Below are positions 1-64,000 of a DNA stretch of 64,000 nucleotides, one piece after another. A program made the position numbers and the translations under genes. Below the pieces are notes generated by a model. The model was not told the DNA's origin, ran no database searches, and saw only the letters and a program-made list of their open reading frames with translations. The DNA lies in NCBI RefSeq assembly GCF_002760655.1, contig NZ_PDOC01000024.1, forward strand, positions 1-64,000. Reading direction: 5' to 3'. The DNA is from Massilia eurypsychrophila (GTDB lineage Bacteria > Pseudomonadota > Gammaproteobacteria > Burkholderiales > Burkholderiaceae_D). Numbering within the stretch: the first letter of the stretch is position 1; each line of letters starts with the position of its first letter.

Positions 1-191
1 CTATCCAGCTCAAGCATTGGAAGCGTGGGAAAACCATGTATCGGGAATTGTTGCAACTTGGTGCCACGCCGTTGGTCGCGCAACGAGTTGCAGCGAGTAG
101 TACATGCTGGTGGCGAAACGCTGATCGACTGCTGAAAACAGTCCTCACAATCGCCTACTTTGACCGACTTGGCGTGCCCCGCCTGACTTAA
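1..191 (+). CDS. ltrA: Group II intron reverse transcriptase/maturase, C-terminal fragment
   Basis: Only the last 62 residues are visible, read from base 3 to the TAA at 189-191; the rest lies outside the window. The segment runs through LKHWKRGKTMYREL and CWWRNADRLLKTVLTIAYFD and ends GVPRLT. This is the usual C-terminal tail of bacterial intron-encoded reverse transcriptases of this type, beyond the RT and maturase domains. The same tail, with substitutions, ends the second copy at 59308. Whether the missing part is intact cannot be seen. If it is, this copy could supply reverse transcriptase in trans for the defective copy B. Confidence 0.85.
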   Translation, partial: IQLKHWKRGKTMYRELLQLGATPLVAQRVAASSTCWWRNADRLLKTVLTIAYFDRLGVPRLT

Positions 192-279
192 CCTCAACTA
201 CTCGAACCGCCCGGTGCGGACCCGCATGCCGGGTGGTGTGGCAGGGGAGCAGCTTTAATTAGCTGCCCCCTATGCCGAT
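1..279 (+). mobile_element. Group II intron, copy A (3' end only)
   Basis: This is the 3' part of a bacterial group II intron that begins before the window. It holds the last codons of the intron-encoded protein, then a domain V-like hairpin at about 213-240 (stem ACCGCCCGG with CCGGGTGGT) and a domain VI-like stem at about 243-270, followed by TATGCCGAT. The A eight bases from the end is well placed to be the branch point. The 3' boundary at 279 comes from comparison with copy B near 59395: both share the sequence up to CCGAT and diverge right after it. Compared with copy B, the domain VI stem carries paired changes that keep base pairing (GCAGCT/AGCTGC here, ACAGCC/GGCTGT there), which supports a real RNA structure. 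A CGC in the domain V stem is compatible with class C, but that assignment is inference. Confidence 0.85.
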
Positions 280-284
280 TGGCC

Positions 285-2183
285 CTACGGCTTCAGGTAC
301 TTGTCGAGGAAAGCCAGCATGCGCGCGCTCGCCTCGGCCTGGTTCTTCTTCTTGCTGAAGCCATGCCCTTCGTCGGCGAAGACGATGTACTCCACCGGCA
401 CATTGTTCTTCTTGACCGCGTCGACGATTTCATCGCTCTCGGGCTTGATCACGCGCGGGTCGTTGGCGCCCTGGATCACCATCAGCGGCCGGCGGATCTC
501 CTTCGCATGGAACAGCGGCGACGTCGCCATCAGCATCGCACGGTCCGCCACCGGATCGCCAATTTCGTCGTAGAGCGCCTTGCGCTGGGTCTCCCAGTAG
601 GCCGGAATGCTTTCGAGCGTGCGGATCCAGTTGCTGACGCCGAAAATATCGATGCCTACCTTGAACGCCTCGGGCCTGAATGCCATCGCCGACAGCACCA
701 TATAGCCGCCATAGCTGCCGCCGACGATGCCGATGCGCTGCGGGTCGATGTTACCGAGGCTGGCCAGGAAGGTCTTCGCCTCGACGCAATCCCACAGCGG
801 CTCGCGCCCATGCTTGCGGTCGTCGGCGGTGAAGAAGGTCTTGCCGTAGCCGGAGCTGCCACGGTTGTTGATGCCGAGGACGGCGTAGCCATGATTGACC
901 AGATACTGGATCTGCGCGCTGTAGCCACGCGTGGTCTGGCCACCCGGGCCGCCGTGCACCCACACCAGCGCGGGTACCTTGTTCGTCGGCGATGCGTTCT
1001 TCGGCCGATAGTAGATCGACGGGATGACGGTGCCGTCGAACGACGTGAAGCGCACCACTTCGGCTTCGACCAGATCGGCCGGGTCGATCTCCTTGTTCAG
1101 GCTACTGGTCAACTGCCTGGTCTGGCGGGTCTGGAAATCGTGCACGTACAGGTTGTTGGGCGAGCGGTCGCCGTTGACGTAGAACGCCATCAGCCGGCTG
1201 CTCGGCGAGAACGTCGTCTGGCGCATTTCGCCGCCGGGCAGCTTGGGCAGCGCCACGGCCTTCTCGGCGGGGCCCTCGACTACCCGCACCGCGATGCTGC
1301 CGTCCTGGTTGACGACGCTGGTACGGAAGCGCCCGTCGCGCGAATAGGAGGTGCCAAGCAGGTCCCAGTCCGCCTTTTCGCGTTCGGCGGTAGCGCCGCT
1401 GGCGATGTCGTAGGTGCGGATGGCGGCAAATTCGCCGCTCGCGTTGGTGGTGAAAAACAGGCGCCTGGACTGCGGATCGAAGGTAGCCGCGCCGTACGAA
1501 GCCGGCGTGGTGTGCGGCGTAATGTGCTTCGATTCGCCCGTCGCCAGGTTGAACAGGTAGATGTCGCTGTCGGACGTGGTGGTGGTCTTCTGCAGCGCCA
1601 GCCACTGCTCGTCGCGGCTGATGGTGGAGACATTCATGCCGCTCTCGTTCTTGTACAACATGGTGCGCGCGTAGGTCTTGGCGTCGTAGCGGTACAGGTC
1701 GAAAAAGCGCGGATCGCGTTCGTTGGTGGTGACGTAGAAGGCATTGCCGTCCGGGCGCCAGCCGGCGAATGACGCCTTGTGCTTATCGCCCGGCGTGAGG
1801 TCCTTCTCGGCGCCATCCAGCTCGCGCACGAACAGGTGGTTGTTCTCGTTGCCGCCGCTGTCGCGCGTAAACAGGATGCGGTCATCGTTGTAGAAAAAGC
1901 TGACGGCGTAGGTACTGTCGGTGGTCGATTTCGTCATCGCGACCGGCTTGCCGCCGGCGACCGGGATCGTGTACGCGTTGAAGATGCCGCTCTCGTTGCT
2001 GGAGAATAGGATCTGCTTCTCGTCCCGGCTGAACGACGCGCCGCTGATCGACGTCGTGGCCATGAACCGCTCGATGGTGTAGCGCTTGGGCGTCTTCGAC
2101 ACCTCCTTGACCGGCGCGGCGAACGCCGGCTGCAGCATCGCGGCGAAAGCGGACAATCGAACCAGGGTACCGATAAATCTCAT
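285..2183 (-). CDS. S9 family peptidase (prolyl oligopeptidase-like), exported
   Basis: A 632-residue serine peptidase of the prolyl oligopeptidase/acylaminoacyl peptidase family. The N-terminus MRFIGTLVRLSAFAAMLQ followed by AFA is a signal peptide, so the enzyme should act in the periplasm or outside. Residues of about 40-370 look like a TolB/WD40-type beta-propeller that gates access, and about 400-632 form the alpha/beta-hydrolase domain. The catalytic triad is visible as GGSYGGY (Ser), GANDPRV (Asp) and DEGHGF (His). The ATG at 2183 was chosen because GGAGG lies four bases upstream and it begins the signal peptide; the longer frame to 2249 lacks both. The stop codon is only six bases from the intron end. 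Confidence 0.9.
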   Translation of the reverse strand: MRFIGTLVRLSAFAAMLQPAFAAPVKEVSKTPKRYTIERFMATTSISGASFSRDEKQILFSSNESGIFNAYTIPVAGGKPVAMTKSTTDSTYAVSFFYNDDRILFTRDSGGNENNHLFVRELDGAEKDLTPGDKHKASFAGWRPDGNAFYVTTNERDPRFFDLYRYDAKTYARTMLYKNESGMNVSTISRDEQWLALQKTTTTSDSDIYLFNLATGESKHITPHTTPASYGAATFDPQSRRLFFTTNASGEFAAIRTYDIASGATAEREKADWDLLGTSYSRDGRFRTSVVNQDGSIAVRVVEGPAEKAVALPKLPGGEMRQTTFSPSSRLMAFYVNGDRSPNNLYVHDFQTRQTRQLTSSLNKEIDPADLVEAEVVRFTSFDGTVIPSIYYRPKNASPTNKVPALVWVHGGPGGQTTRGYSAQIQYLVNHGYAVLGINNRGSSGYGKTFFTADDRKHGREPLWDCVEAKTFLASLGNIDPQRIGIVGGSYGGYMVLSAMAFRPEAFKVGIDIFGVSNWIRTLESIPAYWETQRKALYDEIGDPVADRAMLMATSPLFHAKEIRRPLMVIQGANDPRVIKPESDEIVDAVKKNNVPVEYIVFADEGHGFSKKKNQAEASARMLAFLDKYLKP

Positions 2184-2277
2184 AAATCCTCCAGGGACGC
2201 CCACCGATCGGGGCCAGTCGAGTGTTGCAAAGTTGTCTATCGGTGTCAAGCTTGGGCAAACCGGTTATGCTGCCGGA

Positions 2278-2973
2278 ATGACCGATTTCGCCCGCCTGTC
2301 GACCGCCGCATTCAAAACAGAACTTGTCGCCAGCCGACTGCTGACGCGGCGCACCGGATGCTCGCCGTTAGAGGCGCTGCGCGCGACGCTGCAGGCGGCC
2401 GCCGGCACGGCGTCGCTGGCCGAACTGGTGGCGGCGCGCGAAGCGGCGAAAGCTATCGCCGCCGAGCGCGCCGATGCGCGCGATGCGCTGCGCGCGGCCG
2501 CGCTGGCGAAGCGCCAGGCGCGCCACGACGGCCAACCGACTGCGTGGCGCGCCTGGTTCGACGGCTCGGCCCATCCGAATCCGGGCGACTGCGGCATCGG
2601 CGCGCTGCTGATAGGTCCTGCCGGCGAACAGATCGAGATCTCGCGCGCGGCCGGCTACGGCAACAGCAGCGAGGCCGAGTACCGCGCGCTGGTGGCGCTG
2701 CTCGAGGCGGCCGTCGCGCACCGCGCCGAAGGCCTCACCATCTATGGCGACAGCAAGGTCGTCATCGACGACGTCACCGGTCCCGACATATCGGCCGCGG
2801 CGTCGTTGCGCCCGTGCCGGCAGGCGGCGCTGGCACTGATCGGGCAGCTTCACGGCGGCGTGACGCTGCGCTGGATCCCGCGCCACAAGAACAGCGCGGC
2901 TGACGCCCTTTCCCAGCGCGCTGGCCGCGTCCCCTCCACGAGATCCTCCGAGAACACCTTTGACCAATCCTGA
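2278..2973 (+). CDS. RNase H-like (RVT_3) domain protein
   Basis: A 231-residue protein. The N-terminal 80 or so residues are helical and Ala/Arg-rich with no recognised domain. From about residue 84 a ribonuclease HI-type fold is clear: FDGSA supplies the first Asp, SSEAEYRAL the Glu, YGDSKVV the second Asp and NSAADALS the last Asp, so the metal-binding acidic set appears complete. The expected activity is cleavage of RNA in RNA:DNA hybrids, though plant-type RVT_3 homologues are often only putative nucleases. The ATG at 2278 is preferred over earlier starts that overlap the divergent peptidase promoter region. It overlaps the HD gene downstream by 14 bp and forms a three-gene unit with it and the EamA gene. 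Confidence 0.8.
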   Translation: MTDFARLSTAAFKTELVASRLLTRRTGCSPLEALRATLQAAAGTASLAELVAAREAAKAIAAERADARDALRAAALAKRQARHDGQPTAWRAWFDGSAHPNPGDCGIGALLIGPAGEQIEISRAAGYGNSSEAEYRALVALLEAAVAHRAEGLTIYGDSKVVIDDVTGPDISAAASLRPCRQAALALIGQLHGGVTLRWIPRHKNSAADALSQRAGRVPSTRSSENTFDQS

Positions 2974-3604
2974 ATCGAACGACTGGCAGGCGACGCTGGT
3001 CGCACTGGCGAGCGACAGCGCGACCGGCGACGGCGCGCATGACATCAATCACCTGCACCGGGTCTGGCGCAACGCGCAGACGCTGCTGGCGGCGCATTCC
3101 GAGGCCGATCGACTGGTGGTGATGGCCGGCTGCTACCTGCATGACCTGGTCAACCTGCCGAAGAACCATCCGCAGCGGGCGACGGCGTCGCGCCAGTCGG
3201 CCGCATTGGCCAGCACCCAGCTGGCTGCCGCCGGCTTTCCGCCCGATCGGCTGGCCGCAGTGGCGCACGCGATCGAGGCGCACAGTTTTTCGGCAGCGAT
3301 TGCGGCCGATACGATCGAAGCGAAAATCGTGCAGGATGCCGACCGCCTGGACTCCCTCGGCGCAGTTGGCCTGGCGCGCCTGTTCTACATCGCCGGCCAG
3401 ATGGGCAGCGCGCTGGCGCATCCGGACGATCCGCTGGCTGCGCGGCGCACGCGCGACGACCGCGCGTTCGCGCTCGATCACATCGAGTCGAAGATCGCTG
3501 TCCTGCCAGGCAAGATGCAGACCGAAGCCGGCCGCGCCGAAGGCGAGCAGCGCCTGGAGCGGCTGCTCGAATTTCGCGCCGCCTTTGCGCGCGAGTGGGG
3601 ATGA
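2960..3604 (+). CDS. HD domain phosphohydrolase
   Basis: A 214-residue protein with a full HD-domain metal-binding pattern: His at about residue 31 (DINHLHR), the His-Asp pair at 61-62 (CYLHDLVN) and an Asp near residue 125 (QDADRLDSLGA). HD proteins of this size act as metal-dependent phosphohydrolases, often on nucleotides; the substrate is not deducible. The start is a TTG at 2960, inside the end of the RNase H-like gene. No strong ribosome site is seen, so translation is probably coupled to the upstream gene. Its stop overlaps the ATG of the next gene as ATGA. Confidence 0.8.
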   Translation: MTNPESNDWQATLVALASDSATGDGAHDINHLHRVWRNAQTLLAAHSEADRLVVMAGCYLHDLVNLPKNHPQRATASRQSAALASTQLAAAGFPPDRLAAVAHAIEAHSFSAAIAADTIEAKIVQDADRLDSLGAVGLARLFYIAGQMGSALAHPDDPLAARRTRDDRAFALDHIESKIAVLPGKMQTEAGRAEGEQRLERLLEFRAAFAREWG

Positions 3605-4443
3605 GTTCATTGGTGGTCAGCGCGGTCTTGCTCGGCGCGCTGCTGCATGCGAGCTGGAACGCGCTGGTCAAGTCGCGCAGCGACACCTTCCTGGCAACCG
3701 TGATGGTGGCAGTTGGCGCCGGCACGATGGCGGCGCTGGCGCTGCCGTTCGTGGCGGCGCCGCATGCGGCCAGCTGGGCGTACATCGGCGTGTCCACCGC
3801 GGTGCAGCTGGCGTACTACGCGCTGCTGATCGCCGCCTACCGCCACGGCGACATGAGCCACGCCTATCCGCTGATGCGCGGCAGCGCGCCGCTGATGGTT
3901 GCGCTGGTCAGCGGCCCGCTGCTCGGTGAACACCTGGGTGGCCAGCAATGGCTGGCGATCGGCTGCATCTGCGGCGGCATCCTGGCGCTGTTTTTCATCA
4001 CCCGCGCGCAGCACCGGGGCGCAGAGCGCGCGACAGTTTTCGCGCTGCTGAACGCCTGCATGATCGCCGCGTTCACGCTGATCGACGGCATTGGCGTGCG
4101 CAAATCGGGCTCGCCGCTGGCCTACACGATGTGGATCTACATGCTGACGGCGATCGGCCTGCTGGCGTGGACGGCGAGGACGCGGCCCGGCGAACTGGCG
4201 GGGTATGCGCGCAAGAACGTCGGCGTCATGCTGGTGGGCGGTGCGGCCAGTCTCGGCTCGTACAGCCTGGCGGTGTGGGCGATGACGAAGGCGCCGGTAG
4301 CCACAGTGGCTGCGCTGCGCGAGACGTCGATCCTGTTCGCAGTGGCGATTGCGATGCTGGTGCTGCGCGAGAAGGTCGGCGCCAGGCGGCTGGCGGCGAT
4401 CGCGCTGGTGGCGTTTGGGGCGGTGGCGATGCGGCTGGCCTAG
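3601..4443 (+). CDS. EamA/DMT family transporter
   Basis: A 280-residue membrane protein with about ten hydrophobic segments in two repeated halves, as expected for the drug/metabolite transporter superfamily (two EamA domains). The ATG at 3601 overlaps the stop of the HD gene as ATGA and is preferred to the GTG two codons earlier. Family members export small metabolites such as amino acids at the inner membrane. The substrate cannot be inferred from sequence, and the upstream RNase H-like and HD genes give no clear clue. Confidence 0.85.
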   Translation: MSSLVVSAVLLGALLHASWNALVKSRSDTFLATVMVAVGAGTMAALALPFVAAPHAASWAYIGVSTAVQLAYYALLIAAYRHGDMSHAYPLMRGSAPLMVALVSGPLLGEHLGGQQWLAIGCICGGILALFFITRAQHRGAERATVFALLNACMIAAFTLIDGIGVRKSGSPLAYTMWIYMLTAIGLLAWTARTRPGELAGYARKNVGVMLVGGAASLGSYSLAVWAMTKAPVATVAALRETSILFAVAIAMLVLREKVGARRLAAIALVAFGAVAMRLA

Positions 4444-4506
4444 AGCGAAGCACGCACGGCAGGGCCACACGCCACCCGGTTCGACGGAATGGGATCCCGC
4501 CTAAAA

Positions 4507-6678
4507 CTAGAACTTCATCTCCATCGTCGCGCGCAGCACGACCGGGCCCTTGTACGAGGTGCTGCGGTTGACGGTGCCGAATTGGTCGGCGTACGTGTTC
4601 TGCGCCTCGTAACCCTGGCCGAGAATGTTCGACACCGCTACGCGCAGCTGGTTTTGCGGGCTGAACTTCCATAGTCCGTACACCTCCAGTTCGCGCCGCG
4701 CCGTCTGGTAGCTGCTCTGCGTGGTGGAGATGCGCACAGGGCCGCCGGTCTTGAAGGCGAAGCTGCCGCCCGTGGTCAGCGCGCCTAGCTTGTAGTCGAC
4801 GCCGAGCGTGGCGGAAAACGGTGTCTGCGCATTGAGGCGGTTGTTCGGACCCGGCACCGCGTCGACGGACGACCAGTTGCGGCTGACGCTGGCGCGCAGG
4901 TCAAGCGCCGGCGCCGTCGCGATCAGCGACTTGAGCGGAAATTTCGCTTCCAGCTCGATGCCGCGCGTGGTGGCGCGGCCGTCGTTGACCGGCAGCTGCA
5001 CCCAGCGCTCGCCGTCGAACAGCACGCCGTTGCGGGTGAAGTTGTCGATGCGGCGCATCGATGCGCTGGCCGACAGCAGCGCGCCCTCGCCCCAGTAATG
5101 CTCGTACGAGGCGTCCAAGCCGAGCGCCAGTTCGGGTTTCAGATCCGGATTGCCCTGGAAGTCAGGCTCGGTGGAGCTGTTGTTGACGCTCTTGAACCGG
5201 CGCGGAATCAGGCTCTGGGTATTCGGCGCCTTGTAGGTGCGCGTAACGGCGAAGCGCACCTGGTCCGATTTGGTGCCCGGCAGTTTGTACAGGGTCTGGA
5301 ACAGCGGGCTCCACACGCTCGATGTCGTCTCGGCGGTGTCGAAGGTATTGCCGGCGGTGCGCGTGCGGATGCCTTCCCATCGCGCGCCCAGGTACACCGA
5401 CCAGCGCGGCGTGATGTTCCATTCGTCCTGCGCGTACGCGGCGAAGCGGTCGACGCGCGCATCGAACAGCTCGACCGGCAGGCCGCGCTCGGCGCGCTGG
5501 TCGTCGCGGGTGCTGATGCCGCCGTCCCAGCCGACCGACAGCGCGTGGCCTTCGAACATCGGCGTCGAGAATTTACCGGTCGAGGTGACGCCGCGGTCGG
5601 TCCCTTTCGACAGCACTTCGCTGTCGAGGGTCTGCGCGCCGGCCGGGTTAAAGCCGAGGCGGCGCTGCTCGTTGCCCAGGCCTCCGACGACGCCGCCGAC
5701 CTTCAGATCGAGCTTGGCGCCCGTTTCGAGTTTATGCACCCAATTGAGGTCGGTGCGGAAGAACTCATTCTCGTTCAGGTTATGGAACCAGGCGCGCGGA
5801 TAGGCCGGCTGCGGCCCCACGGTGGTGAAGGTTGCGACGTTGTCGTTGCCGCGATAGCGGTTGACGTTGACGAAACTCTGCGAGGTGATGGTGTCGCCGT
5901 TCGCCAGCGTCCAGTTCAGGCGCGGCGACAGGTTGATCGCGCTGAACTGGCCGTTGTCGCGCGACTGCGAATTGCGCTGCATGACCAGGCGGCCGGCCGG
6001 ATCGAAGCCCTCTTGCTCGCTCGGCGTATCCTGCTCATACTTGCGGTGAAAGACGTTGGCGGTGAACGAGTAAGACATCTGGCCGAGTTTGTCGGACAGC
6101 TGCAGGTTGGCGGTCGGATTGACGAAACCGGCGCCCTTGCCGACGCCTGCCTTGAGCTCGCGCTGGCCCTTCTTGATCGCCTTCTTGAGGATGATGTTGA
6201 TGGTGCCGGCGATCGACTGCGTTGAAAATTCGGCGCTGGCAGAGCGCAGCACCTCGATCCGTTCGATGACGTCGGGCGCCAGCGAATCGAGCGAGAAGCC
6301 GGCCGGCGCAGCTTCGCCGTTGAGCAGTATCTGGGTGTAGCCGGCGCCAAGGCCGCGCATGCGCACTTCGCCGCCGCCGCGCGCCGAGCCGCCGCTGACG
6401 GTGATGCCGGGCAGGCGCTTGAGGACATCGACGACGCTGGTGTCGCCGTACTTGACGATTTCGTCGTGGTTGACGACGATCTTGCTGGCGGTGTCGTCAC
6501 GGCGCGGATTGTACGCTTCGGTGGACCCGCGCACCTCGACCTGCTGCATTTTTTCGTCGGCCGGCTTGGCCGGCTTTTCGGCTGGCGCCGATGCTGCCTG
6601 CTGGGCGTGGGCGGACATCGCGGCGGACAAGGCGGCGGCGATAACGGCCAGGCGGAGATGATGCTGGCGTGAAGACAT
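4507..6678 (-). CDS. TonB-dependent outer membrane receptor
   Basis: A 723-residue outer membrane receptor. It begins with a signal peptide (MSSRQHHLRLAVIAAALSAA, then MSAHAQ) and a Pro/Ala-rich linker. A plug domain of about residues 50-190 contains VDVLKRLPGITVSGG, RMRGLGAGYTQILLNGE and IERIEVLRSASAEFSTQSIAGTINI. A long beta-barrel follows and ends in Phe (ATMEMKF), the usual outer-membrane assembly signal. It should import a siderophore or other large ligand using TonB energy; the ligand is unknown. The TonB box is not obvious. No regulator or ABC transporter lies next to it. The ATG at 6678 was chosen because it starts the signal peptide. Confidence 0.9.
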   Translation of the reverse strand: MSSRQHHLRLAVIAAALSAAMSAHAQQAASAPAEKPAKPADEKMQQVEVRGSTEAYNPRRDDTASKIVVNHDEIVKYGDTSVVDVLKRLPGITVSGGSARGGGEVRMRGLGAGYTQILLNGEAAPAGFSLDSLAPDVIERIEVLRSASAEFSTQSIAGTINIILKKAIKKGQRELKAGVGKGAGFVNPTANLQLSDKLGQMSYSFTANVFHRKYEQDTPSEQEGFDPAGRLVMQRNSQSRDNGQFSAINLSPRLNWTLANGDTITSQSFVNVNRYRGNDNVATFTTVGPQPAYPRAWFHNLNENEFFRTDLNWVHKLETGAKLDLKVGGVVGGLGNEQRRLGFNPAGAQTLDSEVLSKGTDRGVTSTGKFSTPMFEGHALSVGWDGGISTRDDQRAERGLPVELFDARVDRFAAYAQDEWNITPRWSVYLGARWEGIRTRTAGNTFDTAETTSSVWSPLFQTLYKLPGTKSDQVRFAVTRTYKAPNTQSLIPRRFKSVNNSSTEPDFQGNPDLKPELALGLDASYEHYWGEGALLSASASMRRIDNFTRNGVLFDGERWVQLPVNDGRATTRGIELEAKFPLKSLIATAPALDLRASVSRNWSSVDAVPGPNNRLNAQTPFSATLGVDYKLGALTTGGSFAFKTGGPVRISTTQSSYQTARRELEVYGLWKFSPQNQLRVAVSNILGQGYEAQNTYADQFGTVNRSTSYKGPVVLRATMEMKF

Positions 6679-6788
6679 GGAGACAAGGCGGTTAATTGCA
6701 GAGGCCGCTATTGTCCGCGATTCCACCTGGCCTGAGTTGGCCAAGAGTAACTATTTTTGGTATGTATGTTCGGTCGCCGCAACAGCGT

Positions 6789-7109
6789 CTACTGACGTGG
6801 CGCCGGGTAAGGCGGCAACTGGATAACAATTGGCGGCTGAGTTGAGGGAATAAGCTGCGGTGCCGGCGGAGCTTTAGGCGGCGTCGCGTAGTTGAGCACA
6901 AACGTGATTATCGTTATTGCAGCCGCCCCCAGCACGAGGGCAGTCCCGACCACCCATTTGGTCATGGACGCGAATTCCCTGTGCATTTCAGTGCGCAGGT
7001 CAGCGAGGTCGCTCTTCGTCGCCGACAGGTCCAGGCGCGACTCGATCCGCGCAAAGCGCTCCCTTGCCTCAGCGGCGAATTCTTCGAACTGGGATGGACC
7101 GGCTTCCAT
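6789..7109 (-). CDS. Small membrane-anchored protein with N-terminal coiled coil
   Basis: A 106-residue protein of unknown function. Residues of about 5-45 are charged and heptad-like (FEEFAAEARERFARIESRLD), predicting a short coiled coil. One transmembrane helix follows at about 50-72 (WVVGTALVLGAAAITIITFV), then a Pro-rich tail (PPKAPPAPQ, PPYPAPRQ) probably outside the membrane. This architecture occurs in many small bacterial proteins. The gene is divergent from psd and shares a 111 bp intergenic region with it. Confidence 0.65.
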   Translation of the reverse strand: MEAGPSQFEEFAAEARERFARIESRLDLSATKSDLADLRTEMHREFASMTKWVVGTALVLGAAAITIITFVLNYATPPKAPPAPQLIPSTQPPIVIQLPPYPAPRQ

Positions 7110-7164
7110 TCACCAAGCTTAGCTCGCGCTGGTGCCACCCGCAAGCGACGCGCGGCGGAAAACC

Positions 7165-7192
7165 CTGACGAGGCGCAGTACGCGTTTATAAT
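7165..7192 (+). promoter_or_regulatory. Predicted sigma-70 promoter of psd
   Basis: A perfect TATAAT -10 box at 7187-7192 lies 16 bp after a CTGACG -35-like hexamer at 7165-7170, about 30 bp before the GTG start of psd. A ribosome site AAGAGG follows at 7209-7214. Confidence 0.55.
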
Positions 7193-7220
7193 CAACAATC
7201 GTCCAAGTAAGAGGCTCACC

Positions 7221-8069
7221 GTGTCCGACCGCATTAAAGTATTGCCGCAGTATTTGCTGCCGAAGCAGGCCCTGACCACCTTCGCCGGCCGCATCGCCGG
7301 CGCCAAGGGCGGCGTCTGGACGACCAACCTGATTCGCTGGTTCGTCGAAAAGTACCAGGTCAACATGGACGAAGCGGTCAACCCGGATATCGCCAGCTAC
7401 ACCAGCTTCAACGAGTTTTTCACGCGGCCGTTAAAGCCTGACGTGCGCCCGCTTGCGCAGGCCGATTTCATCTGCCCGGTCGACGGCGCCATCAGCCAGT
7501 TCGGCGAGATCGACGACCACCAAATCTTCCAGGCCAAGGGACACAAGTTCAGCACCGCGGAACTGGTCGGCGGCGACACCAGCTTGGCGGCGCACTTCCA
7601 GCACGGCAGCTTCGCCAACCTGTATCTGAGCCCGAAGGACTACCACCGCCTGCACATGCCGTGCGACGGCCGGCTGACGCGGATGATCTACGTGCCCGGC
7701 GCGCTGTTCTCGGTGAACCCGACCACCGCGCGCGGCATTCCGGGCCTGTTCGCCCGCAACGAGCGCGTGGTTTGCGTGTTCGAGTCGCCCGAGCATGGAC
7801 CGTTCGTGTTGACGCTGGTCGGCGCGACCATTGTCGGCAGCATGGAAACGGTGTGGCACGGCGTCGTGAACCCGCAGCGCCTCGGCAAAGTGACCGAGTT
7901 CGATTACAGCGACAAGGACATCGTGCTGAAAAAAGGCGAGGAGATGGGGCGCTTCCTGCTCGGCTCGACCATCGTCATGCTGTTCAAGCAGGGGACGATC
8001 AATTTCAACCAGGCGTGGGTGCCGGAGCGCGGCATTCGCCTGGGCGAGATGATGGGCAACCGGCCCTAG
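7221..8069 (+). CDS. psd: Phosphatidylserine decarboxylase proenzyme
   Basis: A 282-residue enzyme of the phosphatidylserine decarboxylase type I family. It converts phosphatidylserine to phosphatidylethanolamine at the inner membrane. The self-cleavage motif LGST is present near residue 252 (GRFLLGSTIVMLF); cleavage there makes the pyruvoyl cofactor on the alpha chain. The Asp and His of the self-processing triad are in CPVDGAISQFG and YHRLHMP. The GTG at 7221 is preferred because AAGAGG lies seven bases upstream and the N-terminus MSDRIKVLPQYLLPKQ matches the family start. The gene appears to be single. Confidence 0.95.
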   Translation: MSDRIKVLPQYLLPKQALTTFAGRIAGAKGGVWTTNLIRWFVEKYQVNMDEAVNPDIASYTSFNEFFTRPLKPDVRPLAQADFICPVDGAISQFGEIDDHQIFQAKGHKFSTAELVGGDTSLAAHFQHGSFANLYLSPKDYHRLHMPCDGRLTRMIYVPGALFSVNPTTARGIPGLFARNERVVCVFESPEHGPFVLTLVGATIVGSMETVWHGVVNPQRLGKVTEFDYSDKDIVLKKGEEMGRFLLGSTIVMLFKQGTINFNQAWVPERGIRLGEMMGNRP

Positions 8070-8158
8070 CAGCGGCGCGTTGTCGATTTATCTTACAGAT
8101 GGGTCGACAATCGCATCTTCGCGGCGCGTAAGTTGTGACACATAACAATTTCATCTCT

Positions 8159-8175
8159 AGGTCCTGTTCTTGCTT
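8159..8175 (+). promoter_or_regulatory. Possible sigma-54 (-24/-12) promoter
   Basis: The stretch AGGTCCTGTTCTTGCTT has GG and GC separated by exactly ten bases and a good -12 half (TTGCT), but a weak -24 half. It sits about 60 bp before a PEP-CTERM gene. PEP-CTERM genes in exopolysaccharide-producing bacteria are known to be controlled through sigma-54 by PrsK/PrsR, which makes the match plausible, not proven. Confidence 0.35.
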
Positions 8176-8233
8176 AAGTATTAACTCGGTCTCCAAGAAC
8201 CGCTAACCATACTTCCCTGAATGGACACTTCAC

Positions 8234-8857
8234 ATGAATAACCTCATTAAAGCGGGCGTGCTCGCCGCGTCATTAGCGCTGGCAGCCGCCGCGCATGCAA
8301 CGCCGCTATACAGCGCGGCAGTGTTTGGTCCCGGCGATGCCCAGATTACCTTTGATGAGGTTGCGATGGGGGCCAACGAAGTCGTCGCAAATCAGTTCGC
8401 CGCCTACGGCCTGACCTTCGGCCCAGGATTGCGTAGCGGGGTGAAATTTGCGGACCCGGCCAATTTTTCCGGGCAGTTCCTGGCAAGCGCGGGCCTTCTA
8501 GAGCCCTACAGCATTTTCTTCAACAATACGGTTGACGCTGCCGGCGCTTACTGGGAATTTGACCCCAACACCATTACCACCGTTGCAGCGTATTACCAGG
8601 GCGCCCTGGTCGAATCCTATCTATACGCCAATTCGGATTGCTGCAATACGACGGCATTCCTGGGTTTCCAAGGCATCGCTTTCGATGAGATCCGCATGAG
8701 CAACCTCGTTGATGGCACCAGCCTTATCATGGATAACCTTCACTTCAGCGAGGCAGACGTCGTCGGCGATGTGCCCGAGCCGTTCAGTGCAGCCTTGCTC
8801 GGCATCGGCGCGCTCGGTCTCGGCGTGGCACGCCGTCGTCAGCATCGGGCGGCGTAA
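8234..8857 (+). CDS. PEP-CTERM sorting domain protein
   Basis: A 207-residue exported protein. It has a signal peptide at residues 1-22 (MNNLIKAGVLAASLALAAAA, then HA), a beta-rich middle of unknown function, and a C-terminal PEP-CTERM signal: VPEP, a hydrophobic helix (FSAALLGIGALGLGV) and an Arg cluster (ARRRQ). Such proteins are cut by an exosortase and usually anchored or released in connection with exopolysaccharide. No exosortase gene is in this window. Two Cys (DCCN) occur in the middle. A candidate sigma-54 promoter lies upstream and a long palindrome follows the stop. Confidence 0.85.
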   Translation: MNNLIKAGVLAASLALAAAAHATPLYSAAVFGPGDAQITFDEVAMGANEVVANQFAAYGLTFGPGLRSGVKFADPANFSGQFLASAGLLEPYSIFFNNTVDAAGAYWEFDPNTITTVAAYYQGALVESYLYANSDCCNTTAFLGFQGIAFDEIRMSNLVDGTSLIMDNLHFSEADVVGDVPEPFSAALLGIGALGLGVARRRQHRAA

Positions 8858-8872
8858 GGCCTTGCCCAGAAA

Positions 8873-8964
8873 GCTGGGGTCAGGTCTGACATTCGGACAC
8901 GGCCCCGGCTTTAACAGCGTCCACACAGACGAGTTCGTGTCCGAATGTCAGACCTGACCCCAGC
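8873..8964. repeat. Long perfect inverted repeat (29 bp arms), GGGGTCAG family
   Basis: The arms at 8873-8901 and 8936-8964 are perfect reverse complements separated by 34 bp. The outer part (CTGGGGTCAGGTCTGAC) belongs to the same palindrome family seen near 11534, 18643, 18716, 23921 and 54025. The element lies between the 3' ends of the converging PEP-CTERM and LysR genes and may also terminate transcription. It is longer than a usual terminator and has no T-tract. Confidence 0.85.
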
Positions 8965-8973
8965 GTTTGACGG

Positions 8974-9885
8974 CTAGAGGCGCTTGCTGGCCTCCTCGCA
9001 GCACATCACTTCCATCATGTCGAGGAAGGCGCGGGTCTTGGCCGGCATCAGGCGCCGGCCGGGGAACACCGCCCATCCCGTCACGATCGGCAGGTCCCAC
9101 TCTGGCAGCACCCGCACCAGTTCCCCCTTTTCCACAAACGGCGTGGCGAACAAATCGGAGCTGGCCGCGATGCCGGCGCCGTTGCAGGCGACGCGCGCCA
9201 GCAGGTCCGGCGAATTGGCGGTAAGGCGCGCCGGAAGGTCACGCGACCACTGAGTTTTGCCGCGCGTGAGCACCCACGGAAGGGAGCCGCCATTGCGGCT
9301 CAGGAGGCACAGCAGATCGTGCTTGAGCAGATCGTCGGGCGTCTCGGGCAGTCCGCGCAAGGCGATATATGACGGCGACGCATACAGGCCCAATTTTTCC
9401 AGCGCCACCCGGCGCGCCGCCAGCGACGAATCGTCCGGCAGGTCGCCCATGCGGATGGCGACGTCGAAGTTCTCGGCCACCAGGTCGACCCGGCGCGGCG
9501 ACAGATCAAGTTCGAGCGTGATGGCCGGATAGCGCTTGAGGAACTCGGTCATCACGCGCGTCAGTCCCAGATTGGCAAAGTCGGACGGCATCGACACGCG
9601 CAGCTTGCCGCTCGGCTCCTGCTGGCGATGCTGCACCAGGGCGCCGGCCGCCTCCACTTCATCGACCACCTTGCGCGCATGTTCGAGCAAGCCTTCGCCA
9701 AACTCGGTGAGCACCAGCTTGCGCGTGGTTCGCTGCAGCAGCCGCTCGCCGAGCTTGGCTTCCAGCAGCGCGATGCGGCGCGACACAGTCGACTTTGGCA
9801 GGTCAACGCGCTGCGCGGCCTTGCTGAAGCTGCCGCTTTCGACGATACGCGCAAACAGCAGCAAATCATTCGGTTCCAGATCCAT
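8974..9885 (-). CDS. LysR family transcriptional regulator
   Basis: A 303-residue regulator. The N-terminal winged helix-turn-helix at about residues 4-62 ([20 protein letters not shown], then [20 protein letters not shown]) is typical of the family, and residues of about 90-295 form the LysR substrate-binding domain. It is transcribed divergently from the FMN azoreductase gene with a 114 bp intergenic region, so it probably controls that gene and itself in response to a quinone, azo compound or other electrophile. The effector is unknown. Confidence 0.9.
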
Positions 9886-9926
9886 CGATTATCCCATCAG
9901 AAGAACAATGTTATCCATTCTAGCGC

Positions 9927-9945
9927 CTTCCGGACTGTTTTTGGA
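9927..9945. promoter_or_regulatory. Candidate LysR operator
   Basis: A TTCC-N11-GGAA palindrome lies in the divergent region between the LysR gene and azoR. The spacing is compatible with the T-N11-A pattern of LysR boxes. This is inference from position and symmetry. Confidence 0.35.
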
Positions 9946-9999
9946 ACTGTTAAAGTGATCTTCATCGCAGTTCAACCAGACAACACGAAGGAGCTCCAC

Positions 10000-10599
10000 A
10001 TGAACATTTTGCAAATTAATTCCAGCGCCAAGGTCACCGGTTCCGAATCGAACCGCCTGAACGACAAGATCGTCGCCGGCCTGGTCGCCGACAATGCGGG
10101 CGCCGTCGTCGTTGTGCGCGACCTGGGTGCGCAGCCGCACCCGATGATCGACCAGTCAGCCCTGGGCGCGCTGTTCACGCCGGCCGACCAGCGCACTGCC
10201 GAGCAGGCCGCGCGCGTCGCCCTCGACGACGCCCTGATCGCCCAGGCGCAGGCAGCGGACGTGATCGTGATTGGCGCGCCGATGTACAACTTCGGCATCA
10301 GCGTGCAGCTGAAAAGCTGGTTCGACGCGATCGCCCGCGCCAACGTCACGTTCCGCTACACCGCAACCGGGCCTGAAGGCCTGCTGAAGAACAAGAAGGT
10401 TTACGTGACGCTGCCACGCGGCGGCATCCACCGCAACGGCGCCAGCGATTCGCAGGTGCCGCACCTGACGACGTTCCTCGGCTTTCTCGGCCTGACCGAC
10501 GTCACGTTCGTGTACTCGGAAGGCCTGGGCCTGGGCCCCGAAGCAGTAGCGAAGGCACAGGCACAAGCCGACGCCGACATCGAAGCAGCACTGGCGTAA
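10000..10599 (+). CDS. azoR: FMN-dependent NADH:quinone oxidoreductase / azoreductase
   Basis: A 199-residue flavodoxin-fold enzyme of the AzoR/acyl carrier protein phosphodiesterase family. It reduces quinones and azo bonds using NADH. The FMN phosphate-binding loop is in [13 protein letters not shown] at the N-terminus, and [16 protein letters not shown] contributes to the flavin site; the conserved LPRGGI loop is also present. The ATG at 10000 has GAAGGAGC just upstream and begins the family-typical [10 protein letters not shown]. Regulation by the divergent LysR is likely. Confidence 0.9.
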
Positions 10600-10643
10600 G
10601 CACAGGCGGCGGCGCCTGAACCAGGAAAATCAACCAGGAGAAC

Positions 10644-11519
10644 ATGATGACAAAGCAGTTGACAGCAGCAAGGGTAGAAACGGCGCGCAGCGTCGAGCGC
10701 CTGGTCAATGGCCAGTTCGTGATGGACGGCGCCGGCGTGAAGATCAACCGCGTGCTGACGCAGACGCTGCAGCGGCGGCTCGATCCGTTCCTGATGCTCG
10801 ACGCGTTCGGCAGCGAGAAGCCGGGCGACTACATCGCCGGCTTTCCCGAGCATCCGCACCGCGGATTCGAGACTATCTCGTACATGATCACGGGCAGCAT
10901 GCGGCACAAGGACAGCGCCGGCCACGAAGGCCTGATCACCAACGGCGGCGTGCAGTGGATGACGGCGGGACGCGGCGTGATCCACTCCGAAATGCCGGAG
11001 CAGAGCGAAGGCCTGATGGAAGGCTTTCAGCTATGGCTTAACCTGCCGGCCAAGGACAAGATGAGCGCGCTATGGTACCGCGACATTCCGAACCAGGAGA
11101 TTCCGCGCTTTAGTACCGACAGCGGCGCCACGGTGCAGGTGATCGCGGGGCGCAGCCACGGTGTCGAAGGCGCGGTGCAGCGCGACGGCACCGAGCCGTA
11201 TTATCTCGACATCGAGCTGGCGGCCGGCGCCACCTTCGAGCAGCAGCTGCCGCCGGGGCACAACGCGTTCCTGTACGTGTTTCGCGGTGAAGTGACGGTC
11301 GAAGGCAAGGGCGTGGCGAACACGCGGCTGGCGATCCTGACGAATCCTCCCGGCGCGGAAGGTGTGCGGATCAAGGCGGCCGAAGCGAGCCGGGTGCTGC
11401 TGATCGCCGGACGTCCGCTGGGCGAGCCGATCGCGCAGTACGGGCCGTTCGTGATGAACACCGAGGACGAGCTGCGCCAGGCGGTCGAGGATTTCCGGGC
11501 CGGGACGTTCGGCGCCTAG
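10644..11519 (+). CDS. Pirin family protein
   Basis: A 291-residue bicupin protein. The metal-binding residues of the N-terminal cupin are visible in EHPHRGFET (two His) and GVIHSEMPE (His and Glu). Bacterial pirins of this type include quercetinase-like dioxygenases and redox-linked regulators, so the exact role is open. AGGAG lies before the ATG. The gene follows azoR by 44 bp on the same strand and may be co-transcribed, fitting a shared redox-stress role. Confidence 0.9.
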   Translation: MMTKQLTAARVETARSVERLVNGQFVMDGAGVKINRVLTQTLQRRLDPFLMLDAFGSEKPGDYIAGFPEHPHRGFETISYMITGSMRHKDSAGHEGLITNGGVQWMTAGRGVIHSEMPEQSEGLMEGFQLWLNLPAKDKMSALWYRDIPNQEIPRFSTDSGATVQVIAGRSHGVEGAVQRDGTEPYYLDIELAAGATFEQQLPPGHNAFLYVFRGEVTVEGKGVANTRLAILTNPPGAEGVRIKAAEASRVLLIAGRPLGEPIAQYGPFVMNTEDELRQAVEDFRAGTFGA

Positions 11520-11533
11520 ATACGCGGCGTGAA

Positions 11534-11560
11534 TGGGTCTGACCCCACAGGGTCAGACCA
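11534..11560. repeat. GGGTCTGACCC palindrome hairpin after pirin gene
   Basis: GGTCTGACCC at 11536-11545 pairs with GGGTCAGACC at 11550-11559, and GGCGT/ACGCC flank it. The element lies 15 bp after the pirin stop codon and belongs to the palindrome family found at several other 3' ends in this window. Confidence 0.7.
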
Positions 11561-11607
11561 CGGAGACGCCCGGACGCGCCGCCGCGCATTCGGCTACACT
11601 ACGCACC

Positions 11608-12063
11608 ATGCTGATCCCCACCCTCCTCCAGGCGCTTGCCTACGTCAGCCGCGTATGCGGATTCGACACCGTCGACTCGTTCCCGCCGGGGCACCAGTAC
11701 GCGCGCACGCGCTGGAACCGCGCCTACTTCGACATCGCGTCGGACGTCAAGCCGGAGCAGATCGAACGCTCGCTGTGCGAGTCGATCACCAATACGCCCT
11801 TGATTTTTTCCCACATCACCCATCCGACGCCGCGCATGCAGCGCGCGCTGCTGGCGGTGATCGAAATGCGCATGCGCCGCTCGTGCGGCAGCCCGACCGA
11901 CCTGGTCGCGCTGCTGATGAACGCCTACCGCAGCCCGCATACGCCTGACGCCATGCCGAACCTGCGCAAGGTGATCGAGGACAGCGGCTACGACACCAAC
12001 GCGGTGCTGGGATTTCTGGGCGCGATGCCGTCGGCGTTCGACGTCATCGAGGCTGCGCACTAA
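11608..12063 (+). CDS. Hypothetical protein
   Basis: A 151-residue cytoplasmic protein without a domain I recognise. It has no signal peptide or membrane segment and is predicted mostly helical, with basic stretches (EMRMRRSC) and a C-terminal SAFDVIEAAH. Start choice: the ATG at 11608 follows the palindrome region; the longer frame upstream would be encoded by the palindrome itself. Its 3' end overlaps the converging acyltransferase gene by 20 bp, so transcripts of the two genes are complementary at their ends. Confidence 0.6.
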   Translation: MLIPTLLQALAYVSRVCGFDTVDSFPPGHQYARTRWNRAYFDIASDVKPEQIERSLCESITNTPLIFSHITHPTPRMQRALLAVIEMRMRRSCGSPTDLVALLMNAYRSPHTPDAMPNLRKVIEDSGYDTNAVLGFLGAMPSAFDVIEAAH

Positions 12064-13198
12064 GCGCGGCCGGCGCGCGCAGGTTGGACGGCAGGTAACG
12101 GTCGCGCAGCATCATGAACGGCGTCTCGACCAGCCGGAACAGCACCCATCCCGACAGCACCGACACTACCATCGACACGCCGATCGCCACCGCCGAATCG
12201 GCGTCGAACCCGCGCGCGGCGAGCGGTTCGGCAAGCAGGATGCAGGCCTGCTTGTGGGTCAGGTAGATCGCGTACGACCACAACGCCAGCTTGCCGGCGC
12301 CGGGAATGCCGGTGCGGCGCAGTACGCCGTCGCCGAGCGCCGCCACGATCAGCAGCGCAAAGCCGAGCGCCAGCATTGGATAGCCAAACACCGTCATCGC
12401 AAAACCGTAGTGATCGGCCAAGAACAGGTAGAACGTCAACGCGGTGAGCGCGACGCCGGCGGCAAGCGCGGCGTGCGCGTGCGCAGTGAGGCGCTGCCAC
12501 AGGTTGGCGTGATAGTTCTTCAGCAGCGCGAGCGCGACGCCGGCCACCAGTTCGTCGAGCCGGCACAGCGACGAGTAGTAGATGTACTTGTAGTAGGAAT
12601 TGAGCGGTCGCGCGGCGCCGTCGACCAGCTCCTGCCACAGCACGCCGCGCACCAGCATGCCGGCCACGATGATGAAGGCGATGGCGCCCCACGACCAGCG
12701 CAGCGCGCCGCCGCGTTGTCCACCGACCGCGGCAATGATCAGCGCGCAGGCCGGCAGCAGCAGGTAGAACTGCTCTTCGATGCAGAGCGACCAGGCGTGC
12801 GAAAACGCGCTGCCCGGCTCCAGGTTGATGTTTTGGGTGAAAGTAAGAAACTCCCAGACCGGCAGCAAGGGCTGGCCGGCTCGAAAGCCCGGCCACAGGT
12901 AGTACAGCGCCAGCACGGCGTAGAAATTGGGCAGCGTGCGCAGCAGGCGGCGCGCGTAGAAGCGGCCCAGCGACAAGCCTTGCGGGGTGCGCATCGCGGC
13001 GAAGATCTGGTTGCCGATCAGGTAGCCCGACAGCGCGAAAAACAGGTCGACGCCGACCCAGCCGATCTTGCCGACCCAGCCGAAGGTGTCGTCGGAGCCG
13101 ACGAACAGCGTGTAATGGTGCAGCACCACGAAGCTGACCGCGAGAGCGCGCAGGGTGTCGAGGCCGTGCACCCGCGGGGAAGGTCGAAGATCGGTCAT
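12044..13198 (-). CDS. Acyltransferase 3 family membrane protein (OafA/YrhL type)
   Basis: A 384-residue integral membrane acyltransferase. The N-terminal motif RVHGLDTLRALAVSFVVLHH (with the family's Arg and catalytic-type His) and LFFALSGYLIG identify the acyltransferase 3 family, and about ten hydrophobic segments follow. Members transfer acetyl or other acyl groups to cell-surface polysaccharides, O-antigen or other glycans; the substrate is unknown. The ATG at 13198 was chosen because it directly precedes the family-conserved start; upstream codons in the same frame are not family-like. No other polysaccharide gene is adjacent. Confidence 0.85.
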   Translation of the reverse strand: MTDLRPSPRVHGLDTLRALAVSFVVLHHYTLFVGSDDTFGWVGKIGWVGVDLFFALSGYLIGNQIFAAMRTPQGLSLGRFYARRLLRTLPNFYAVLALYYLWPGFRAGQPLLPVWEFLTFTQNINLEPGSAFSHAWSLCIEEQFYLLLPACALIIAAVGGQRGGALRWSWGAIAFIIVAGMLVRGVLWQELVDGAARPLNSYYKYIYYSSLCRLDELVAGVALALLKNYHANLWQRLTAHAHAALAAGVALTALTFYLFLADHYGFAMTVFGYPMLALGFALLIVAALGDGVLRRTGIPGAGKLALWSYAIYLTHKQACILLAEPLAARGFDADSAVAIGVSMVVSVLSGWVLFRLVETPFMMLRDRYLPSNLRAPAALSAQPR

Positions 13199-13304
13199 GC
13201 GCGGCCGGGCAAGTGGGAAGCGCAAATCATGCCATGCAGTTTCCGCACGCGCCAGTGTTTCCCGATAAAATGTCGACAGCCAATTTTTGAGGGATAGCCA
13301 AGCA

Positions 13305-14273
13305 ATGACCACCGCACGCGACCTGCAGTTCAAATCGATCAACTACACCGGACTGGGCAAAGGTCCGCGCCTGATCATCACCGGCGCCGTCCATGGCAAC
13401 GAAACGTGCGGCACCATGGCAATCCTACGCGTTATGGAAGAGATCGACAGCGGCAAGCTGCTGGTGGTCAATGGCAGCGTGACGTTCGTGCCGGTGACCA
13501 ATCCCCTCGCCTACCGGCTGGTGCGCCGCTCGGGCGACCGCAACCTGAACCGCAACCTGTTCCCGAACGACAATCCGCAGGACTTCGAAGACCAGATCGC
13601 CAACTGGCTGTGCCCGCTGCTGGCGCAGCACGATGTGTTGCTCGACCTGCACTCGTTCAATGCCGACAGCGAGCCGTTCGTGATGATGGGGCCGCTCGAC
13701 AACGACGGCCCGCTGCAGCCGTTCAAGCATGCCGCGAAAGAACGCGCGCTGGCGCGCCGGCTCGGCGTGCGACGCTTCGTCGACGGCTGGCTCGGCACTT
13801 ACGGCGCTGGCGTGCAGCGCCGCATGAGCGACGCGTCGCAGCTCGAAACGGTGCTGCGCTATGGCGTCGGCACCACCGAATACATGCGCAGCACCGGCGG
13901 TTATGCGCTCACGCTCGAGTGCGGCCAGCACAACGATCCGGCCGCGCCCGAAGTGGCCTACCGCGCCATCAGGAACACGCTGGCGTTCCTGAACGTGATC
14001 GACGCGCCGGCGCCGGCGCCGGTGCCGGCCGACCAGGTCGAAGCGCTGTCGATGGTGGTGGTGCACGACAAGGCCGATCCGGCCGACGCGTTCGTGCGCA
14101 CCTGGTCGAGTTTCGATGCGGTCAGCAAGGGCGACCAGATCGGCGTGCGCGCCGACGGCACCCCGGTGCTGTCCGAGCTGGACGGACGCATCCTGTTCCC
14201 CGACGTCAATGCAGGCGCGAACCAGGAGTGGTACTACCTGACCCAGCCCAATCCGCAGTTCGCGCGCGACTGA
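13305..14273 (+). CDS. Succinylglutamate desuccinylase/aspartoacylase family protein
   Basis: A 322-residue zinc carboxypeptidase-like enzyme of the AstE/AspA family. Zinc ligands are in AVHGNETCG (His, Glu) and DLHSFNADSEP (His), and RNLNRNLFP matches the substrate-binding region. The family deacylates N-acyl amino acids or similar amides; no arginine-catabolism (ast) genes are nearby, so the substrate remains open. The ATG at 13305 has GAGGGAT upstream; an in-frame TTG six codons earlier is possible. The last 60 or so residues form a beta-rich C-terminal domain. Confidence 0.85.
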   Translation: MTTARDLQFKSINYTGLGKGPRLIITGAVHGNETCGTMAILRVMEEIDSGKLLVVNGSVTFVPVTNPLAYRLVRRSGDRNLNRNLFPNDNPQDFEDQIANWLCPLLAQHDVLLDLHSFNADSEPFVMMGPLDNDGPLQPFKHAAKERALARRLGVRRFVDGWLGTYGAGVQRRMSDASQLETVLRYGVGTTEYMRSTGGYALTLECGQHNDPAAPEVAYRAIRNTLAFLNVIDAPAPAPVPADQVEALSMVVVHDKADPADAFVRTWSSFDAVSKGDQIGVRADGTPVLSELDGRILFPDVNAGANQEWYYLTQPNPQFARD

Positions 14274-14291
14274 CCGAACCGGTCGCGCCGC

Positions 14292-14573
14292 TCACGCCGC
14301 GGCGTCGCGCGCGGCCTGCTCGGCGCGGATCAGCATCACGTTGCGCAGGTAGATCGCCACGCCGAGCAGCTGGCCGGCGATGAACACCGGGTCGCGCCGG
14401 TGCACCGAATAGACCAGCAACACGACGGCGCCGGCGAGGCTGAAATACCAGAACGAGACCGGAATCACGCTTCGGTGCTGGCGTTCGCTGTGCAGCCACT
14501 GGATGACGAGGCGCAGCATGAACAGGCTCTGGCCGCCGAAGCCGACGGCCAGCCACAATAGTTCAGGGTCCAT
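14292..14573 (-). CDS. Lipid-A-disaccharide synthase N-terminal (LABN) domain protein
   Basis: A 93-residue membrane protein with about three transmembrane helices. The features GGQSLFMLRLVIQWLHSERQ and VSFWYFSLAGAVVLLVY are typical of the LABN family, whose members are usually encoded beside ArnT-like glycosyltransferases and polyprenyl-phosphate transferases that modify lipid A or other lipids. That fits its position directly downstream of the truncated ArnT-like gene on the same strand. Its molecular role is not established. With the neighbouring transferase damaged, it may have lost its partner here. Confidence 0.85.
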   Translation of the reverse strand: MDPELLWLAVGFGGQSLFMLRLVIQWLHSERQHRSVIPVSFWYFSLAGAVVLLVYSVHRRDPVFIAGQLLGVAIYLRNVMLIRAEQAARDAAA

Positions 14574-14624
14574 CGAATCCTCCTTTCGTTTGTCGTCGCA
14601 CCAGCTGCGGACCCATTGTCAGCC

Positions 14625-15776
14625 TCAAGTTGCAAGCCTGACCAGCAGCACGCCGCCCTTGTGGTACAGCACTTCGAACGCGCCCAGCTCGCCGAGTTTG
14701 CTGCTACGGGTGAGCAATACCTCGCCCGGTCGCGGCGTTGTGGCGCTTTCGGTGATCTTGCCGCGGTAGACGCTGAAACTTGGCACATTGACGTGCCAGG
14801 TGCGCACCAGCAACCCGGCGTCGCGGGCAATCAACGCCGCTTCCTTCACCGGCCCCTGCTGCAGTTCGCCCAGCGCAGGCAGCAGCAGGCCGCCAACCGT
14901 GGCCGCGCACAGCAGGCCGCTCGCCACCAGTTTTTGCCACACCTGGTAGCGCGGCATCAACGCCAGCACCAGGCAGGCGAGCAGCGCTGTCGGCGCCGCC
15001 ACCCGGTAGCCGAGACCGAATGCCTCGCGGCGCGTCAGCGCTTCGCGCAGGTATGGCTCGCCGATACCGGCGCCGAAGTATTGCAGCGCAGCCGGCAGCG
15101 CCACCACGGCGGCCAGCAGCAGGACCGGCGGTGCAAACGCCAGCGACCGCGACTGCAGCAGGCCGCACCGCATCGCCATCAGCACGAACAGCGGCGTCAC
15201 ACCATACAGCAGGTAGTGCGGCAGCTTGGTCGCCGCCAGCGAGAAGAACACCAGCACGAGCAGGAACCAGCACCACAGAAACGTGTCGAGCGGCCGGGCA
15301 CGCAGCTGGCGCACGGCGGGCAGGATGCGCAGGAACAGGCCGCTGTACGGCAACAGCAGCAGCAGCAGCGCGGCCGGCACATAGTAGAAGGCATTGCCGC
15401 GGTGGCCCTGCAGCGGCGTCATGAATCGCTCGACGTTATGGTGCATGAAAAAGCCGGCGATAAAGGCGTCGCCCTGACGAAGGTGTTCGGTCACATACCA
15501 GGGCGCCGCCACCGCCAGCAGGATGCCCCAGCCGGCCGGGTCGAGCACGGCCTCGCGCCATTCGCGCAACTTGCCGTGCAGCGCGAACGCAATGGCGCTG
15601 ACGGCGAACGGAATGAGCAGCGCCACCGGGCCTTTGGTCAGCACGCCTAGCGCAATCCATAGAAACGCGCGGCGGCTGTAGCGCTTGTGGGGCTGCTCCA
15701 TGTAGCGGTAGATGTCGAACATCGCCAGCGCGAGGAACAGATTGAGCAAGGCATCGGCGCCGGCGGAGTCGTTCAT
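14625..15776 (-). pseudogene. ArnT-like glycosyltransferase (GT39/GT83), 5'-truncated
   Basis: The frame encodes 383 residues rich in membrane helices, with CWFLLVLVFFSLAATKLPHY and TPLFVLMAM typical of ArnT-like lipid-linked sugar transferases. Such proteins are normally about 500-550 residues and begin with a luminal loop holding acidic catalytic residues (PDEARYAE-type). Here the first recognisable part is already an internal helix region (ADALLNLFLALAMFDIYRYM), so about 130-150 N-terminal residues are missing. The sequence upstream (15777-16042) does not encode them in any frame. It is probably a gene remnant left by deletion; a novel short transferase is less likely. Confidence 0.65.
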
Positions 15777-16042
15777 TGGTATTCCAGTACATGAGGACAG
15801 GCGTGCCTTGGCAGGCAGATACCCCATGTTCTCCGTGTGTCGACTGGCACAGGCGATCCACGTCAAACGAACGCAGATATGGACAAAGTGCGGATTGCGG
15901 CGGCCGCGGGGGCACCCGCGGCTGCGTATCGGTCCACTGTTGCCTTCCGTCCTCACTTACCCGGTAGCAACAAGAAACGTAACTCTGTACATATGTTTCA
16001 TGCGACAATCAGCTCATTGTGTTACCTAACTATCTACTAAAA
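15777..16042. other. Intergenic stretch replacing the 5' end of the ArnT-like gene
   Basis: This 266 bp stretch shows no convincing gene on either strand. It is less GC-biased than its surroundings near 15970-16040. The left edge is probably a deletion or rearrangement breakpoint that removed the start of the glycosyltransferase gene. Confidence 0.4.
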
Positions 16043-16822
16043 ATGAAAATTAGCGGAGACATCAAGCTCGGGCGCCTCGCCGGTTGGCTGGCCTGCGCCT
16101 TGCTGGCGGGCAAGGCCGCAGCCAGCGGGCAGATGACCGTGCAGATCATGGCGCAGGAGAGCATTCCGCCGAAGTGGCTGGTCGAGGGCGGCCCGCCGCA
16201 GGGCCTGTGCCCGGAGATCCTGGCGGCGATCGAACGGATCGAGCCGCGCCTGAAGTTCCAAGGCTTCGACCGCGGCCGGTCGTTGCTGGTAATCGAAAAC
16301 GCGCTCGAAACGGGGCGCGTGGACGCCGCCTGCGGGCTGCTCGATTCGCCGCGCCGGCAAAGTGTAGCGATCCGCTCGCGCGTGACACTGTACGACGTCA
16401 GGCACCGGCTCGCCGCGGCGGCCGACGACCTGCAAGTGGTCAACAATTTCGATGACTTGGTGCGGCTCAAGCCGCTCGTCAACACCGCGCGCGGCTCGGC
16501 CTACATCCTGCAGCTCAAGGAGCGCGGCATCGCCGTCGACGACAGCACCGGCGACAGCATCGTCAACCTGCGCAAGATTTTGCACGGACACGGCCGCTAC
16601 ACGTACATGAACGAGCTGACCTTGCTGTACTTCATCCACGCCGGACGACTGGAAGACAAGGTGCGCATGCTGCCGGCCGTATTCAACGAAGAGCCGGTGT
16701 ATTTCTGGGTCAGCCGCAAGGCCGATCCGGCGCTGGCGCCGATGATCGACCGCGCGCTGGCGCGGCTGAAGGCGAACGGCGAACTGGCGCGCATCTACGA
16801 GCGCTGGGCGCGGCCGCGGTAG
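16043..16822 (+). CDS. Periplasmic solute-binding protein, family 3-like
   Basis: A 259-residue exported protein. After a signal peptide (LAGWLACALLAGKAAASG) it has the two-lobe fold of amino-acid-type substrate-binding proteins: RGRSLLVIENALETGRVDAA, a hinge region, NTARGSAYILQLKERG and the C-terminal LARLKANGELARIYERW. No ABC permease or ATPase is nearby, so it may be an orphan binding protein acting in sensing or redox signalling. The ATG at 16043 is preferred; an in-frame ATG eight codons earlier also exists. It converges with sugE, with three bases between the stops. Confidence 0.75.
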   Translation: MKISGDIKLGRLAGWLACALLAGKAAASGQMTVQIMAQESIPPKWLVEGGPPQGLCPEILAAIERIEPRLKFQGFDRGRSLLVIENALETGRVDAACGLLDSPRRQSVAIRSRVTLYDVRHRLAAAADDLQVVNNFDDLVRLKPLVNTARGSAYILQLKERGIAVDDSTGDSIVNLRKILHGHGRYTYMNELTLLYFIHAGRLEDKVRMLPAVFNEEPVYFWVSRKADPALAPMIDRALARLKANGELARIYERWARPR

Positions 16823-16825
16823 AGC

Positions 16826-17146
16826 TCAGCCAGGCGTGAGCAGCTTCAGGCCGGCGATGCCGGCGACGATCAGCGCGATCGACAACAGGCGCAATGCACC
16901 GGCCGGCTCGCCGAGTACCGCCATGCCGACGATGGCGGTGCCGACCGTGCCGATGCCGGTCCAGACCGCGTAGGCGGTGCCGAGCGGCAGATGGCGCAAG
17001 GCCAGGCCCAGCAGCAGCACGCTGCCGGTCATCGCGACGACGGTAAACACCGACGGCCACAGCCGGGTGAAGCCGGCGGTCTGCTTCAGGCCAACGGCCC
17101 AGGCCACCTCCAGCAGGCCGGCTAAAAACAGAATGAACCAGCTCAT
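16826..17146 (-). CDS. sugE: SMR family transporter SugE/Gdx
   Basis: A 106-residue small multidrug resistance protein with four transmembrane helices. The pattern [20 protein letters not shown] with the essential membrane Glu, and [19 protein letters not shown], matches the SugE/Gdx subgroup, which exports guanidinium and some quaternary ammonium compounds as an antiparallel dimer. AAGGAG precedes the ATG at 17146; the longer frame upstream is not SMR-like. A short hairpin with an ACGA loop lies just before the ribosome site. Confidence 0.9.
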
Positions 17147-17164
17147 GGCGAACTCCTTGATGTT

Positions 17165-17182
17165 GGCAGGGTCGTCCGTGCC
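17165..17182 (-). promoter_or_regulatory. Single ACGA-loop hairpin before sugE (guanidine-II-like half?)
   Basis: On the minus strand GGCACGGACGACCCTGCC can fold as GGCA/TGCC and GG/CC around an ACGA tetraloop, with one C-C mismatch. It sits 18 bp before the sugE start. Guanidine-II (mini-ykkC) riboswitches consist of two hairpins with ACGR loops before Gdx genes; only one is seen here, so this is a weak candidate. Confidence 0.25.
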
Positions 17183-17317
17183 GGGGTGAAAAAAGAACGC
17201 CAACTTAGCATGCGCGGCGAGCGGCGGTCAACCTGACGGCCGCGCCCGCCTGCAGCGACGGCCGATGTGGCCCATAATCGACAACCCGACCCCGACGTTG
17301 CCCCCAAGGATAGCTGC

Positions 17318-18223
17318 ATGAAGCACACGATGACCGTTTCCGACATCTTCATCGCGCTCGGCGTGGTCATCATCTGGGGCGTCAATTTCGTGGTGATGAA
17401 GGTTGGCCTGCAAGACTTGCCGCCGATTCTGTTCTCCGCGCTGCGCTTCCTGTTTTCGGCGCTGCCGCTGGTGTTCTTCGTCAAGCGGCCGCAGCTGCCG
17501 CAGCTGCCGTGGCGGCTGCTGGCGATCTACGGCATGTTCCAGTTCGCATTTCAGTTCTCGTTGTTATTTACCGGACTCAAGCTTGGCATGCCGGCCGGCC
17601 TGGCGTCGCTGGTGGTCCAGTTGCAGGCATTCTTCACGATGGGACTGGCGGTGTTGGTGCTCGGCGAGCGGCCGAAGGCGGTGCAGTTGATGGGCGCACT
17701 CGTGGCATTTTGCGGCATGGCGCTGGTGGCGGTGCATCTGGAGGGCAAGGCCACCTTGATCGGCTTCGCGTGCGTGGTGCTGGCTGGCGGCTGCTGGGCG
17801 GTGGCCAACATCGCCACCAAAAAGATGGGCCAGGTCAGCGCGCTGTCGCTGGTGGTGTGGGCGTCGCTGCTGGCCACGCCGCCGTTGCTGACGCTGTCAT
17901 GGATCGTCGAAGGCGCCGCCGCCTGGCAACTGGCGGTCGACCGGTTCAGCGGCAAGACCTTGATGACGCTGCTGTTCCAGGCCTACCCGAATACGCTGCT
18001 CGGCTTCGGCATCTGGTCGATGCTGATGCGAAAATATGCGACCGCGACGATCGCGCCGTTTACGTTGCTGGTGCCGATCGTCGGCATGCTCAGCGCGACG
18101 CTGCTGCTGGGCGAATCGCTGCAGTGGTGGAAGGTGGCGGCCGGCGTGCTGGTGCTCGGCGGCCTGGCGTTGAATCAGTTCGGCGCCCGGCTGTGGGCGA
18201 TGGCGACCGCGGCCCGCTACTAA
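17318..18223 (+). CDS. EamA/DMT family transporter
   Basis: A 301-residue inner membrane protein with ten predicted helices in two EamA repeats (IALGVVIIWGVNFVVMKVGL in the first; TIAPFTLLVPIVGMLSATLL in the second). It resembles exporters of the O-acetylserine/cysteine exporter (EamA) group, though the substrate cannot be fixed. The ATG at 17318 has AAGGA upstream. It is divergent from sugE. The DUF1304 pseudogene follows on the same strand after 42 bp. Confidence 0.85.
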   Translation: MKHTMTVSDIFIALGVVIIWGVNFVVMKVGLQDLPPILFSALRFLFSALPLVFFVKRPQLPQLPWRLLAIYGMFQFAFQFSLLFTGLKLGMPAGLASLVVQLQAFFTMGLAVLVLGERPKAVQLMGALVAFCGMALVAVHLEGKATLIGFACVVLAGGCWAVANIATKKMGQVSALSLVVWASLLATPPLLTLSWIVEGAAAWQLAVDRFSGKTLMTLLFQAYPNTLLGFGIWSMLMRKYATATIAPFTLLVPIVGMLSATLLLGESLQWWKVAAGVLVLGGLALNQFGARLWAMATAARY

Positions 18224-18265
18224 TCAAGCTGTACACTAGGAACTCTTCCCATTCCGGAGTTCTCC

Positions 18266-18625
18266 ATGGCCATTGGCGCCCAGGTACTGATTGCGTTGAT
18301 CGCGCTGTTGCACGTGTATTTCGTGTTGCTCGAGACGGTACTGTTCAAGACGCGCGGGCGGCGCGTGTTCGGGCTCAGCGCCGAGAAGGCCGAGATGATG
18401 GCGCCGGCGATGTCGAACTAGGGTTGCTACAACGGCTTCCTGGTGGCCGCGCTAGTGCTGGGACTGCTGCATCCGGATGCGGCGGTGGCGCGCGCCTTCG
18501 CCGTGTTCGGCCTGGCGTGCGTGGCGGTGGCCGGCGTGTGGGGCGCGGCAACGGTCAAGCGCACCATCCTCTATATACAGGCGCTGCCGGCGGTAATCGC
18601 ACTGGCCTTGCTTTTTCTCGCCTGA
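18266..18625 (+). pseudogene. DUF1304 family membrane protein, interrupted by an amber codon
   Basis: The frame would encode a 119-residue four-helix membrane protein of the DUF1304 family (start MAIGAQVLIALIALLHVYFV; later GCYNGFLVAALVLGLL). Codon 52 (18419-18421) is TAG. Family members have Asn-Gln-Gly followed by a YNGF-like motif at this place, so the ancestral codon was almost certainly CAG (Gln) and one C-to-T change made the stop. Reading resumes in the same frame on both sides. The upstream part alone would be a 51-residue peptide with one or two helices. A sequencing error, or read-through, would restore the gene. Confidence 0.8.
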
Positions 18626-18640
18626 TCGGCGGGAACCAAA

Positions 18641-18732
18641 TCGGGGTCTGACCCCAAAATGTGCAGGAGCAATTGCGCTCGCGCTGCTTTATTTCGCCTG
18701 AGTTGCGGAACTAAATCGGGGTCTGACCCCGA
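18641..18732. repeat. Two GGGGTCTGACCCC palindromes in a partial direct repeat
   Basis: TCGGGGTCTGACCCCA (18641-18656) and TCGGGGTCTGACCCCGA (18716-18732) each end a roughly 44-45 bp unit that is repeated with a few changes (18611-18655 and 18687-18730). The first unit begins inside the end of the DUF1304 frame, so the 3' end of that gene seems to have been copied together with the palindrome. Confidence 0.8.
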
Positions 18733-18819
18733 AGGTGTAACGCGCCGGAAGCAGGGTTTGCGGATATATCGTAAGATGGCGATATTAGGTTCGCAGAAAC
18801 CCGATACAAGGAGACTCAG

Positions 18820-19116
18820 TTGGACATCGATGCAATTCACAAGGCGCTGGCGAACCCGGTGCGGCGGCAGATTTTGTGCTGGCTGAAAGATCCGCACGAG
18901 CACTTCGCTCACCAGGATCACCCGCTCGACATCGGCGTCTGCGCCGGCCTGATCGATGCGCGTACCGGCCTGTCGCAGTCGACCGTGTCGGCCCACCTCG
19001 CCGCGCTGCAGCGCGCCGGGCTGGTCACGTCGCGCAAGGTCGGCCAGTGGATTTTTTATAAACGCAACGAGGAAACCATCCAGGCTTTCCTCACCCATAT
19101 GCAAGACGGACTCTAG
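18820..19116 (+). CDS. ArsR family transcriptional regulator
   Basis: A 98-residue winged helix-turn-helix repressor. The fold is seen in LANPVRRQILCWLKDP, then RTGLSQSTVSAHLAALQRAG and GQWIFYKRNEE. The start is TTG at 18820: AAGGAG lies seven bases before it and the protein begins at the family-typical position. A Cys in ICWLKD and the HEHFAHQDH stretch could sense metals or reactive compounds, but no classical metal-site motif is complete. It precedes the Old Yellow Enzyme gene by nine bases and is probably co-transcribed with it as its regulator. Confidence 0.85.
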   Translation: MDIDAIHKALANPVRRQILCWLKDPHEHFAHQDHPLDIGVCAGLIDARTGLSQSTVSAHLAALQRAGLVTSRKVGQWIFYKRNEETIQAFLTHMQDGL

Positions 19117-19125
19117 GAGCTTTAC

Positions 19126-20184
19126 ATGACGACATTATTTGACCCGATCACCATTGGCGACCTGCAACTGCCGAACCGCATCATCATGGCGCCGCTGACG
19201 CGCGCCCGCGCCATCGGCGGCGCCCGCGTGCCGAACGCGCTGATGGCGCAATACTATGTGCAGCGCGCCAGCGCCGGCCTGATCCTCGCGGAAGCGACCT
19301 CGGTCACCGCGCAAGGCGTCGGCTACGCTGACACGCCAGGCATCTGGTCGGACGAACAGGTCGAGGGCTGGAAGATCGTCACCGATGCGGTGCATCAGGC
19401 TGGCGGTCGGATCTTCCTGCAACTGTGGCACGTTGGCCGCATTTCCGATCCTGAGCTGCTCGGCGGCAATGCACCGGTTGCGCCGAGCGCGATCGCCGCC
19501 AACGGCCACGTCAGCCTGCTGCGCCCGATGCGTAGCTATGCCGTGCCACGCGCGCTGGCGACCGAGGAAATTGCCGGCGTCGTTGCCGCGTACCGCAAAG
19601 GCGCCGAGAACGCCAAGCTGGCCGGCTTCGACGGCGTGGAAATCCACGGCGCCAACGGTTACCTGCTCGACCAGTTCCTGCAAGACAGCACCAACAAGCG
19701 CACCGACAACTACGGCGGATCGATCGAGAACCGCGCCCGCCTGATGCTGGAAGTGACCGATGCGTGCATCGCCGTGTGGGGCGCGAACCGTGTCGGCATG
19801 CACCTGGCGCCACGCGCCGACGCGCACGACATGGGCGATTCGAGCCCGGCCGAAACGTTCGGCTACGTGGCGCGCGAACTGAAGCAGCGCGGCATCGCGT
19901 TCATCTGCGCGCGCGAAGCGATCGGCGACGACAGCATCGGCCCGCTGCTGAAGAAGGAATTCGGCGGCGTGTATATCGCTAACGAAAAGATGACGCGCGA
20001 GAGCGCCGAGCAGCTGATGAGTTCAGGCAAGGCCGATGCGGTCGCGTTCGGGCAGCTGTTCATTGCGAATCCGGATCTGCCGCGGCGCTTGAAGGACAAT
20101 GCGGGCTTCAATGAGGTGCGCCCGCAGCTGTTTTATGGCTCCGGTCCTGAGGGCTACACGGACTATCCCGCCTTGGCTGCGTAA
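19126..20184 (+). CDS. Old Yellow Enzyme-type alkene reductase
   Basis: A 352-residue FMN-dependent TIM-barrel enzyme (OYE/NemA family) that reduces activated alkenes, nitro compounds and similar electrophiles with NAD(P)H. Visible motifs are PLTRARA near residue 25, LQLWHVGR near 100, the substrate-binding HGANGYLLDQFLQDSTN region and RTDNYGGSIENRAR. FGQLFIANPDLPRRL near the C-terminus is the flavin phosphate site. It lies directly behind an ArsR-type gene, an arrangement that suggests induction by an electrophile. Confidence 0.92.
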   Translation: MTTLFDPITIGDLQLPNRIIMAPLTRARAIGGARVPNALMAQYYVQRASAGLILAEATSVTAQGVGYADTPGIWSDEQVEGWKIVTDAVHQAGGRIFLQLWHVGRISDPELLGGNAPVAPSAIAANGHVSLLRPMRSYAVPRALATEEIAGVVAAYRKGAENAKLAGFDGVEIHGANGYLLDQFLQDSTNKRTDNYGGSIENRARLMLEVTDACIAVWGANRVGMHLAPRADAHDMGDSSPAETFGYVARELKQRGIAFICAREAIGDDSIGPLLKKEFGGVYIANEKMTRESAEQLMSSGKADAVAFGQLFIANPDLPRRLKDNAGFNEVRPQLFYGSGPEGYTDYPALAA

Positions 20185-20203
20185 CGCGTTATCACTGTGC
20201 CAA

Positions 20204-20296
20204 GTGGTAAGGGTTCCCGCCTCCGCGGGAACGACGACTCAGAGTCTGGTCGATCGCAAGGACCGTCGTACCCGCGCAGGCCGGTACCCCTACCAC
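20204..20296. repeat. Paired palindromic element (REP-type doublet)
   Basis: The arms at 20204-20238 and 20265-20296 are imperfect inverted copies, and the left arm alone folds as GTTCCCGC-CTCC-GCGGGAAC. The sequence resembles the widespread GTTCCCGC/GCGGGAAC REP elements of proteobacteria. It lies between the converging OYE and SRPBCC genes. Confidence 0.75.
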
Positions 20297-20309
20297 GCAA
20301 GAGCAGCGA

Positions 20310-20816
20310 TCACGCCAACTTGGCCAGGTACTCCTCGTACTGGTCGTACATGCCGCCAAAGCCGCCCTGCATCGACGCATGCCCGGCCAGGAAATTGGCG
20401 CGCTCCAGCTCGGTCGCGTTGATCGGCGCCGACACCAGCTTCAGCACCGTCTTGCCACCCTCCTCCGTCAACGTCACCGTGATCAGCATCTCCATTGGCC
20501 AGTTCGGACTCATCGGATTTGGCGCGGCATTGCCGTCGGCGTCGGCAAAGCCGTTGACGTAGACAAGCCGCTCCGGCGCGACAAGCTCGCGGTAGACGAA
20601 GCGCCCCCACATATTCATCCCGCCCGGGAAATGCATGCAGTAGTGGAAGATGCCGCCTGGCTGCGGCTCATTTCTCGCCACTTCGATGCGGCAGCCTTTC
20701 GGTCCCCACCAGTGCCGCAGGTGATCGGTCTCCGTCATGGTCTTGAAGACCAGTTCGCGCGGTGCATTGAAGGTGCGGCTGATATGGAAATCCACATTGG
20801 CGTCAAGATTGATCAT
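20310..20816 (-). CDS. SRPBCC/AHSA1 domain protein
   Basis: A 168-residue protein of the START/Bet v 1-like AHSA1 group: FHISRTFNAPRELVFKTMTE, HLRHWWGPKGCRIEV and GGMYDQYEEYLAKL are typical. Such proteins bind hydrophobic ligands or act as uncharacterised partners of ArsR regulators. It overlaps the upstream ArsR gene by 14 bp. The ArsR-SRPBCC pair is very common and implies that the regulator controls this gene. Confidence 0.88.
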   Translation of the reverse strand: MINLDANVDFHISRTFNAPRELVFKTMTETDHLRHWWGPKGCRIEVARNEPQPGGIFHYCMHFPGGMNMWGRFVYRELVAPERLVYVNGFADADGNAAPNPMSPNWPMEMLITVTLTEEGGKTVLKLVSAPINATELERANFLAGHASMQGGFGGMYDQYEEYLAKLA

Positions 20817-21147
20817 CTGCAGGCTCCTGTTGAAGTTGATGAAGATACGTGTCCAGCCGGTCGAGGCTGGCTTCCCAGTGTTCGCGGTAATCGTCGATCC
20901 AGCCGGAGGCCGCGCGCAGCGGCGCCGCTTCGAGCTTGCACGGGCGCCACTGCGCCTGGCGGCTGCGCGAGACCAGTCCGGCCCGCTCCAGCACGTGCAG
21001 ATGCTTGGTCACGGCCGGCAGGCTGATGGCGAACGGCGCGGCCAGTTCGGTGACCGACACCTCGCCGTGCGCGAGCCGCGCAAGGATGGCGCGCCGGGTC
21101 GGGTCGGCAAGCGCCGCGAAGGTGATGCTGAGTTGGTCGCCGTCCAT
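20803..21147 (-). CDS. ArsR family transcriptional regulator (SRPBCC-associated)
   Basis: A 114-residue winged helix-turn-helix regulator: TFAALADPTRRAILARLAHG, TELAAPFAISLPAVTKHLHV, LERAGLV. The C-terminal WIDDYREHWEASLDRLDTYL is typical of the subgroup paired with AHSA1 genes. The ATG at 21147 is chosen because it begins the conserved domain two codons before DQLSITF; the longer frame upstream is AT-rich promoter sequence. It probably represses its own operon and is divergent from the M1 aminopeptidase gene. Confidence 0.88.
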   Translation of the reverse strand: MDGDQLSITFAALADPTRRAILARLAHGEVSVTELAAPFAISLPAVTKHLHVLERAGLVSRSRQAQWRPCKLEAAPLRAASGWIDDYREHWEASLDRLDTYLHQLQQEPADDQS

Positions 21148-21264
21148 GTCAATACACTTATTTAACCAGATGGTAAAGTACTGCGATATACATATCAAGT
21201 CAAGATTTTCTTTCCAGTATTGCCGTGCTATTCTGCCGGGCTGCACCCCTCTCTAGGATACTTC

Positions 21265-23907
21265 GTGAACCCATTCGCTCCCCGCCTGCTCGCCGTCGCC
21301 ATTGCCGCCATCGCCAGCGGCTCCGCCGTTGCAGCCAGCCTGCCGCCCCGTGCCGACAACACCTACCTGACGCAGGCGGAAGCGGCGGCCCGATCGGCCC
21401 GCGTGTCCAACGTCGACTACGTGCTCGACTTCGCGCTGACGGGGAAAGAAACCTTTAGCGGCACCAGCAAGATCAGTTTCGACCTGAGCGACACGTCGAC
21501 CCCGCTGACCATCGACCTCAACAAGGCGACCATCAGCGCGCTGGTGGTCAACGGCAAGACGATGACGCCGCAGTACAACCAGTTCTTCATCACCTTGCAG
21601 CCGCAGGACCTGGTCAAGGGCCGCAACACCGTGGCGGTGACCTACCAGCGCCTGCACAGCACCAACGGCGAAGGCCTGCACCGCATGGTCGATCCGGTCG
21701 ACGGCAAGGTCTACACGTATTCGCATTTCGAGCCGGCCGCCGCGCACCAGATGTTCGCGCTGTTCGACCAGCCGGACCTGAAGGCGACATTCCAGGTCAA
21801 CGTCACGGCGCCGGCCGACTGGGTCGTCGTCTCGACCACGCGCGAGAGCGCGGTCAAGGATGATCCGGCCGGCCAGCGCTGGACGTTCCCGGCATCGAAG
21901 AAACTGAGCGCCTACAACTTCTCGCTGCACGCCGGCCCGTACAAGGTATGGGAAGACAACAGCGCCAAGTATCCGATGCGCCTGTTTGCGCGCCAGTCGG
22001 TGGCCGCGCAAGTCACGCCGGCGGACTGGTTCCGCTACACCAAGCAGGGCTTGGTGTTCTTCGACGAGTACTTCGGCATCCCTTACCAGTTCGAAAAATA
22101 CGACCAGCTGCTGGTGCCTGATTTCCTGTACGGCGCGATGGAAAACGCCGGCGCCGTCACCTTCGGCGAGCGCGGCTTCCTGCACAAGGCCGAGATGACC
22201 GCCGCCCAGCGCCAGGGCCTGGCCTCGACCATCATGCACGAGATGGCGCACCAGTGGTTCGGCGACCTGGTGACGATGAAATGGTGGAACGGCCTGTGGC
22301 TGAACGAGAGCTTCGCGTCCTTCATGGGCACGCTGGGCCTGGCCGAGTCGACCGAATTCAAGAATGCGTGGCAGAGCTTCTATTCGGGCGCCAAGCAAGG
22401 CGCCTACTTTACCGACCAGTCGTTCGCGACCCATCCGATCGAAGTGCCGGTGGCGTCGACCGCGAACGCGTTCGACAACATCGACTCGATCACCTACGCC
22501 AAGGGCGCCTCGACCTTGATGCAGCTGCGCCACCTGCTCGGCGAAGACGTGTTCCGCAAGGGCGTGCACAACTACCTGGTCAAGTACGCCTACAAGAACG
22601 CGACCCTGGACGACTTCATCGGCAGCCTCGGCGAAGCGGCCGGGCGCGACCTCAGCAAGTGGACCCAGCAGTGGCTGTACAACGCCGGCGTCAACACGAT
22701 CGCCGCCAAGTACAGCTGCGCGAACGGCAAGATCAACAATTTCACCTTGCAGCAAAGCGCGCCGAGCGCGGCCCTGCCGACCTTGCGCGAGCAGCGCGTC
22801 CAGGTGGCCACCTTCAAGGTCGAAGGCGGCAAGATGGTGCTCGGCAAGAACGTACCGGTCACCTACAACGGCGTCAGCACCAAGGTGCCGGGGCTGGTCG
22901 GCAGCGCCTGCCCTGACTTGGTGTATCCGAACTACCAGGACTGGGGCTTCGCCAAGGTGCAGCTCGACAAGCGTTCGTTCGCCACCGCGCAGGCCAGCCT
23001 GGCGTCGGTGGAAGACCCGCTGCTGCGCTCGATGCTGTGGCAGAGCCTGTGGGATGGCGTGCGCGACGGCCACCTGCCGCTCAACGAGTTCATCAAGACC
23101 GCGCTGGCGAATGCGTCGTCGGAAAAGGATTACACCCTGCTGGCCAATGTGCTCGGCATGATGTCGCAGTCGCGCCGCTACATCGAGATGATGCAGGCCG
23201 ACCCGGCGTACGTGCGCAAGACCGGCGACGCGATGGAAGAGCAGGCGTGGGCCGCGGTGCAGGCGAACAAGGGCGACAGCAACTTCCAGCGCCGCTGGTT
23301 TGGCCATTACCTCGGCGTGTCGAGCAGCAAGATCGCGCTCGACCGCCTCGCCGCGCTGCTTGACGGCAAGCTCAAGGTCGAAGGGCTGAACATCAGCCAG
23401 GACGTGCGCTGGTCCATCATCGGCCGGCTCAACCGCTTCGACTATCCTGGCAGTGCCGAGCTGATCGTCGCCGAGCAGGCGCGCGACAAGTCCGACAGCG
23501 GCCAGGCCGCCGCGATTGCCGCGACCGTGGTCCGGCCCGATCCGCAGACCAAGGCCGAATGGCTGGCCAAGATCGAGGACCTGAAGACCACGCTGCCGTT
23601 TTCCAAGGTGCGCGTGGCGATGGGCAGCCTGTACCCGGTCGAGCAGACTGCGCTGAGCGAAGCGAGTGCCGCCACGCGCCTGGCGCGGCTACCGGCCATC
23701 GACAAGGCAGCCGGCCCGGTCTACATGCGCAGCTACGCGACGATGATCCCGGCCAGCTGCACGCCGGCCAGCGTGAAGCGGCTCGACACGGCCGTCGCGC
23801 AGTACAAGGACCTGTCGGCGTCGACCCGGCGCTCGCTGCTGACGACGCACCAGGAAGACCAGCGCTGCCTGATGATGAAGAAGGCGCTGACGGTGTCGAA
23901 GGGTTAA
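21265..23907 (+). CDS. M1 family aminopeptidase, exported
   Basis: An 880-residue zinc aminopeptidase of the aminopeptidase N family. The GTG start at 21265 follows AGGA and begins a signal peptide (NPFAPRLLAVAIAAIASG, then SAVAAS), so the enzyme is periplasmic or secreted, unlike cytosolic PepN. The substrate-binding GAMEN motif (YGAMENAGAVTF) and the zinc motif HEMAHQWFGDLV, with its downstream Glu in LWLNESFAS, are intact. The C-terminal half is an ERAP1-like helical domain. A family palindrome lies directly after the stop codon. Confidence 0.93.
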   Translation: MNPFAPRLLAVAIAAIASGSAVAASLPPRADNTYLTQAEAAARSARVSNVDYVLDFALTGKETFSGTSKISFDLSDTSTPLTIDLNKATISALVVNGKTMTPQYNQFFITLQPQDLVKGRNTVAVTYQRLHSTNGEGLHRMVDPVDGKVYTYSHFEPAAAHQMFALFDQPDLKATFQVNVTAPADWVVVSTTRESAVKDDPAGQRWTFPASKKLSAYNFSLHAGPYKVWEDNSAKYPMRLFARQSVAAQVTPADWFRYTKQGLVFFDEYFGIPYQFEKYDQLLVPDFLYGAMENAGAVTFGERGFLHKAEMTAAQRQGLASTIMHEMAHQWFGDLVTMKWWNGLWLNESFASFMGTLGLAESTEFKNAWQSFYSGAKQGAYFTDQSFATHPIEVPVASTANAFDNIDSITYAKGASTLMQLRHLLGEDVFRKGVHNYLVKYAYKNATLDDFIGSLGEAAGRDLSKWTQQWLYNAGVNTIAAKYSCANGKINNFTLQQSAPSAALPTLREQRVQVATFKVEGGKMVLGKNVPVTYNGVSTKVPGLVGSACPDLVYPNYQDWGFAKVQLDKRSFATAQASLASVEDPLLRSMLWQSLWDGVRDGHLPLNEFIKTALANASSEKDYTLLANVLGMMSQSRRYIEMMQADPAYVRKTGDAMEEQAWAAVQANKGDSNFQRRWFGHYLGVSSSKIALDRLAALLDGKLKVEGLNISQDVRWSIIGRLNRFDYPGSAELIVAEQARDKSDSGQAAAIAATVVRPDPQTKAEWLAKIEDLKTTLPFSKVRVAMGSLYPVEQTALSEASAATRLARLPAIDKAAGPVYMRSYATMIPASCTPASVKRLDTAVAQYKDLSASTRRSLLTTHQEDQRCLMMKKALTVSKG

Positions 23908-24721
23908 ACGTTTGCAACACCGGGGTCATACCTAGGTCTGACCCCGGTGTTGCGCAAGAAGTCCACTACAGCGGCCCGCACTTCGTCGGGCCGTTCTTCA
24001 TGGGGGATGTGGCGGCACTCCTCGAGCACCAGCAGTTCGGCGTGCGGCGCCTGGCGTTTCAGTTCGTCCAGCTGCTCCAGCGTGCCGAACTGGTCTTGCC
24101 TGCCCTGCACCGCCAGGGTCGGACAGCGGATGCTCGCCAGCGTGGCGCGGATATCCCAGTCGGCAAAATGCGGCCCCGTCCAGCAACCGCTCCAGCCCAT
24201 GAACACGCCCTCGGGGTCGTCGTGCCGCCGCGCCAGCCAAGCGCGCAGCCGGCCGTCCGGCCACGCCGCGCATCATTAGTATCCGCTCGCGCGCGACCTG
24301 CTCGATGAACAAATGCGGCGCCAGCACGATGATGGCGCCGACTGCCTGCGGAAACGCGGCTGCGTACTGCAGCGCGATTGGTGCCGCCGTCGCCGTGGCC
24401 GAAGAGGATCGGCCTTTCCTTCTCGGCGTCGATGCCAAGCGCTTCGAACAGCGCCGGCAGATTCTGCGGCGCTTCGATGTCCAGATAGTCGGCGGTCCAG
24501 TCCTGGCGTGCGGGCCGCGCCTGCGAGTGGCCGTAGCCGTAGCGGGAAAACACCAGGCCGCGGCAATCGGCCGCTTTGCACAACTGCTGCGGCCAGTCGC
24601 CCCAGCCGCCCAGCGATCCGAGCGCTTCGTGCAGGAACACGAGCAGCGGCTCGCCGGCGCCGATGAGGGCCACTTCGAGCTCGATCGGACCGCCCGGTGG
24701 ATTGATCTGAATGCGTTGCAT
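23904..24721 (-). pseudogene. Alpha/beta hydrolase with two frameshifts
   Basis: Read from the ATG at 24721, the protein begins MQRIQINPPGG and has FLHEALGSLGGW (oxyanion region), then the nucleophile-like FGHGDGGT. Just after that the frame is lost: an extra A in ACCAATCGC (near 24378) shifts reading, and IALQYAAAFPQAVGAIIVLA continues in a second frame. A second break near 24250, where four bases (CCGG) look duplicated, moves the rest into a third frame (VFMGWSGCWTGPHFADWD, later VLEECRHIPHEE). The three pieces together make one normal hydrolase of about 265 residues. Notably the nucleophile position is Gly-His-Gly-Asp, without a Ser, so the ancestor may have been a dehalogenase-type Asp hydrolase. 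Confidence 0.75.
23914..23953. repeat. GGGGTCA palindrome hairpin between converging genes
   Basis: GCAACACCGGGGTCA at 23914-23928 pairs perfectly with TGACCCCGGTGTTGC at 23939-23953 around a ten-base loop. It can act as a terminator-like hairpin for both strands. It also encodes the last dozen residues of the hydrolase frame on the minus strand. Confidence 0.85.
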
Positions 24722-24722
24722 G

Positions 24723-26105
24723 CTAACTCCTTTCTGCCGACGGCAAGTTGACGACGAAACCACAGCCTTTGCCGCCCAGGCCAGGCGTGAGCCGCACGAC
24801 GCCATTCATGCGCGCCGCGGCCTGCCGCACGATGGCCAGGCCGAGGCCAGAGCCCACCGCCTGCTGCCCCGCGCCGCGGCGGAAGCGCTCGAATATGTGC
24901 GCGTGATCTTCCGGCGCGATGCCTGGACCGTCGTCGGACACGGTCAACGCCAGCGCCCCGGCCCGCGCGCGCAGGTCGACCAGCACCTGGCCGCCACTGC
25001 CGACGTACTCGACCGCGTTCGACACAAGGTTCTGCAAAATCGACTGCAGCGCGTGCACGTCGACGTGATGGACCAGCGTGTCGGGCGATTCGAGCGACAG
25101 GTCGACGCCGGCACGCATCGCCGCCGGCGCCAGCGAGGCCAGCTCCTGTCGCACCAGCTGGGCGACGTCGGTCGCCGTCGCCGTGGCCGCCGGCGCGCTG
25201 TCGGCCTGCGCCAGTGCCAGCAGCTGGCGGATCAGGCGCGAGGCGCGGCCGATGGCGCGGTCCATGTCGCGCTCGGCGCCGGCGCGCTGCTCGCCGGCCG
25301 GCGCTGTGGCCAGCACGTGCGCCTGAGCCGAAATCACGGCCAGCGGCGTGCGCAGTTCGTGCGCCGCGTCCTGCACGAAACCGCGCTCGGTTTCCATCTT
25401 GCTGCGCAGTTGCGCCAGCAGGCGGTCGATGCTCGAGGTGAGCGGCGTCAACTCGGCGTGCACCGCACTCACGCCGAGCGACTGCAGCTCGTCGGCGCCG
25501 CGCGCGGCAATCGTCTCGGACAACTGGCGCAACGGCCGCAATCCGCTCGACACTGCCAGCCATATCGCGCCCAGCACCAGCACGAACGACACCAGCAGAT
25601 AAAAGCCCATGTCCCGGCTGATCCTGAGCAGCAGCGCGGCGGGGGCGAATTTTTCTTCGGCCAGCGCCACCGACCAGCGTGGCGAGGTGGCGCGGTAGAC
25701 ACGCCAGCTGCGCCCATCGGCAGCGACGTCGGCGGCCTGGCCGGCAAGCGGCGTCGTCCACGATGGGCCGGCGGAGCGATATAGCGGTGTGCCGGCGGCG
25801 TCCGACAGCACCATCAGCACGCCGGCCGGACGCTGTGCGCGCGGGTTCGCCAGTGCCGGCGCATCGCCGACCGACTGGTTCAGCATGCCGGCCACCGCGC
25901 CGGCCAGCATGCGCGCCTCGCCGGCCGTCGTGGCGCCGTCGAGCGACACCAGCAGGCGCTCGGCGCGCGCGCGCAGGCGGGCGTCGAGGCGGCCCTGGTC
26001 GGTCACCTGCCAATAGATGACGGCCAGATTGAGCGCGAAGATCAGGCCGAACGCCAGCATCAGCGCCAGCACCACGCGCCGCACCAGGGTCGGTTGCGCC
26101 CTCAT
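24723..26105 (-). CDS. Sensor histidine kinase (OmpR-type partner)
   Basis: A 460-residue inner membrane kinase. It has two membrane helices (about residues 11-32 and 168-190) flanking a periplasmic sensor region with DGATTAGEARML and similar sequence. HAMP-like and HisKA segments follow with the phosphorylated His in FVQDAAHELRTPLA, then the ATPase domain (N box LQNLVSNAVEYV, G1 DDGPGIA, G2 GSGLGLAIV). Its ATG overlaps the stop of the response regulator gene as ATGA, showing translational coupling. The signal is unknown; it resembles QseC/TctE-type kinases. Confidence 0.9.
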   Translation of the reverse strand: MRAQPTLVRRVVLALMLAFGLIFALNLAVIYWQVTDQGRLDARLRARAERLLVSLDGATTAGEARMLAGAVAGMLNQSVGDAPALANPRAQRPAGVLMVLSDAAGTPLYRSAGPSWTTPLAGQAADVAADGRSWRVYRATSPRWSVALAEEKFAPAALLLRISRDMGFYLLVSFVLVLGAIWLAVSSGLRPLRQLSETIAARGADELQSLGVSAVHAELTPLTSSIDRLLAQLRSKMETERGFVQDAAHELRTPLAVISAQAHVLATAPAGEQRAGAERDMDRAIGRASRLIRQLLALAQADSAPAATATATDVAQLVRQELASLAPAAMRAGVDLSLESPDTLVHHVDVHALQSILQNLVSNAVEYVGSGGQVLVDLRARAGALALTVSDDGPGIAPEDHAHIFERFRRGAGQQAVGSGLGLAIVRQAAARMNGVVRLTPGLGGKGCGFVVNLPSAERS

Positions 26106-26758
26106 GCGGCCAGCATGTAGCCGATGCCGCGCACGGTGCGGATGCGCTCCGCGCCGATCTTGCGGCGCAAATTCGAGACGTGCACTTCCAGCGCGCTGAA
26201 GTCGACGGCGTCGCCGAGCGGTTCCAGCCGCTGCGCCAGCACGCCTTTCGGCACCACCGTGCCGGGTGCGCGCGCCAGTTCGAGCATCAGGTGAAATTCG
26301 CGCGGCGACAGATCCAGTTCGCGGCCGTCGAGGCGGGCCAGGTAGCGGCGCGGCTCGATTTCGAGTGCGCCAATGCTCCAGCATTCGCTGGCCTGGCGCG
26401 CGTAGCGGCGCAGCACGGCGCGCAGGCGCGCCACCAGTTCGGCGGTGGCGAACGGCTTGATGATGAAGTCGTCGGCGCCGCCGTCGAGTCCGGCCAGGCG
26501 ATCGTCCAGCCCGGAGCGGGCGGTGATGATCATGACCGGCAGCGCGACGCCGGCACGACGCCAGCGCGCCAGCAGGTCGAGGCCACTGCCGTCGGGCAGC
26601 GAAACGTCGAGCAGCGCGCAGTCGTAGTCGTCGTCGGCAAACGCGTGCGGCGCGTGGGCCACGCGGCGCCGCCACTCGCTGCTGATGCCTTCGGTCTTGA
26701 GCGCCTGCTGTAGCGCCGCGCCGAGATCCAGGTCGTCTTCGATGATCAGTATGTGCAT
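26102..26758 (-). CDS. OmpR-family response regulator
   Basis: A 218-residue regulator with a receiver domain (acidic pocket IIEDD, phospho-acceptor Asp in ALLDVSLPDGSG, Thr in IITARS, Lys in FIIKPF) and a C-terminal OmpR/PhoB winged helix (LDLSPREFHLMLELARAPG, VHVSNLRRKIGAERIRTVRG). It is first in an operon with the kinase gene behind it. An inverted repeat in the upstream divergent region may be its own binding site. Confidence 0.93.
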   Translation of the reverse strand: MHILIIEDDLDLGAALQQALKTEGISSEWRRRVAHAPHAFADDDYDCALLDVSLPDGSGLDLLARWRRAGVALPVMIITARSGLDDRLAGLDGGADDFIIKPFATAELVARLRAVLRRYARQASECWSIGALEIEPRRYLARLDGRELDLSPREFHLMLELARAPGTVVPKGVLAQRLEPLGDAVDFSALEVHVSNLRRKIGAERIRTVRGIGYMLAA

Positions 26759-26778
26759 CTGGCGAGTATATCGGTTTC

Positions 26779-26801
26779 AACCTTTGGGTAAGCCAAAGGT
26801 T
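26779..26801. promoter_or_regulatory. Inverted repeat in a divergent promoter region
   Basis: AACCTTTGG and CCAAAGGTT are perfect nine-base arms around five bases, midway between the divergent response-regulator and DUF2306-like genes. A TACAAT -10-like box for the plus-strand gene follows at 26811-26816, so the repeat would overlap its -35 region. It is an operator candidate. Confidence 0.4.
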
Positions 26802-26846
26802 CGCGTCCCTACAATCGGCTGCACCTGTCGAACCTGAGGAACATCA

Positions 26847-27503
26847 ATGCAACCCACGCACCTGCTCAATGTAATCATCCACGTCGGCTGCGGCATCGCC
26901 GCGATGGCGGTCGGCTTTATCATCCTCGCCGGCGCCAAAGGAACCGCGCGGCACCGCCAGCTGGGCCGCCGCTTCGCCTGGCTCACGCTCGGCCTGTGCG
27001 CGTCGGCGGCGGCCGGCAATGTGCTGTTTCGCTTCATCCCCGTGTTCGCCATCCTCACCGTGCTGGTGCTGTACCAGTTCGCCGGCGGCTGGCGCGCGGT
27101 GTACACCAGGGAGCGCGGCCCGGCGCTGGTCGACGCCGCCATGACGGCGTGCGCCGCCACCTTCGCGTTCGCGCTGGCGCCCATCGTCATGCTCGCCGCC
27201 AGGGCCGATGGCTCGACCGCGGTGGTGTATTCGTCGCTGGGAGCGCTGGCGATGGTGATCGGCTACGACACGTGCCGCTGGTGGTTCCCGGCCCACTGGC
27301 ACGCGACGCTGTGGCGCTACGAGCATGTCTACAAGACGGTCGCCTCGCTGTTCGGCATGCTGTCGGCGGCCAGCGGTAACCTGATCCGCGTCGGCCAGCC
27401 ATGGTCGCAGCTGCTGCCGTCGGCGCTTGGCATCGCGATCATCGGCTGGATGTTCTGGCGGCTGTGGCGCGGCCAGCGGAGCGCTTACCGGGCAATGCGC
27501 TGA
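26847..27503 (+). CDS. DUF2306-like seven-helix membrane protein
   Basis: A 218-residue protein with about seven hydrophobic helices and conserved-looking polar positions (HVGCGIAAMAVGFIILA, TARHRQLGRRFAW, WHATLWRYEHVYKTV). It resembles the DUF2306/YozB-type family of uncharacterised membrane proteins. The histidines at membrane borders hint at metal or haem binding, but this is speculative. It is divergent from the two-component operon and may be its target. Its end overlaps the converging arsC gene by 19 bp. Confidence 0.6.
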   Translation: MQPTHLLNVIIHVGCGIAAMAVGFIILAGAKGTARHRQLGRRFAWLTLGLCASAAAGNVLFRFIPVFAILTVLVLYQFAGGWRAVYTRERGPALVDAAMTACAATFAFALAPIVMLAARADGSTAVVYSSLGALAMVIGYDTCRWWFPAHWHATLWRYEHVYKTVASLFGMLSAASGNLIRVGQPWSQLLPSALGIAIIGWMFWRLWRGQRSAYRAMR

Positions 27504-27910
27504 CCGCTGGCGTCGATGACCGCCTCGCCGTCTTCCTTGCTGAACGCCGCAAGCTGCGGCAGCGGCAGGATGTCGAGCACCAATTCGGACGGCCGGCACA
27601 GGCGCACGCCTTGCGTGGTGACCACGAACGGGCGCTCGATCAGGATCGGATGCGCCAGCATGGCGTCGATCAGGGCGTCGTCGCCGAGCGCCGCGTTGTC
27701 CAGGCCTAGCTCGGCATACGCGGCTTCCTTGCGGCGGATGGCGCCGCGCACTGTGAGGCCGGCGGCGGCGATCATCGCCTTGAGCAGCGCGTGCGACGGC
27801 GGATTGGTCAGGTAGTCGATGACGGTCGGCTCGATGCCGGTGTTGCGGATCAGCGCCAGCGTGTTGCGCGAGGTACCGCAGCGGGCGTTGTGGTAAATCG
27901 TGATGTCCAT
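27485..27910 (-). CDS. arsC: Arsenate reductase (glutaredoxin type)
   Basis: A 141-residue thioredoxin-fold protein of the glutaredoxin-dependent ArsC family. The catalytic Cys is in NARCGTSRNTLA, and the arginine-containing loops IERPFVVT and GVRLCRPSE match the oxyanion site. It reduces arsenate to arsenite. No arsenite pump or ars operon lies beside it; stand-alone ArsC homologues also include the Spx/YffB-like group, but the intact Arg positions favour arsenate reduction. Confidence 0.88.
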   Translation of the reverse strand: MDITIYHNARCGTSRNTLALIRNTGIEPTVIDYLTNPPSHALLKAMIAAAGLTVRGAIRRKEAAYAELGLDNAALGDDALIDAMLAHPILIERPFVVTTQGVRLCRPSELVLDILPLPQLAAFSKEDGEAVIDASGQRIAR

Positions 27911-28080
27911 ACAAGTCCTGTCGTTCGGGTCAGCGAATCATACTATTAACCCGGTGCTGGCAGCTACACCGCGCGGCTACTTGCCGCTTCTCGGCGGGCG
28001 CTATAAAATGCCACGCGGAATCTTTTTCGCAATGTAAGCAATACACAAGAGAGCCTGTCCAGCAGGCCGATGGAGATTCG

Positions 28081-28704
28081 ATGGACCAATATGCGCTGCG
28101 CCCGGCAGCACTTCCCACCTGCGGGCAGCGCGTGTCGCTGCGCCTGCTGCACCTGATCGGCTGGAAGGTGCGCTACAAGCCGCTGCCGGGCCCGCACGGC
28201 GTCATCGTCGTGTATCCGCACACGTCGAACTGGGATTTTCCGGTCGGCCTGCTGGCCAAGTGGGCGGTCGGACAGCCGTTCCGCTGGCTCGGCAAGGAGT
28301 CGCTGTTCAAGGGGATTCTCGGCGTCACGATGCGCGCCTGGGGCGGCATGCCGGTCGAACGCGGCGCCTCCACCGGCGCCACCTCGCGCCTGGCCGCGAC
28401 GATGAAAGCGGCGCCGTGGTGCTGGATCGCCCTCGCGCCCGAGGGCACGCGCGGCCACCGCCCGCACTGGCGCAGCGGCTTTTATCACCTCGCGCTCACC
28501 GCCCGCGTGCCGCTGCTGCTGGTGTATATCGACTACCCGAACAAGCTGCTGTCGGTGGTCGACACGCTGGAGCTGACCGGCGACCAGCAGCGCGACATGG
28601 CCGCCATCGCCGCCGTCTACGACGGCCACCACGGCCTGCATCCGGAACTCGAAGCGCCGATCGTGCTGGCGCCGCCGCGCGTCGGCGCCGACACGGTCGG
28701 TTAG
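28081..28704 (+). CDS. Lysophospholipid acyltransferase (PlsC-like)
   Basis: A 207-residue glycerol-phosphate-type acyltransferase. The catalytic HX4D motif is in [12 protein letters not shown], a substrate block in [20 protein letters not shown] and the third block in [10 protein letters not shown]. It probably acylates lysophosphatidate or another lysolipid at the membrane. The last four bases overlap the end of the converging ureG gene, so it is not part of the urease operon. Confidence 0.85.
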
Positions 28705-29318
28705 TACACGGCGTCGAGCAGGCCCTGCTCGCGGATGAACGCCATCACCTTGTCGACGCCTTCGCCGCTGCGCAGATTGGTGAACACGAACGGCCGCGCG
28801 CCGCGCTGGGCCGCGGCGTCGCGCGCCATCACGGCCAGGTCGGCGCCGACATGCGGCGCGAGGTCGGTCTTGTTGATGATCAGGAGGTCGGAACGGGTGA
28901 TGCCGGGACCGCCCTTGCGTGGGATCTTCTCGCCGCCGGCGACGTCGATCACGTACAAGGTCAGGTCGGACAGCTCGGGACTGAAGGTGGCCGCGAGATT
29001 GTCGCCGCCGGACTCGATCAGGATCAGGTCCAGGTCCGGGAAGTCGGCCTGCATGCGCGCGATCGCTTCCAGGTTGATCGAGGCATCCTCGCGAATGGCC
29101 GTGTGCGGGCAGCCGCCGGTTTCCACTCCCATCAGCCGCTCGGGCGCCAGGGCGTTGGCGCGCACCAGGATGTCCATGTCCTCGCGCGTGTAGATGTCGT
29201 TGGTGATGACGGCCATGTCGTAGTCGTCGCGCATGCCCTTGCACAGCATCTCGCACAGCGCCGTCTTGCCGGAGCCGACCGGCCCGCCGATGCCGACCCG
29301 CAGTGGATTTGAACTCAT
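28701..29318 (-). CDS. ureG: Urease accessory GTPase UreG
   Basis: A 205-residue SIMIBI-class GTPase that delivers nickel for urease maturation. The P-loop [15 protein letters not shown], the nickel-site Cys-Pro-His ([13 protein letters not shown]), IESGGDNL and the guanine-specific NKTD ([14 protein letters not shown]) are all intact. The ATG at 29318 has GAGGA upstream; the longer frame is not family-like. It is the last gene of the ureDABCEFG operon, and its function depends on UreF, which is interrupted here. Confidence 0.96.
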
Positions 29319-29334
29319 CGTGTTCCTCTTTTTT

Positions 29335-30000
29335 TCATGAGCGGTAAAGCCGTCCATGCTGCACCTCGTGCCGCATCGACAGCATGGAGTAGCCAGGCGC
29401 CCAGTTCGACATCGCGCAATCGGTCAGCGTGCAGGCGCGCTGCGCCGCCTGTTCAAGGTCGGGCGCCAGCGACAGCAGCAGGCGCTGGCCGGCCACCTGC
29501 CCCAGCGGCACCGACTTGACGCACACCAGCACCTGGTTCTCGCTCCACGAGAACAGCATCGCCAGCAGCGCCTCGCGGTGCGGAATGCCAAGCGCCGACA
29601 CGGCGCAGGCGAATGCGGTGGGCAGACTGACTTCGGCGCCCAGCCTCGAGACGTCGGCCACGCCAAGTTCGGCCACCAGCCTGGTCAGCGAATAGCCCAT
29701 CTGGATCGTCTCGGCGCGGAACTCGGCGCTGTCGCGCGAGGCGATGAAGCGCTCGCTCCACAAGGCTACTTCGGCGTCGTCGCCGGCGTCGAAGGCCTTG
29801 AGCAGGCGCCAGAGCAGCGGCGCATCCCACGTGGCGATGACGTCGTGCAGGCAGCCGGCGATCCACGCGCGCGCCGAAGCGGCATCGGTAACCGAGCCCT
29901 CGTCGATCGCCGTTTCCAGCCCTTGCGAGTAGCTTTAGCCGCCGATCGGCAGCGCAGGGCTGGCGAACTGCAGCAAGTGCAGCAGCGCGGCGGCGTTCAT
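29335..30000 (-). pseudogene. ureF: Urease accessory protein UreF, interrupted by an ochre codon
   Basis: The frame from the ATG at 30000 encodes MNAAALLHLLQFASPALPIGG, then TAA at codon 22 (29935-29937), and continues in the same frame with SYSQGLETAIDEGSVTDAASA and so on to 29335 (about 221 codons). UreF proteins have an aromatic residue (Phe or Tyr) between LPIGG and SYSQGLE, so the stop replaces that residue; TAC or TAT to TAA is a one-base change. Nothing else is damaged and no frameshift is needed. UreF joins UreD and UreG in the activation complex, so a true stop would impair urease activation unless translation reads through or restarts downstream. Confidence 0.85.
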
Positions 30001-30503
30001 GCGGGCGCCTGGTCGCCAGGCCGGTGGATTTTCTGGCGCGCGGGAACGGGCGCTAGAAAATGGTCGTCGTGACGGTGGCTGGCGCCGGCGTAGGCGCCCT
30101 GCTCCGGCTCGAACGCGGCGGACTGCTCCTCCACGCTGGCGCCGAGTCCTTCGACCATTTCGCGCAGCACCGGGTCGGCGCGGATGGTCAGCATGCCCTC
30201 GCCGATCTGCACTTGGGTATGGCGATTCCCGAGGTGGAAGGCGCAGCGCGCCAGCACGAATGCGCTGTCGCAGCGCACTGCGTAGGTCGGCTCGAGCGCG
30301 GCGACCACTTCGACCACGCGGTGGTCGGCGCCGGTCATCAGGTCGCCGCCGCGCAGCACGGTGCCGCGCACGGTGAAGATGGCCACTTCCTCGCCGGAGT
30401 CGAGGCGCGCGCGCAGCCGGCATTTTTCGCGCTGGTCGTACGGCAGAACGAGCCGGCCGTACAGGTCGGCGGCGCTGGCGATTTTGGTGTGCAAGGTCAG
30501 CAT
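29997..30503 (-). CDS. ureE: Urease accessory nickel metallochaperone UreE
   Basis: A 168-residue nickel-binding protein. The N-terminal domain (LTLHTKIASAADLYGRLVLP, later SGEEVAIFTVRGTVLRGGD) and the C-terminal metal domain (YAVRCDSAFVLARCAFHLGN, then RHTQVQIGEG) match UreE. The C-terminal tail has a modest His cluster (SHRHDDHFL). The stop overlaps the ureF start as ATGA. It delivers Ni(II) to the UreG complex. Confidence 0.94.
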   Translation of the reverse strand: MLTLHTKIASAADLYGRLVLPYDQREKCRLRARLDSGEEVAIFTVRGTVLRGGDLMTGADHRVVEVVAALEPTYAVRCDSAFVLARCAFHLGNRHTQVQIGEGMLTIRADPVLREMVEGLGASVEEQSAAFEPEQGAYAGASHRHDDHFLAPVPARQKIHRPGDQAPA

Positions 30504-30513
30504 GTTCGCTCCC

Positions 30514-32214
30514 TCAGAACAGGAAATAGCGCTGCGCCATCGGCAGCACGGCGGCAGCTTCGCACACCAGCAGTTGACCGTCGGCGCGCACTTCGTAGGT
30601 TTCGGGATCGACTTCCATGTGCGGCGTGGCGCCGTTATGGATCATGTGGGACTTGCGCAGATGACGCATGCCGCGCACGGGAATGAGCGTCTTTTGCAGG
30701 CCGAGCTGGCGGCCGATGTCGGCGTCGAACGCGGCCTGCGAGACAAACGTGAACGATTTTTTGAGGCCGCCACCGAAGGCGCCGAACATCATCCGGTAGT
30801 GTACCGGCTGCGGCGTCGGGATCGAGGCGTTCGGGTCGCCCATCTGGGCGGCGGCAATCATGCCGCCCTTGACGATGAGCGATGGCTTGACGCCGAAGAA
30901 GGCCGGCTTCCACAGCACGATGTCGGCGATCTTGCCTACTTCGAGCGAGCCGACGACATGCGACACACCGTGCGTGATGGCCGGGTTGATGGTGTACTTG
31001 GCGATGTAGCGCTTGACGCGGAAGTTGTCGTTGCGGACGGTGTCGGGCGCCAGGGCGCCGCGCTGCTGCTTCATCTTGTGCGCCGTCTGCCAGGTGCGCA
31101 TGATGGTTTCGCCGACCCTGCCCATCGCCTGCGAGTCGGACGACATCATCGAAATGGCGCCGATGTCGTGCAGGATGTCCTCGGCGGCGATGGTCTCGCG
31201 TCGGATGCGCGACTCGGCGAACGCCACGTCCTCGGCGATGGCCGGATCGAGGTGGTGGCACACCATCAGCATGTCGAGGTGCTCGTCGAGCGTATTGACG
31301 GTGAACGGGCGGGTCGGGTTGGTCGACGACGGCAGCACGTTGGACTGGCCGACCGCGGCGATGATGTCGGGCGCGTGGCCGCCGCCGGCGCCTTCGGTAT
31401 GGAAGGTGTGGATGGTGCGGTCCTTGAACGCGGCCAAGGTGGACTCGAGGAAGCCGGCCTCGTTGAGCGTGTCGGAATGCAGGGCCACCTGCACGTCCAT
31501 GCGGTCGGCCACCGCCAGGCAGTTGTCGATCGCGGCCGGCGTGCTGCCCCAGTCCTCGTGCAGTTTCAGGCCGATGGCGCCGGCGCGCACCTGTTCCTCG
31601 AGCGGCGCCGGCTGGCTGACGTTGCCCTTGCCGAGAAAGCCGAGGTTCATCGGGAAGGCGTCGGCGGCGCCCAGCATGGCGTGCAGGTGCCACGGCCCCG
31701 GCGTGCAGGTGGTGGCGGCGGTGCCGGTGGCCGGCCCGGTGCCGCCGCCGATCATCGTCGTCACTCCGCTCATCAAGGCTTCCTCGATCTGCTGCGGGCA
31801 GATGAAGTGGATGTGGGTGTCGACGCCGCCGGCGGTGACGATGGCGCCTTCGCCGGCGATGATCTCGGTGGCGGCGCCGATCGCCATCGTCACGTTCGGC
31901 TGGATGTCGGGATTGCCGGCGCGGCCGATCGCCGCAATCATGCCGTTCCGGATGCCGATGTCGGCCTTGACGATGCCCCAGTGGTCAATGATGACGGCGT
32001 TGGTGATGACGGTGTCCATCACGTCGGCATGGCAGCGCTGCGACTGGCCCATGCCGTCGCGGATTACCTTGCCGCCGCCGAACTTGACCTCTTCGCCGTA
32101 CAAGGCGAAGTCCTGCTCGATCTCGATGAACAGGTCGGTGTCGGCAAGCCGGATGCGGTCGCCCGTGGTGGGGCCGTACATTTCGGCGTAGGCCTGACGC
32201 GTGATGGTGGTCAT
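30514..32214 (-). CDS. ureC: Urease subunit alpha UreC
   Basis: The 566-residue catalytic subunit. The nickel ligands and catalytic residues are visible: [11 protein letters not shown] (two His), GLKLHEDWG (the carbamylated Lys), [13 protein letters not shown] (His), [15 protein letters not shown] (His), the flap MVCHHLDP (Cys-His) and [10 protein letters not shown] (Asp). Nothing suggests loss of function in this subunit. It hydrolyses urea to ammonia and carbamate in the cytoplasm. Its ATG overlaps the ureB stop as ATGA. Confidence 0.98.
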
Positions 32215-32519
32215 TCGAGCGCCCCCATCACCAGGCCGTTGAAGCCGTAGACGTGGCGCGCACCGGCCAGGTCGACCAGTTCGACGGTGCGCTGCTGGCC
32301 CGGTTCGAAGCGCACCGCGGTGCCGGCGGCGATATTGAGGCGCATGCCGCGCGCATCGGCGCGGTCGAACAGCAGCGCGGAGTTGACCTCGAAAAAATGG
32401 AAGTGCGAGCCGACCTGGATCGGCCGGTCGCCGCTGTTGGCGACCGCCAGCGTGGCCGTGCGGCGGCCGACGTTGATCTCGATGTCGCCGGGTTCAAGCA
32501 GGTATTGTCCGGGGATCAT
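32211..32519 (-). CDS. ureB: Urease subunit beta UreB
   Basis: A 102-residue structural subunit that begins [20 protein letters not shown] and contains [14 protein letters not shown], as in bacterial UreB. The ATG at 32519 was chosen by family start; the longer frame overlaps ureA. The gene is separated from ureA by seven bases and coupled to ureC. Confidence 0.97.
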
Positions 32520-32526
32520 GGCGCCC

Positions 32527-32829
32527 TCATGGTATCGGGTTGTGGACGGTGACGAGCTTGCTGCCATCCGGGAAGGTGGCCTCGACCTGAATGTCGGGGA
32601 TCATTTCGGCGATGCCGTCCATGACGTCGGCGCGCGTCAGGATGGTGGCGCCCTCCGACATCAGCTGCGCGACCGTCTTGCCGTCGCGCGCGCCCTCGAG
32701 GATGGCGGCGCTGATGAGGGCCACCGCTTCCGGGTAATTGAGCTTGAGGCCGCGCGCCAGGCGCCGTTCGGCCAGCAGGCCGGCTGTGAAGATCAGCAGC
32801 TTGTCTTTTTCGCGTGGGCTCAGGTCCAT
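32527..32829 (-). CDS. ureA: Urease subunit gamma UreA
   Basis: A 100-residue structural subunit that begins [20 protein letters not shown] and contains the conserved [20 protein letters not shown] and [15 protein letters not shown]. It is separate from ureB, as usual outside Helicobacter. The ATG at 32829 matches the family start. The gene is 11 bp after ureD. Confidence 0.97.
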
Positions 32830-32840
32830 GTGCCAGTCCT

Positions 32841-33674
32841 TTATGTATTCCAGATGCGCGGCAGCGGCGCATCGCAGCCAAGCAGGTGCGGACGCAGCGC
32901 CTGCCATACTTTAAAAATGGCGCCGCGCGCCGCCTCGCTGTCGTCGCCCAGGTAGCGCGCCACGCACACCGACTTGACCTGGCTAAGCGCCAGTGCCGGG
33001 TCGATGGCGCGCATGCTGGCCAGTAGGGTTGCCGGCATCGGCGGGCCGACGGCAATGAGCGTTGCGCAGACCGAGGCGCCGTGCAGCCCGAAGCGGCTGC
33101 TGATGCCGTCGGCGTCGACTGCGCCCTGCTCCCACCACACCAGCTTACCGGCGCTGCGAACCTGGGTGCGCTGGCGGATTACGCCGCGGCGGAACGACTC
33201 GCCGGAAGCGCGCCGACCGAAGCACAGGATCTCGCCGCCGATGTAGCGCGCCCCCTCCTCCAGTTGGACATCGTGATCGAGGACCACGTTCGCATCGTCG
33301 AAAAATATGGTCTCCTGCGGCATCCACTCGAAGGCTGCGCCGGCGCCGGCGCGGATGCGCACGTCCTGGCGCGAGACGCGGCCGTTGGCGCGGTACCACT
33401 TCGACGCTCCAGGCGTGGTGAGGAAGGCGTGGCTGCCGGCGCCGGCGCCGGCATCGAGTTCGAGGCAATCACCGCCGACCACGCCGCCGGGCGGATGGAT
33501 GACGATGGCGTGGCAGATGCGCGGGCCTTCCGGATACAGCGGCTTTTGCACGCGCAGCGGTCCGCTGTGGGCGCGTTCGACCAGGCGGGTGACGCCGGCA
33601 TCGTCGGCGAAGCGCAGCCGCAAGCTGGCGCGCCAGGTGGTGGTGGGATGGTCGGAGCGTGGGCAGTCTGGCAT
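32841..33674 (-). CDS. ureD: Urease accessory protein UreD
   Basis: A 277-residue scaffold protein of the urease activation complex, recognised by [49 protein letters not shown] and [12 protein letters not shown]. It is the first gene of the operon. The ATG at 33674 gives a family-typical N-terminus but has only a weak ribosome site (TTGGGGC). A sigma-54 motif lies so close upstream that the transcript would be nearly leaderless; an alternative start is the in-frame TTG at 33623. Confidence 0.94.
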
Positions 33675-33684
33675 GCCCCAAGGG

Positions 33685-33702
33685 TTAGCAGGATGCGTGC
33701 CA
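33685..33702 (-). promoter_or_regulatory. Near-consensus sigma-54 promoter before ureD
   Basis: On the minus strand TGGCACGCATCCTGCTAA matches 14 of the 16 positions of the sigma-54 consensus (TGGCACGRNNNTTGCW), with the required GG and GC ten bases apart. The predicted start of transcription is only two to four bases before the ureD ATG. Control of urease by NtrC and sigma-54, directly or through Nac, is known in other proteobacteria. No NtrC site was resolved upstream. Confidence 0.5.
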
Positions 33703-33752
33703 AGAGCGGCGCACAGCGATGGTGCGCAGTTACGGCGCCGGCTCGGAGATCT

Positions 33753-33790
33753 GGTGCGCCGAGGCGCGTTAGTGCACCTCGGCGCGCACC
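33753..33790. repeat. GC-rich hairpin upstream of the urease operon
   Basis: GGTGCGCCGAGG pairs with CCTCGGCGCGCACC with a two-base bulge. It lies in the 190 bp region between the small membrane protein gene and ureD, possibly a terminator or regulatory structure. Confidence 0.5.
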
Positions 33791-33828
33791 ATCAGGGTGC
33801 GGGAGATGGGGTCCCCGCGTGCACGAGG

Positions 33829-33857
33829 AGTCGGTCCTGCCAATGGCAGGACCGACT
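33829..33857 (-). terminator. Hairpin after the small membrane protein gene
   Basis: AGTCGGTCCTGCC and GGCAGGACCGACT form a perfect 13 bp stem with a three-base loop, nine bases past the stop codon of the minus-strand gene ending at 33866. There is no T-tract on the minus strand, so termination is inferred from strength and position. Confidence 0.55.
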
Positions 33858-33865
33858 GCGATATT

Positions 33866-34021
33866 TTATGGGTGCTTTTTCGAGCGCGTGAGCCTGATCC
33901 AGAACGCGACTTCGAACGCCAGGCCGAGGAGCATCAATGCGGCGAGATTGCGCGCGCCGGCCGCGTAGCAGGCAATCGCGGCGACGAGGCAGCCGGCGGT
34001 GATCAGGTGGCGAACGCGCAT
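33866..34021 (-). CDS. Small two-helix membrane protein
   Basis: A predicted 51-residue protein: a basic start (MRVRHL), two hydrophobic helices (ITAGCLVAAIACYAAGA and LAALMLLGLAFEVAFWI) and a basic end (RLTRSKKHP). The ATG at 34021 has AGGATCC upstream; an in-frame ATG at 34063 would add 14 residues. Function is unknown. It lies 57 bp after the SulP gene on the same strand and could be its last co-transcribed gene. Confidence 0.6.
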   Translation of the reverse strand: MRVRHLITAGCLVAAIACYAAGARNLAALMLLGLAFEVAFWIRLTRSKKHP

Positions 34022-34078
34022 GGAAAGGATCCTGTTGGGTTGAGCAGTGTCGAACAATGCCACAGCGCTATCAGGTTG

Positions 34079-35716
34079 TCACGTTTTTCCGGTCAGCTCG
34101 TCCCAGGCCATGACGGTACTTAAATACACCTTGCCGTTGAGGGTCGACAGCAGGTCGCTCGCCTTCAGCCGGTCCATCACCGGGCCTTTGACTTCGGCCA
34201 GGTGCAGGCCGATGCCGCGCGCACGCAGCATCTGATTGAGTTCGGCCAGGCCAAACAGCGCGGAAGTGTCGATCGCGTTTACGGCCGACAGCACCAACAC
34301 CAGGTGCCGCGTGGACGGCCGCTGCGCCAGTTCGTCCTCGACGCGAGCGTTGACGGCGTCGACGTTGCCGAAGAAAAGGCCGGCGTCGATGCGCAGCATG
34401 AGGACGTCGGGTGCGGTGCCGGCCGGGTAGCGCTCGATATTGCGAAAGTGTTCGGTGCCGGCGATACGGCCCAATACCGCGATGTGCGGGCGGCTGGCGC
34501 GCCAGATCAGGGTGCCCATCGATAGCACCACGCCGATGACGACGCCCGCCTCCACGCCGAACGCCAGCACGCCGGCGGCGGTGGCCACCAGCGCGAGCGC
34601 GTCGCCGCGGTCGTAGCGCAGCGCCACGCGCAGCGTCGACAGTTCGAGCATGGTGAGGACGGCGACGATGATGGTGGCGGCCAGCGCCGGCAGCGGGATC
34701 AGCGCCAGCCAGCCGGTGGGTGCGACCAGCGCGAGCGCGAGCAGCAGCGCTGTGATGACGCTGGCCAGCGGCGTATTGGCGCCGGCGGCGAAATTGACGG
34801 CGGAGCGCGACATGCTGCCGGTGACCGGAAAGCCGCCGGTCAGCGCGCTGCCGACGTTGGCGGCGCCCAGGCCGATCAGCTCCATGTTGCTGTGTACTTT
34901 TTCCTGCCGCTTCAGGGCGAGCGCCTGCGCCGCCGACATGCTGATCAAGAAAATCATGAAGCCGATCAGCAGCGCCGGCTGCAGCAAAGGGCGCCAGTGT
35001 GCGTGCGACAGCGCCAGGTTCAGGCTCGGCAAGCCGGTGGGCACGGCGCCGGTGGTACGCACGTCGAGGCCGAGCGAGGCGACCAGCACGGTGGCGCCGA
35101 TCACCACCGCCATCGGCGCCAGGCGCGCGCCGACATCGGCGGCGGCGGGACGCATGCCGAGGCGACGCAGCAAGGGCGCGAGCCAACTGCGCGCGGCCAG
35201 CAACAGCAGCAGCGAGCCGATGCCAAGCAGCGCGCTTGGCAGGTGCAGCGCGGGCAGGTCGGCGCCGGCCAGCGCCGGTAGCTGGCCGTACGCGATCACC
35301 AGGGCCGAGCCGATGGTGAAGCCGCTCATGACGGGGCGCGAGAAGAAGTTGGCCAGGAAGCCGATGCGCAGCAGGCCGCAAACGAGCAGCACAACGCCCG
35401 ACAACAGTGCCAGCTGCGCGGCCAGCACGATGTACAGGCCGGAGCCGGGCGCCGCCAGCGGCGCCAGCGCGGCGGCCGTCATCAGCGAGATGATCGCCAT
35501 CGGCCCGACAGACTGCGCCATGCTCGAGCCGAACAGCGCATAGAGCAGCGGCGGCAGGATGCTGGCGTACAAGCCGACGACCGGCGGCAGGCCGGCCACC
35601 ATGGCGTACGCCATCCCCTGCGGGATCATCATCATCGCCACGACGATGCCGGCGCTGATGTCGCCGGCGAGCAGGCCGCGCCGATACTGCCTCAACCAGC
35701 CCAGCATGCCGGTCAC
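34079..35716 (-). CDS. SulP family anion transporter with STAS domain
   Basis: A 545-residue membrane protein of the SLC26/SulP family. The signature IPQGMAYAMVAGLPPVVGLY is near residue 32, followed by about 10-14 helices and a cytoplasmic STAS domain at about 420-540 (LMLRIDAGLFFGNVDAVNAR, LVLVLSAVNAIDTSALFGL). Members move sulfate, bicarbonate, dicarboxylates or other anions. The start overlaps the stop of the diguanylate-cyclase-like gene as ATGA, so the two are translationally coupled. Confidence 0.92.
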   Translation of the reverse strand: MTGMLGWLRQYRRGLLAGDISAGIVVAMMMIPQGMAYAMVAGLPPVVGLYASILPPLLYALFGSSMAQSVGPMAIISLMTAAALAPLAAPGSGLYIVLAAQLALLSGVVLLVCGLLRIGFLANFFSRPVMSGFTIGSALVIAYGQLPALAGADLPALHLPSALLGIGSLLLLLAARSWLAPLLRRLGMRPAAADVGARLAPMAVVIGATVLVASLGLDVRTTGAVPTGLPSLNLALSHAHWRPLLQPALLIGFMIFLISMSAAQALALKRQEKVHSNMELIGLGAANVGSALTGGFPVTGSMSRSAVNFAAGANTPLASVITALLLALALVAPTGWLALIPLPALAATIIVAVLTMLELSTLRVALRYDRGDALALVATAAGVLAFGVEAGVVIGVVLSMGTLIWRASRPHIAVLGRIAGTEHFRNIERYPAGTAPDVLMLRIDAGLFFGNVDAVNARVEDELAQRPSTRHLVLVLSAVNAIDTSALFGLAELNQMLRARGIGLHLAEVKGPVMDRLKASDLLSTLNGKVYLSTVMAWDELTGKT

Positions 35717-37158
35717 CGCATCGCCAGTTCCACGCAGTTGCGTCCCGCGCGCTTGGCGCGCGCCAGTGCCGCGCTCACCCGCAGCATCAGCGAGTCGGCG
35801 CTTTCCTGGTCACCCAGCTGCGCCACCGCGAGGCTGATGGTGAGGCGGTCGCAGCCCGGGAAGGCGGTGCCGGCGATGGCAACGCGGATTTTTTCGGCCA
35901 TCTTGAGGGCGTCGATCGCGTTGGTATGCGCGGCGACGATCTGGAACTGGTCGCCGCCGGAGCGCGCCAGCAGGTCGCTGGCGCGCAGTGCGGCCTGGGT
36001 TGTTTCGCCGACGATGCGCAGCGCGGCGTCGCCGCACGGGTGGCCGTAGCGGTCGTTGATGTCCTTGAAATGGTCGATGTCGTAGGCGATCAGCGCGAGC
36101 GGCGCGCGGTAACGGCGCGCGCGCTTGACTTCCTGCTCGAGCAGCTCCTCGCCGCGGCGGCGGTTGGCCACGCCGGTCAGCGCGTCGGTGGTGGCCAGAC
36201 CCGTCAGGCGAGCGACTAGTTGTTCGGCGTCGCGGCTCATTTCGTCCAAGCGCAGGCCGAAGGCGGCCAGCTGCGCCAGGTCGGACAAGGTGGCCAGTTC
36301 GTCGGACGTGAACACGTGGGCCCGCGCAAACAGCAGGCTGATGGCGCCGAGCGGCGCGCCGGGGCCGGTCGCCAGGATGGGTACACCGATCGCCATGCCG
36401 GCGCCGATGCCGAGCAGGGCCTGCGCCAGTTGCGGGTCGCCGGCCTTTTCGGGCGCGTCGAGCAGCGCCAGTTCGCCGGTGAAGGCGGCCAGCAGGCCCG
36501 GGAAGACGTGGCGCACCGAAGACTGCGACAACGAGTCGGTGCTGGCAAGGATACGTTCGAGGTCGAGGCCGGACGGGGAATGCTCGGCGCTGAGCGCGAG
36601 CTCGCCGGCGCTGGCTTCAAACATCGCCGCGTGCACCACGCCTGGCCAGGCGCACAGCGCGGCGCAGATTCTGACGGCGAGAGCGCGCTGGTCATCGCCG
36701 CCCTGCACTGCCTGCTGCACGTGCGAGCCCATCGCCAGTAGCCGGCGCAGTTCGTCGGCGCCGGACGCGGCAACCGACGCCAGGGAAGCCAGCCGCTGAT
36801 TGAGTTCATCGGCGCGGACCGGACCGATGACATAGTCGAGCGGGCCGCTGGCCATCAGTTCGACCAGCCAGCCAGCGGTGGAAAATGCGCACACCAGCAG
36901 AACAGGCGCGCCATTACGCTGTCTAACAAGAGCGCCGACGGTTTCGAGGTCGAGGCTGCGGTCGAAATGCTCGAGGTCGATGACGAGCAGATCAATTTGC
37001 TGCTGAGAAAGAATGTGTGCAGCCTGTTCGGCATCTTCGGCAAGAAACAGGCGACCGAACTGTTTGCCGCAGGATGCCTGAAAGTCGACGCGCCGCTGGG
37101 CGACCGGGTTCAGGAACAGTCCAACCTGCTGGGTGATGGCATCAGCCTGCTGCGACAT
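35713..37158 (-). CDS. REC-like/GAF/GGDEF protein with variant GGDQF site
   Basis: A 481-residue cytoplasmic signalling protein. Residues of about 15-125 look like a receiver domain (LLVIDLEHFDRSLDLETVGA), about 150-300 are GAF-like, and about 320-481 form a GGDEF domain (TTDALTGVANRR, YDIDHFKDINDRYGHPCGD). The active-site loop is GGDQF at 402-406: the second acidic residue is Gln. The inhibitory RxxD site (RASD, 393-396) is intact and correctly spaced. Cyclase activity may therefore be reduced, and the protein might instead serve as a c-di-GMP or GTP sensor. GAGGAG precedes the ATG at 37158. It is coupled to the SulP gene. Confidence 0.88.
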   Translation of the reverse strand: MSQQADAITQQVGLFLNPVAQRRVDFQASCGKQFGRLFLAEDAEQAAHILSQQQIDLLVIDLEHFDRSLDLETVGALVRQRNGAPVLLVCAFSTAGWLVELMASGPLDYVIGPVRADELNQRLASLASVAASGADELRRLLAMGSHVQQAVQGGDDQRALAVRICAALCAWPGVVHAAMFEASAGELALSAEHSPSGLDLERILASTDSLSQSSVRHVFPGLLAAFTGELALLDAPEKAGDPQLAQALLGIGAGMAIGVPILATGPGAPLGAISLLFARAHVFTSDELATLSDLAQLAAFGLRLDEMSRDAEQLVARLTGLATTDALTGVANRRRGEELLEQEVKRARRYRAPLALIAYDIDHFKDINDRYGHPCGDAALRIVGETTQAALRASDLLARSGGDQFQIVAAHTNAIDALKMAEKIRVAIAGTAFPGCDRLTISLAVAQLGDQESADSLMLRVSAALARAKRAGRNCVELAMR

Positions 37159-37333
37159 ACGTACTCCTCGTAATTGCTCGGCCCGGACGGGCGCGGTGTC
37201 CGCCCGTAGTTTGCCATAAAGCACAAGGGGCGCAAAGACAAAGACGAAATGTCGCCCTGTGTGCGAGAGCGCACGGTGCGATGCGGGGCCGCCGCCAGAT
37301 ACTCTAAATGACAAATGACGAAAAGGAAACATC

Positions 37334-38305
37334 ATGGCCATCCAGGACGATGTAGCTGACAAGCAGAAGGCAATCCAGAGCCGGCAGGACCAGAAGGATG
37401 CGTCGGAGCAGCGTGGCGAGGAGAGCAAGGAGGCGGTGCAGACCGGCCCGGTGATTCATCCCGGCCCGCCGATGGCGTCGCAGCACCTGAGCAAACCGGG
37501 CATCGAGGCCGAAATGGAGCAACGGCCCCAGTTCATGGCCGAGCACTACAAGGGCAGCGGCAAGCTGCAGGGCCAGGTGGCGATCGTCACCGGCGGCGAC
37601 TCGGGCATCGGGCGCGCGGTGGCGGTACTGTTCGCGCGCGAAGGCGCCGACGTCGCCATCCTGTACCTGAACGAGCATGAGGATGCGGCCGAAACCCAGC
37701 GCTGCGTGGAGGCCGAGGGCCAGCGCTGCGTGACGGTGGCCGGCGACGTCAAGGACATGGCGTTCTGCCAGGAGGCGGTCGACAAGGTGGTGGCGCAGTG
37801 GGGGCGGCTGGACGTACTGGTTAACAATGCGGCGTTCCAGGAGCATGCGTCGTCGCTGCTCGACCTGACCGAAGAGCGCTTTGACGAGACGATGCGCACC
37901 AACGTGTATGGCTACTTCCATATGGCGAAGGCGGTGCTGCCGTATCTGAAGCGGGGCGCATCGATCATCAATACGGGGTCGGTGACGGGACTGAAGGGCA
38001 GCAAGATGCTGCTTGACTATTCGACCACCAAGGGTGCGATTCACGCGTTCACGATGTCGCTGGCGGCGAACCTGATCGACAAGGGCATCCGGGTCAATGC
38101 GATCGCGCCGGGGCCGGTGTGGACGCCGCTTAATCCGGCGGACAAGCCGGCGTCGGAGATTGCCCAGTTTGGCGCCGACACCGATTATCACCGCGCGGCG
38201 CAGCCGGAAGAGCTGTCGCCGGCGTATGTGTTTCTGGCTTCATCGGTCTGTTCCAGTTATATCACCGGGATCGTGTTGCCGGTGACCGGCACGGTTGGCG
38301 AGTAA
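37334..38305 (+). CDS. SDR family oxidoreductase
   Basis: A 323-residue short-chain dehydrogenase. After a charged N-terminal extension of about 75 residues (KQKAIQSRQDQKDASEQRGE) it has the cofactor motif TGGDSGIGRAV, the structural NNAA, the catalytic Ser region INTGSVTG and YSTTK with the catalytic Tyr and Lys. It belongs to the YghA-like group of stress-associated oxidoreductases, and the substrate is uncertain. GAAAAGGAAAC precedes the ATG. Ku follows 25 bp later on the same strand, so both may be induced together. Confidence 0.9.
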   Translation: MAIQDDVADKQKAIQSRQDQKDASEQRGEESKEAVQTGPVIHPGPPMASQHLSKPGIEAEMEQRPQFMAEHYKGSGKLQGQVAIVTGGDSGIGRAVAVLFAREGADVAILYLNEHEDAAETQRCVEAEGQRCVTVAGDVKDMAFCQEAVDKVVAQWGRLDVLVNNAAFQEHASSLLDLTEERFDETMRTNVYGYFHMAKAVLPYLKRGASIINTGSVTGLKGSKMLLDYSTTKGAIHAFTMSLAANLIDKGIRVNAIAPGPVWTPLNPADKPASEIAQFGADTDYHRAAQPEELSPAYVFLASSVCSSYITGIVLPVTGTVGE

Positions 38306-38330
38306 GCTTCATTCATCGAGGGGAATCGGT

Positions 38331-39422
38331 ATGGCACGCAGCATGTGGAAAGGGGCGATCAGTTTTGGGCTGGTCCACATCCCGGTCGAGATGTACCCGG
38401 CAGTACAAACTCATGGACTTGACCTGACCATGCTGGATCGCCGCGATTTTTCGCCGGTGGGTTTCAAGCGCTACAACAAGAACAACCAGAAGGAAGTGAC
38501 CTGGGACGATATCGTCAAGGGGTATGAATACACCGCCGGCGAGTATGTGGTGCTGTCGGACGAGGACCTGCGGCGCGCCAATCCGGAGGCGACCGGCACT
38601 ATCGACATCCTCGCTTTTGTCGACGCTGAAGATGTGCCGCTGCTGTACTACGAACAGCCCTACTATCTGGCGCCCGGCAAGGGCGGCGACAAGGTGTACG
38701 CGCTGCTGCGCGAGACGTTGCGCTCGGCCGGCAAGATCGGCATCGCGACGGTGGTGATCCGTGTGAAGCAGCATCTGGCGGCGCTGGTGTGCGTGGGCGA
38801 TACCATCGTGCTCAATACGCTGCGCTTTGCCGACGAGATCCGCGAGACTGATGAGCTGAAGATTCCGACCGCCAGTTCCAAGACCGCGGCCGTGTCGGAC
38901 AAAGAGCTGAAGATGGCGATGGCGCTGGTCGAGGGCATGAGCGAGGAATGGAAGCCGGAGCAGTATCACGACACTTATCGCGAGGACGTACTTGCGCTGG
39001 TGGAGCAGAAGGTCAAGGCGAAAGAGACCAAGACCATCACCATGCCGGGCAAGGAAGCGGCGCGGCCTGCTTCCAGCAATGTGGTCGACCTGGTAGCACT
39101 GCTGCAGCAAAGTATTGGCGGGAAGAAGTCAGGCAAGGGCAAGGCAGCGGCGGAGTTTTCTGAGGACGATGCTGAGGTTGCGGCGGAGGATGATGACGAG
39201 CCGCCACCGCCACGCAAGGCGCGCAAGCCAGCGGCGAATGACGAGGAGGAAGCGCCCTCTTCTGCGAAGCCTCGCAAGGTGGCTTCTTCGAAGAGTACGG
39301 AGAAGATTGCGGCTTCGGCTTCTGCTAATGCGGCAAAGCCGAAGAAGGCCGCTGCGTCGAAGTCATCTGCTGCTGCGCCGGCCAAAACGCATTCGCCGGC
39401 GCGGCGGAAGTCGGCGGCTTAA
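38331..39422 (+). CDS. ku: Non-homologous end-joining protein Ku
   Basis: A 363-residue bacterial Ku. The N-terminal MARSMWKGAISFGLVHIPVE and SPVGFKRYNKNN open the DNA-ring core (about residues 1-260), including LLYYEQPYYLAPGKGGDKVY and KELKMAMALVEGM. The C-terminal 100 residues are low-complexity, Ala/Lys/Ser-rich with an acidic patch (EFSEDDAEVAAEDDDE) and then basic repeats, a type of extension that increases DNA binding in other bacterial Ku proteins. Ku binds double-strand ends and recruits LigD, encoded here 8.3 kb further on the other strand. Confidence 0.96.
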   Translation: MARSMWKGAISFGLVHIPVEMYPAVQTHGLDLTMLDRRDFSPVGFKRYNKNNQKEVTWDDIVKGYEYTAGEYVVLSDEDLRRANPEATGTIDILAFVDAEDVPLLYYEQPYYLAPGKGGDKVYALLRETLRSAGKIGIATVVIRVKQHLAALVCVGDTIVLNTLRFADEIRETDELKIPTASSKTAAVSDKELKMAMALVEGMSEEWKPEQYHDTYREDVLALVEQKVKAKETKTITMPGKEAARPASSNVVDLVALLQQSIGGKKSGKGKAAAEFSEDDAEVAAEDDDEPPPPRKARKPAANDEEEAPSSAKPRKVASSKSTEKIAASASANAAKPKKAAASKSSAAAPAKTHSPARRKSAA

Positions 39423-39427
39423 GCGCA

Positions 39428-39661
39428 ATGGAGGACTGGATCGACCTGGTGCAGTGGCCCGCTATGGCGGTGACCCTGTATGCGGCGTACCTGATTGGGT
39501 CGAAGCGGCCGGATCGGCGAATCTTCGGGTTCTGCATGTTCATCCTCAGTAACTTGCTGTGGATTTTTTGGGGGTGGCATGATGAGGCGTATGCGTTGAT
39601 TGCGTTGCAGGTGGCGTTGTTGGGGACGAATGTGCGGGGGATTGTGAAGAACGAGGAGTAG
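39428..39661 (+). CDS. Small membrane protein
   Basis: A 77-residue protein with about three hydrophobic helices (WPAMAVTLYAAYLIGS, FGFCMFILSNLLWIFWGW, AYALIALQVALLGTNV). It begins five bases after the Ku stop codon and is therefore probably co-transcribed with Ku. It resembles small hypothetical membrane proteins with SemiSWEET/PnuC-like helices, but no function can be given. Base use becomes G/T-rich towards its end, different from the genes before it. Confidence 0.7.
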   Translation: MEDWIDLVQWPAMAVTLYAAYLIGSKRPDRRIFGFCMFILSNLLWIFWGWHDEAYALIALQVALLGTNVRGIVKNEE

Positions 39662-39771
39662 TCGCAGAGCACCTTTCAAACATACTTCGCCGCAGTCCTC
39701 ATTAGTCAACTTCCGCGTCAAGTTCGGACGATACCGTCTCGGGAGACTTGCTGGGCGCACTCCCATCAACA

Positions 39772-41532
39772 TCAGCTCTCGTCGAAAACTCGCCGGTTTC
39801 TGATGTGCCCATCAGCTTCACGGCGAGTGTCGGTAATTGTCTTCACGGCCCTACTTGCGACAAGGTCCGTAATCTCATGCAAGTCCGCAGTGTCCGCATC
39901 GCTCATCACAGGAAAAGACCCTGGCGATATCGCATCTGCGGCAAGCACCCTCCTCTCCAGCCTGTTTAACACTTTTCCCGCGGTTCTCCGCTCCTTTATC
40001 CTTGCGATAGCCACGGAACGGTCATCGGCAGTCATAGGCCCTAACAAGCGGAACGAAGCGTGGGGATCGTGGATGTGCTCGTCGAAAAATCGCCATACCG
40101 TTACCGGTACGGTCAGCTTGCTGCGTTTCTCATCTGCGGCGGCACGACGGACAAGAGACATGGGACCATGGTGCTTCTTGATCCGTTCAACGTGCCACAT
40201 GTCCTGAAGGAAATCTTTCTCGCTGGCCAGCATATCTTCTCTATCCTGTGCATTCGCCGCCTTATAGCTGCTGAGCTCTTTAAAGTTTGGACCCGCCTGT
40301 ATGCGCCAACGCCAATATAACCGCATATGATCGAATAACACTTTTTCTACAGTTACGGACTGGCTACGCGACCACTCGGCGTAATCCCGGAATCCGATAG
40401 CTAACTGCTTACTAATCTGAAAATCCGCAGCTATCGCTTTTTCGGCGTCTAATTCTCGCATACTTAATAAGGGTACGCCGGTTTTTTGCGCTTCCAAGTA
40501 CATGTGCACGAGAGGAATTTGCGATACCAAATTGGAGCGGTCACCGATCGCTTTCCCCTGATCGGCGGGACTGTAGCCTCCCCCCACATCGCAATGCGCG
40601 CCTGGATATACAACCTCGACGCAATTGGATGGGTAAATAGATTTATCCCGGGACGATGAGAGGGGAAACGACTTCCGTATCTCGTGCGCCGCGACGAAGT
40701 GCACACACCGCTCGACAATTTCTGGAATTCTCATCGTCCCGTCTGCCCAATCGAGAAAACCGCTTCCCACCGGCGAAGAATCAGCGATACCTACAGATGC
40801 AACGGTATCGAAGATACCTACGAATTGAAAGCGAATAGGTATTCCGCAGAACCGGTAACCGCCACGCGTTCCCTCGGCACAGCATTCACTAAGCCAATTG
40901 CAAAACGCGCGTGCTTCTGCTGCGCCTCTAGAAAATCCGAATACCGACAAATTTATAAACTTTACAATTGGACGTTTTCCAAAAATACTCGCGACAAGTT
41001 GCTTTTCCAATTCACCGAAATATCCGGCGCGCTTACCTTTTCCCAAAAGCCACGCTGTCTTAAGTCCGTTCGCTTGACTCGTGACTACCCGACGCGCTTC
41101 CGCTGCCGGAACCAAATCCCGGTCGCCGTGTACCGCTCTAAATATGGAGTTATACACTTGAATCATGGCGTAGTCGATGCGTGAGTCCCCGCCAGCGCCC
41201 GTTGCCTTCCCGTCGTCAGATTCTCTCATCTCGCCGATCTCTGGGAAGGGGGTTCCTAAGCCGGGTATGTAATATCTAAAATATCCCGTTTTCGATGAGT
41301 CCCGATGAGCGTCAAAGAGCACTGCTACATTTGAATAGCTACCGTCGTTTTTATCGCGATATTTATTATTGTTTGTTCCGTCGAAGAAAATTCCTATTGA
41401 TACGACACGTTCACAAGTAATTTTTCCATCATTGGACAGGCAAGCGAAGGCTGCAGCCCGTTGACTTTGTTCTTTCGGTGATAATTTCCGTAGTCCTGGA
41501 AGTTTAGCGTTGGGGGTTTCGACCGAACTCAT
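39772..41532 (-). CDS. DUF2235 (Tle1-like) T6SS phospholipase effector
   Basis: A 586-residue predicted lipase. FFDGTNNNKYRD opens the DUF2235 domain, GFSRGAAEAR is the GxSxG nucleophile, FDTVASVG holds the Asp and GAHCDVGGGYSP the His, so the catalytic set appears complete. Relatives are Tle1-family phospholipases delivered by VgrG into rival cells. The C-terminal 200 residues are helical and charged. The gene lies at the end of a vgrG-led minus-strand operon and starts within the end of the DUF3304 lipoprotein gene (ATGA overlap). Its DNA is visibly AT-richer than the surroundings, suggesting horizontal acquisition. Confidence 0.85.
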   Translation of the reverse strand: MSSVETPNAKLPGLRKLSPKEQSQRAAAFACLSNDGKITCERVVSIGIFFDGTNNNKYRDKNDGSYSNVAVLFDAHRDSSKTGYFRYYIPGLGTPFPEIGEMRESDDGKATGAGGDSRIDYAMIQVYNSIFRAVHGDRDLVPAAEARRVVTSQANGLKTAWLLGKGKRAGYFGELEKQLVASIFGKRPIVKFINLSVFGFSRGAAEARAFCNWLSECCAEGTRGGYRFCGIPIRFQFVGIFDTVASVGIADSSPVGSGFLDWADGTMRIPEIVERCVHFVAAHEIRKSFPLSSSRDKSIYPSNCVEVVYPGAHCDVGGGYSPADQGKAIGDRSNLVSQIPLVHMYLEAQKTGVPLLSMRELDAEKAIAADFQISKQLAIGFRDYAEWSRSQSVTVEKVLFDHMRLYWRWRIQAGPNFKELSSYKAANAQDREDMLASEKDFLQDMWHVERIKKHHGPMSLVRRAAADEKRSKLTVPVTVWRFFDEHIHDPHASFRLLGPMTADDRSVAIARIKERRTAGKVLNRLERRVLAADAISPGSFPVMSDADTADLHEITDLVASRAVKTITDTRREADGHIRNRRVFDES

Positions 41533-42035
41533 TGCGCCCTCCGTTCTTTCTTCGCGTCTTCTGGATAGCCAGGTCTTGTCGGAAAATTTGGATTCCCAAT
41601 CCCGACATCGGAAACGAAAACCTTTACTTCGTCGTCAGGAAAGAAAAGAACATATACGTTTCCTTCTACAACATATTTATCTACGGCGACAATTCTTTCG
41701 AGTTGTTTTATCTTCCACGTTGTCCCGCTCGCGTCGCGCCCATCTGAACGTGCCCATTGAACTTTCACTCTAAAGTTCGGAGTCCATGTCCTTGGATAGA
41801 TAGCACAGCACACATGGCCACCACCGCCGGTGTAGGTGCCTAGGCGCATCCCGCCGGCACCGTCAACCGTAAACCACTGTATCCCGTTGTCCGAATAGTT
41901 CGCGCCAACTATCCCGCCCATGCCGACCGCATGTTCTGCAGGAGCTTCGACCGGCTGACAGCCCGAGATAATTGACAAAACCAGTGCAATCCCAAGCGCC
42001 CGCTTGCTGTGTGTGCCAATCAATTCCAATCTCAT
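41529..42035 (-). CDS. DUF3304 lipoprotein, putative immunity protein
   Basis: A 168-residue lipoprotein. The signal peptide ends in a lipobox ISGC (about residues 22-25: LSIISGCQP), so it should be lipid-anchored with the domain in the periplasm. GGGGHVCCAIYPRTWTPNFR, then VKVQW, is typical of DUF3304. Its position between the adaptor gene and the lipase effector, with overlaps on both sides, fits a periplasmic immunity protein that protects against the phospholipase; this role is inferred, not shown by sequence. Confidence 0.78.
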   Translation of the reverse strand: MRLELIGTHSKRALGIALVLSIISGCQPVEAPAEHAVGMGGIVGANYSDNGIQWFTVDGAGGMRLGTYTGGGGHVCCAIYPRTWTPNFRVKVQWARSDGRDASGTTWKIKQLERIVAVDKYVVEGNVYVLFFPDDEVKVFVSDVGIGNPNFPTRPGYPEDAKKERRAQ

Positions 42036-43014
42036 AATTCACTTTCAAGGGTGTGTTCCAACGGGTAGTGATGACCTCGGGATAACGTATCCCACGTTTC
42101 ATCGGTCCAATTCGCAACAAGCGCGGAAAAGCTGATGGCCTTATGCCGAATTTTTTGCCATGCACCAACCAGAATTGGATTGAGATAAAACGACTCTTGA
42201 GTCGTTAGGGCGATCACGCAAAACTGAAAGATTTCTCCGGTCGCCTCAAGCCCTAGGCGCCTAGCCGCTGTAACTAGCTTGGTAAGGCGAGCGTGAAATA
42301 GACCGAGGCCACCTTCAGGCACCAAGTCTGTGGCCCCTTCGCAGAACAGGTGGAAAATCTCGTCAGCTTCGCACGATGCCATCATTGACGAGAATTGCTT
42401 CTCTGAAAGAATTAATTTTTCCAAGCCACTTTCTGTAGGGCCAGAGTGGCGCGGCGAGAGAGATATGGAGTTAAGGTTCTCATTAAGCGGACAGATGGCT
42501 CCGTGACGATCAATTATCTGCCATCCGTCAATACTGTTCGCCAGCCTAGAACGCTGATGAGCATGAATCACTTCCATAAGGGCTGGAGTGACGCGGGTGT
42601 CCGCGAACCGGCAATAAAGTTCGACGCATCCTCCGTGCGCGCCCGCGCTAACCAGCGCAAGGTGTCGACCAAATGAACCACGTCGCTGCAAGCGTCCAAT
42701 ACCGCTACAGATGGAAAGCCAGACGACCTCTCAAGTACGCAACCCAGAAATTCGGTCGGGCTGTATGCACATGACAGTCGTATCAGATGCGGGGCAAGTT
42801 TTCCATAAGAAGAGAACTCTGTGCCAGCAAGCACATTGACGATTCCATTTGGGCGCACATCCTTTAGTAGCCCACTAAGTATTGGTTCGCCGAGGACTGC
42901 ACGGTCAACCAACACCCACTTCTCGTAGTTCGCACAAGGCTGAGGTGTTCCAAGCCAACCGACTAGTTCGGATTTGACGCATGACTGGGGTCGATCCTGC
43001 ATGTAATTCACCAT
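42032..43014 (-). pseudogene. DUF4123 (VgrG adaptor) protein with one frameshift
   Basis: Two overlapping frames together make one DUF4123 protein of about 327 residues. From the ATG at 43014 (GAAAGG upstream) the first frame gives MVNYMQDRPQ, then WVLVDRAVLGEPILSGLL and VVHLVDTLRWLA, and runs off into unrelated sequence. The next frame continues GAHGGCVELYCRFADTRVTP, the expected second part, to 42032. The break is near 42650, where loss of one A (TTAGCG for an expected TTAAGCG) would explain it. DUF4123 proteins load effectors onto VgrG, so a true frameshift would disable delivery of the neighbouring lipase. A sequencing error is possible. Confidence 0.75.
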
Positions 43015-43029
43015 GGCCGCCTTTCTCAA

Positions 43030-45876
43030 TCATTTTGGGATTGCAAATGGAATTCCCGACTTAACTGCGACCAACAGGCATTCAACGCAGATCGATTTTG
43101 GCAAAAGCGGCATTGAATAGTTGAACTTTGTTTGATTGCCGAATTTTTTCATACCCGCATGAACTGTAATCTTGCCAGGGCACTGCACCGTGATATTGCC
43201 GCCGTCGATGGTGATGTTGGCGCCGCCGGCGGTGGACAGGCTGATGCTCTTTGCGGCGGCCCAGTCCATGTGGGCGTTGGCGCTGATGACATTGATATCG
43301 TCGCGAGCTTGCACTTTGAGTTCGTCTGCCTGCGCTTGGTAGTCGATCGCGCCCTTGCCGGCGATGAGTTGTAGGCCGACGTCGCCTTCGCCGGCTTTTA
43401 CGGCGCCCGCGAGCACGCCAATGGCTTGGCCGCTGTGGACGCGCATCTGGCCGCCGGCGGTGAACTCGGTGTCGGCTCCGCTAGCAATCGTCACGGTTTC
43501 GCCGGTGGACAGCTGGACATCCTGGCCGGCTACAACGCCGAGACCTGCTTTCGCAGCGATGCCAATCATCGGCGCACCGGCGTGAGGCACCTTGCCGGCG
43601 CCGGCGTCGACATTTTTCGATCCCGCGTCGGAGCGCGCCTCGTCAATGCTATTTTTGCTGAGCATTCCTGCTGATGCCGTCCACAACGCCTTCAGCGGCG
43701 CTGCTTCGTCGTCGATTGCGCTGGTTCCTGCCTTGGTCGCGCCGAGGTGGCCTGCGAGGCCGACCGTCTCGTGGGTCTTGGCGGCTGCGCTAAAACTTTC
43801 GGCAAGTTTTATCGCCTGCTTCAGCAGCGCGTTGCCGGATGCGTTCTCGCCTGCAGCTTCGCGAACCGCGGAAGAATGGCTGATCTTGTAGCTCGATATC
43901 AGCAAGCCGGCGCCGGCACGTAAAGCGCCGTAGGCATCCGTCCGCAACTCGGCGCCACTACCGCGGATGCTGCCGCGATAGTTGTCGGCGGTGTGGATCA
44001 GGTGGCCAAGGTTGAGCTCGGTTGCCGCATGCGTAGTCTTGAGCTGAATACGGCCCTGTCCGTCAGTATCGTCGAACAGCAACTGGTTATAGCCACGACC
44101 GCCAAACTCCTTGCTGCGCACGCCCCACTGAGCCGAGTTGTTGCGATGCCCTGCGCTGCCGGCCGATGCGCCGTGCCATACCGGGCTGTTGCCACCGGCG
44201 AGGTTGACCTGTCCCGATGGCATTTGATCGTGGGCGCGTTCGAAGGCAGCGCTGCTGCTTTCACGGTCCGATACGCCGCGGGGGGTCGGCATCACACCAC
44301 CCTCGCCTCGCCCGTTGTACAGTGCGCCGACTATCACAGGGCGGTCGATGTCGCCTTCGATGAACTTGACCAGCACTTCCTGGCCGATGCGCGGCAGAAA
44401 TTGGCTGCCCATGCCGGCGCCGGCGGAACGTTGGCCGACGCGCACCCAGCAGGCCGCATCGCTTTCCTGCCAGTGAAAACGGATTCGCACGCGGCCGAGC
44501 CGGTCGCAGTAGATTTCATCGGCGCCATTCGGCTCGTCCGACCCATCCGGTCCCACAACGATTGCGGTCTGGCTGCCGTTGGCAGTCGGAGCAACCCTCA
44601 GCTCCATCTTCGGGCGCCATGGCCGCTCGAGGGGAATCGCCTCGAAGCAGTTGGCATAACCGCTCTTCTGCGCCTGCTCTACTGCCCGGTCAAATTCGGC
44701 GAGGGGAATTCCCTTGATAGACTCTTCAAGCAGCTCCGGCAGCGCCCCAAACAATTCGGTCAATCCATTTTTGGCAGTGACCGGCAGATTGTTCACACCA
44801 ACGCTTGCTACCCGCGTCAGCACAAACTCAGGCGCGTCATAGCGATATTTTTTCATCGGGATGTCCGTGATGCATATGCGCGTGCCTGGCCGCAAGGTAC
44901 GCACGGTCGACCTTCCCTGCCAAATGAAGCCACGCGCCTCATACGCTTCCATCTTCAGCCCGGCATAGCGGCGAGCCTGGCGCGCGTCGGCGTAGGCGTA
45001 CTGTCCGGGCGCATCGAAACTTTCGACGGCCTGAGCATTTTTTCCGCCGATCGGATACTTGGTCGACACGCTGACCGACACAGTCTGCTTAGCCTTGTAG
45101 TCGTAGCTGAGCACCTTCACCACAGCAACGCCGAGTTTGCGAAACGCCTGCAGGTACTGAATGCTGTCGCTATTTTCGACCGCGCTGGCGGCGTGGTATC
45201 GGATGCCGCCACCTGCTTCGCTGCTGACGTCATCCGGCGCCGCGCTCAGCTGACTGCTGTCGGCGAACAACACCATTCGGCTGCCGTCATCGTGCTCCTC
45301 GAAGCGCCAGCCTAGTCCTTCTTCAGTCAGCAGCCTGGTGACGAAGTCGAGGTCGGATTCGCGGTACTGGCAGCAATAGCTGCGGGCGACAGCGTCGCTC
45401 ATGAACAGGTTGACATCGCCGCTCCACACCCATTGCGCATACGGCTGATACTGCTCGAACACCGAATCGATGATCTCGATCACGGTCTTGTCTTGCCAGG
45501 CGCGGCTGCTGCGCGCCTGGCTCAGCAACCAGATCCACGGCGACAGGCGCAGCCGGTAGCGCGCCAGGCCGCCGTCGCTGCCGAGCGAAGCAATCTTGCT
45601 AACGAAGCCGCTAAAGCTGGCGCGCGTGCCGTTGGCCAAGCTGATCTCGAGGCATGTTTCCTGCCCCAGCAGCGAAGCTTGCGCAATCTTTGACCGGGTC
45701 GACAGCGCAATGACGTCAATGCCGCCAACGCCCAGCAGCTGTTCGTCGGCGGCGAATGCGTCGACGAGCAGACTGGCGCCCTTGCGCTCATCCTTGAATT
45801 TCAGCTCATAGAGCCGTGTGTGGCTGCTGAATTCGGACAGCGCACTCAGCACTTCACGGGCAAGCGAGGAACTCAT
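43030..45876 (-). CDS. vgrG: T6SS tip protein VgrG with DUF2345 extension
   Basis: A 948-residue spike protein. It has the gp27-like part (residues of about 20-370, with RYRLRLSPWIWLLSQARSSR and QYRESDLDFVTRLLTEEGL), the gp5/OB-fold part (IYCDRLGRVRIRFHW, GMGSQFLPRIGQEVLVKFIE, GDIDRPVIVGALYN), then DUF2345 (about 640-880) with beta-helix-like repeats (LSTAGGANITIDGGNITVQC). It ends CVECLLVAVKSGIPFAIPK. No core T6SS genes are in this window, so this is a satellite vgrG cluster. It leads the operon vgrG-DUF4123-DUF3304-DUF2235. Confidence 0.94.
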   Translation of the reverse strand: MSSSLAREVLSALSEFSSHTRLYELKFKDERKGASLLVDAFAADEQLLGVGGIDVIALSTRSKIAQASLLGQETCLEISLANGTRASFSGFVSKIASLGSDGGLARYRLRLSPWIWLLSQARSSRAWQDKTVIEIIDSVFEQYQPYAQWVWSGDVNLFMSDAVARSYCCQYRESDLDFVTRLLTEEGLGWRFEEHDDGSRMVLFADSSQLSAAPDDVSSEAGGGIRYHAASAVENSDSIQYLQAFRKLGVAVVKVLSYDYKAKQTVSVSVSTKYPIGGKNAQAVESFDAPGQYAYADARQARRYAGLKMEAYEARGFIWQGRSTVRTLRPGTRICITDIPMKKYRYDAPEFVLTRVASVGVNNLPVTAKNGLTELFGALPELLEESIKGIPLAEFDRAVEQAQKSGYANCFEAIPLERPWRPKMELRVAPTANGSQTAIVVGPDGSDEPNGADEIYCDRLGRVRIRFHWQESDAACWVRVGQRSAGAGMGSQFLPRIGQEVLVKFIEGDIDRPVIVGALYNGRGEGGVMPTPRGVSDRESSSAAFERAHDQMPSGQVNLAGGNSPVWHGASAGSAGHRNNSAQWGVRSKEFGGRGYNQLLFDDTDGQGRIQLKTTHAATELNLGHLIHTADNYRGSIRGSGAELRTDAYGALRAGAGLLISSYKISHSSAVREAAGENASGNALLKQAIKLAESFSAAAKTHETVGLAGHLGATKAGTSAIDDEAAPLKALWTASAGMLSKNSIDEARSDAGSKNVDAGAGKVPHAGAPMIGIAAKAGLGVVAGQDVQLSTGETVTIASGADTEFTAGGQMRVHSGQAIGVLAGAVKAGEGDVGLQLIAGKGAIDYQAQADELKVQARDDINVISANAHMDWAAAKSISLSTAGGANITIDGGNITVQCPGKITVHAGMKKFGNQTKFNYSMPLLPKSICVECLLVAVKSGIPFAIPK

Positions 45877-45969
45877 AAGCAGACGGCGCCTTTCGACAAA
45901 ATTGACAACGGGCAGGAGATTCCTATCGGAAAATACTAAGCCCGTGCCTTTGCCGCTGCTTGATATTGA

Positions 45970-47646
<1,677 letters not shown>

Positions 47647-47728
47647 GATTGCCTCCGAATTTATACGGTGAGCGCTCTACCCCATCTGACTTCGAGTGTA
47701 GTCCCGGTTGCGGAACAACGTTGATTCG

Positions 47729-50254
47729 TTACCCCGGCGTAAACCCCAGCTTCTTCATCGCCGCGGTCAGGCTGCGCGCACTTTTCGCATACGCCGCCCA
47801 CGGCTCGTTTCCCTTGTCCAGGCGCGTGTGCGCGGTCTGCACATTCCAGTGGTCGCCGCCCTTGATCGACGGCAGTTCTTCCCAGCTGATCGGCACCGAA
47901 ATGCCCAGGCCAGGACGCACGCGCGCCGACCACGCGGCCGCCGTGGTGGCGCCGCGGCCATTGCGCAGATAGTCGATGAAGATCTTGCCGACGCGGTTGC
48001 GCGGGCCGCTCTTGAAGGCAAACCGGTCCGGCAAGGTCATCGCCATGTGGCTGACCACCTGCTGCGAAAAATCCTTGACCGTATCCCAGTCGTACGCCGG
48101 CTTGATCGGCACCACCACGTGCAGGCCCTTGCCGCCGCTGGTCTTGACGAACGACGTCAGCCCGAGTTCGTCGAGAAAGGCCTTCATCAGTGCAGCCGCT
48201 TCCTGGATCGTCTTCCAGTCGACGCCCTCGCCCGGGTCCAGGTCGAAGATGACGCGATTCGGCGTTTCATAGGCCTTGCCGACCGCGTTCTGGCTGTGAA
48301 ACTCCACCACGTTCCACTGCGCCGCGGACAGGATGCCGTTGACGGTGGCCACCTCCAGCATCGGCGGATGGTCGGGATCGAGCGCCTTGTCCATCTGCTT
48401 CATGCCGGGCAGCTTGCCGATATCGGCGTGCTTCTGGAAAAACAGCTCACCACCGACGCCGGCCGGCGCGCGCACCAGCGACAGCGGGCGCCCCTTCAGG
48501 TGCTCGATCATCAGCGGGCCGACCAGCGCGTAGTAGCGCACCAGGTCGAGCTTGGTGGCGCCGCTCTGGGCGTCGATCACCCGCTCCGGATTGGTGACCT
48601 TCAGGCTGGCAGGCAGCTTGCCCTCGGGCGCGACGGGTTCGGTTTGCTTGTCCACGACTTCCTCCACTTGTTTGGCCGTTTCGCGCGTGATGACCCTGGC
48701 CGGCTTGTCGTCGCGCAGTCCCTGGAAGACGGCATGCCTGACCGAGCCGGAGCTGGTCCACTCTGCAAAGCTGACCTCGGCGATCAGCTTCGGCTTGACC
48801 CAGTGGTGCTTGCGTCCGGCCACCGCTTTCGGTGGAAACGGGCTCTCGTCGGTGTCGAGCTTGCTCAGTTTGGCCTTCAGGTCGCGCAGGCTCACTTCGT
48901 TAAAGCCGGTGCCGACGTTGCCTGCATACTGCAGCACGCCATCCTTGTCGTAGGTGCCGAGCAGCAGCGCGCCGATGCCGGTGCGCGAGCCTTGCGGATC
49001 GGTGTAGCCGGCGATGACGAATTCCTGCCGCTGCCCGCACTTGAGCTTGATCCAGTCCGGCGAGCGGCGCTGCACGTAGCGCGAGTCACGCCGCTTGCCG
49101 ATGACGCCTTCAAGTCCCATCTTGCAGGCGGCCGCGACCAGCTCGCCCGGATCGCTGCCAAATTCGTCGCTGAAGCGCACCACGTTCGAGTCCGACTTGT
49201 CGAGCACTGCCTGGAGCGCGGCGCGGCGCTCCACCAGCGGCACCTCGCGCATGTCGTAGCCATTCAGGTATGGGGCGTCGAACAGGAAGAACACGATCGG
49301 CGCCGTGTTGGAGCCGTCGAACGCGAGCTGCAGCATGCCGAAGTTGGGGCGCCCGTCACCGTCGTGGACGACAATCTCGCCGTCATACCAGCCGTCCGGC
49401 AGCTTCATTTTCAGCAGTTCTTTTTGCAGCGGGACGAGCTTGGCGGTCCAGTCCTTGCCGTTGCGCGAAATCAGCGCGACGCTCTTGCCCTGCACCCGCG
49501 CCAGCATGCGGTAGCCGTCGAACTTGATCTCGAACACCCAGTCTTCCGGCGTGGATGGCGGCTTGTCGACCAGCGTGGCAAGTTCGGGCGCGAATTCGTC
49601 GGGCAGCTCCGCCTTCACGGCGCCGGCCGGCGCCTTGCCGCGGGCGACTTTTGCCTTCGGCGCCGCGGCCTCGACCGGCACCGCTTTCTTCTTCGGAGCC
49701 TTGGGCGCCTTCAGCGTCTTGACGCTGTCGGGCATTTCGTCGACCACCGAGAACTCGCTGGCGGGCCGCGCGAAGTCGTCCTTTTCCTTGATCAGCAGCC
49801 ACGGCTCCTGCTTCTCGCCCTTGCCCTTCATGCGGATCAGCGCCCACTTGCCGTGCATTTTGTGGCCGTGCATCTCGAACTTGAGGTTGCCCGCTTCGTA
49901 GCCCGTGTGCGGATCGCCCTGCGGCTGCCAGGTGCCCTTGTCCCAGATGATGACCTTTCCGGCGCCGTACTGCTTTTCGGGGATGGTGCCTTCGAAACTG
50001 GAATACGAGATCGGATGGTCTTCGACATGCACCGCCATCCGCTTGTCCTTGGTGTCGTAGCTGGGGCCCTTCGGCACGGCCCAGCTTTTCATGGTGCCGT
50101 CGAGCTCCAGGCGAAAGTCGTAATGGAGCCGGCTGGCCCAATGCTTCTGGATGACGAACGTGAGGCCGTCGAGGCCCGCCTCGCCGCCTTCGGCCGGTTC
50201 GGAGGTGATCGAGAAATTGCGCTTTTCCTTGTAGGCTTTGAGTGCGTCTGGCAT
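47729..50254 (-). CDS. ligD: Multifunctional ATP-dependent DNA ligase LigD
   Basis: An 841-residue NHEJ enzyme with three domains. The N-terminal 3'-phosphoesterase (about 1-185) has FVIQKHWASRLHYDFRLELD and HVEDHPISYSSFEG. The ATP-dependent ligase (about 235-540) carries the nucleotidyl Lys in FEIKFDGYRM and LISRNGKDWT. The polymerase/primase (about 560-841) has RVIFDLDPGEGVDWKT with its acidic pair and KTSGGKGLHVVVP. A Lys/Ala-rich linker separates the first two. The order PE-ligase-Pol matches Pseudomonas LigD. It works with Ku (38331-39422) in double-strand break repair. Confidence 0.96.
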   Translation of the reverse strand: MPDALKAYKEKRNFSITSEPAEGGEAGLDGLTFVIQKHWASRLHYDFRLELDGTMKSWAVPKGPSYDTKDKRMAVHVEDHPISYSSFEGTIPEKQYGAGKVIIWDKGTWQPQGDPHTGYEAGNLKFEMHGHKMHGKWALIRMKGKGEKQEPWLLIKEKDDFARPASEFSVVDEMPDSVKTLKAPKAPKKKAVPVEAAAPKAKVARGKAPAGAVKAELPDEFAPELATLVDKPPSTPEDWVFEIKFDGYRMLARVQGKSVALISRNGKDWTAKLVPLQKELLKMKLPDGWYDGEIVVHDGDGRPNFGMLQLAFDGSNTAPIVFFLFDAPYLNGYDMREVPLVERRAALQAVLDKSDSNVVRFSDEFGSDPGELVAAACKMGLEGVIGKRRDSRYVQRRSPDWIKLKCGQRQEFVIAGYTDPQGSRTGIGALLLGTYDKDGVLQYAGNVGTGFNEVSLRDLKAKLSKLDTDESPFPPKAVAGRKHHWVKPKLIAEVSFAEWTSSGSVRHAVFQGLRDDKPARVITRETAKQVEEVVDKQTEPVAPEGKLPASLKVTNPERVIDAQSGATKLDLVRYYALVGPLMIEHLKGRPLSLVRAPAGVGGELFFQKHADIGKLPGMKQMDKALDPDHPPMLEVATVNGILSAAQWNVVEFHSQNAVGKAYETPNRVIFDLDPGEGVDWKTIQEAAALMKAFLDELGLTSFVKTSGGKGLHVVVPIKPAYDWDTVKDFSQQVVSHMAMTLPDRFAFKSGPRNRVGKIFIDYLRNGRGATTAAAWSARVRPGLGISVPISWEELPSIKGGDHWNVQTAHTRLDKGNEPWAAYAKSARSLTAAMKKLGFTPG

Positions 50255-50419
50255 TGGAGTACCCCTGCGTTCAATATACTGACGAGTCTATGGGGAGGGC
50301 CGCGCGGCGACTGTTCGCCACCTAACCGTGTGCGGGGAAGCGACGGCTGCCTGAAAGCGCAATGTGGGTTATGCTCGGATGAACCGCCGTGTTTTTACTC
50401 AATCTTCATAAGGACCGCC

Positions 50420-51367
50420 ATGCAGAAAATCGTCTTCCTCGACCGCGACAGTTTGCTTGCCAACGTGCGCCCGCCCGCCTTCGAGCATGCGTGGCGCGAC
50501 TATCCGGCCACGCAGCCTGGCGACGTGGTCGAGCGGCTGGCCGGCGCCACCATCGCCATCACCAACAAGGTGCCGGTGCGCGCGGCCGATATTGCCCGGC
50601 TGCCTGACTTGAAGATGATTGCTGTGGCGGCGACCGGGACCGACAACGTCGACCTGGCGGCCTGCCGCGAGCGCGGCATCGTCGTGTCGAACATTCGCAA
50701 CTATTCGGTGGTGGCGGTGCCGGAGCACGTCTTTACCATGATCCTGGCGCTGCGCCGCAACCTGCGCGCCTACTGCGCCGATGTCGACGCCGGCCTGTGG
50801 CAGAAGTCGAGCACGTTCTGCCTGTTCAACCATCCGATTGGCGACCTGGCCGGCAGCAAGCTGGGCATCGTCGGCTACGGTGCGCTCGGGCACAAGGTGG
50901 CGCAGCTGGGACGCGCCTTCGGCATGCAAGTGTGCGTGGCCTCGCGCTCGCCGGTGCAGGACGCCGAAGTGACGAACATGGCGCTGGAAGAATTGCTGCG
51001 CACCTGCGACGTGATCAGCCTGCACCTGCCGCTGAACGAGCAGACGCGCAACATGATCGGCGCGCGCGAGCTGGCGATGATGAAGCCGACCGCGCTGCTG
51101 ATCAACACGGCGCGCGGCGGGCTGGTCGATGAGGCGGCGCTGGCGCAGGCGCTCAAGGATGGCGTGATCGGCGGCGCCGGCTTCGATGTGCTGAGCAAGG
51201 AGCCGCCGGCGGCGGACAATCCGCTGCTCGGCGTGCATCAGCCGAACTTTATCCTGACGCCGCACGTGGCGTGGGCCAGCGCGGGGGCGATGCAGACGCT
51301 GGCCGATATGCTGGTCGATAATGTCGAGGCGTTCGTGACGGGCCAGCCGCTGAATGTCGTCGTGTAG
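50420..51367 (+). CDS. D-2-hydroxyacid dehydrogenase
   Basis: A 315-residue NAD(P)-dependent enzyme of the D-2-hydroxyacid dehydrogenase family, similar to glycerate dehydrogenase HprA. It has the Rossmann motif GIVGYGALGHKVAQLG, the catalytic Arg (LINTARGGLVDE), Glu (DVLSKEPP) and His (LTPHVAWAS). It probably reduces hydroxypyruvate or another 2-oxoacid. The ATG at 50420 has ATAAGGA upstream. The plus-strand frame stays open far upstream across ligD, but only this part is coding. It is divergent from ligD. Confidence 0.92.
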   Translation: MQKIVFLDRDSLLANVRPPAFEHAWRDYPATQPGDVVERLAGATIAITNKVPVRAADIARLPDLKMIAVAATGTDNVDLAACRERGIVVSNIRNYSVVAVPEHVFTMILALRRNLRAYCADVDAGLWQKSSTFCLFNHPIGDLAGSKLGIVGYGALGHKVAQLGRAFGMQVCVASRSPVQDAEVTNMALEELLRTCDVISLHLPLNEQTRNMIGARELAMMKPTALLINTARGGLVDEAALAQALKDGVIGGAGFDVLSKEPPAADNPLLGVHQPNFILTPHVAWASAGAMQTLADMLVDNVEAFVTGQPLNVVV

Positions 51368-51393
51368 ACCTTTAAGACGTCATCCCCGCATTA

Positions 51394-52539
51394 CTAGAAC
51401 GTGCCTGGCAGCAAGATGTTCTTGTCGACATGGTTGACGTCGCGCAGGCCGCAGAACGCCATCGTCAGATCGAGCTCGTTGCGGATGATGTCGAGGCACT
51501 TGGTGACGCCCGCTTCCCCGCCGGCGCCCAGGCCATACAGGAACGGGCGGCCGATATAGACGCCCTTGGCGCCCAGCGCCAGCGCGCGGATCACGTCCTG
51601 GCCGGAGCGGATGCCGCCATCCATGTGCACTTCGATGCGGTCGCCGACCGCCTCGACGATCGCCGACAGCGCGCCGATGCTCGACTGCGCGCCATCGAGC
51701 TGGCGGCCGCCATGGTTGGACACGATCAGCGCGTCGGCGCCGCTGTCGGCAGCGAGCCTGGCGTCCTCGACGTCCATGATGCCCTTGATGATCAGCTTGC
51801 CGCCCCAGCGCTGCTTGACCCACGCCACGTCGTCCCACGACATGGCAGGATCGAACTGCTGCGACGTCCACGACGACAGCGACGACATGTCGGACACGGC
51901 GCTGGCGTGGCCGACGATGTTGCCGAAGCTGCGGCGCCTGGTGCCGAGCATCTCCATGCACCAGGCCGGCTTGGTCATCAGGTTGGCGATGTTCGCCAGA
52001 GTCATCTTCGGCGGCGCCGTCATGCCGTTGCGGATATCCTTGTGGCGCTGCCCCAGCACCTGCAGGTCGAGCGTGAGCACCAGCGCCGAGCATTTGGCGG
52101 CGCGGGCGCGCTCGATCAGGCGCTCGATGAACGGGCGGTCCTTCATCACATACAGCTGGAACCAGAACGGCTTGGTGGTGTTGGCGGCGACGTCCTCGAT
52201 CGAGCAGATCGACATCGTCGACAGCGTGAACGGCACGCCGAATTTTTCGGCGGCGCGCGCGGCGAGGATCTCGCCGTCGGCGTGCTGCATGCCGGTCAGC
52301 CCGGTTGGCGCCAGCGCCACCGGCATCGACACTTCCTGGCCGACCATCGTGCTGCGCAAGCTGCGGTTTTCCAGGTTGACGGCGACGCGCTGGCGAAACT
52401 TGATCTTGCCGAAGTCATCGGTGTTGGCACGGTAGGTCGATTCGGTCCATGAGCCGGCATCGGCATAATCGTAGAACATGCGCGGCACCCGCTTTTTTGC
52501 CAGCACGCGCAAGTCTTCGATCGTGGTGATGATGGTCAT
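51394..52539 (-). CDS. lldD: L-lactate dehydrogenase, FMN-dependent (LldD)
   Basis: A 381-residue FMN alpha-hydroxyacid dehydrogenase. It has the FMN/substrate motifs MPVALAPTGLTGMQHADGE, FWFQLYVMKDR, LDLQVLGQRHKDIRNG and the catalytic His-Gly-Gly-Arg in IVSNHGGRQLDG, followed by DGGIRSGQDV and GRPFLYGLGAGGEAGV. It oxidises L-lactate to pyruvate and feeds electrons to the respiratory chain at the inner membrane. AAGGA precedes the ATG. It complements the lactate permease at 45970-47646. Confidence 0.93.
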   Translation of the reverse strand: MTIITTIEDLRVLAKKRVPRMFYDYADAGSWTESTYRANTDDFGKIKFRQRVAVNLENRSLRSTMVGQEVSMPVALAPTGLTGMQHADGEILAARAAEKFGVPFTLSTMSICSIEDVAANTTKPFWFQLYVMKDRPFIERLIERARAAKCSALVLTLDLQVLGQRHKDIRNGMTAPPKMTLANIANLMTKPAWCMEMLGTRRRSFGNIVGHASAVSDMSSLSSWTSQQFDPAMSWDDVAWVKQRWGGKLIIKGIMDVEDARLAADSGADALIVSNHGGRQLDGAQSSIGALSAIVEAVGDRIEVHMDGGIRSGQDVIRALALGAKGVYIGRPFLYGLGAGGEAGVTKCLDIIRNELDLTMAFCGLRDVNHVDKNILLPGTF

Positions 52540-52635
52540 GGAACGTCCTTATGATGAATGAGACATCTAATCTAACAGATGCGCTGCCTGGCGAAAAATC
52601 TTTCGGCCGCCCGGTGGCGCCCTTTCAACGGCCTC

Positions 52636-52664
52636 TGGACAAACCGGCGCGCTGCCCCTACAAT
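52636..52664 (+). promoter_or_regulatory. Sigma-70-type promoter 140 bp before tRNA-Arg
   Basis: TGGACA (52636-52641) and TACAAT (52659-52664) are 17 bp apart. The transcript would start near 52671 and first form a hairpin CGGAGG/CCTCCG (52675-52692). No open reading frame of credible quality follows before the tRNA at 52805. It may be a long leader of the tRNA transcript or a small RNA. Confidence 0.45.
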
Positions 52665-52765
52665 GCTGCTTCTTCGGAGGGCAAGTCCTCCGGTACCGAT
52701 GCAAAGGAGCGCGTCGGAACTCCAGGCAGCAATGTTTTAGCTTGCGGAAACGGTAAATTTTACTC

Positions 52766-52794
52766 TTCCGGAAACAAAACGAAACTGCTAGAAT
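52766..52794 (+). promoter_or_regulatory. Promoter of first tRNA-Arg gene
   Basis: TAGAAT at 52789-52794 lies 17 bp after a weak -35 (TTCCGG, 52766-52771) and ten bases before the tRNA 5' end. Confidence 0.5.
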
Positions 52795-52804
52795 GCTTGC
52801 TTTC

Positions 52805-52881
52805 GCGGCTGTAGCTCAGTTGGATAGAGTACTTGGCTACGAACCAAGGGGTCGTGGGTTCAATTCCTGCCAGCCGCACCA
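52805..52881 (+). tRNA. tRNA-Arg (anticodon ACG), copy 1
   Basis: A 77-base tRNA with a seven-base acceptor stem GCGGCTG/CAGCCGC, encoded CCA end, D arm with GCTCAGTTGG, anticodon ACG in CTTGGCTACGAACCAAG and T arm GGGTTCAATTCC. ACG (read as ICG) decodes CGU/CGC/CGA arginine codons. It is identical to copy 2. Confidence 0.97.
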
Positions 52882-52889
52882 GAATATGA

Positions 52890-52921
52890 GGGACCAGTTC
52901 GAAAGAGCTGGTCCCTTTTTT
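52890..52921 (+). terminator. Rho-independent terminator after tRNA-Arg copy 1
   Basis: GGGACCAG pairs with CTGGTCCC and is followed by six T. Confidence 0.9.
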
Positions 52922-52958
52922 CGTTTCCGACCGCATCGTTACTTTCTAACTATACGTC

Positions 52959-52987
52959 TTGGCGATTTCTTCAACCCCTGCTATAAT
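52959..52987 (+). promoter_or_regulatory. Promoter of second tRNA-Arg gene
   Basis: TTGGCG at 52959-52964 and a perfect TATAAT at 52982-52987 are 17 bp apart, ending ten bases before the tRNA. This is stronger than the promoter of copy 1. Confidence 0.75.
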
Positions 52988-52997
52988 TTTGTTTTTC

Positions 52998-53074
52998 GCG
53001 GCTGTAGCTCAGTTGGATAGAGTACTTGGCTACGAACCAAGGGGTCGTGGGTTCAATTCCTGCCAGCCGCACCA
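52998..53074 (+). tRNA. tRNA-Arg (anticodon ACG), copy 2
   Basis: It is identical over all 77 bases to copy 1 and has its own promoter and terminator. The flanking sequences differ, so the duplication covers little more than the tRNA and a few bases before it. Confidence 0.97.
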
Positions 53075-53088
53075 CAATTCGTAAGATG

Positions 53089-53121
53089 AATGGCCCAAAG
53101 AGAAATCTTTGGGCCATTTTT
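53089..53121 (+). terminator. Rho-independent terminator after tRNA-Arg copy 2
   Basis: AATGGCCCAAAGA and TCTTTGGGCCATT form a 13 bp stem with a GAAA loop followed by T residues. Confidence 0.9.
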
Positions 53122-53461
53122 CTTTGCGCCGCCGGATTGCCGGCATCCCCTCCCTATCTCATCAATTGTCAACTCTGCAGAGGAATCAGACTTCTCTGCG
53201 CGTAGGACTGACCTGACGCTTGCGCGGCAACCCAGCGACTTTTTAAACCGCGGCAACGGAAAAAGACCCGTCTCTCCTATGACGAGTTAAGTCAGCGTCT
53301 AGGTCACGCGCAACCAATTACCCTCGCGACTTGTTTGACAATCTGACGCGCGCGCCACACCGACAGGCGCTTTCGAAAACGCGCTTTGATACAGTGATCT
53401 CACCCCCCGATCCTTGATAACCATGGCTGCATGTCGCGGCTGTTTCTTGCGAGGTAACAAA
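53122..53461. other. Intergenic region before the second PEP-CTERM gene
   Basis: I see no convincing gene or structured RNA in this 340 bp. It must contain the promoter of the PEP-CTERM gene. A GG-N9-GC near 53438 resembles a sigma-54 site but has the wrong spacing. A ribosome site GCGAGG lies before the ATG. Confidence 0.5.
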
Positions 53462-54007
53462 ATGAAAAACTCGAAATCCATGATCGCTGCATTAGTGTTG
53501 GCAACCGCTTCGCTCGGTTCGGGCGCGGCGTACGCCCAACAGGACATCTCCACCCCGCCCCAGGCGCTGAACCTGGTGGGGACCAGCGCATTCTTTGGCG
53601 ATTCCTTCGACATTGACCAGGCGAACGACACCTTCTCCGATCAGTTCTCGTTCTCGGTGACGGGCGAGCTGCCGTCCAATCTCGATGCGATCGTCTCGTC
53701 GATCTCCCGCTCGGCAGCGGTCGGCCTGGACATCACAGGCCTGTCGCTGTACAGCGGAGCCGGCGCCCAGCTGGCCACCGGCACGTCAATGTCGACCGGT
53801 GCGATCGACGTCTGGACCGTGCGGGCCGACAACCTGGGGGTAGGCAGCTATTACCTTCAGGTTAGCGGCACGATGGTGTCGGACACCTCCGGCGCCTTCG
53901 GCGGCGCGGTCATGCTGCAGCCTGTGCCTGAGCCGGCAACCTATGGCATGATGCTGGCAGGTCTGGGCATGGTCGGCTTCATGGCACGCCGCCGTTCGCC
54001 GAAGTAA
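53462..54007 (+). CDS. FxDxF-type PEP-CTERM protein
   Basis: A 181-residue exported protein: signal peptide (MKNSKSMIAALVLATASLGS, then GAAYAQ), a beta-rich domain with the FxDxF pattern (FGDSFDIDQANDTFSDQF), and a C-terminal PEP-CTERM signal (VPEPATYGMMLAGLGMVGFM, then ARRRSPK). Proteins of this type are targeted by an exosortase, in Betaproteobacteria often beside exopolysaccharide production. It is small, without catalytic motifs. The ATG at 53462 follows GCGAGG. Confidence 0.85.
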   Translation: MKNSKSMIAALVLATASLGSGAAYAQQDISTPPQALNLVGTSAFFGDSFDIDQANDTFSDQFSFSVTGELPSNLDAIVSSISRSAAVGLDITGLSLYSGAGAQLATGTSMSTGAIDVWTVRADNLGVGSYYLQVSGTMVSDTSGAFGGAVMLQPVPEPATYGMMLAGLGMVGFMARRRSPK

Positions 54008-54022
54008 AGCGACAACGTCACG

Positions 54023-54037
54023 TCCGGGATCTGACCC
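54023..54037. repeat. Partial GGGATCTGACCCC palindrome
   Basis: TCCGGGATCTGACCCCA after the PEP-CTERM stop codon is a degenerate member of the GGGGTC(A/T)GACCCC family described at 8873, 11534, 18641 and 23914. Confidence 0.5.
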
Positions 54038-54099
54038 CACCGAGACTCGGCGTCCCATCAGAGCCCGGTTTTGCCGTCGGCGACCAAGCTGAAGATAAA

Positions 54100-54131
54100 A
54101 AAACGGAAGCGGCGACGCTTCCGTTTTTGTT
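54100..54131. terminator. Bidirectional terminator between PEP-CTERM and kinase genes
   Basis: AAAACGGAAGC and GCTTCCGTTTT form an 11 bp stem with a six-base loop, with A-runs on the left and T-runs on the right. It suits termination of both converging genes. Confidence 0.88.
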
Positions 54132-54147
54132 TTTGCCACCAGTGCCG

Positions 54148-56046
54148 TTACGTGCGCAGCTTCTTGACGCTGGTGCGGTTCGACAGGATTTCCTCGATCT
54201 GCTCGAAGCGCACCGGCTTGACCATGTGGTGGTCGAACCCGGCCTCGAAGGCGAGCTGGCGATCCTTCTCCTGGCCCCAGCCGGTCACGGCGATGAGCAA
54301 GGTCATCGGACCGCACGACAGGCGGCGAATGCCGCGCGCCAGGTCGTAGCCGGACATCTGCGGCAGGCCAATGTCGAGGAAGGCGAAGTCGGGACAGAAG
54401 CGCGCCGCCGCCGTCAAGGCATCCGGGCCGTTGTGGGTGATCACCACGCTGTGTCCCATCGCCGAGAGCAGCGCGCCGATGCTGTTGACGAAGTCGACGT
54501 TGTCGTCGGCCAGCAGGATGCGGTAGGTCTCCGAGCTGATGAAGGCGGCCGGCATCGTCTTGGTCGGCAGTTCCGGCTCGACGACGATCGGCAGGCGTAC
54601 CGTAAATTCGCTGCCGCGGCCAATCCCTTCGCTCTTCGCTTCGATGGTGCCGTGATGCAGTTCGACCAGCCGGCGCGCCAGCGACAGGCCGACGCCGAGG
54701 CCCGCATTGGTGCGCTCCAGGGTCGAATCGACCTGGACGAACATCTCGAACACGTTGGCCAGCATGTCGGGCGCGATGCCGATGCCGTTGTCGGACACGC
54801 AGACGATCAAGTTCTTGTCCTCGACGCGGGCGCTCAAGGTCACGCGCCCGCCGCGGTTGGTGTACTTGGCCGCGTTATTGAGCAGGTTCGACAGGATCTG
54901 CGCCAGCCGGGTGGCGTCGCCATTCAGGAACACCGGCCGGTCCGGCAAGTCGATGACGAGGTCGTGGCCATGCAGCTCGACGTACGAGCGGACCACTTCG
55001 AGGGCGTCGTTGACGACCGCCTTCAGTTCGACGCGGCCGGTCTTGATGGCAAACTTGCCGGTATTGATGCGCGAGACGTCGAGCAGGTCGTCGACCAGGC
55101 GGACCATCTGGCGCAGCTGGCGTTCCATGATGTCGGTGGCGCGCTGGGTGGCCTGGGCGTCGCCGCTGCGCAGGCGCAGGATGTCGAGGCCGGTGCGGAT
55201 CGGTGCCAGCGGATTGCGCAACTCGTGGGCCAGGGTCGCCAGGAATTCGTCCTTGCGACGGTCGGCCACCAGCAGCGCCTGCTCGGCGCGGTGGCGCACC
55301 TGCATCTCGTGCTCCAGGGTCAGGTTCGCTTCCTGCAAGGCGTGCGAGCGCCTGCCGATCTCGGCCAGCATGTCGTTAAAGGCCGCCACCAGCACGCCGA
55401 TTTCGCCGCTGTTGTTGCCCGGCACCCGCAACGTGAAGTCGCGCCGCTGCATCACTTCGCGCGCGACGTTGGTGACCGCCAGCAGCGGGCGCGTGATGCT
55501 CTCCTGCAGCCGTGACGCCACCAGCGCGGCGATCACCAGCGCGCCGAGCATCACCGCCCCGAGGATGGTGGCGTAATTGATCAGGCGCTCGACCAGCCCG
55601 TAGCGCGAGCGCAGGTAGACGGTGCCGAGCAGCTCGCCATTCTCGACGATGTTGTGCACCACCACCAGCTCGCCCTGCTCGATGCGGTAGCCTGGCTTGC
55701 CCGGCTTGGCCGGAAAGCTCAGGTTGGCCGACGACTGCTGGGCGTAAGAGGCGAAACGGGTGCCGGCGGCCGAGTAGATCGCGCCCGACAGGATTTGCGG
55801 GCGCACCCGCAGCACGGCCAGGTTCTGCTGCGCCGTCTTGGCGTCGTTGAATGCCAGTGCCGGCGCCGTCACGCTGGCCATGATGTCGGCCTGGGTGGTC
55901 AGGTCGTCGACCCAGTATTGCTGGAACGTGCGCAGGTCGTACAGCAGCATGGCGATCGAGGCGAGCAACATGGCCACGAAGGTGGTCGACACCGCCATGA
56001 TGATGAGTTTGCTGCGGACCGATCCGGTATCGTGCGTCGGCATCAT
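54148..56046 (-). CDS. Hybrid sensor histidine kinase/response regulator
   Basis: A 632-residue inner membrane protein. Helices at about 12-36 and 165-188 flank a periplasmic CHASE8-like region (DLRTFQQYWVDDLTTQADIM, PALAFNDAKTAQQNL). HAMP, HisKA (His in FLATLAHELRNPLAPI) and HATPase (LSNLLNNAAKYT, DNGIGIA, GLGVGLSLARRL) follow, then a C-terminal receiver (ILLADDN, Asp in AFLDIGLPQMSGYD, Lys in MVKPV). Its ATG overlaps the stop of the YfiR-like gene as ATGA. Such kinases are commonly encoded with YfiR proteins that modulate them from the periplasm. Confidence 0.92.
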   Translation of the reverse strand: MMPTHDTGSVRSKLIIMAVSTTFVAMLLASIAMLLYDLRTFQQYWVDDLTTQADIMASVTAPALAFNDAKTAQQNLAVLRVRPQILSGAIYSAAGTRFASYAQQSSANLSFPAKPGKPGYRIEQGELVVVHNIVENGELLGTVYLRSRYGLVERLINYATILGAVMLGALVIAALVASRLQESITRPLLAVTNVAREVMQRRDFTLRVPGNNSGEIGVLVAAFNDMLAEIGRRSHALQEANLTLEHEMQVRHRAEQALLVADRRKDEFLATLAHELRNPLAPIRTGLDILRLRSGDAQATQRATDIMERQLRQMVRLVDDLLDVSRINTGKFAIKTGRVELKAVVNDALEVVRSYVELHGHDLVIDLPDRPVFLNGDATRLAQILSNLLNNAAKYTNRGGRVTLSARVEDKNLIVCVSDNGIGIAPDMLANVFEMFVQVDSTLERTNAGLGVGLSLARRLVELHHGTIEAKSEGIGRGSEFTVRLPIVVEPELPTKTMPAAFISSETYRILLADDNVDFVNSIGALLSAMGHSVVITHNGPDALTAAARFCPDFAFLDIGLPQMSGYDLARGIRRLSCGPMTLLIAVTGWGQEKDRQLAFEAGFDHHMVKPVRFEQIEEILSNRTSVKKLRT

Positions 56047-56609
56047 GGTGCTCCTTTGCTGACGTGGTTGGCGACCGAAAGCAGGCGCGAACTGAGTTTA
56101 ATGTTGTTTTTGTCGGCCGCATCGAGCGACACATCGAAGCGCACGCGCTCCTCGACAACCCTGAAGTTGATGATGGAACCGGCCTGCAGGCCGTTGCCGC
56201 ATTCGGTGACGACCAAGGTCGGCGCGCGCGCCTGGCGCAGAACGCCGGCGACGCGGGCGCAATCGGCGCCGGCGACGAACAGCAGGTGCACGCCCGGATT
56301 GTCGCCATCGAGGAACTGCTTGACGACGATAGCCCGGCTATTGATGGCGCGGCCGGCAACGATGCGTGCCAGCTCGGCGGCCATGTCTTCCGCGCCGATC
56401 ACACCGATCACGACCGGCGAAGCGGCGTCGCCAAAAGCACTGGCGGGAAACTCGGTGTAACCGAGAAACTTGTAAATGAAGGCAGCCTTGACGCTGCGCT
56501 CGAGCTCGACGCCGGCAGGCTGCGCCAGCACCGGCGCGCCTGACATGGCCAGCGCGGCCAGCACGGCGGCCAGCACGCCACGCAGCACGGAGCGAAACGG
56601 CGCGCTCAA
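56043..56609 (-). CDS. YfiR family (DUF4154) periplasmic protein
   Basis: A predicted 188-residue exported protein. After a signal peptide (VLRGVLAAVLAALAMSGAPV, then LAQ) comes the YfiR domain: VKAAFIYKFLGYTEFPASAF, then TLVVTECGNGLQAGSIINFR and VRFDVSLDAADKNNIKLSSR. YfiR proteins repress a membrane signalling partner from the periplasm; here the coupled hybrid kinase is the likely partner. The start is uncertain: a TTG at 56609 directly before the signal peptide is used, and an in-frame ATG at 56714 would add 35 residues. Confidence 0.82.
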   Translation of the reverse strand: MSAPFRSVLRGVLAAVLAALAMSGAPVLAQPAGVELERSVKAAFIYKFLGYTEFPASAFGDAASPVVIGVIGAEDMAAELARIVAGRAINSRAIVVKQFLDGDNPGVHLLFVAGADCARVAGVLRQARAPTLVVTECGNGLQAGSIINFRVVEERVRFDVSLDAADKNNIKLSSRLLSVANHVSKGAP

Positions 56610-56866
56610 AACCGCATCGCCATGTTGAACAGCACCGCGTGCTCGACAACCAAGGCAAGAGAAAGCAGCAGCGGTGGCAGTGATGGTTTCAGCATGGTTG
56701 CTATCGTAGAACATTTTCAGTGACGCATAAAGGAGCGCACGCCAGACCAGTGGCAAACGACCCTTTTTTTGTGCAACTTAAGTACGGAAAACCGGCGCTC
56801 CAGTGGCGCGCGGCGGTGTAATAATAGCTTGCCCTACAGACATACGGCAGCTTATTTGGAAACATC

Positions 56867-57561
56867 ATGCATCGTGCCACGATTATCCTTGCCAGCGCCC
56901 TGCTTCTGTGCATCTGTGCTGCGGCCCGGCCCACCTTCCGCGCACCGGACGGCAATACGCGCAGTTTCGCCGCCGTCGACGCCGACATCGCGCGCCTGAT
57001 GGCCGCCACCGCCGTGCCCGGGCTGGCGCTGTGCATTATCGCGCCGCCGGCGAGGTCATCGCCCACCAGAAACGCAGCCGGGCGCGCGCGGCGGGCTCGA
57101 TGGACACCACGCTGGCCGACTATGCGGCGTTTTTTGCCGGCGTGCTGCGCTGTGACGGCTTGTCCGCCGCCAGCCACACGGCGATGCTGTCAACGCAGCT
57201 GGCGATCGTCTCGCCGCGCCAGTTTCCATCGCACTGGCCGGGCGAGACCGATGCGAACCGCGCCATTGCGCTGTCGGCCGGGCTGGGCTGGCCGGTATTC
57301 GAGGGACCGATGGGCAGGACGTTCTTCAAGGAGGGCAGCGACGACGGCACCAACAACGTGGCGTTCGGCCTGGTGCGCCAGCGCAGCGGGGTTGTCATGC
57401 TGAGCGACAGCTCAAATGGCTCACGGATGTTTTATCCGGCGCTCGACGCGCTGCTGGGAAACACCTGCGTGCCGTGGTTCTGGATGGGCTATGCGCCGTA
57501 CGACCGGCCCGAGCTGGCGTCCAATGGCGTGGCGCCGGCGGTAACGCCAGGCTGCAGGTAA
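56867..57561 (+). pseudogene. Serine hydrolase (beta-lactamase family) remnant
   Basis: The first frame from the ATG at 56867 gives a signal peptide (MHRATIILASALLLCICAAA) and the usual start of a beta-lactamase-family serine hydrolase (DADIARLMAATAVPGLALCI). It then fails near 57040. The next frame continues with GEVIAHQKRS and soon matches the C-terminal part of the family (AAGSMDTTLADYAAFFAGVL, then GMGR-like GPMGRTFFKEGSDDG). About 200 central residues, including the catalytic SxxK and YxN regions, are absent. It is a remnant with an internal deletion and a frameshift. Confidence 0.75.
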
Positions 57562-57571
57562 AGCGGACTAT

Positions 57572-57802
57572 TCAGGAAAAGCCGAATTCGGCGGCCGCCT
57601 TGGCCGCCCATAGCGCTTCCTTGTAGCTATTGTAAGGCCGGTCGTACCCGTTGACAGTGCCGTCGGCGAGCAAAAAATGATTCCACCAGCCGTCGGGCGC
57701 TGTGACGATGGCGATGTCGCCGGGCGCGCAGTGCGCGGCAATCTCCTCGCCGGCTTCGAGCAAGACGATATTGACTTTCCTGTGGATGACTACTGTTGCC
57801 AT
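57572..57802 (-). CDS. Hypothetical protein
   Basis: A 76-residue soluble protein without recognised domain: MATVVIHRKVNIVLLEAGEE, then PGDIAIVTAPDGWWNHFLLA and a C-terminal helix EALWAAKAAAEFGFS. No signal peptide or membrane helix remains if translation starts at 57802; an upstream in-frame ATG at 57874 would add 24 residues. It converges with the serine hydrolase remnant. Confidence 0.5.
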   Translation of the reverse strand: MATVVIHRKVNIVLLEAGEEIAAHCAPGDIAIVTAPDGWWNHFLLADGTVNGYDRPYNSYKEALWAAKAAAEFGFS

Positions 57803-57981
57803 GAACACCAACTTGGTTAACACCGTCGACTGCGGCGTGCGGTAGGCATGATACACAAAGCCCAGCCAGCCCAACTATTACTGAATCGCATAACTGTCAT
57901 CACAACAATAAATTAGCCAAATTTTTTGCAATGCAGCATGATGCATCTGTCTCCTCTATTCTCCTCCAAGAAAATAGATTT

Positions 57982-58010
57982 AGCCCGCTGCTTGCAGCGG
58001 GCTTTTTTTT
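57982..58010 (+). terminator. Rho-independent terminator directly before intron copy B
   Basis: AGCCCGCTG and CAGCGGGCT form a nine-base-pair stem with a CTTG loop, followed by eight T. The group II intron begins three bases later, the insertion-site type known for class C introns. Confidence 0.9.
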
Positions 58011-58012
58011 GC

Positions 58013-59395
58013 GTGCGCCCAGCATGGGCGCACTCCTGCGGGTGAAAGTCCCGTCGCGAGCTGACCACAGTGAGCGAAGTGAAGCGCAACTGCATGAGGG
58101 TGACCGAGTGTGGGAAGTAAGCGTGGAGCGTAAATCACGAGCCGATGTACAAGAACTGCATAGAAGGCGCTACCAATCAGGGCGAGCGGGCGCAAAACCG
58201 CGAAGCTCTTGTGGTCAAGGAGAAGTGGCGTAGATGCGGCGGTTGTGTGATGAAGGAGTGCGGCCCTTACCTGGGGACGCCCCGCCTTATGCCTGAAAGG
58301 GCGACGATGAAAAAAAAATCGGAGCGGGGTCTCAGCAGAGGTCATAGTAGTTAGCGGTAGCGCCGGGAAGGCTCGACCCCGCCGACGAAGGACCGAACGA
58401 GTAGGAGTGAATCCGATATGTCGATGCAGAAAGCACAGCGTCAGATGCCTGCTAACGCGGGGCGGGAGGCCGAAGGGCAAGGTGAAGCCTTGTCTGACAC
58501 TTTCAGCGACGAAGCGTTCTGCCCGCGACATGCAACCGGAAGCACAGGGTCAGTGCTGCTGCAAGCGGCGTTGACGACAGAGAACCTGCGGCGGGCGTTC
58601 AAGCGTGTGCGAGCCAACAAGGGAGCAGCTGGCGTGGATGGACTGGATATCGATCAGACCTCGCGACATCTGGCAACCGCGTGGCCGTTCATTCGAGAAC
58701 AACTGTTGGCAGGGACGTATCGGCCCAGACCGGTACGTCGGGTGACGATCCCGAAATCCGACGGTGGCGAGCGCGAGCTTGGCATCCCGACGGTGACAGA
58801 TCGCCTGATCCAGCAAGCACTGCTACAGGTGCTGCAACCGATACTTGACCCCACTTTCAGCGAGCATAGCTATGGCTTTCGGCCGGGCAGGCGTGCGCAA
58901 GACGCGGTGTTAGCCGCCCAAGCGTATGTTCAGTCCGGTCTTCGGGTCGTAGTTGACGTGGACCTGTCGAAATTCTTCGATCGGGTCAACCACGACATCC
59001 TGATTGACCGCCTACGGAAAGGCGTGGACGATGCCGGAGTGATCTGGCTGGTGCGCGCTTATTTGAACAGCGGCATCATGGCTGGCGGGGTGGTGCAGTC
59101 GCGGACCGAAGGAACGCCGCAAGGCGGACCACTTAGTCCACTGCTTGCCAACGTGATGCTCGATGAGGTGGACAAGGAGGCTGCGCCTTTGGTCGCGCGA
59201 AGGGTAGCTGCCAACAGCCGCTGTTGGTGGCGCAATAGCGACCGACTGTTGAAGACAGTGATGACCATCGCTTACTTCGACAGACTGGGAGTGCCTCGCC
59301 TGTCTTGACCTCAACTACTCGAACCGCCCGGTGCGGACCCGCATGCCGGGTGGTGTGGCAGGGGAACAGCCATCACGGCTGTCCCCTATGCCGAT
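58013..59395 (+). mobile_element. Group II intron, copy B, internally deleted
   Basis: A bacterial group II intron of 1383 bp. The 5' end GTGCG starts at 58013 and the first bases form a hairpin (GTGCGCCC with GGGCGCAC). The open reading frame begins at 58418. After it comes a domain V-like hairpin (about 59329-59356) and a domain VI-like stem (about 59359-59386), and the intron ends CTATGCCGAT at 59395. It sits right behind a terminator hairpin and 16 bp before the stop codon of the converging GNAT gene. A normal intron of this type is about 1.9 kb; the missing part lies inside the reading frame. The ribozyme ends are intact, so splicing or movement in trans remains conceivable. Confidence 0.88.
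58418..59308 (+). pseudogene. ltrA: Intron reverse transcriptase with in-frame deletion of YADD
   Basis: The frame encodes 296 residues. The N-terminal half is a normal group II reverse transcriptase: ALTTENLRRAFKRVRANKGA (RT0), RPRPVRRVTIPKSDGGEREL, FSEHSYGFRPGRRAQDAV, the first catalytic Asp in VVDVDLSKFFDRVNHDIL, and EGTPQGGPLSPLLANVMLDE. Immediately after EVDKE (junction near 59180) it jumps to APLVARRVAANSRCWWRNSD, the C-terminal tail also seen at 1-191. The YADD active site, RT6-7 and maturase domain X are gone, without loss of frame. It can have no reverse transcriptase activity by itself. Confidence 0.88.
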
Positions 59396-59411
59396 CTGCA
59401 CGTCGGGATCC

Positions 59412-59927
59412 TCAATCGTCGCCATTGACCGCCGTGACGAAATCGAACGGCCGCAGGTCGCGCCAATTTGTTGTGTATCCGGCGTCCTCGCCCAAGGGAT
59501 GGGTCATCGAAAAGGCAACGTCATCCTCGCCATTGACTCGCCAGCCTTCCCGTTCGTAGAAGCGCCTTGCCGCGACATTTATCCGAAACACCCGCAATCG
59601 CAAGGTATGTCCCGCCTGTTGGCTCACCGTATTGAGTTGCGCGAGGAGTTTTGCGCCAATTCGCCGCGACCGCGCAACCGGCGTCAGTATGATCATACTC
59701 AGGTACACTTCGCGCTCGCCAAGGTCGAGTTGAAGGTAGCCACCAAATTGCGCGTCGATTTCGACGACAAAGGTCGAGGACGCCGAAAATGCTTGCTCGA
59801 AGTAAGCGATCTGCCACGCCTGGTCCCAACCCCAGATCGATTCGATATGCCGCTTCATCGCGCTTTCGTACAGGCTCCAGATGGCTGCCCTGTCTTCTTC
59901 CATGGCAATTCTGACCGCAATCTTCAT
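59412..59927 (-). CDS. GNAT family N-acetyltransferase
   Basis: A 171-residue acetyltransferase. It begins MKIAVRIAMEEDRAAIWSLY and has IILTPVARSRRIGAKLLAQL (the acetyl-CoA pyrophosphate loop, RRIGA) and LRVFRINVAARRFYEREGWR, both typical of GNAT enzymes. The substrate is unknown. The ATG at 59927 follows an AT-rich leader and is chosen by family start. Its stop codon lies 16 bp beyond the 3' end of the intron. Confidence 0.9.
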   Translation of the reverse strand: MKIAVRIAMEEDRAAIWSLYESAMKRHIESIWGWDQAWQIAYFEQAFSASSTFVVEIDAQFGGYLQLDLGEREVYLSMIILTPVARSRRIGAKLLAQLNTVSQQAGHTLRLRVFRINVAARRFYEREGWRVNGEDDVAFSMTHPLGEDAGYTTNWRDLRPFDFVTAVNGDD

Positions 59928-60081
59928 ATTCTTAGTATTTGTGCAAACAATATTGAGAGTATAGCGACCCGCTGGCGCCGTGTCCGCCTGGCAGTCGCTC
60001 GCTTCCGCGCTCGCGATGGCGGCGCTTTGGTGTACGATTGCGCCAATCCATTTCAAAACAACAATTTACTCCAAGGGTCCT

Positions 60082-60918
60082 ATGCTTGAACCTGGCAAAT
60101 TTTCCGGGCTCGCCGGCAGCGTGGACTGGCAGCGTACCGCGCTCGGCGACGCCGCCGCCTGGCCGCACCCACTGCGGCTGACGCTCGACATCATGTTCAA
60201 TTCGCCGCTGCCAATGCTGCTGTGCTGGGGCCGCGAGCAGGTGGTGCTGTTCAACGAGGCGTATGTCACGCTGGCAGGACCTGGACATCCGCGCGCTCCG
60301 GGCGGCAACGTGCCGGCCATGCTGCCGCCGCCGCTGGCCAGCGCGCGCGGCGCGTTCGACCTGGCGTGGAGCGGCATCGCATCGCAACAGCGCGACGCTC
60401 ACCTGACGTTCATCGGCGCCGGCGCCGCCCACCAGCGCGAGTGCGACCTGTTCTTTACGCCGATTAGCGGCGCGCAGCAGGAAGTGCTGGGCGTGCTGTG
60501 CGCGCTGGCGCCGAGCGCCCCGGCCGCCGCCGCCGCACCGACTACCGCCGGCCTGCGCATCCTGGTGGTCGAAGACAACCTCGATTCGCAATACCTCGTG
60601 TGCGAGATGCTCAGCGCATTCGGCCACGACAACGACGGCGTCAGCCACGCCGAAGCGGCGCTGCAAAAGCTTGCCGCCGGCAGCTACAACGTGCTGTTTA
60701 CCGACGTCAGCCTGCCGGGCATGTCGGGCGTCGACCTGGCGCGCCAGGCCGTGGCCGCCAATTCGCAGCTGCACGTGATCTTCGCATCCGGCTACGGCGA
60801 CACGCTGCTGCGCCAGCTCGAGTTTCCTTACCGCTCGCTGCAAAAGCCGTACGAGATCGAACAACTGCAAAAGGCACTGGCCGATGTCGCCGCCCAGCTG
60901 GCGGCCAAGGCGCCGTAA
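60082..60918 (+). CDS. PAS-like/receiver domain protein
   Basis: A 278-residue cytoplasmic signalling protein. Residues of about 20-145 resemble the N-terminal sensor region of hybrid kinases (VDWQRTALGDAAAWPHPLRL, SPLPMLLCWGREQVVLFNEA), a degenerate PAS domain. Residues of about 158-275 are a receiver (ILVVEDN, Asp in LFTDVSLPGMSG, Lys in SLQKPYEI). No kinase or output domain is present. It probably passes phosphate from the large hybrid kinase behind it. AAGGG precedes the ATG at 60082. Confidence 0.85.
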   Translation: MLEPGKFSGLAGSVDWQRTALGDAAAWPHPLRLTLDIMFNSPLPMLLCWGREQVVLFNEAYVTLAGPGHPRAPGGNVPAMLPPPLASARGAFDLAWSGIASQQRDAHLTFIGAGAAHQRECDLFFTPISGAQQEVLGVLCALAPSAPAAAAAPTTAGLRILVVEDNLDSQYLVCEMLSAFGHDNDGVSHAEAALQKLAAGSYNVLFTDVSLPGMSGVDLARQAVAANSQLHVIFASGYGDTLLRQLEFPYRSLQKPYEIEQLQKALADVAAQLAAKAP

Positions 60919-61079
60919 GGCCAACCGTGTGAATATATCCGGCTCGACTGCGCTAGAATCTGTTGCAGCCTGCTGCATCGCACAGCAGCAGGCAATCACT
61001 TTACGATCGCGAATCCTTACATGAAACTCCCACGCACGCCGACCCGCAGTTCCCAGCGTCAACTACGGGATCCATCAAA

Positions 61080-63611
61080 ATGACGATCGACGGCTACGCC
61101 AGCGCGGCGACAGCCCCGGCCGCGTTGCTGCAGCAAATGCTGGAGAGTACCGATGACGCATTCTGCGCGGTCGGGCGCGACTGGCGCATCAACTACCTCA
61201 ACAACCGGGCGCTGGCGCTGATGGCGCAACCTGGCAGCACCCGCGCCGACATCGCCGGCAGCCTGTTGTGGGATGCGTTAAGCGAAGTGCGCCGCAACGA
61301 TGTCGAACCGTTGCTGCTGCGCGCGCTCAAACAAAGCGCCAGCGCCTGCCACGAGTTTTTCCACGCCCGGCTGCAGCGCTGGTTCGCGCTGCGCGTGTTT
61401 GCCTCGGCCAGCGGCCTGACCTGCCAGTTCCAGGACGTCACCGAGCGCAAGAGCGCCGAGGACACCTTGCGCCAGAGCGAGGAAGAACTGCGCGCGCTGG
61501 CCAACTCGATCCCACAACTGGCCTGGATGGCGCAGGCCGACGGCGCCATCGTCTGGTTCAACGAGCGCTGGTACGACTACACCGGCACCCGCGCCGAGCA
61601 GGTCGAAGGCTGGGGCTGGCAATCGACGCTCGACCCGGACGCGCTGCCGGCCATGCTGCTGCGCTGGAAAGAGTCGATCCGCACCGGCAATCCGTTCGAC
61701 ATGGAATACCCGATCCTCGGCGCCGACGGCCAGTACCGCTGGTTCCTGACCCGGGTCAACGCCGTGCGCGACCGCGCCGGCAACGTCGTGCGCTGGTTTG
61801 GCACCAGCACCGACGTCGACCAGGTCAAGCGCGTGCAGCAGGCGCTGCGCGAAGAATCGAACGTGCTCGAACTGCTCAACAGCACCGGCAGCGCGCTGGC
61901 CCGCCAGCGCGACCTGCGCTCGCTCCTGCAGACGGTGTCGGACGCGGCCACCGGCATCAGCGGCGCGCGCTACGGCGCCTTTGTCTACAACGGCACCGAC
62001 CGTGCCGGCGAGCCGTTCACGCTGCACGCGCTGTCGGGCGCGGCGGGCGACGAATTCGCCCGGCTCGGCCAGGCCGGCGCCGGCGTAGCCATCGCGCCGA
62101 TCCTGCGCGGCGAAGGCGTGGTGCGCTGCGACGACATCGGCATCGACGAACGCTGCCGCGACGCCGTGACTGGATCGGCGCCCTCCTTCGCGCTGCCGCC
62201 CGGCCATCCGCCGCTGCGCAGCTACCTGGCCGTGCCGGTGGTGGCGCGCTCGGGAGAAGTGCTCGGCCGCCTGATGTTCGGCCACCCGGAAGCGGCCATC
62301 TTCACCGAACGCACCGAGCGCATCGTCGGCGGCATCGCCGCGCAGGCGGCAGTGGCGATCGACAACACGCGCCTGTACGAAGCGGCCCAGCGCGCCGCCG
62401 AAGAGCGCAAGGACCTGCTCGAGAGCGAACGCCTGGCGCGCGCCGAAGCCGAGCGCACCAGCCAGATGAAGGACGAATTCCTGGCGACGCTGTCGCACGA
62501 ATTGCGCACGCCGCTGTCGGCCATCCTCGGCTGGGCCCAGGTGCTACGCCGCGGCACGCGCGACACCGCCGACCTGCAGCGCGGCCTGCAAACGATCGAG
62601 CGCAACGCGCGCGCCCAGGCCCAGCTGATCGAGGACCTGCTCGACATGAGCCGGATTACATCGGGCAAGGTATTGCTCGACATTCAGACGCTGGCGCCGA
62701 CCGTGTTCATCGACGCGGCGATCGAAACCGTGCGTCCGGCCGCCGAAGCGAAAAATATCCGGCTCGAAAAAGCGTATGCGCACGACACCGGCCCGATCGC
62801 CGGCGACCCGGCGCGCCTGCAACAGGTGATCTGGAACCTGCTGTCGAACGCCATCAAGTTCACCCCGCGCGACGGCCTGGTGCGGATCGACCTGCGCCCG
62901 GCCGGCACCAGCGTCGAGATCGCCGTGTGCGACAGCGGCGCCGGCATCGCGCCCGAATTCATCACCCACGTGTTCGAACGCTTCCGCCAGGGCGACGCCT
63001 CGACCACGCGCCAGCACGGCGGCCTCGGGCTGGGACTGTCGATCGTCAAGCACCTGATCGAGCAGCACGGCGGCACCGTGCGGGTCGAGAGCGAGGGCGA
63101 ACAGCGCGGCGCCTGCTTCACGGTGGAACTGCCGAGCGCGACGCCGCAGCTGATGGCGGCGCGGCCCGACCGCGCGCCGTACAGCCCGCCGTCGCCGCTG
63201 ACGCCGGACATCGAGCTGCGCGACCTGTCGGGCATGAAAGTGCTGGTGGTCGACGACGAGCCCGACGCACGCGACCTGATCAAGCGCATCCTGTCGGACT
63301 GCAATGCCAGCGTCACCACGGCCGCCAGCGCGCGCGCCGCGCTCGACGCGTTTCGCGCCGATCCGCCGGACGTGCTGGTGAGCGACCTCGGCATGCCTGG
63401 CATGGACGGCTTTGAATTGCTGGCGCACGTGCGGGCGTTCGGCAGCGACGCCGGCGGCGACGTGCCGGCCGTGGCCCTGACCGCGTTCGCACGATCGGAA
63501 GACCGGCTGCGCGCCCTGCAGGCGGGCTTTGCGGCGCATATTTCCAAGCCGGTCGAGCCAAGCCAGCTGATCGCGACGGTGGCAAGCATGGCAAGCGCGC
63601 CGACGTCGTGA
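61080..63611 (+). CDS. Hybrid histidine kinase with PAS-PAS-GAF-HisKA-HATPase-REC
   Basis: A large 843-residue soluble kinase. A PAS domain is at about 15-125, and a second PAS/PAC follows (LRALANSIPQLAWMAQADGA, later GQYRWFLTRVNAV). A GAF domain is at about 270-440 (GISGARYGAFVYNGTDRAGE), then HisKA (His in FLATLSHELRTPLSAI), HATPase (IWNLLSNAIKFTP, DSGAGIA, GGLGLGLSIV) and a receiver (VLVVDDEPDA, Asp in VLVSDLGMPGMDG, Lys in HISKPV). It has no membrane helix. The ATG at 61080 starts directly before the first PAS domain. It follows the PAS-receiver gene by 161 bp. Confidence 0.92.
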   Translation: MTIDGYASAATAPAALLQQMLESTDDAFCAVGRDWRINYLNNRALALMAQPGSTRADIAGSLLWDALSEVRRNDVEPLLLRALKQSASACHEFFHARLQRWFALRVFASASGLTCQFQDVTERKSAEDTLRQSEEELRALANSIPQLAWMAQADGAIVWFNERWYDYTGTRAEQVEGWGWQSTLDPDALPAMLLRWKESIRTGNPFDMEYPILGADGQYRWFLTRVNAVRDRAGNVVRWFGTSTDVDQVKRVQQALREESNVLELLNSTGSALARQRDLRSLLQTVSDAATGISGARYGAFVYNGTDRAGEPFTLHALSGAAGDEFARLGQAGAGVAIAPILRGEGVVRCDDIGIDERCRDAVTGSAPSFALPPGHPPLRSYLAVPVVARSGEVLGRLMFGHPEAAIFTERTERIVGGIAAQAAVAIDNTRLYEAAQRAAEERKDLLESERLARAEAERTSQMKDEFLATLSHELRTPLSAILGWAQVLRRGTRDTADLQRGLQTIERNARAQAQLIEDLLDMSRITSGKVLLDIQTLAPTVFIDAAIETVRPAAEAKNIRLEKAYAHDTGPIAGDPARLQQVIWNLLSNAIKFTPRDGLVRIDLRPAGTSVEIAVCDSGAGIAPEFITHVFERFRQGDASTTRQHGGLGLGLSIVKHLIEQHGGTVRVESEGEQRGACFTVELPSATPQLMAARPDRAPYSPPSPLTPDIELRDLSGMKVLVVDDEPDARDLIKRILSDCNASVTTAASARAALDAFRADPPDVLVSDLGMPGMDGFELLAHVRAFGSDAGGDVPAVALTAFARSEDRLRALQAGFAAHISKPVEPSQLIATVASMASAPTS

Positions 63612-63816
63612 AAGCGTGTTTTGGGGCTCCTACCGGCGCGCGAGCGACTGTCCTACAAGAAACAATCAGAAGTTTGCTACACTATCGGCAGAAAAAGCAG
63701 GAGTGATGCCGGATTTTGTATGCATTAGCAGACAGATCGTCCGCTGCAGCCGTACACACCGCCCGGGGCCCCGCCCTTGACCCGGGTTTAGATTTTGCGC
63801 TTTGACCGAGACCAGT

Positions 63817-64000
63817 ATGCCGAGCCGAGAAGACATTTTAAACGCGAAGATTTTGGTAGTAGACGATTCGCCCGACAATATCGAGTTGATGGAAGAGATA
63901 TTGCGCGAAGAAGGCTACACCAGTGTCAGCTCGACCATGCTGCCTGAGCAGGTGTGCCCACTGCACCGCCAGCACAACTACGACCTGATCCTGCTCGACC
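63817..64000 (+). CDS. Response regulator, N-terminal part (continues beyond the window)
   Basis: Only 61 codons are visible: MPSREDILNAKILVVDDSPD opens a receiver domain with the acidic pair, and the end of the window reads YDLILLD, where the last residue is the phospho-acceptor Asp. The N-terminal SREDILNAKILVVDD and YTSVSSTMLPEQV resemble receivers joined to HD-GYP or GGDEF output domains; the output is outside the window. A short region with a TACACT -10-like box (about 63677) precedes it. Confidence 0.8.
   Translation, partial: MPSREDILNAKILVVDDSPDNIELMEEILREEGYTSVSSTMLPEQVCPLHRQHNYDLILLD

Follow-up and report, generated by a model that had tools for sequence, protein, structure and literature searches.

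Introduction

In enterohaemorrhagic Escherichia coli, a natural premature stop in the accessory gene ureD silences urease. The locus described here, from Massilia eurypsychrophila, differs in that the affected gene is ureF. A similar arrangement, with a broken accessory gene in an otherwise present urease cluster, has been described for the mutated ureD of Yersinia pestis, in which urease activity is reported to be abolished (PMC4773443). By contrast, the same account places the Y. pestis mutation in all strains and ties it to flea-borne transmission, whereas ours affects ureF, is seen in a single genome, and has no known ecological link. Subclade 2 of Staphylococcus saccharolyticus is likewise described as carrying a premature stop in one urease gene, accompanied by a lineage-specific lack of activity, but there an insertion disrupted the structural gene ureB, and the genome holds about 300 pseudogenes (PMC6423177).

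Single in-frame stops in otherwise constrained prokaryotic genes, such as the one in ureF, have been treated by Belinky et al. 2021, whose account proposes that they are frequently read through (PMC7918605). However, that study required a stop at the same place in at least two genomes, and the ureF stop is seen in one. A further parallel comes from the natural suppressor tRNAs described in bacteria that use the standard code, where, as here, a stop-codon anticodon accompanies nonsense-interrupted genes (PMC13092985). Unlike those suppressors as described, the tRNA considered below carries UUA on a tRNA-Ser-like gene with an unusual position 33, and its genome shows no stop avoidance. Our literature searches for ureF pseudogenes, a natural bacterial UUA suppressor, and nonsense mutations in Massilia urease genes turned up no matching case. 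By analogy, the ureF case resembles known urease silencing and would represent an ordinary new instance of it.

Results and Discussion

The ureF gene lies on the reverse strand at 29335..30000 of the window (the whole 64,000-nucleotide stretch of DNA that was analysed) and comprises 221 codons plus a stop. Its ATG is at 30000, and codon 22 (29935..29937, reverse strand) reads TAA in the context CCG ATC GGC GGC TAA AGC TAC TCG, confirming the original prediction of a stop at this position. Downstream of codon 22, the frame is open until a TGA at 29337-29335. Read through with X at the stop, the translation spans the UreF profile PF01730 fully (1-151 of 151, 130.7 bits against a cut-off of 23.3), with the match covering residues 37-179, and four distinct solved UreF sequences align with residues 5-221 or 9-221. 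This frame is interrupted at codon 22 by the TAA. A PF01730 search of the window's genome (G000) returned a single UreF match, and the second copy that might have compensated for the stop was not found in this assembly.

We aligned ureF from 84 places, consisting of two own copies with TAA and 82 relative loci. The latter were the best 80 of 198 relatives from a contig scan plus two congener copies, and two of them (L002 and L083), whose contigs share a length of 18330, are probably one record. Codon 22 encodes Tyr in all 82 relative loci (80 TAC, 2 TAT), and none of them contains an internal stop. Of the two residues that had been expected here, Tyr therefore held throughout and Phe did not occur. 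With a stop where every aligned relative carries a residue, ureF has the form of a nonsense pseudogene. The closest named relatives of the gene are from Massilia species (82-83%), and the closest overall is a metagenome-assembled bin (86%).

All six other urease genes, also on the reverse strand, match their families (UreD in Pfam only), and each contains a terminal stop only, so the expectation of an otherwise intact operon was borne out. These are ureG (28701..29318; TIGR00101, 334.7 bits), ureE (29997..30503; UreE_N and UreE_C), the urease alpha subunit gene ureC (30514..32214; TIGR01792, 974.7 bits, profile 2-568 of 568), ureB (32211..32567), the gamma subunit gene ureA (32527..32829; family profile match), and ureD (32841..33674; PF01774, 188.6 bits). 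The best family match of the ureB frame begins at residue 17; therefore, its true start is probably about 32519. The ureG start lies 16 bases past the ureF stop, and with a start of its own ureG may still be produced despite the interruption. The catalytic motifs of the urease proteins are otherwise, we take it, recognizable. The UreG translation retains the Cys-Pro-His nickel motif named in published work (PMC3792862).

Across 294 sampled genomes of the family, UreF was matched in 193, and among the matches listed, an internal UreF stop appears in the window's genome only. A UreC-type match was present in 200 genomes, in 196 of them above the curated cut-off, and we set aside eight weak matches (E above 1e-5), none of them accompanied by a UreF match. 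UreC was matched strongly (E below 1e-30) in 192 genomes, and UreF was also present in 191 of these, indicating that UreF is normally retained alongside UreC. The one genome without UreF, G210, is a fragmented assembly (410 contigs), and two genomes (G053 and G283) contained UreF without a strong UreC.

Within the genus, ureF was found in three of five genomes and UreC in the same three; two of the four congeners (G001 and G004) are without urease, the alpha subunit being absent in two of the five genomes. In the complete genome G004, the points matching window positions 28681 and 33975 are only 511 bp apart (L253:15256-15767; G004:C1 about 2305256-2305767), and urease is absent between them. 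Because five of six outgroup loci (L003, L004, L007, L018, and L024) retain part of the window's 27.5-28.7 kb neighbourhood near urease, a deletion best explains why G004 is without the operon, and from these sequence comparisons it appears more likely than a gain elsewhere. The remaining outgroup locus (L012) contains the operon only, with no match to this neighbourhood, and L018 also matches window 34.1-37.8 kb in a different order. It is possible that G001 and G004 share one loss. Urea carboxylase, as an alternative route, gave 15 matches, none above cut-off, and the strong matches cover positions 1-442 only and were read as biotin carboxylases.

Selection on ureF appears to have been maintained, with an omega of 0.24 relative to the sister genome G003. 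Outside codon 22, parsimony with outgroups assigned 13 synonymous and 13 nonsynonymous changes to the own branch and likewise 13 and 13 to the sister's, and this comparison detected no relaxed selection in ureF. A very recent inactivation would leave no such trace. The lack of decay therefore means that the stop is very recent, is a sequence error, or is read through or otherwise tolerated. Operon-wide, nonsynonymous changes numbered 91 of 201 on the own branch vs. 56 of 151 on the sister's (p 0.13), and across the seven urease genes, residue changes at outgroup-invariant sites were own-only in 23 cases and sister-only in 14. This excess on the own branch could reflect mild relaxation, branch length, or errors.

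We favor, with moderate confidence, a genuine and recent point mutation to TAA in the only ureF found, which should deprive urease of nickel insertion. This reading draws on the stop itself, its single-copy setting, the intact remaining operon, the absence of relaxed selection in ureF, and the lack of the operon between conserved flanks in G004. Under it, translation of ureF would end after 21 residues or restart too late, the UreD-UreF-UreG platform for nickel delivery would fail to form, and the urease apoprotein would be made with little or no predicted activity. Given a 21-residue product and a next in-frame ATG, GTG, or TTG 58 codons further on (TTG at 29763), the likely product is apo-urease. 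The need for UreF in nickel insertion, assumed in the original prediction, is supported by published in vitro work, which reports that activation requires a complex of UreF and UreH (UreD) together with nickel-loaded UreG, and that maturation is abolished when UreG is not recruited to this complex (PMC3792862). A urease-negative strain, suggested beforehand as one outcome, is accordingly the best supported one, as judged from this published requirement. Other members of the genus are already without the enzyme, and the change would represent an early stage of the same loss. Counted against this reading is the constraint on ureF, which fits a very recent event but would fit a sequence error, or a gene that is still expressed as protein, just as well.

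The main rival to a recent loss-of-function mutation is an error of sequencing or assembly, or a minority variant taken as consensus, at one base, with the real ureF intact; we consider this possible but distinctly less likely. In its favor, ureF is otherwise as constrained as its sister copy, own-only changes outnumber sister-only changes at the invariant sites, and the 5.95 Mb genome is a draft in 119 contigs. However, its estimated completeness is 100 and its estimated contamination 0.14. The ureF changes are also spread over codon positions in much the same way on the own branch (5/6/15) as on the sister's (6/5/15), which argues against an excess of random errors in this gene. Moreover, only one of the 59 congener proteins matched in the window showed a frame change, at an N-terminal overlap, although nearly all of these matches lay at 2.9-39.4 kb and ureF was not a query.

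Clean nonsense codons are not confined to ureF in this genome, and they bear on both of these readings. The second interrupted gene in the window is a DUF1304 gene (PF06993; 18266..18625, forward strand) with a TAG at codon 52 (18419-18421), a position occupied by Gln in G003 and G004; no match was obtained in G001 or G002. The third is a frame for a GDE_C-domain glucosidase on another contig (L219:4338-6671, G000 contig C27), interrupted by one TAG, at codon 191 as the frame is read. This frame is continuous at the TAG site in G004, G003, and G002, and the G001 match is weak (46 residues). The G004 and G003 rows contain one TGA each outside the aligned part, which begins at query residue 17 or 21; thus, these TGAs are probably 5' of the true start.

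These three genes were the only ones confirmed when 2.03 Mb of the genome was scanned by codon usage, an approach that misses weakly coding or short cases. In all, 63 in-frame stops flanked by coding stretches turned up (40 TAA, 12 TAG, 11 TGA). We provisionally took the 48 with an ATG within 10 codons as tandem genes, and the TAA surplus may be due to tandem gene junctions. Three of the remaining 15 (ureF, DUF1304, and glucosidase) were confirmed against congeners, and the other 12 were judged by eye, two of them with a Pfam scan, to be unclear, gene ends, or tandem genes whose start is GTG or TTG or lies further on. Applied to 0.518 Mb of G004, the scan yielded 14 stops (7 TAA), none of which we judged convincing. 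Three further stops in the window, all TGA, were flagged against congener proteins and rejected as gene ends or mis-extended starts. In a wider comparison, 52 of 357 G004 proteins matched above 60% in the sampled own DNA, with two more flags: one, at L228, looks like a gene start, and the other, on contig C3, lies in a repetitive frame and may be spurious. With two other clean single-TAG genes in 2.03 Mb, ureF is not unique, and their presence counts in favor of a genuine mutation because such changes occur in this genome. Still, two of the three confirmed genes, each with a clean single-codon stop, fall within one 64 kb stretch of contig, making a local error slightly more likely.

Read-through had been raised as a way in which translation might recover, and a resident tRNA would offer a means: an ochre-type suppressor, tRNA-Ser-like with anticodon UUA, could yield some full-length UreF. 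We regard this as improbable. The gene, at G000 contig C15:106535-106625 (L092:445-535), was found both by Rfam (41.2 bits, gathering 29) and by ARAGORN, and is the only one of 59 tRNA matches in the genome with the anticodon TTA. It has a long variable arm, and within the 294 sampled genomes it comes closest to tRNA-Ser(UGA) genes, reaching at most 79%; all 14 fetched relatives were tRNA-Ser(UGA). Its acceptor, anticodon, and T stems diverge from tRNA-Ser(UGA) with base pairing preserved, and none of 200 shuffles folded as well (6 of 200 for a tRNA-Ser control). The sequence therefore combines a tRNA fold with an anticodon suited to suppression. Also in keeping with a suppressor, ureF has not decayed, such a tRNA could read each of the three confirmed nonsense codons (TAA or TAG), and one survey places suppressor tRNAs in 0.3% of standard-code genomes (PMC13092985).

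Other features of this tRNA speak against function. A tRNA usually has U33 and an encoded CCA end among its decoding features. The UUA tRNA has neither: position 33 is G, and the gene lacks the CCA that 45 of 47 distinct tRNA sequences in this genome encode. Its discriminator base is T. One tRNA-Thr of the same genome likewise has G before its anticodon, and a CCA-adding enzyme could supply the 3' end. Separately, a weak tRNA-Glu-like gene of 81 bases, also without encoded CCA and possibly mobile or degenerate, was observed at L141:100-180 (G000 contig C10). Stop usage in the own genome (n=1075) equals that in G004 (n=357), which is without the UUA tRNA (TAA 35.8% vs. 35.6%, TAG 20.3% vs. 19.9%), and this comparison shows no shift away from TAA or TAG; weak suppression might leave no trace of this kind. 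By a rough estimate, finding three of three stops to be other than TGA is unremarkable. From a tRNA-Ser-like suppressor one would also expect Ser, or some unknown residue, at the stop rather than Tyr. Together, the G33, T discriminator, missing CCA, and unchanged stop usage lead us to hold suppression at low probability, and on sequence grounds the activity of this tRNA in ureF read-through is doubtful.

The genomic setting of the UUA tRNA can be read either way. The tRNA was unmatched in four congeners (G003 being 82% complete), at whose loci ARAGORN found Arg and Pro tRNAs only, and this is compatible with a resident suppressor. However, the tRNA may be a remnant, since it belongs to a small variable island. 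This island (L159:6270-7580, G000 contig C15) adjoins the 3' end of tRNA-Arg(UCU) and carries a ParDE toxin-antitoxin pair. Similarity to G001, G002, and G004 begins at the tRNA-Arg end, except that the ParDE part matches G004 at 67%; the contig of G003 stops at the tRNA-Arg locus and gives little information. Searches for the tRNA in mobile DNA gave no plasmid match and six weak hits in phages, of which four carry a tRNA-Ser annotation. The broader scheme, in which the tRNA would be a natural ochre/amber suppressor sustaining low levels of UreF and other interrupted proteins, shielding their genes from decay and making urease conditionally active through its acquisition, seems to us a long shot.

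Least probable of all is a shortened, working UreF from a downstream restart: the frame is open to its end and the TTG at 29763, which opens the longest frame available for a restart past the TAA, would give 142 amino acids (29335..29763, reverse strand), but the product would be without residues 1-79, including the first 43 of the Pfam match, and alignments to the solved UreF sequences begin as early as residue 5 or 9. We also rejected the earlier suggestion of a restart from the overlapping ureE stop, since that TGA overlaps the ureF ATG itself (29998-30000), upstream of the TAA, and restarting ribosomes would still reach codon 22.

Implications

If the UUA tRNA works, this genome would provide a natural test of a suppressor tRNA preserving nonsense-interrupted genes. 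If the ureF stop is real, as in the recent nonsense mutation that we favor, annotation would call this strain ureolytic, probably wrongly, and the genus would offer a graded series of urease loss, from intact through nonsense-interrupted to absent.
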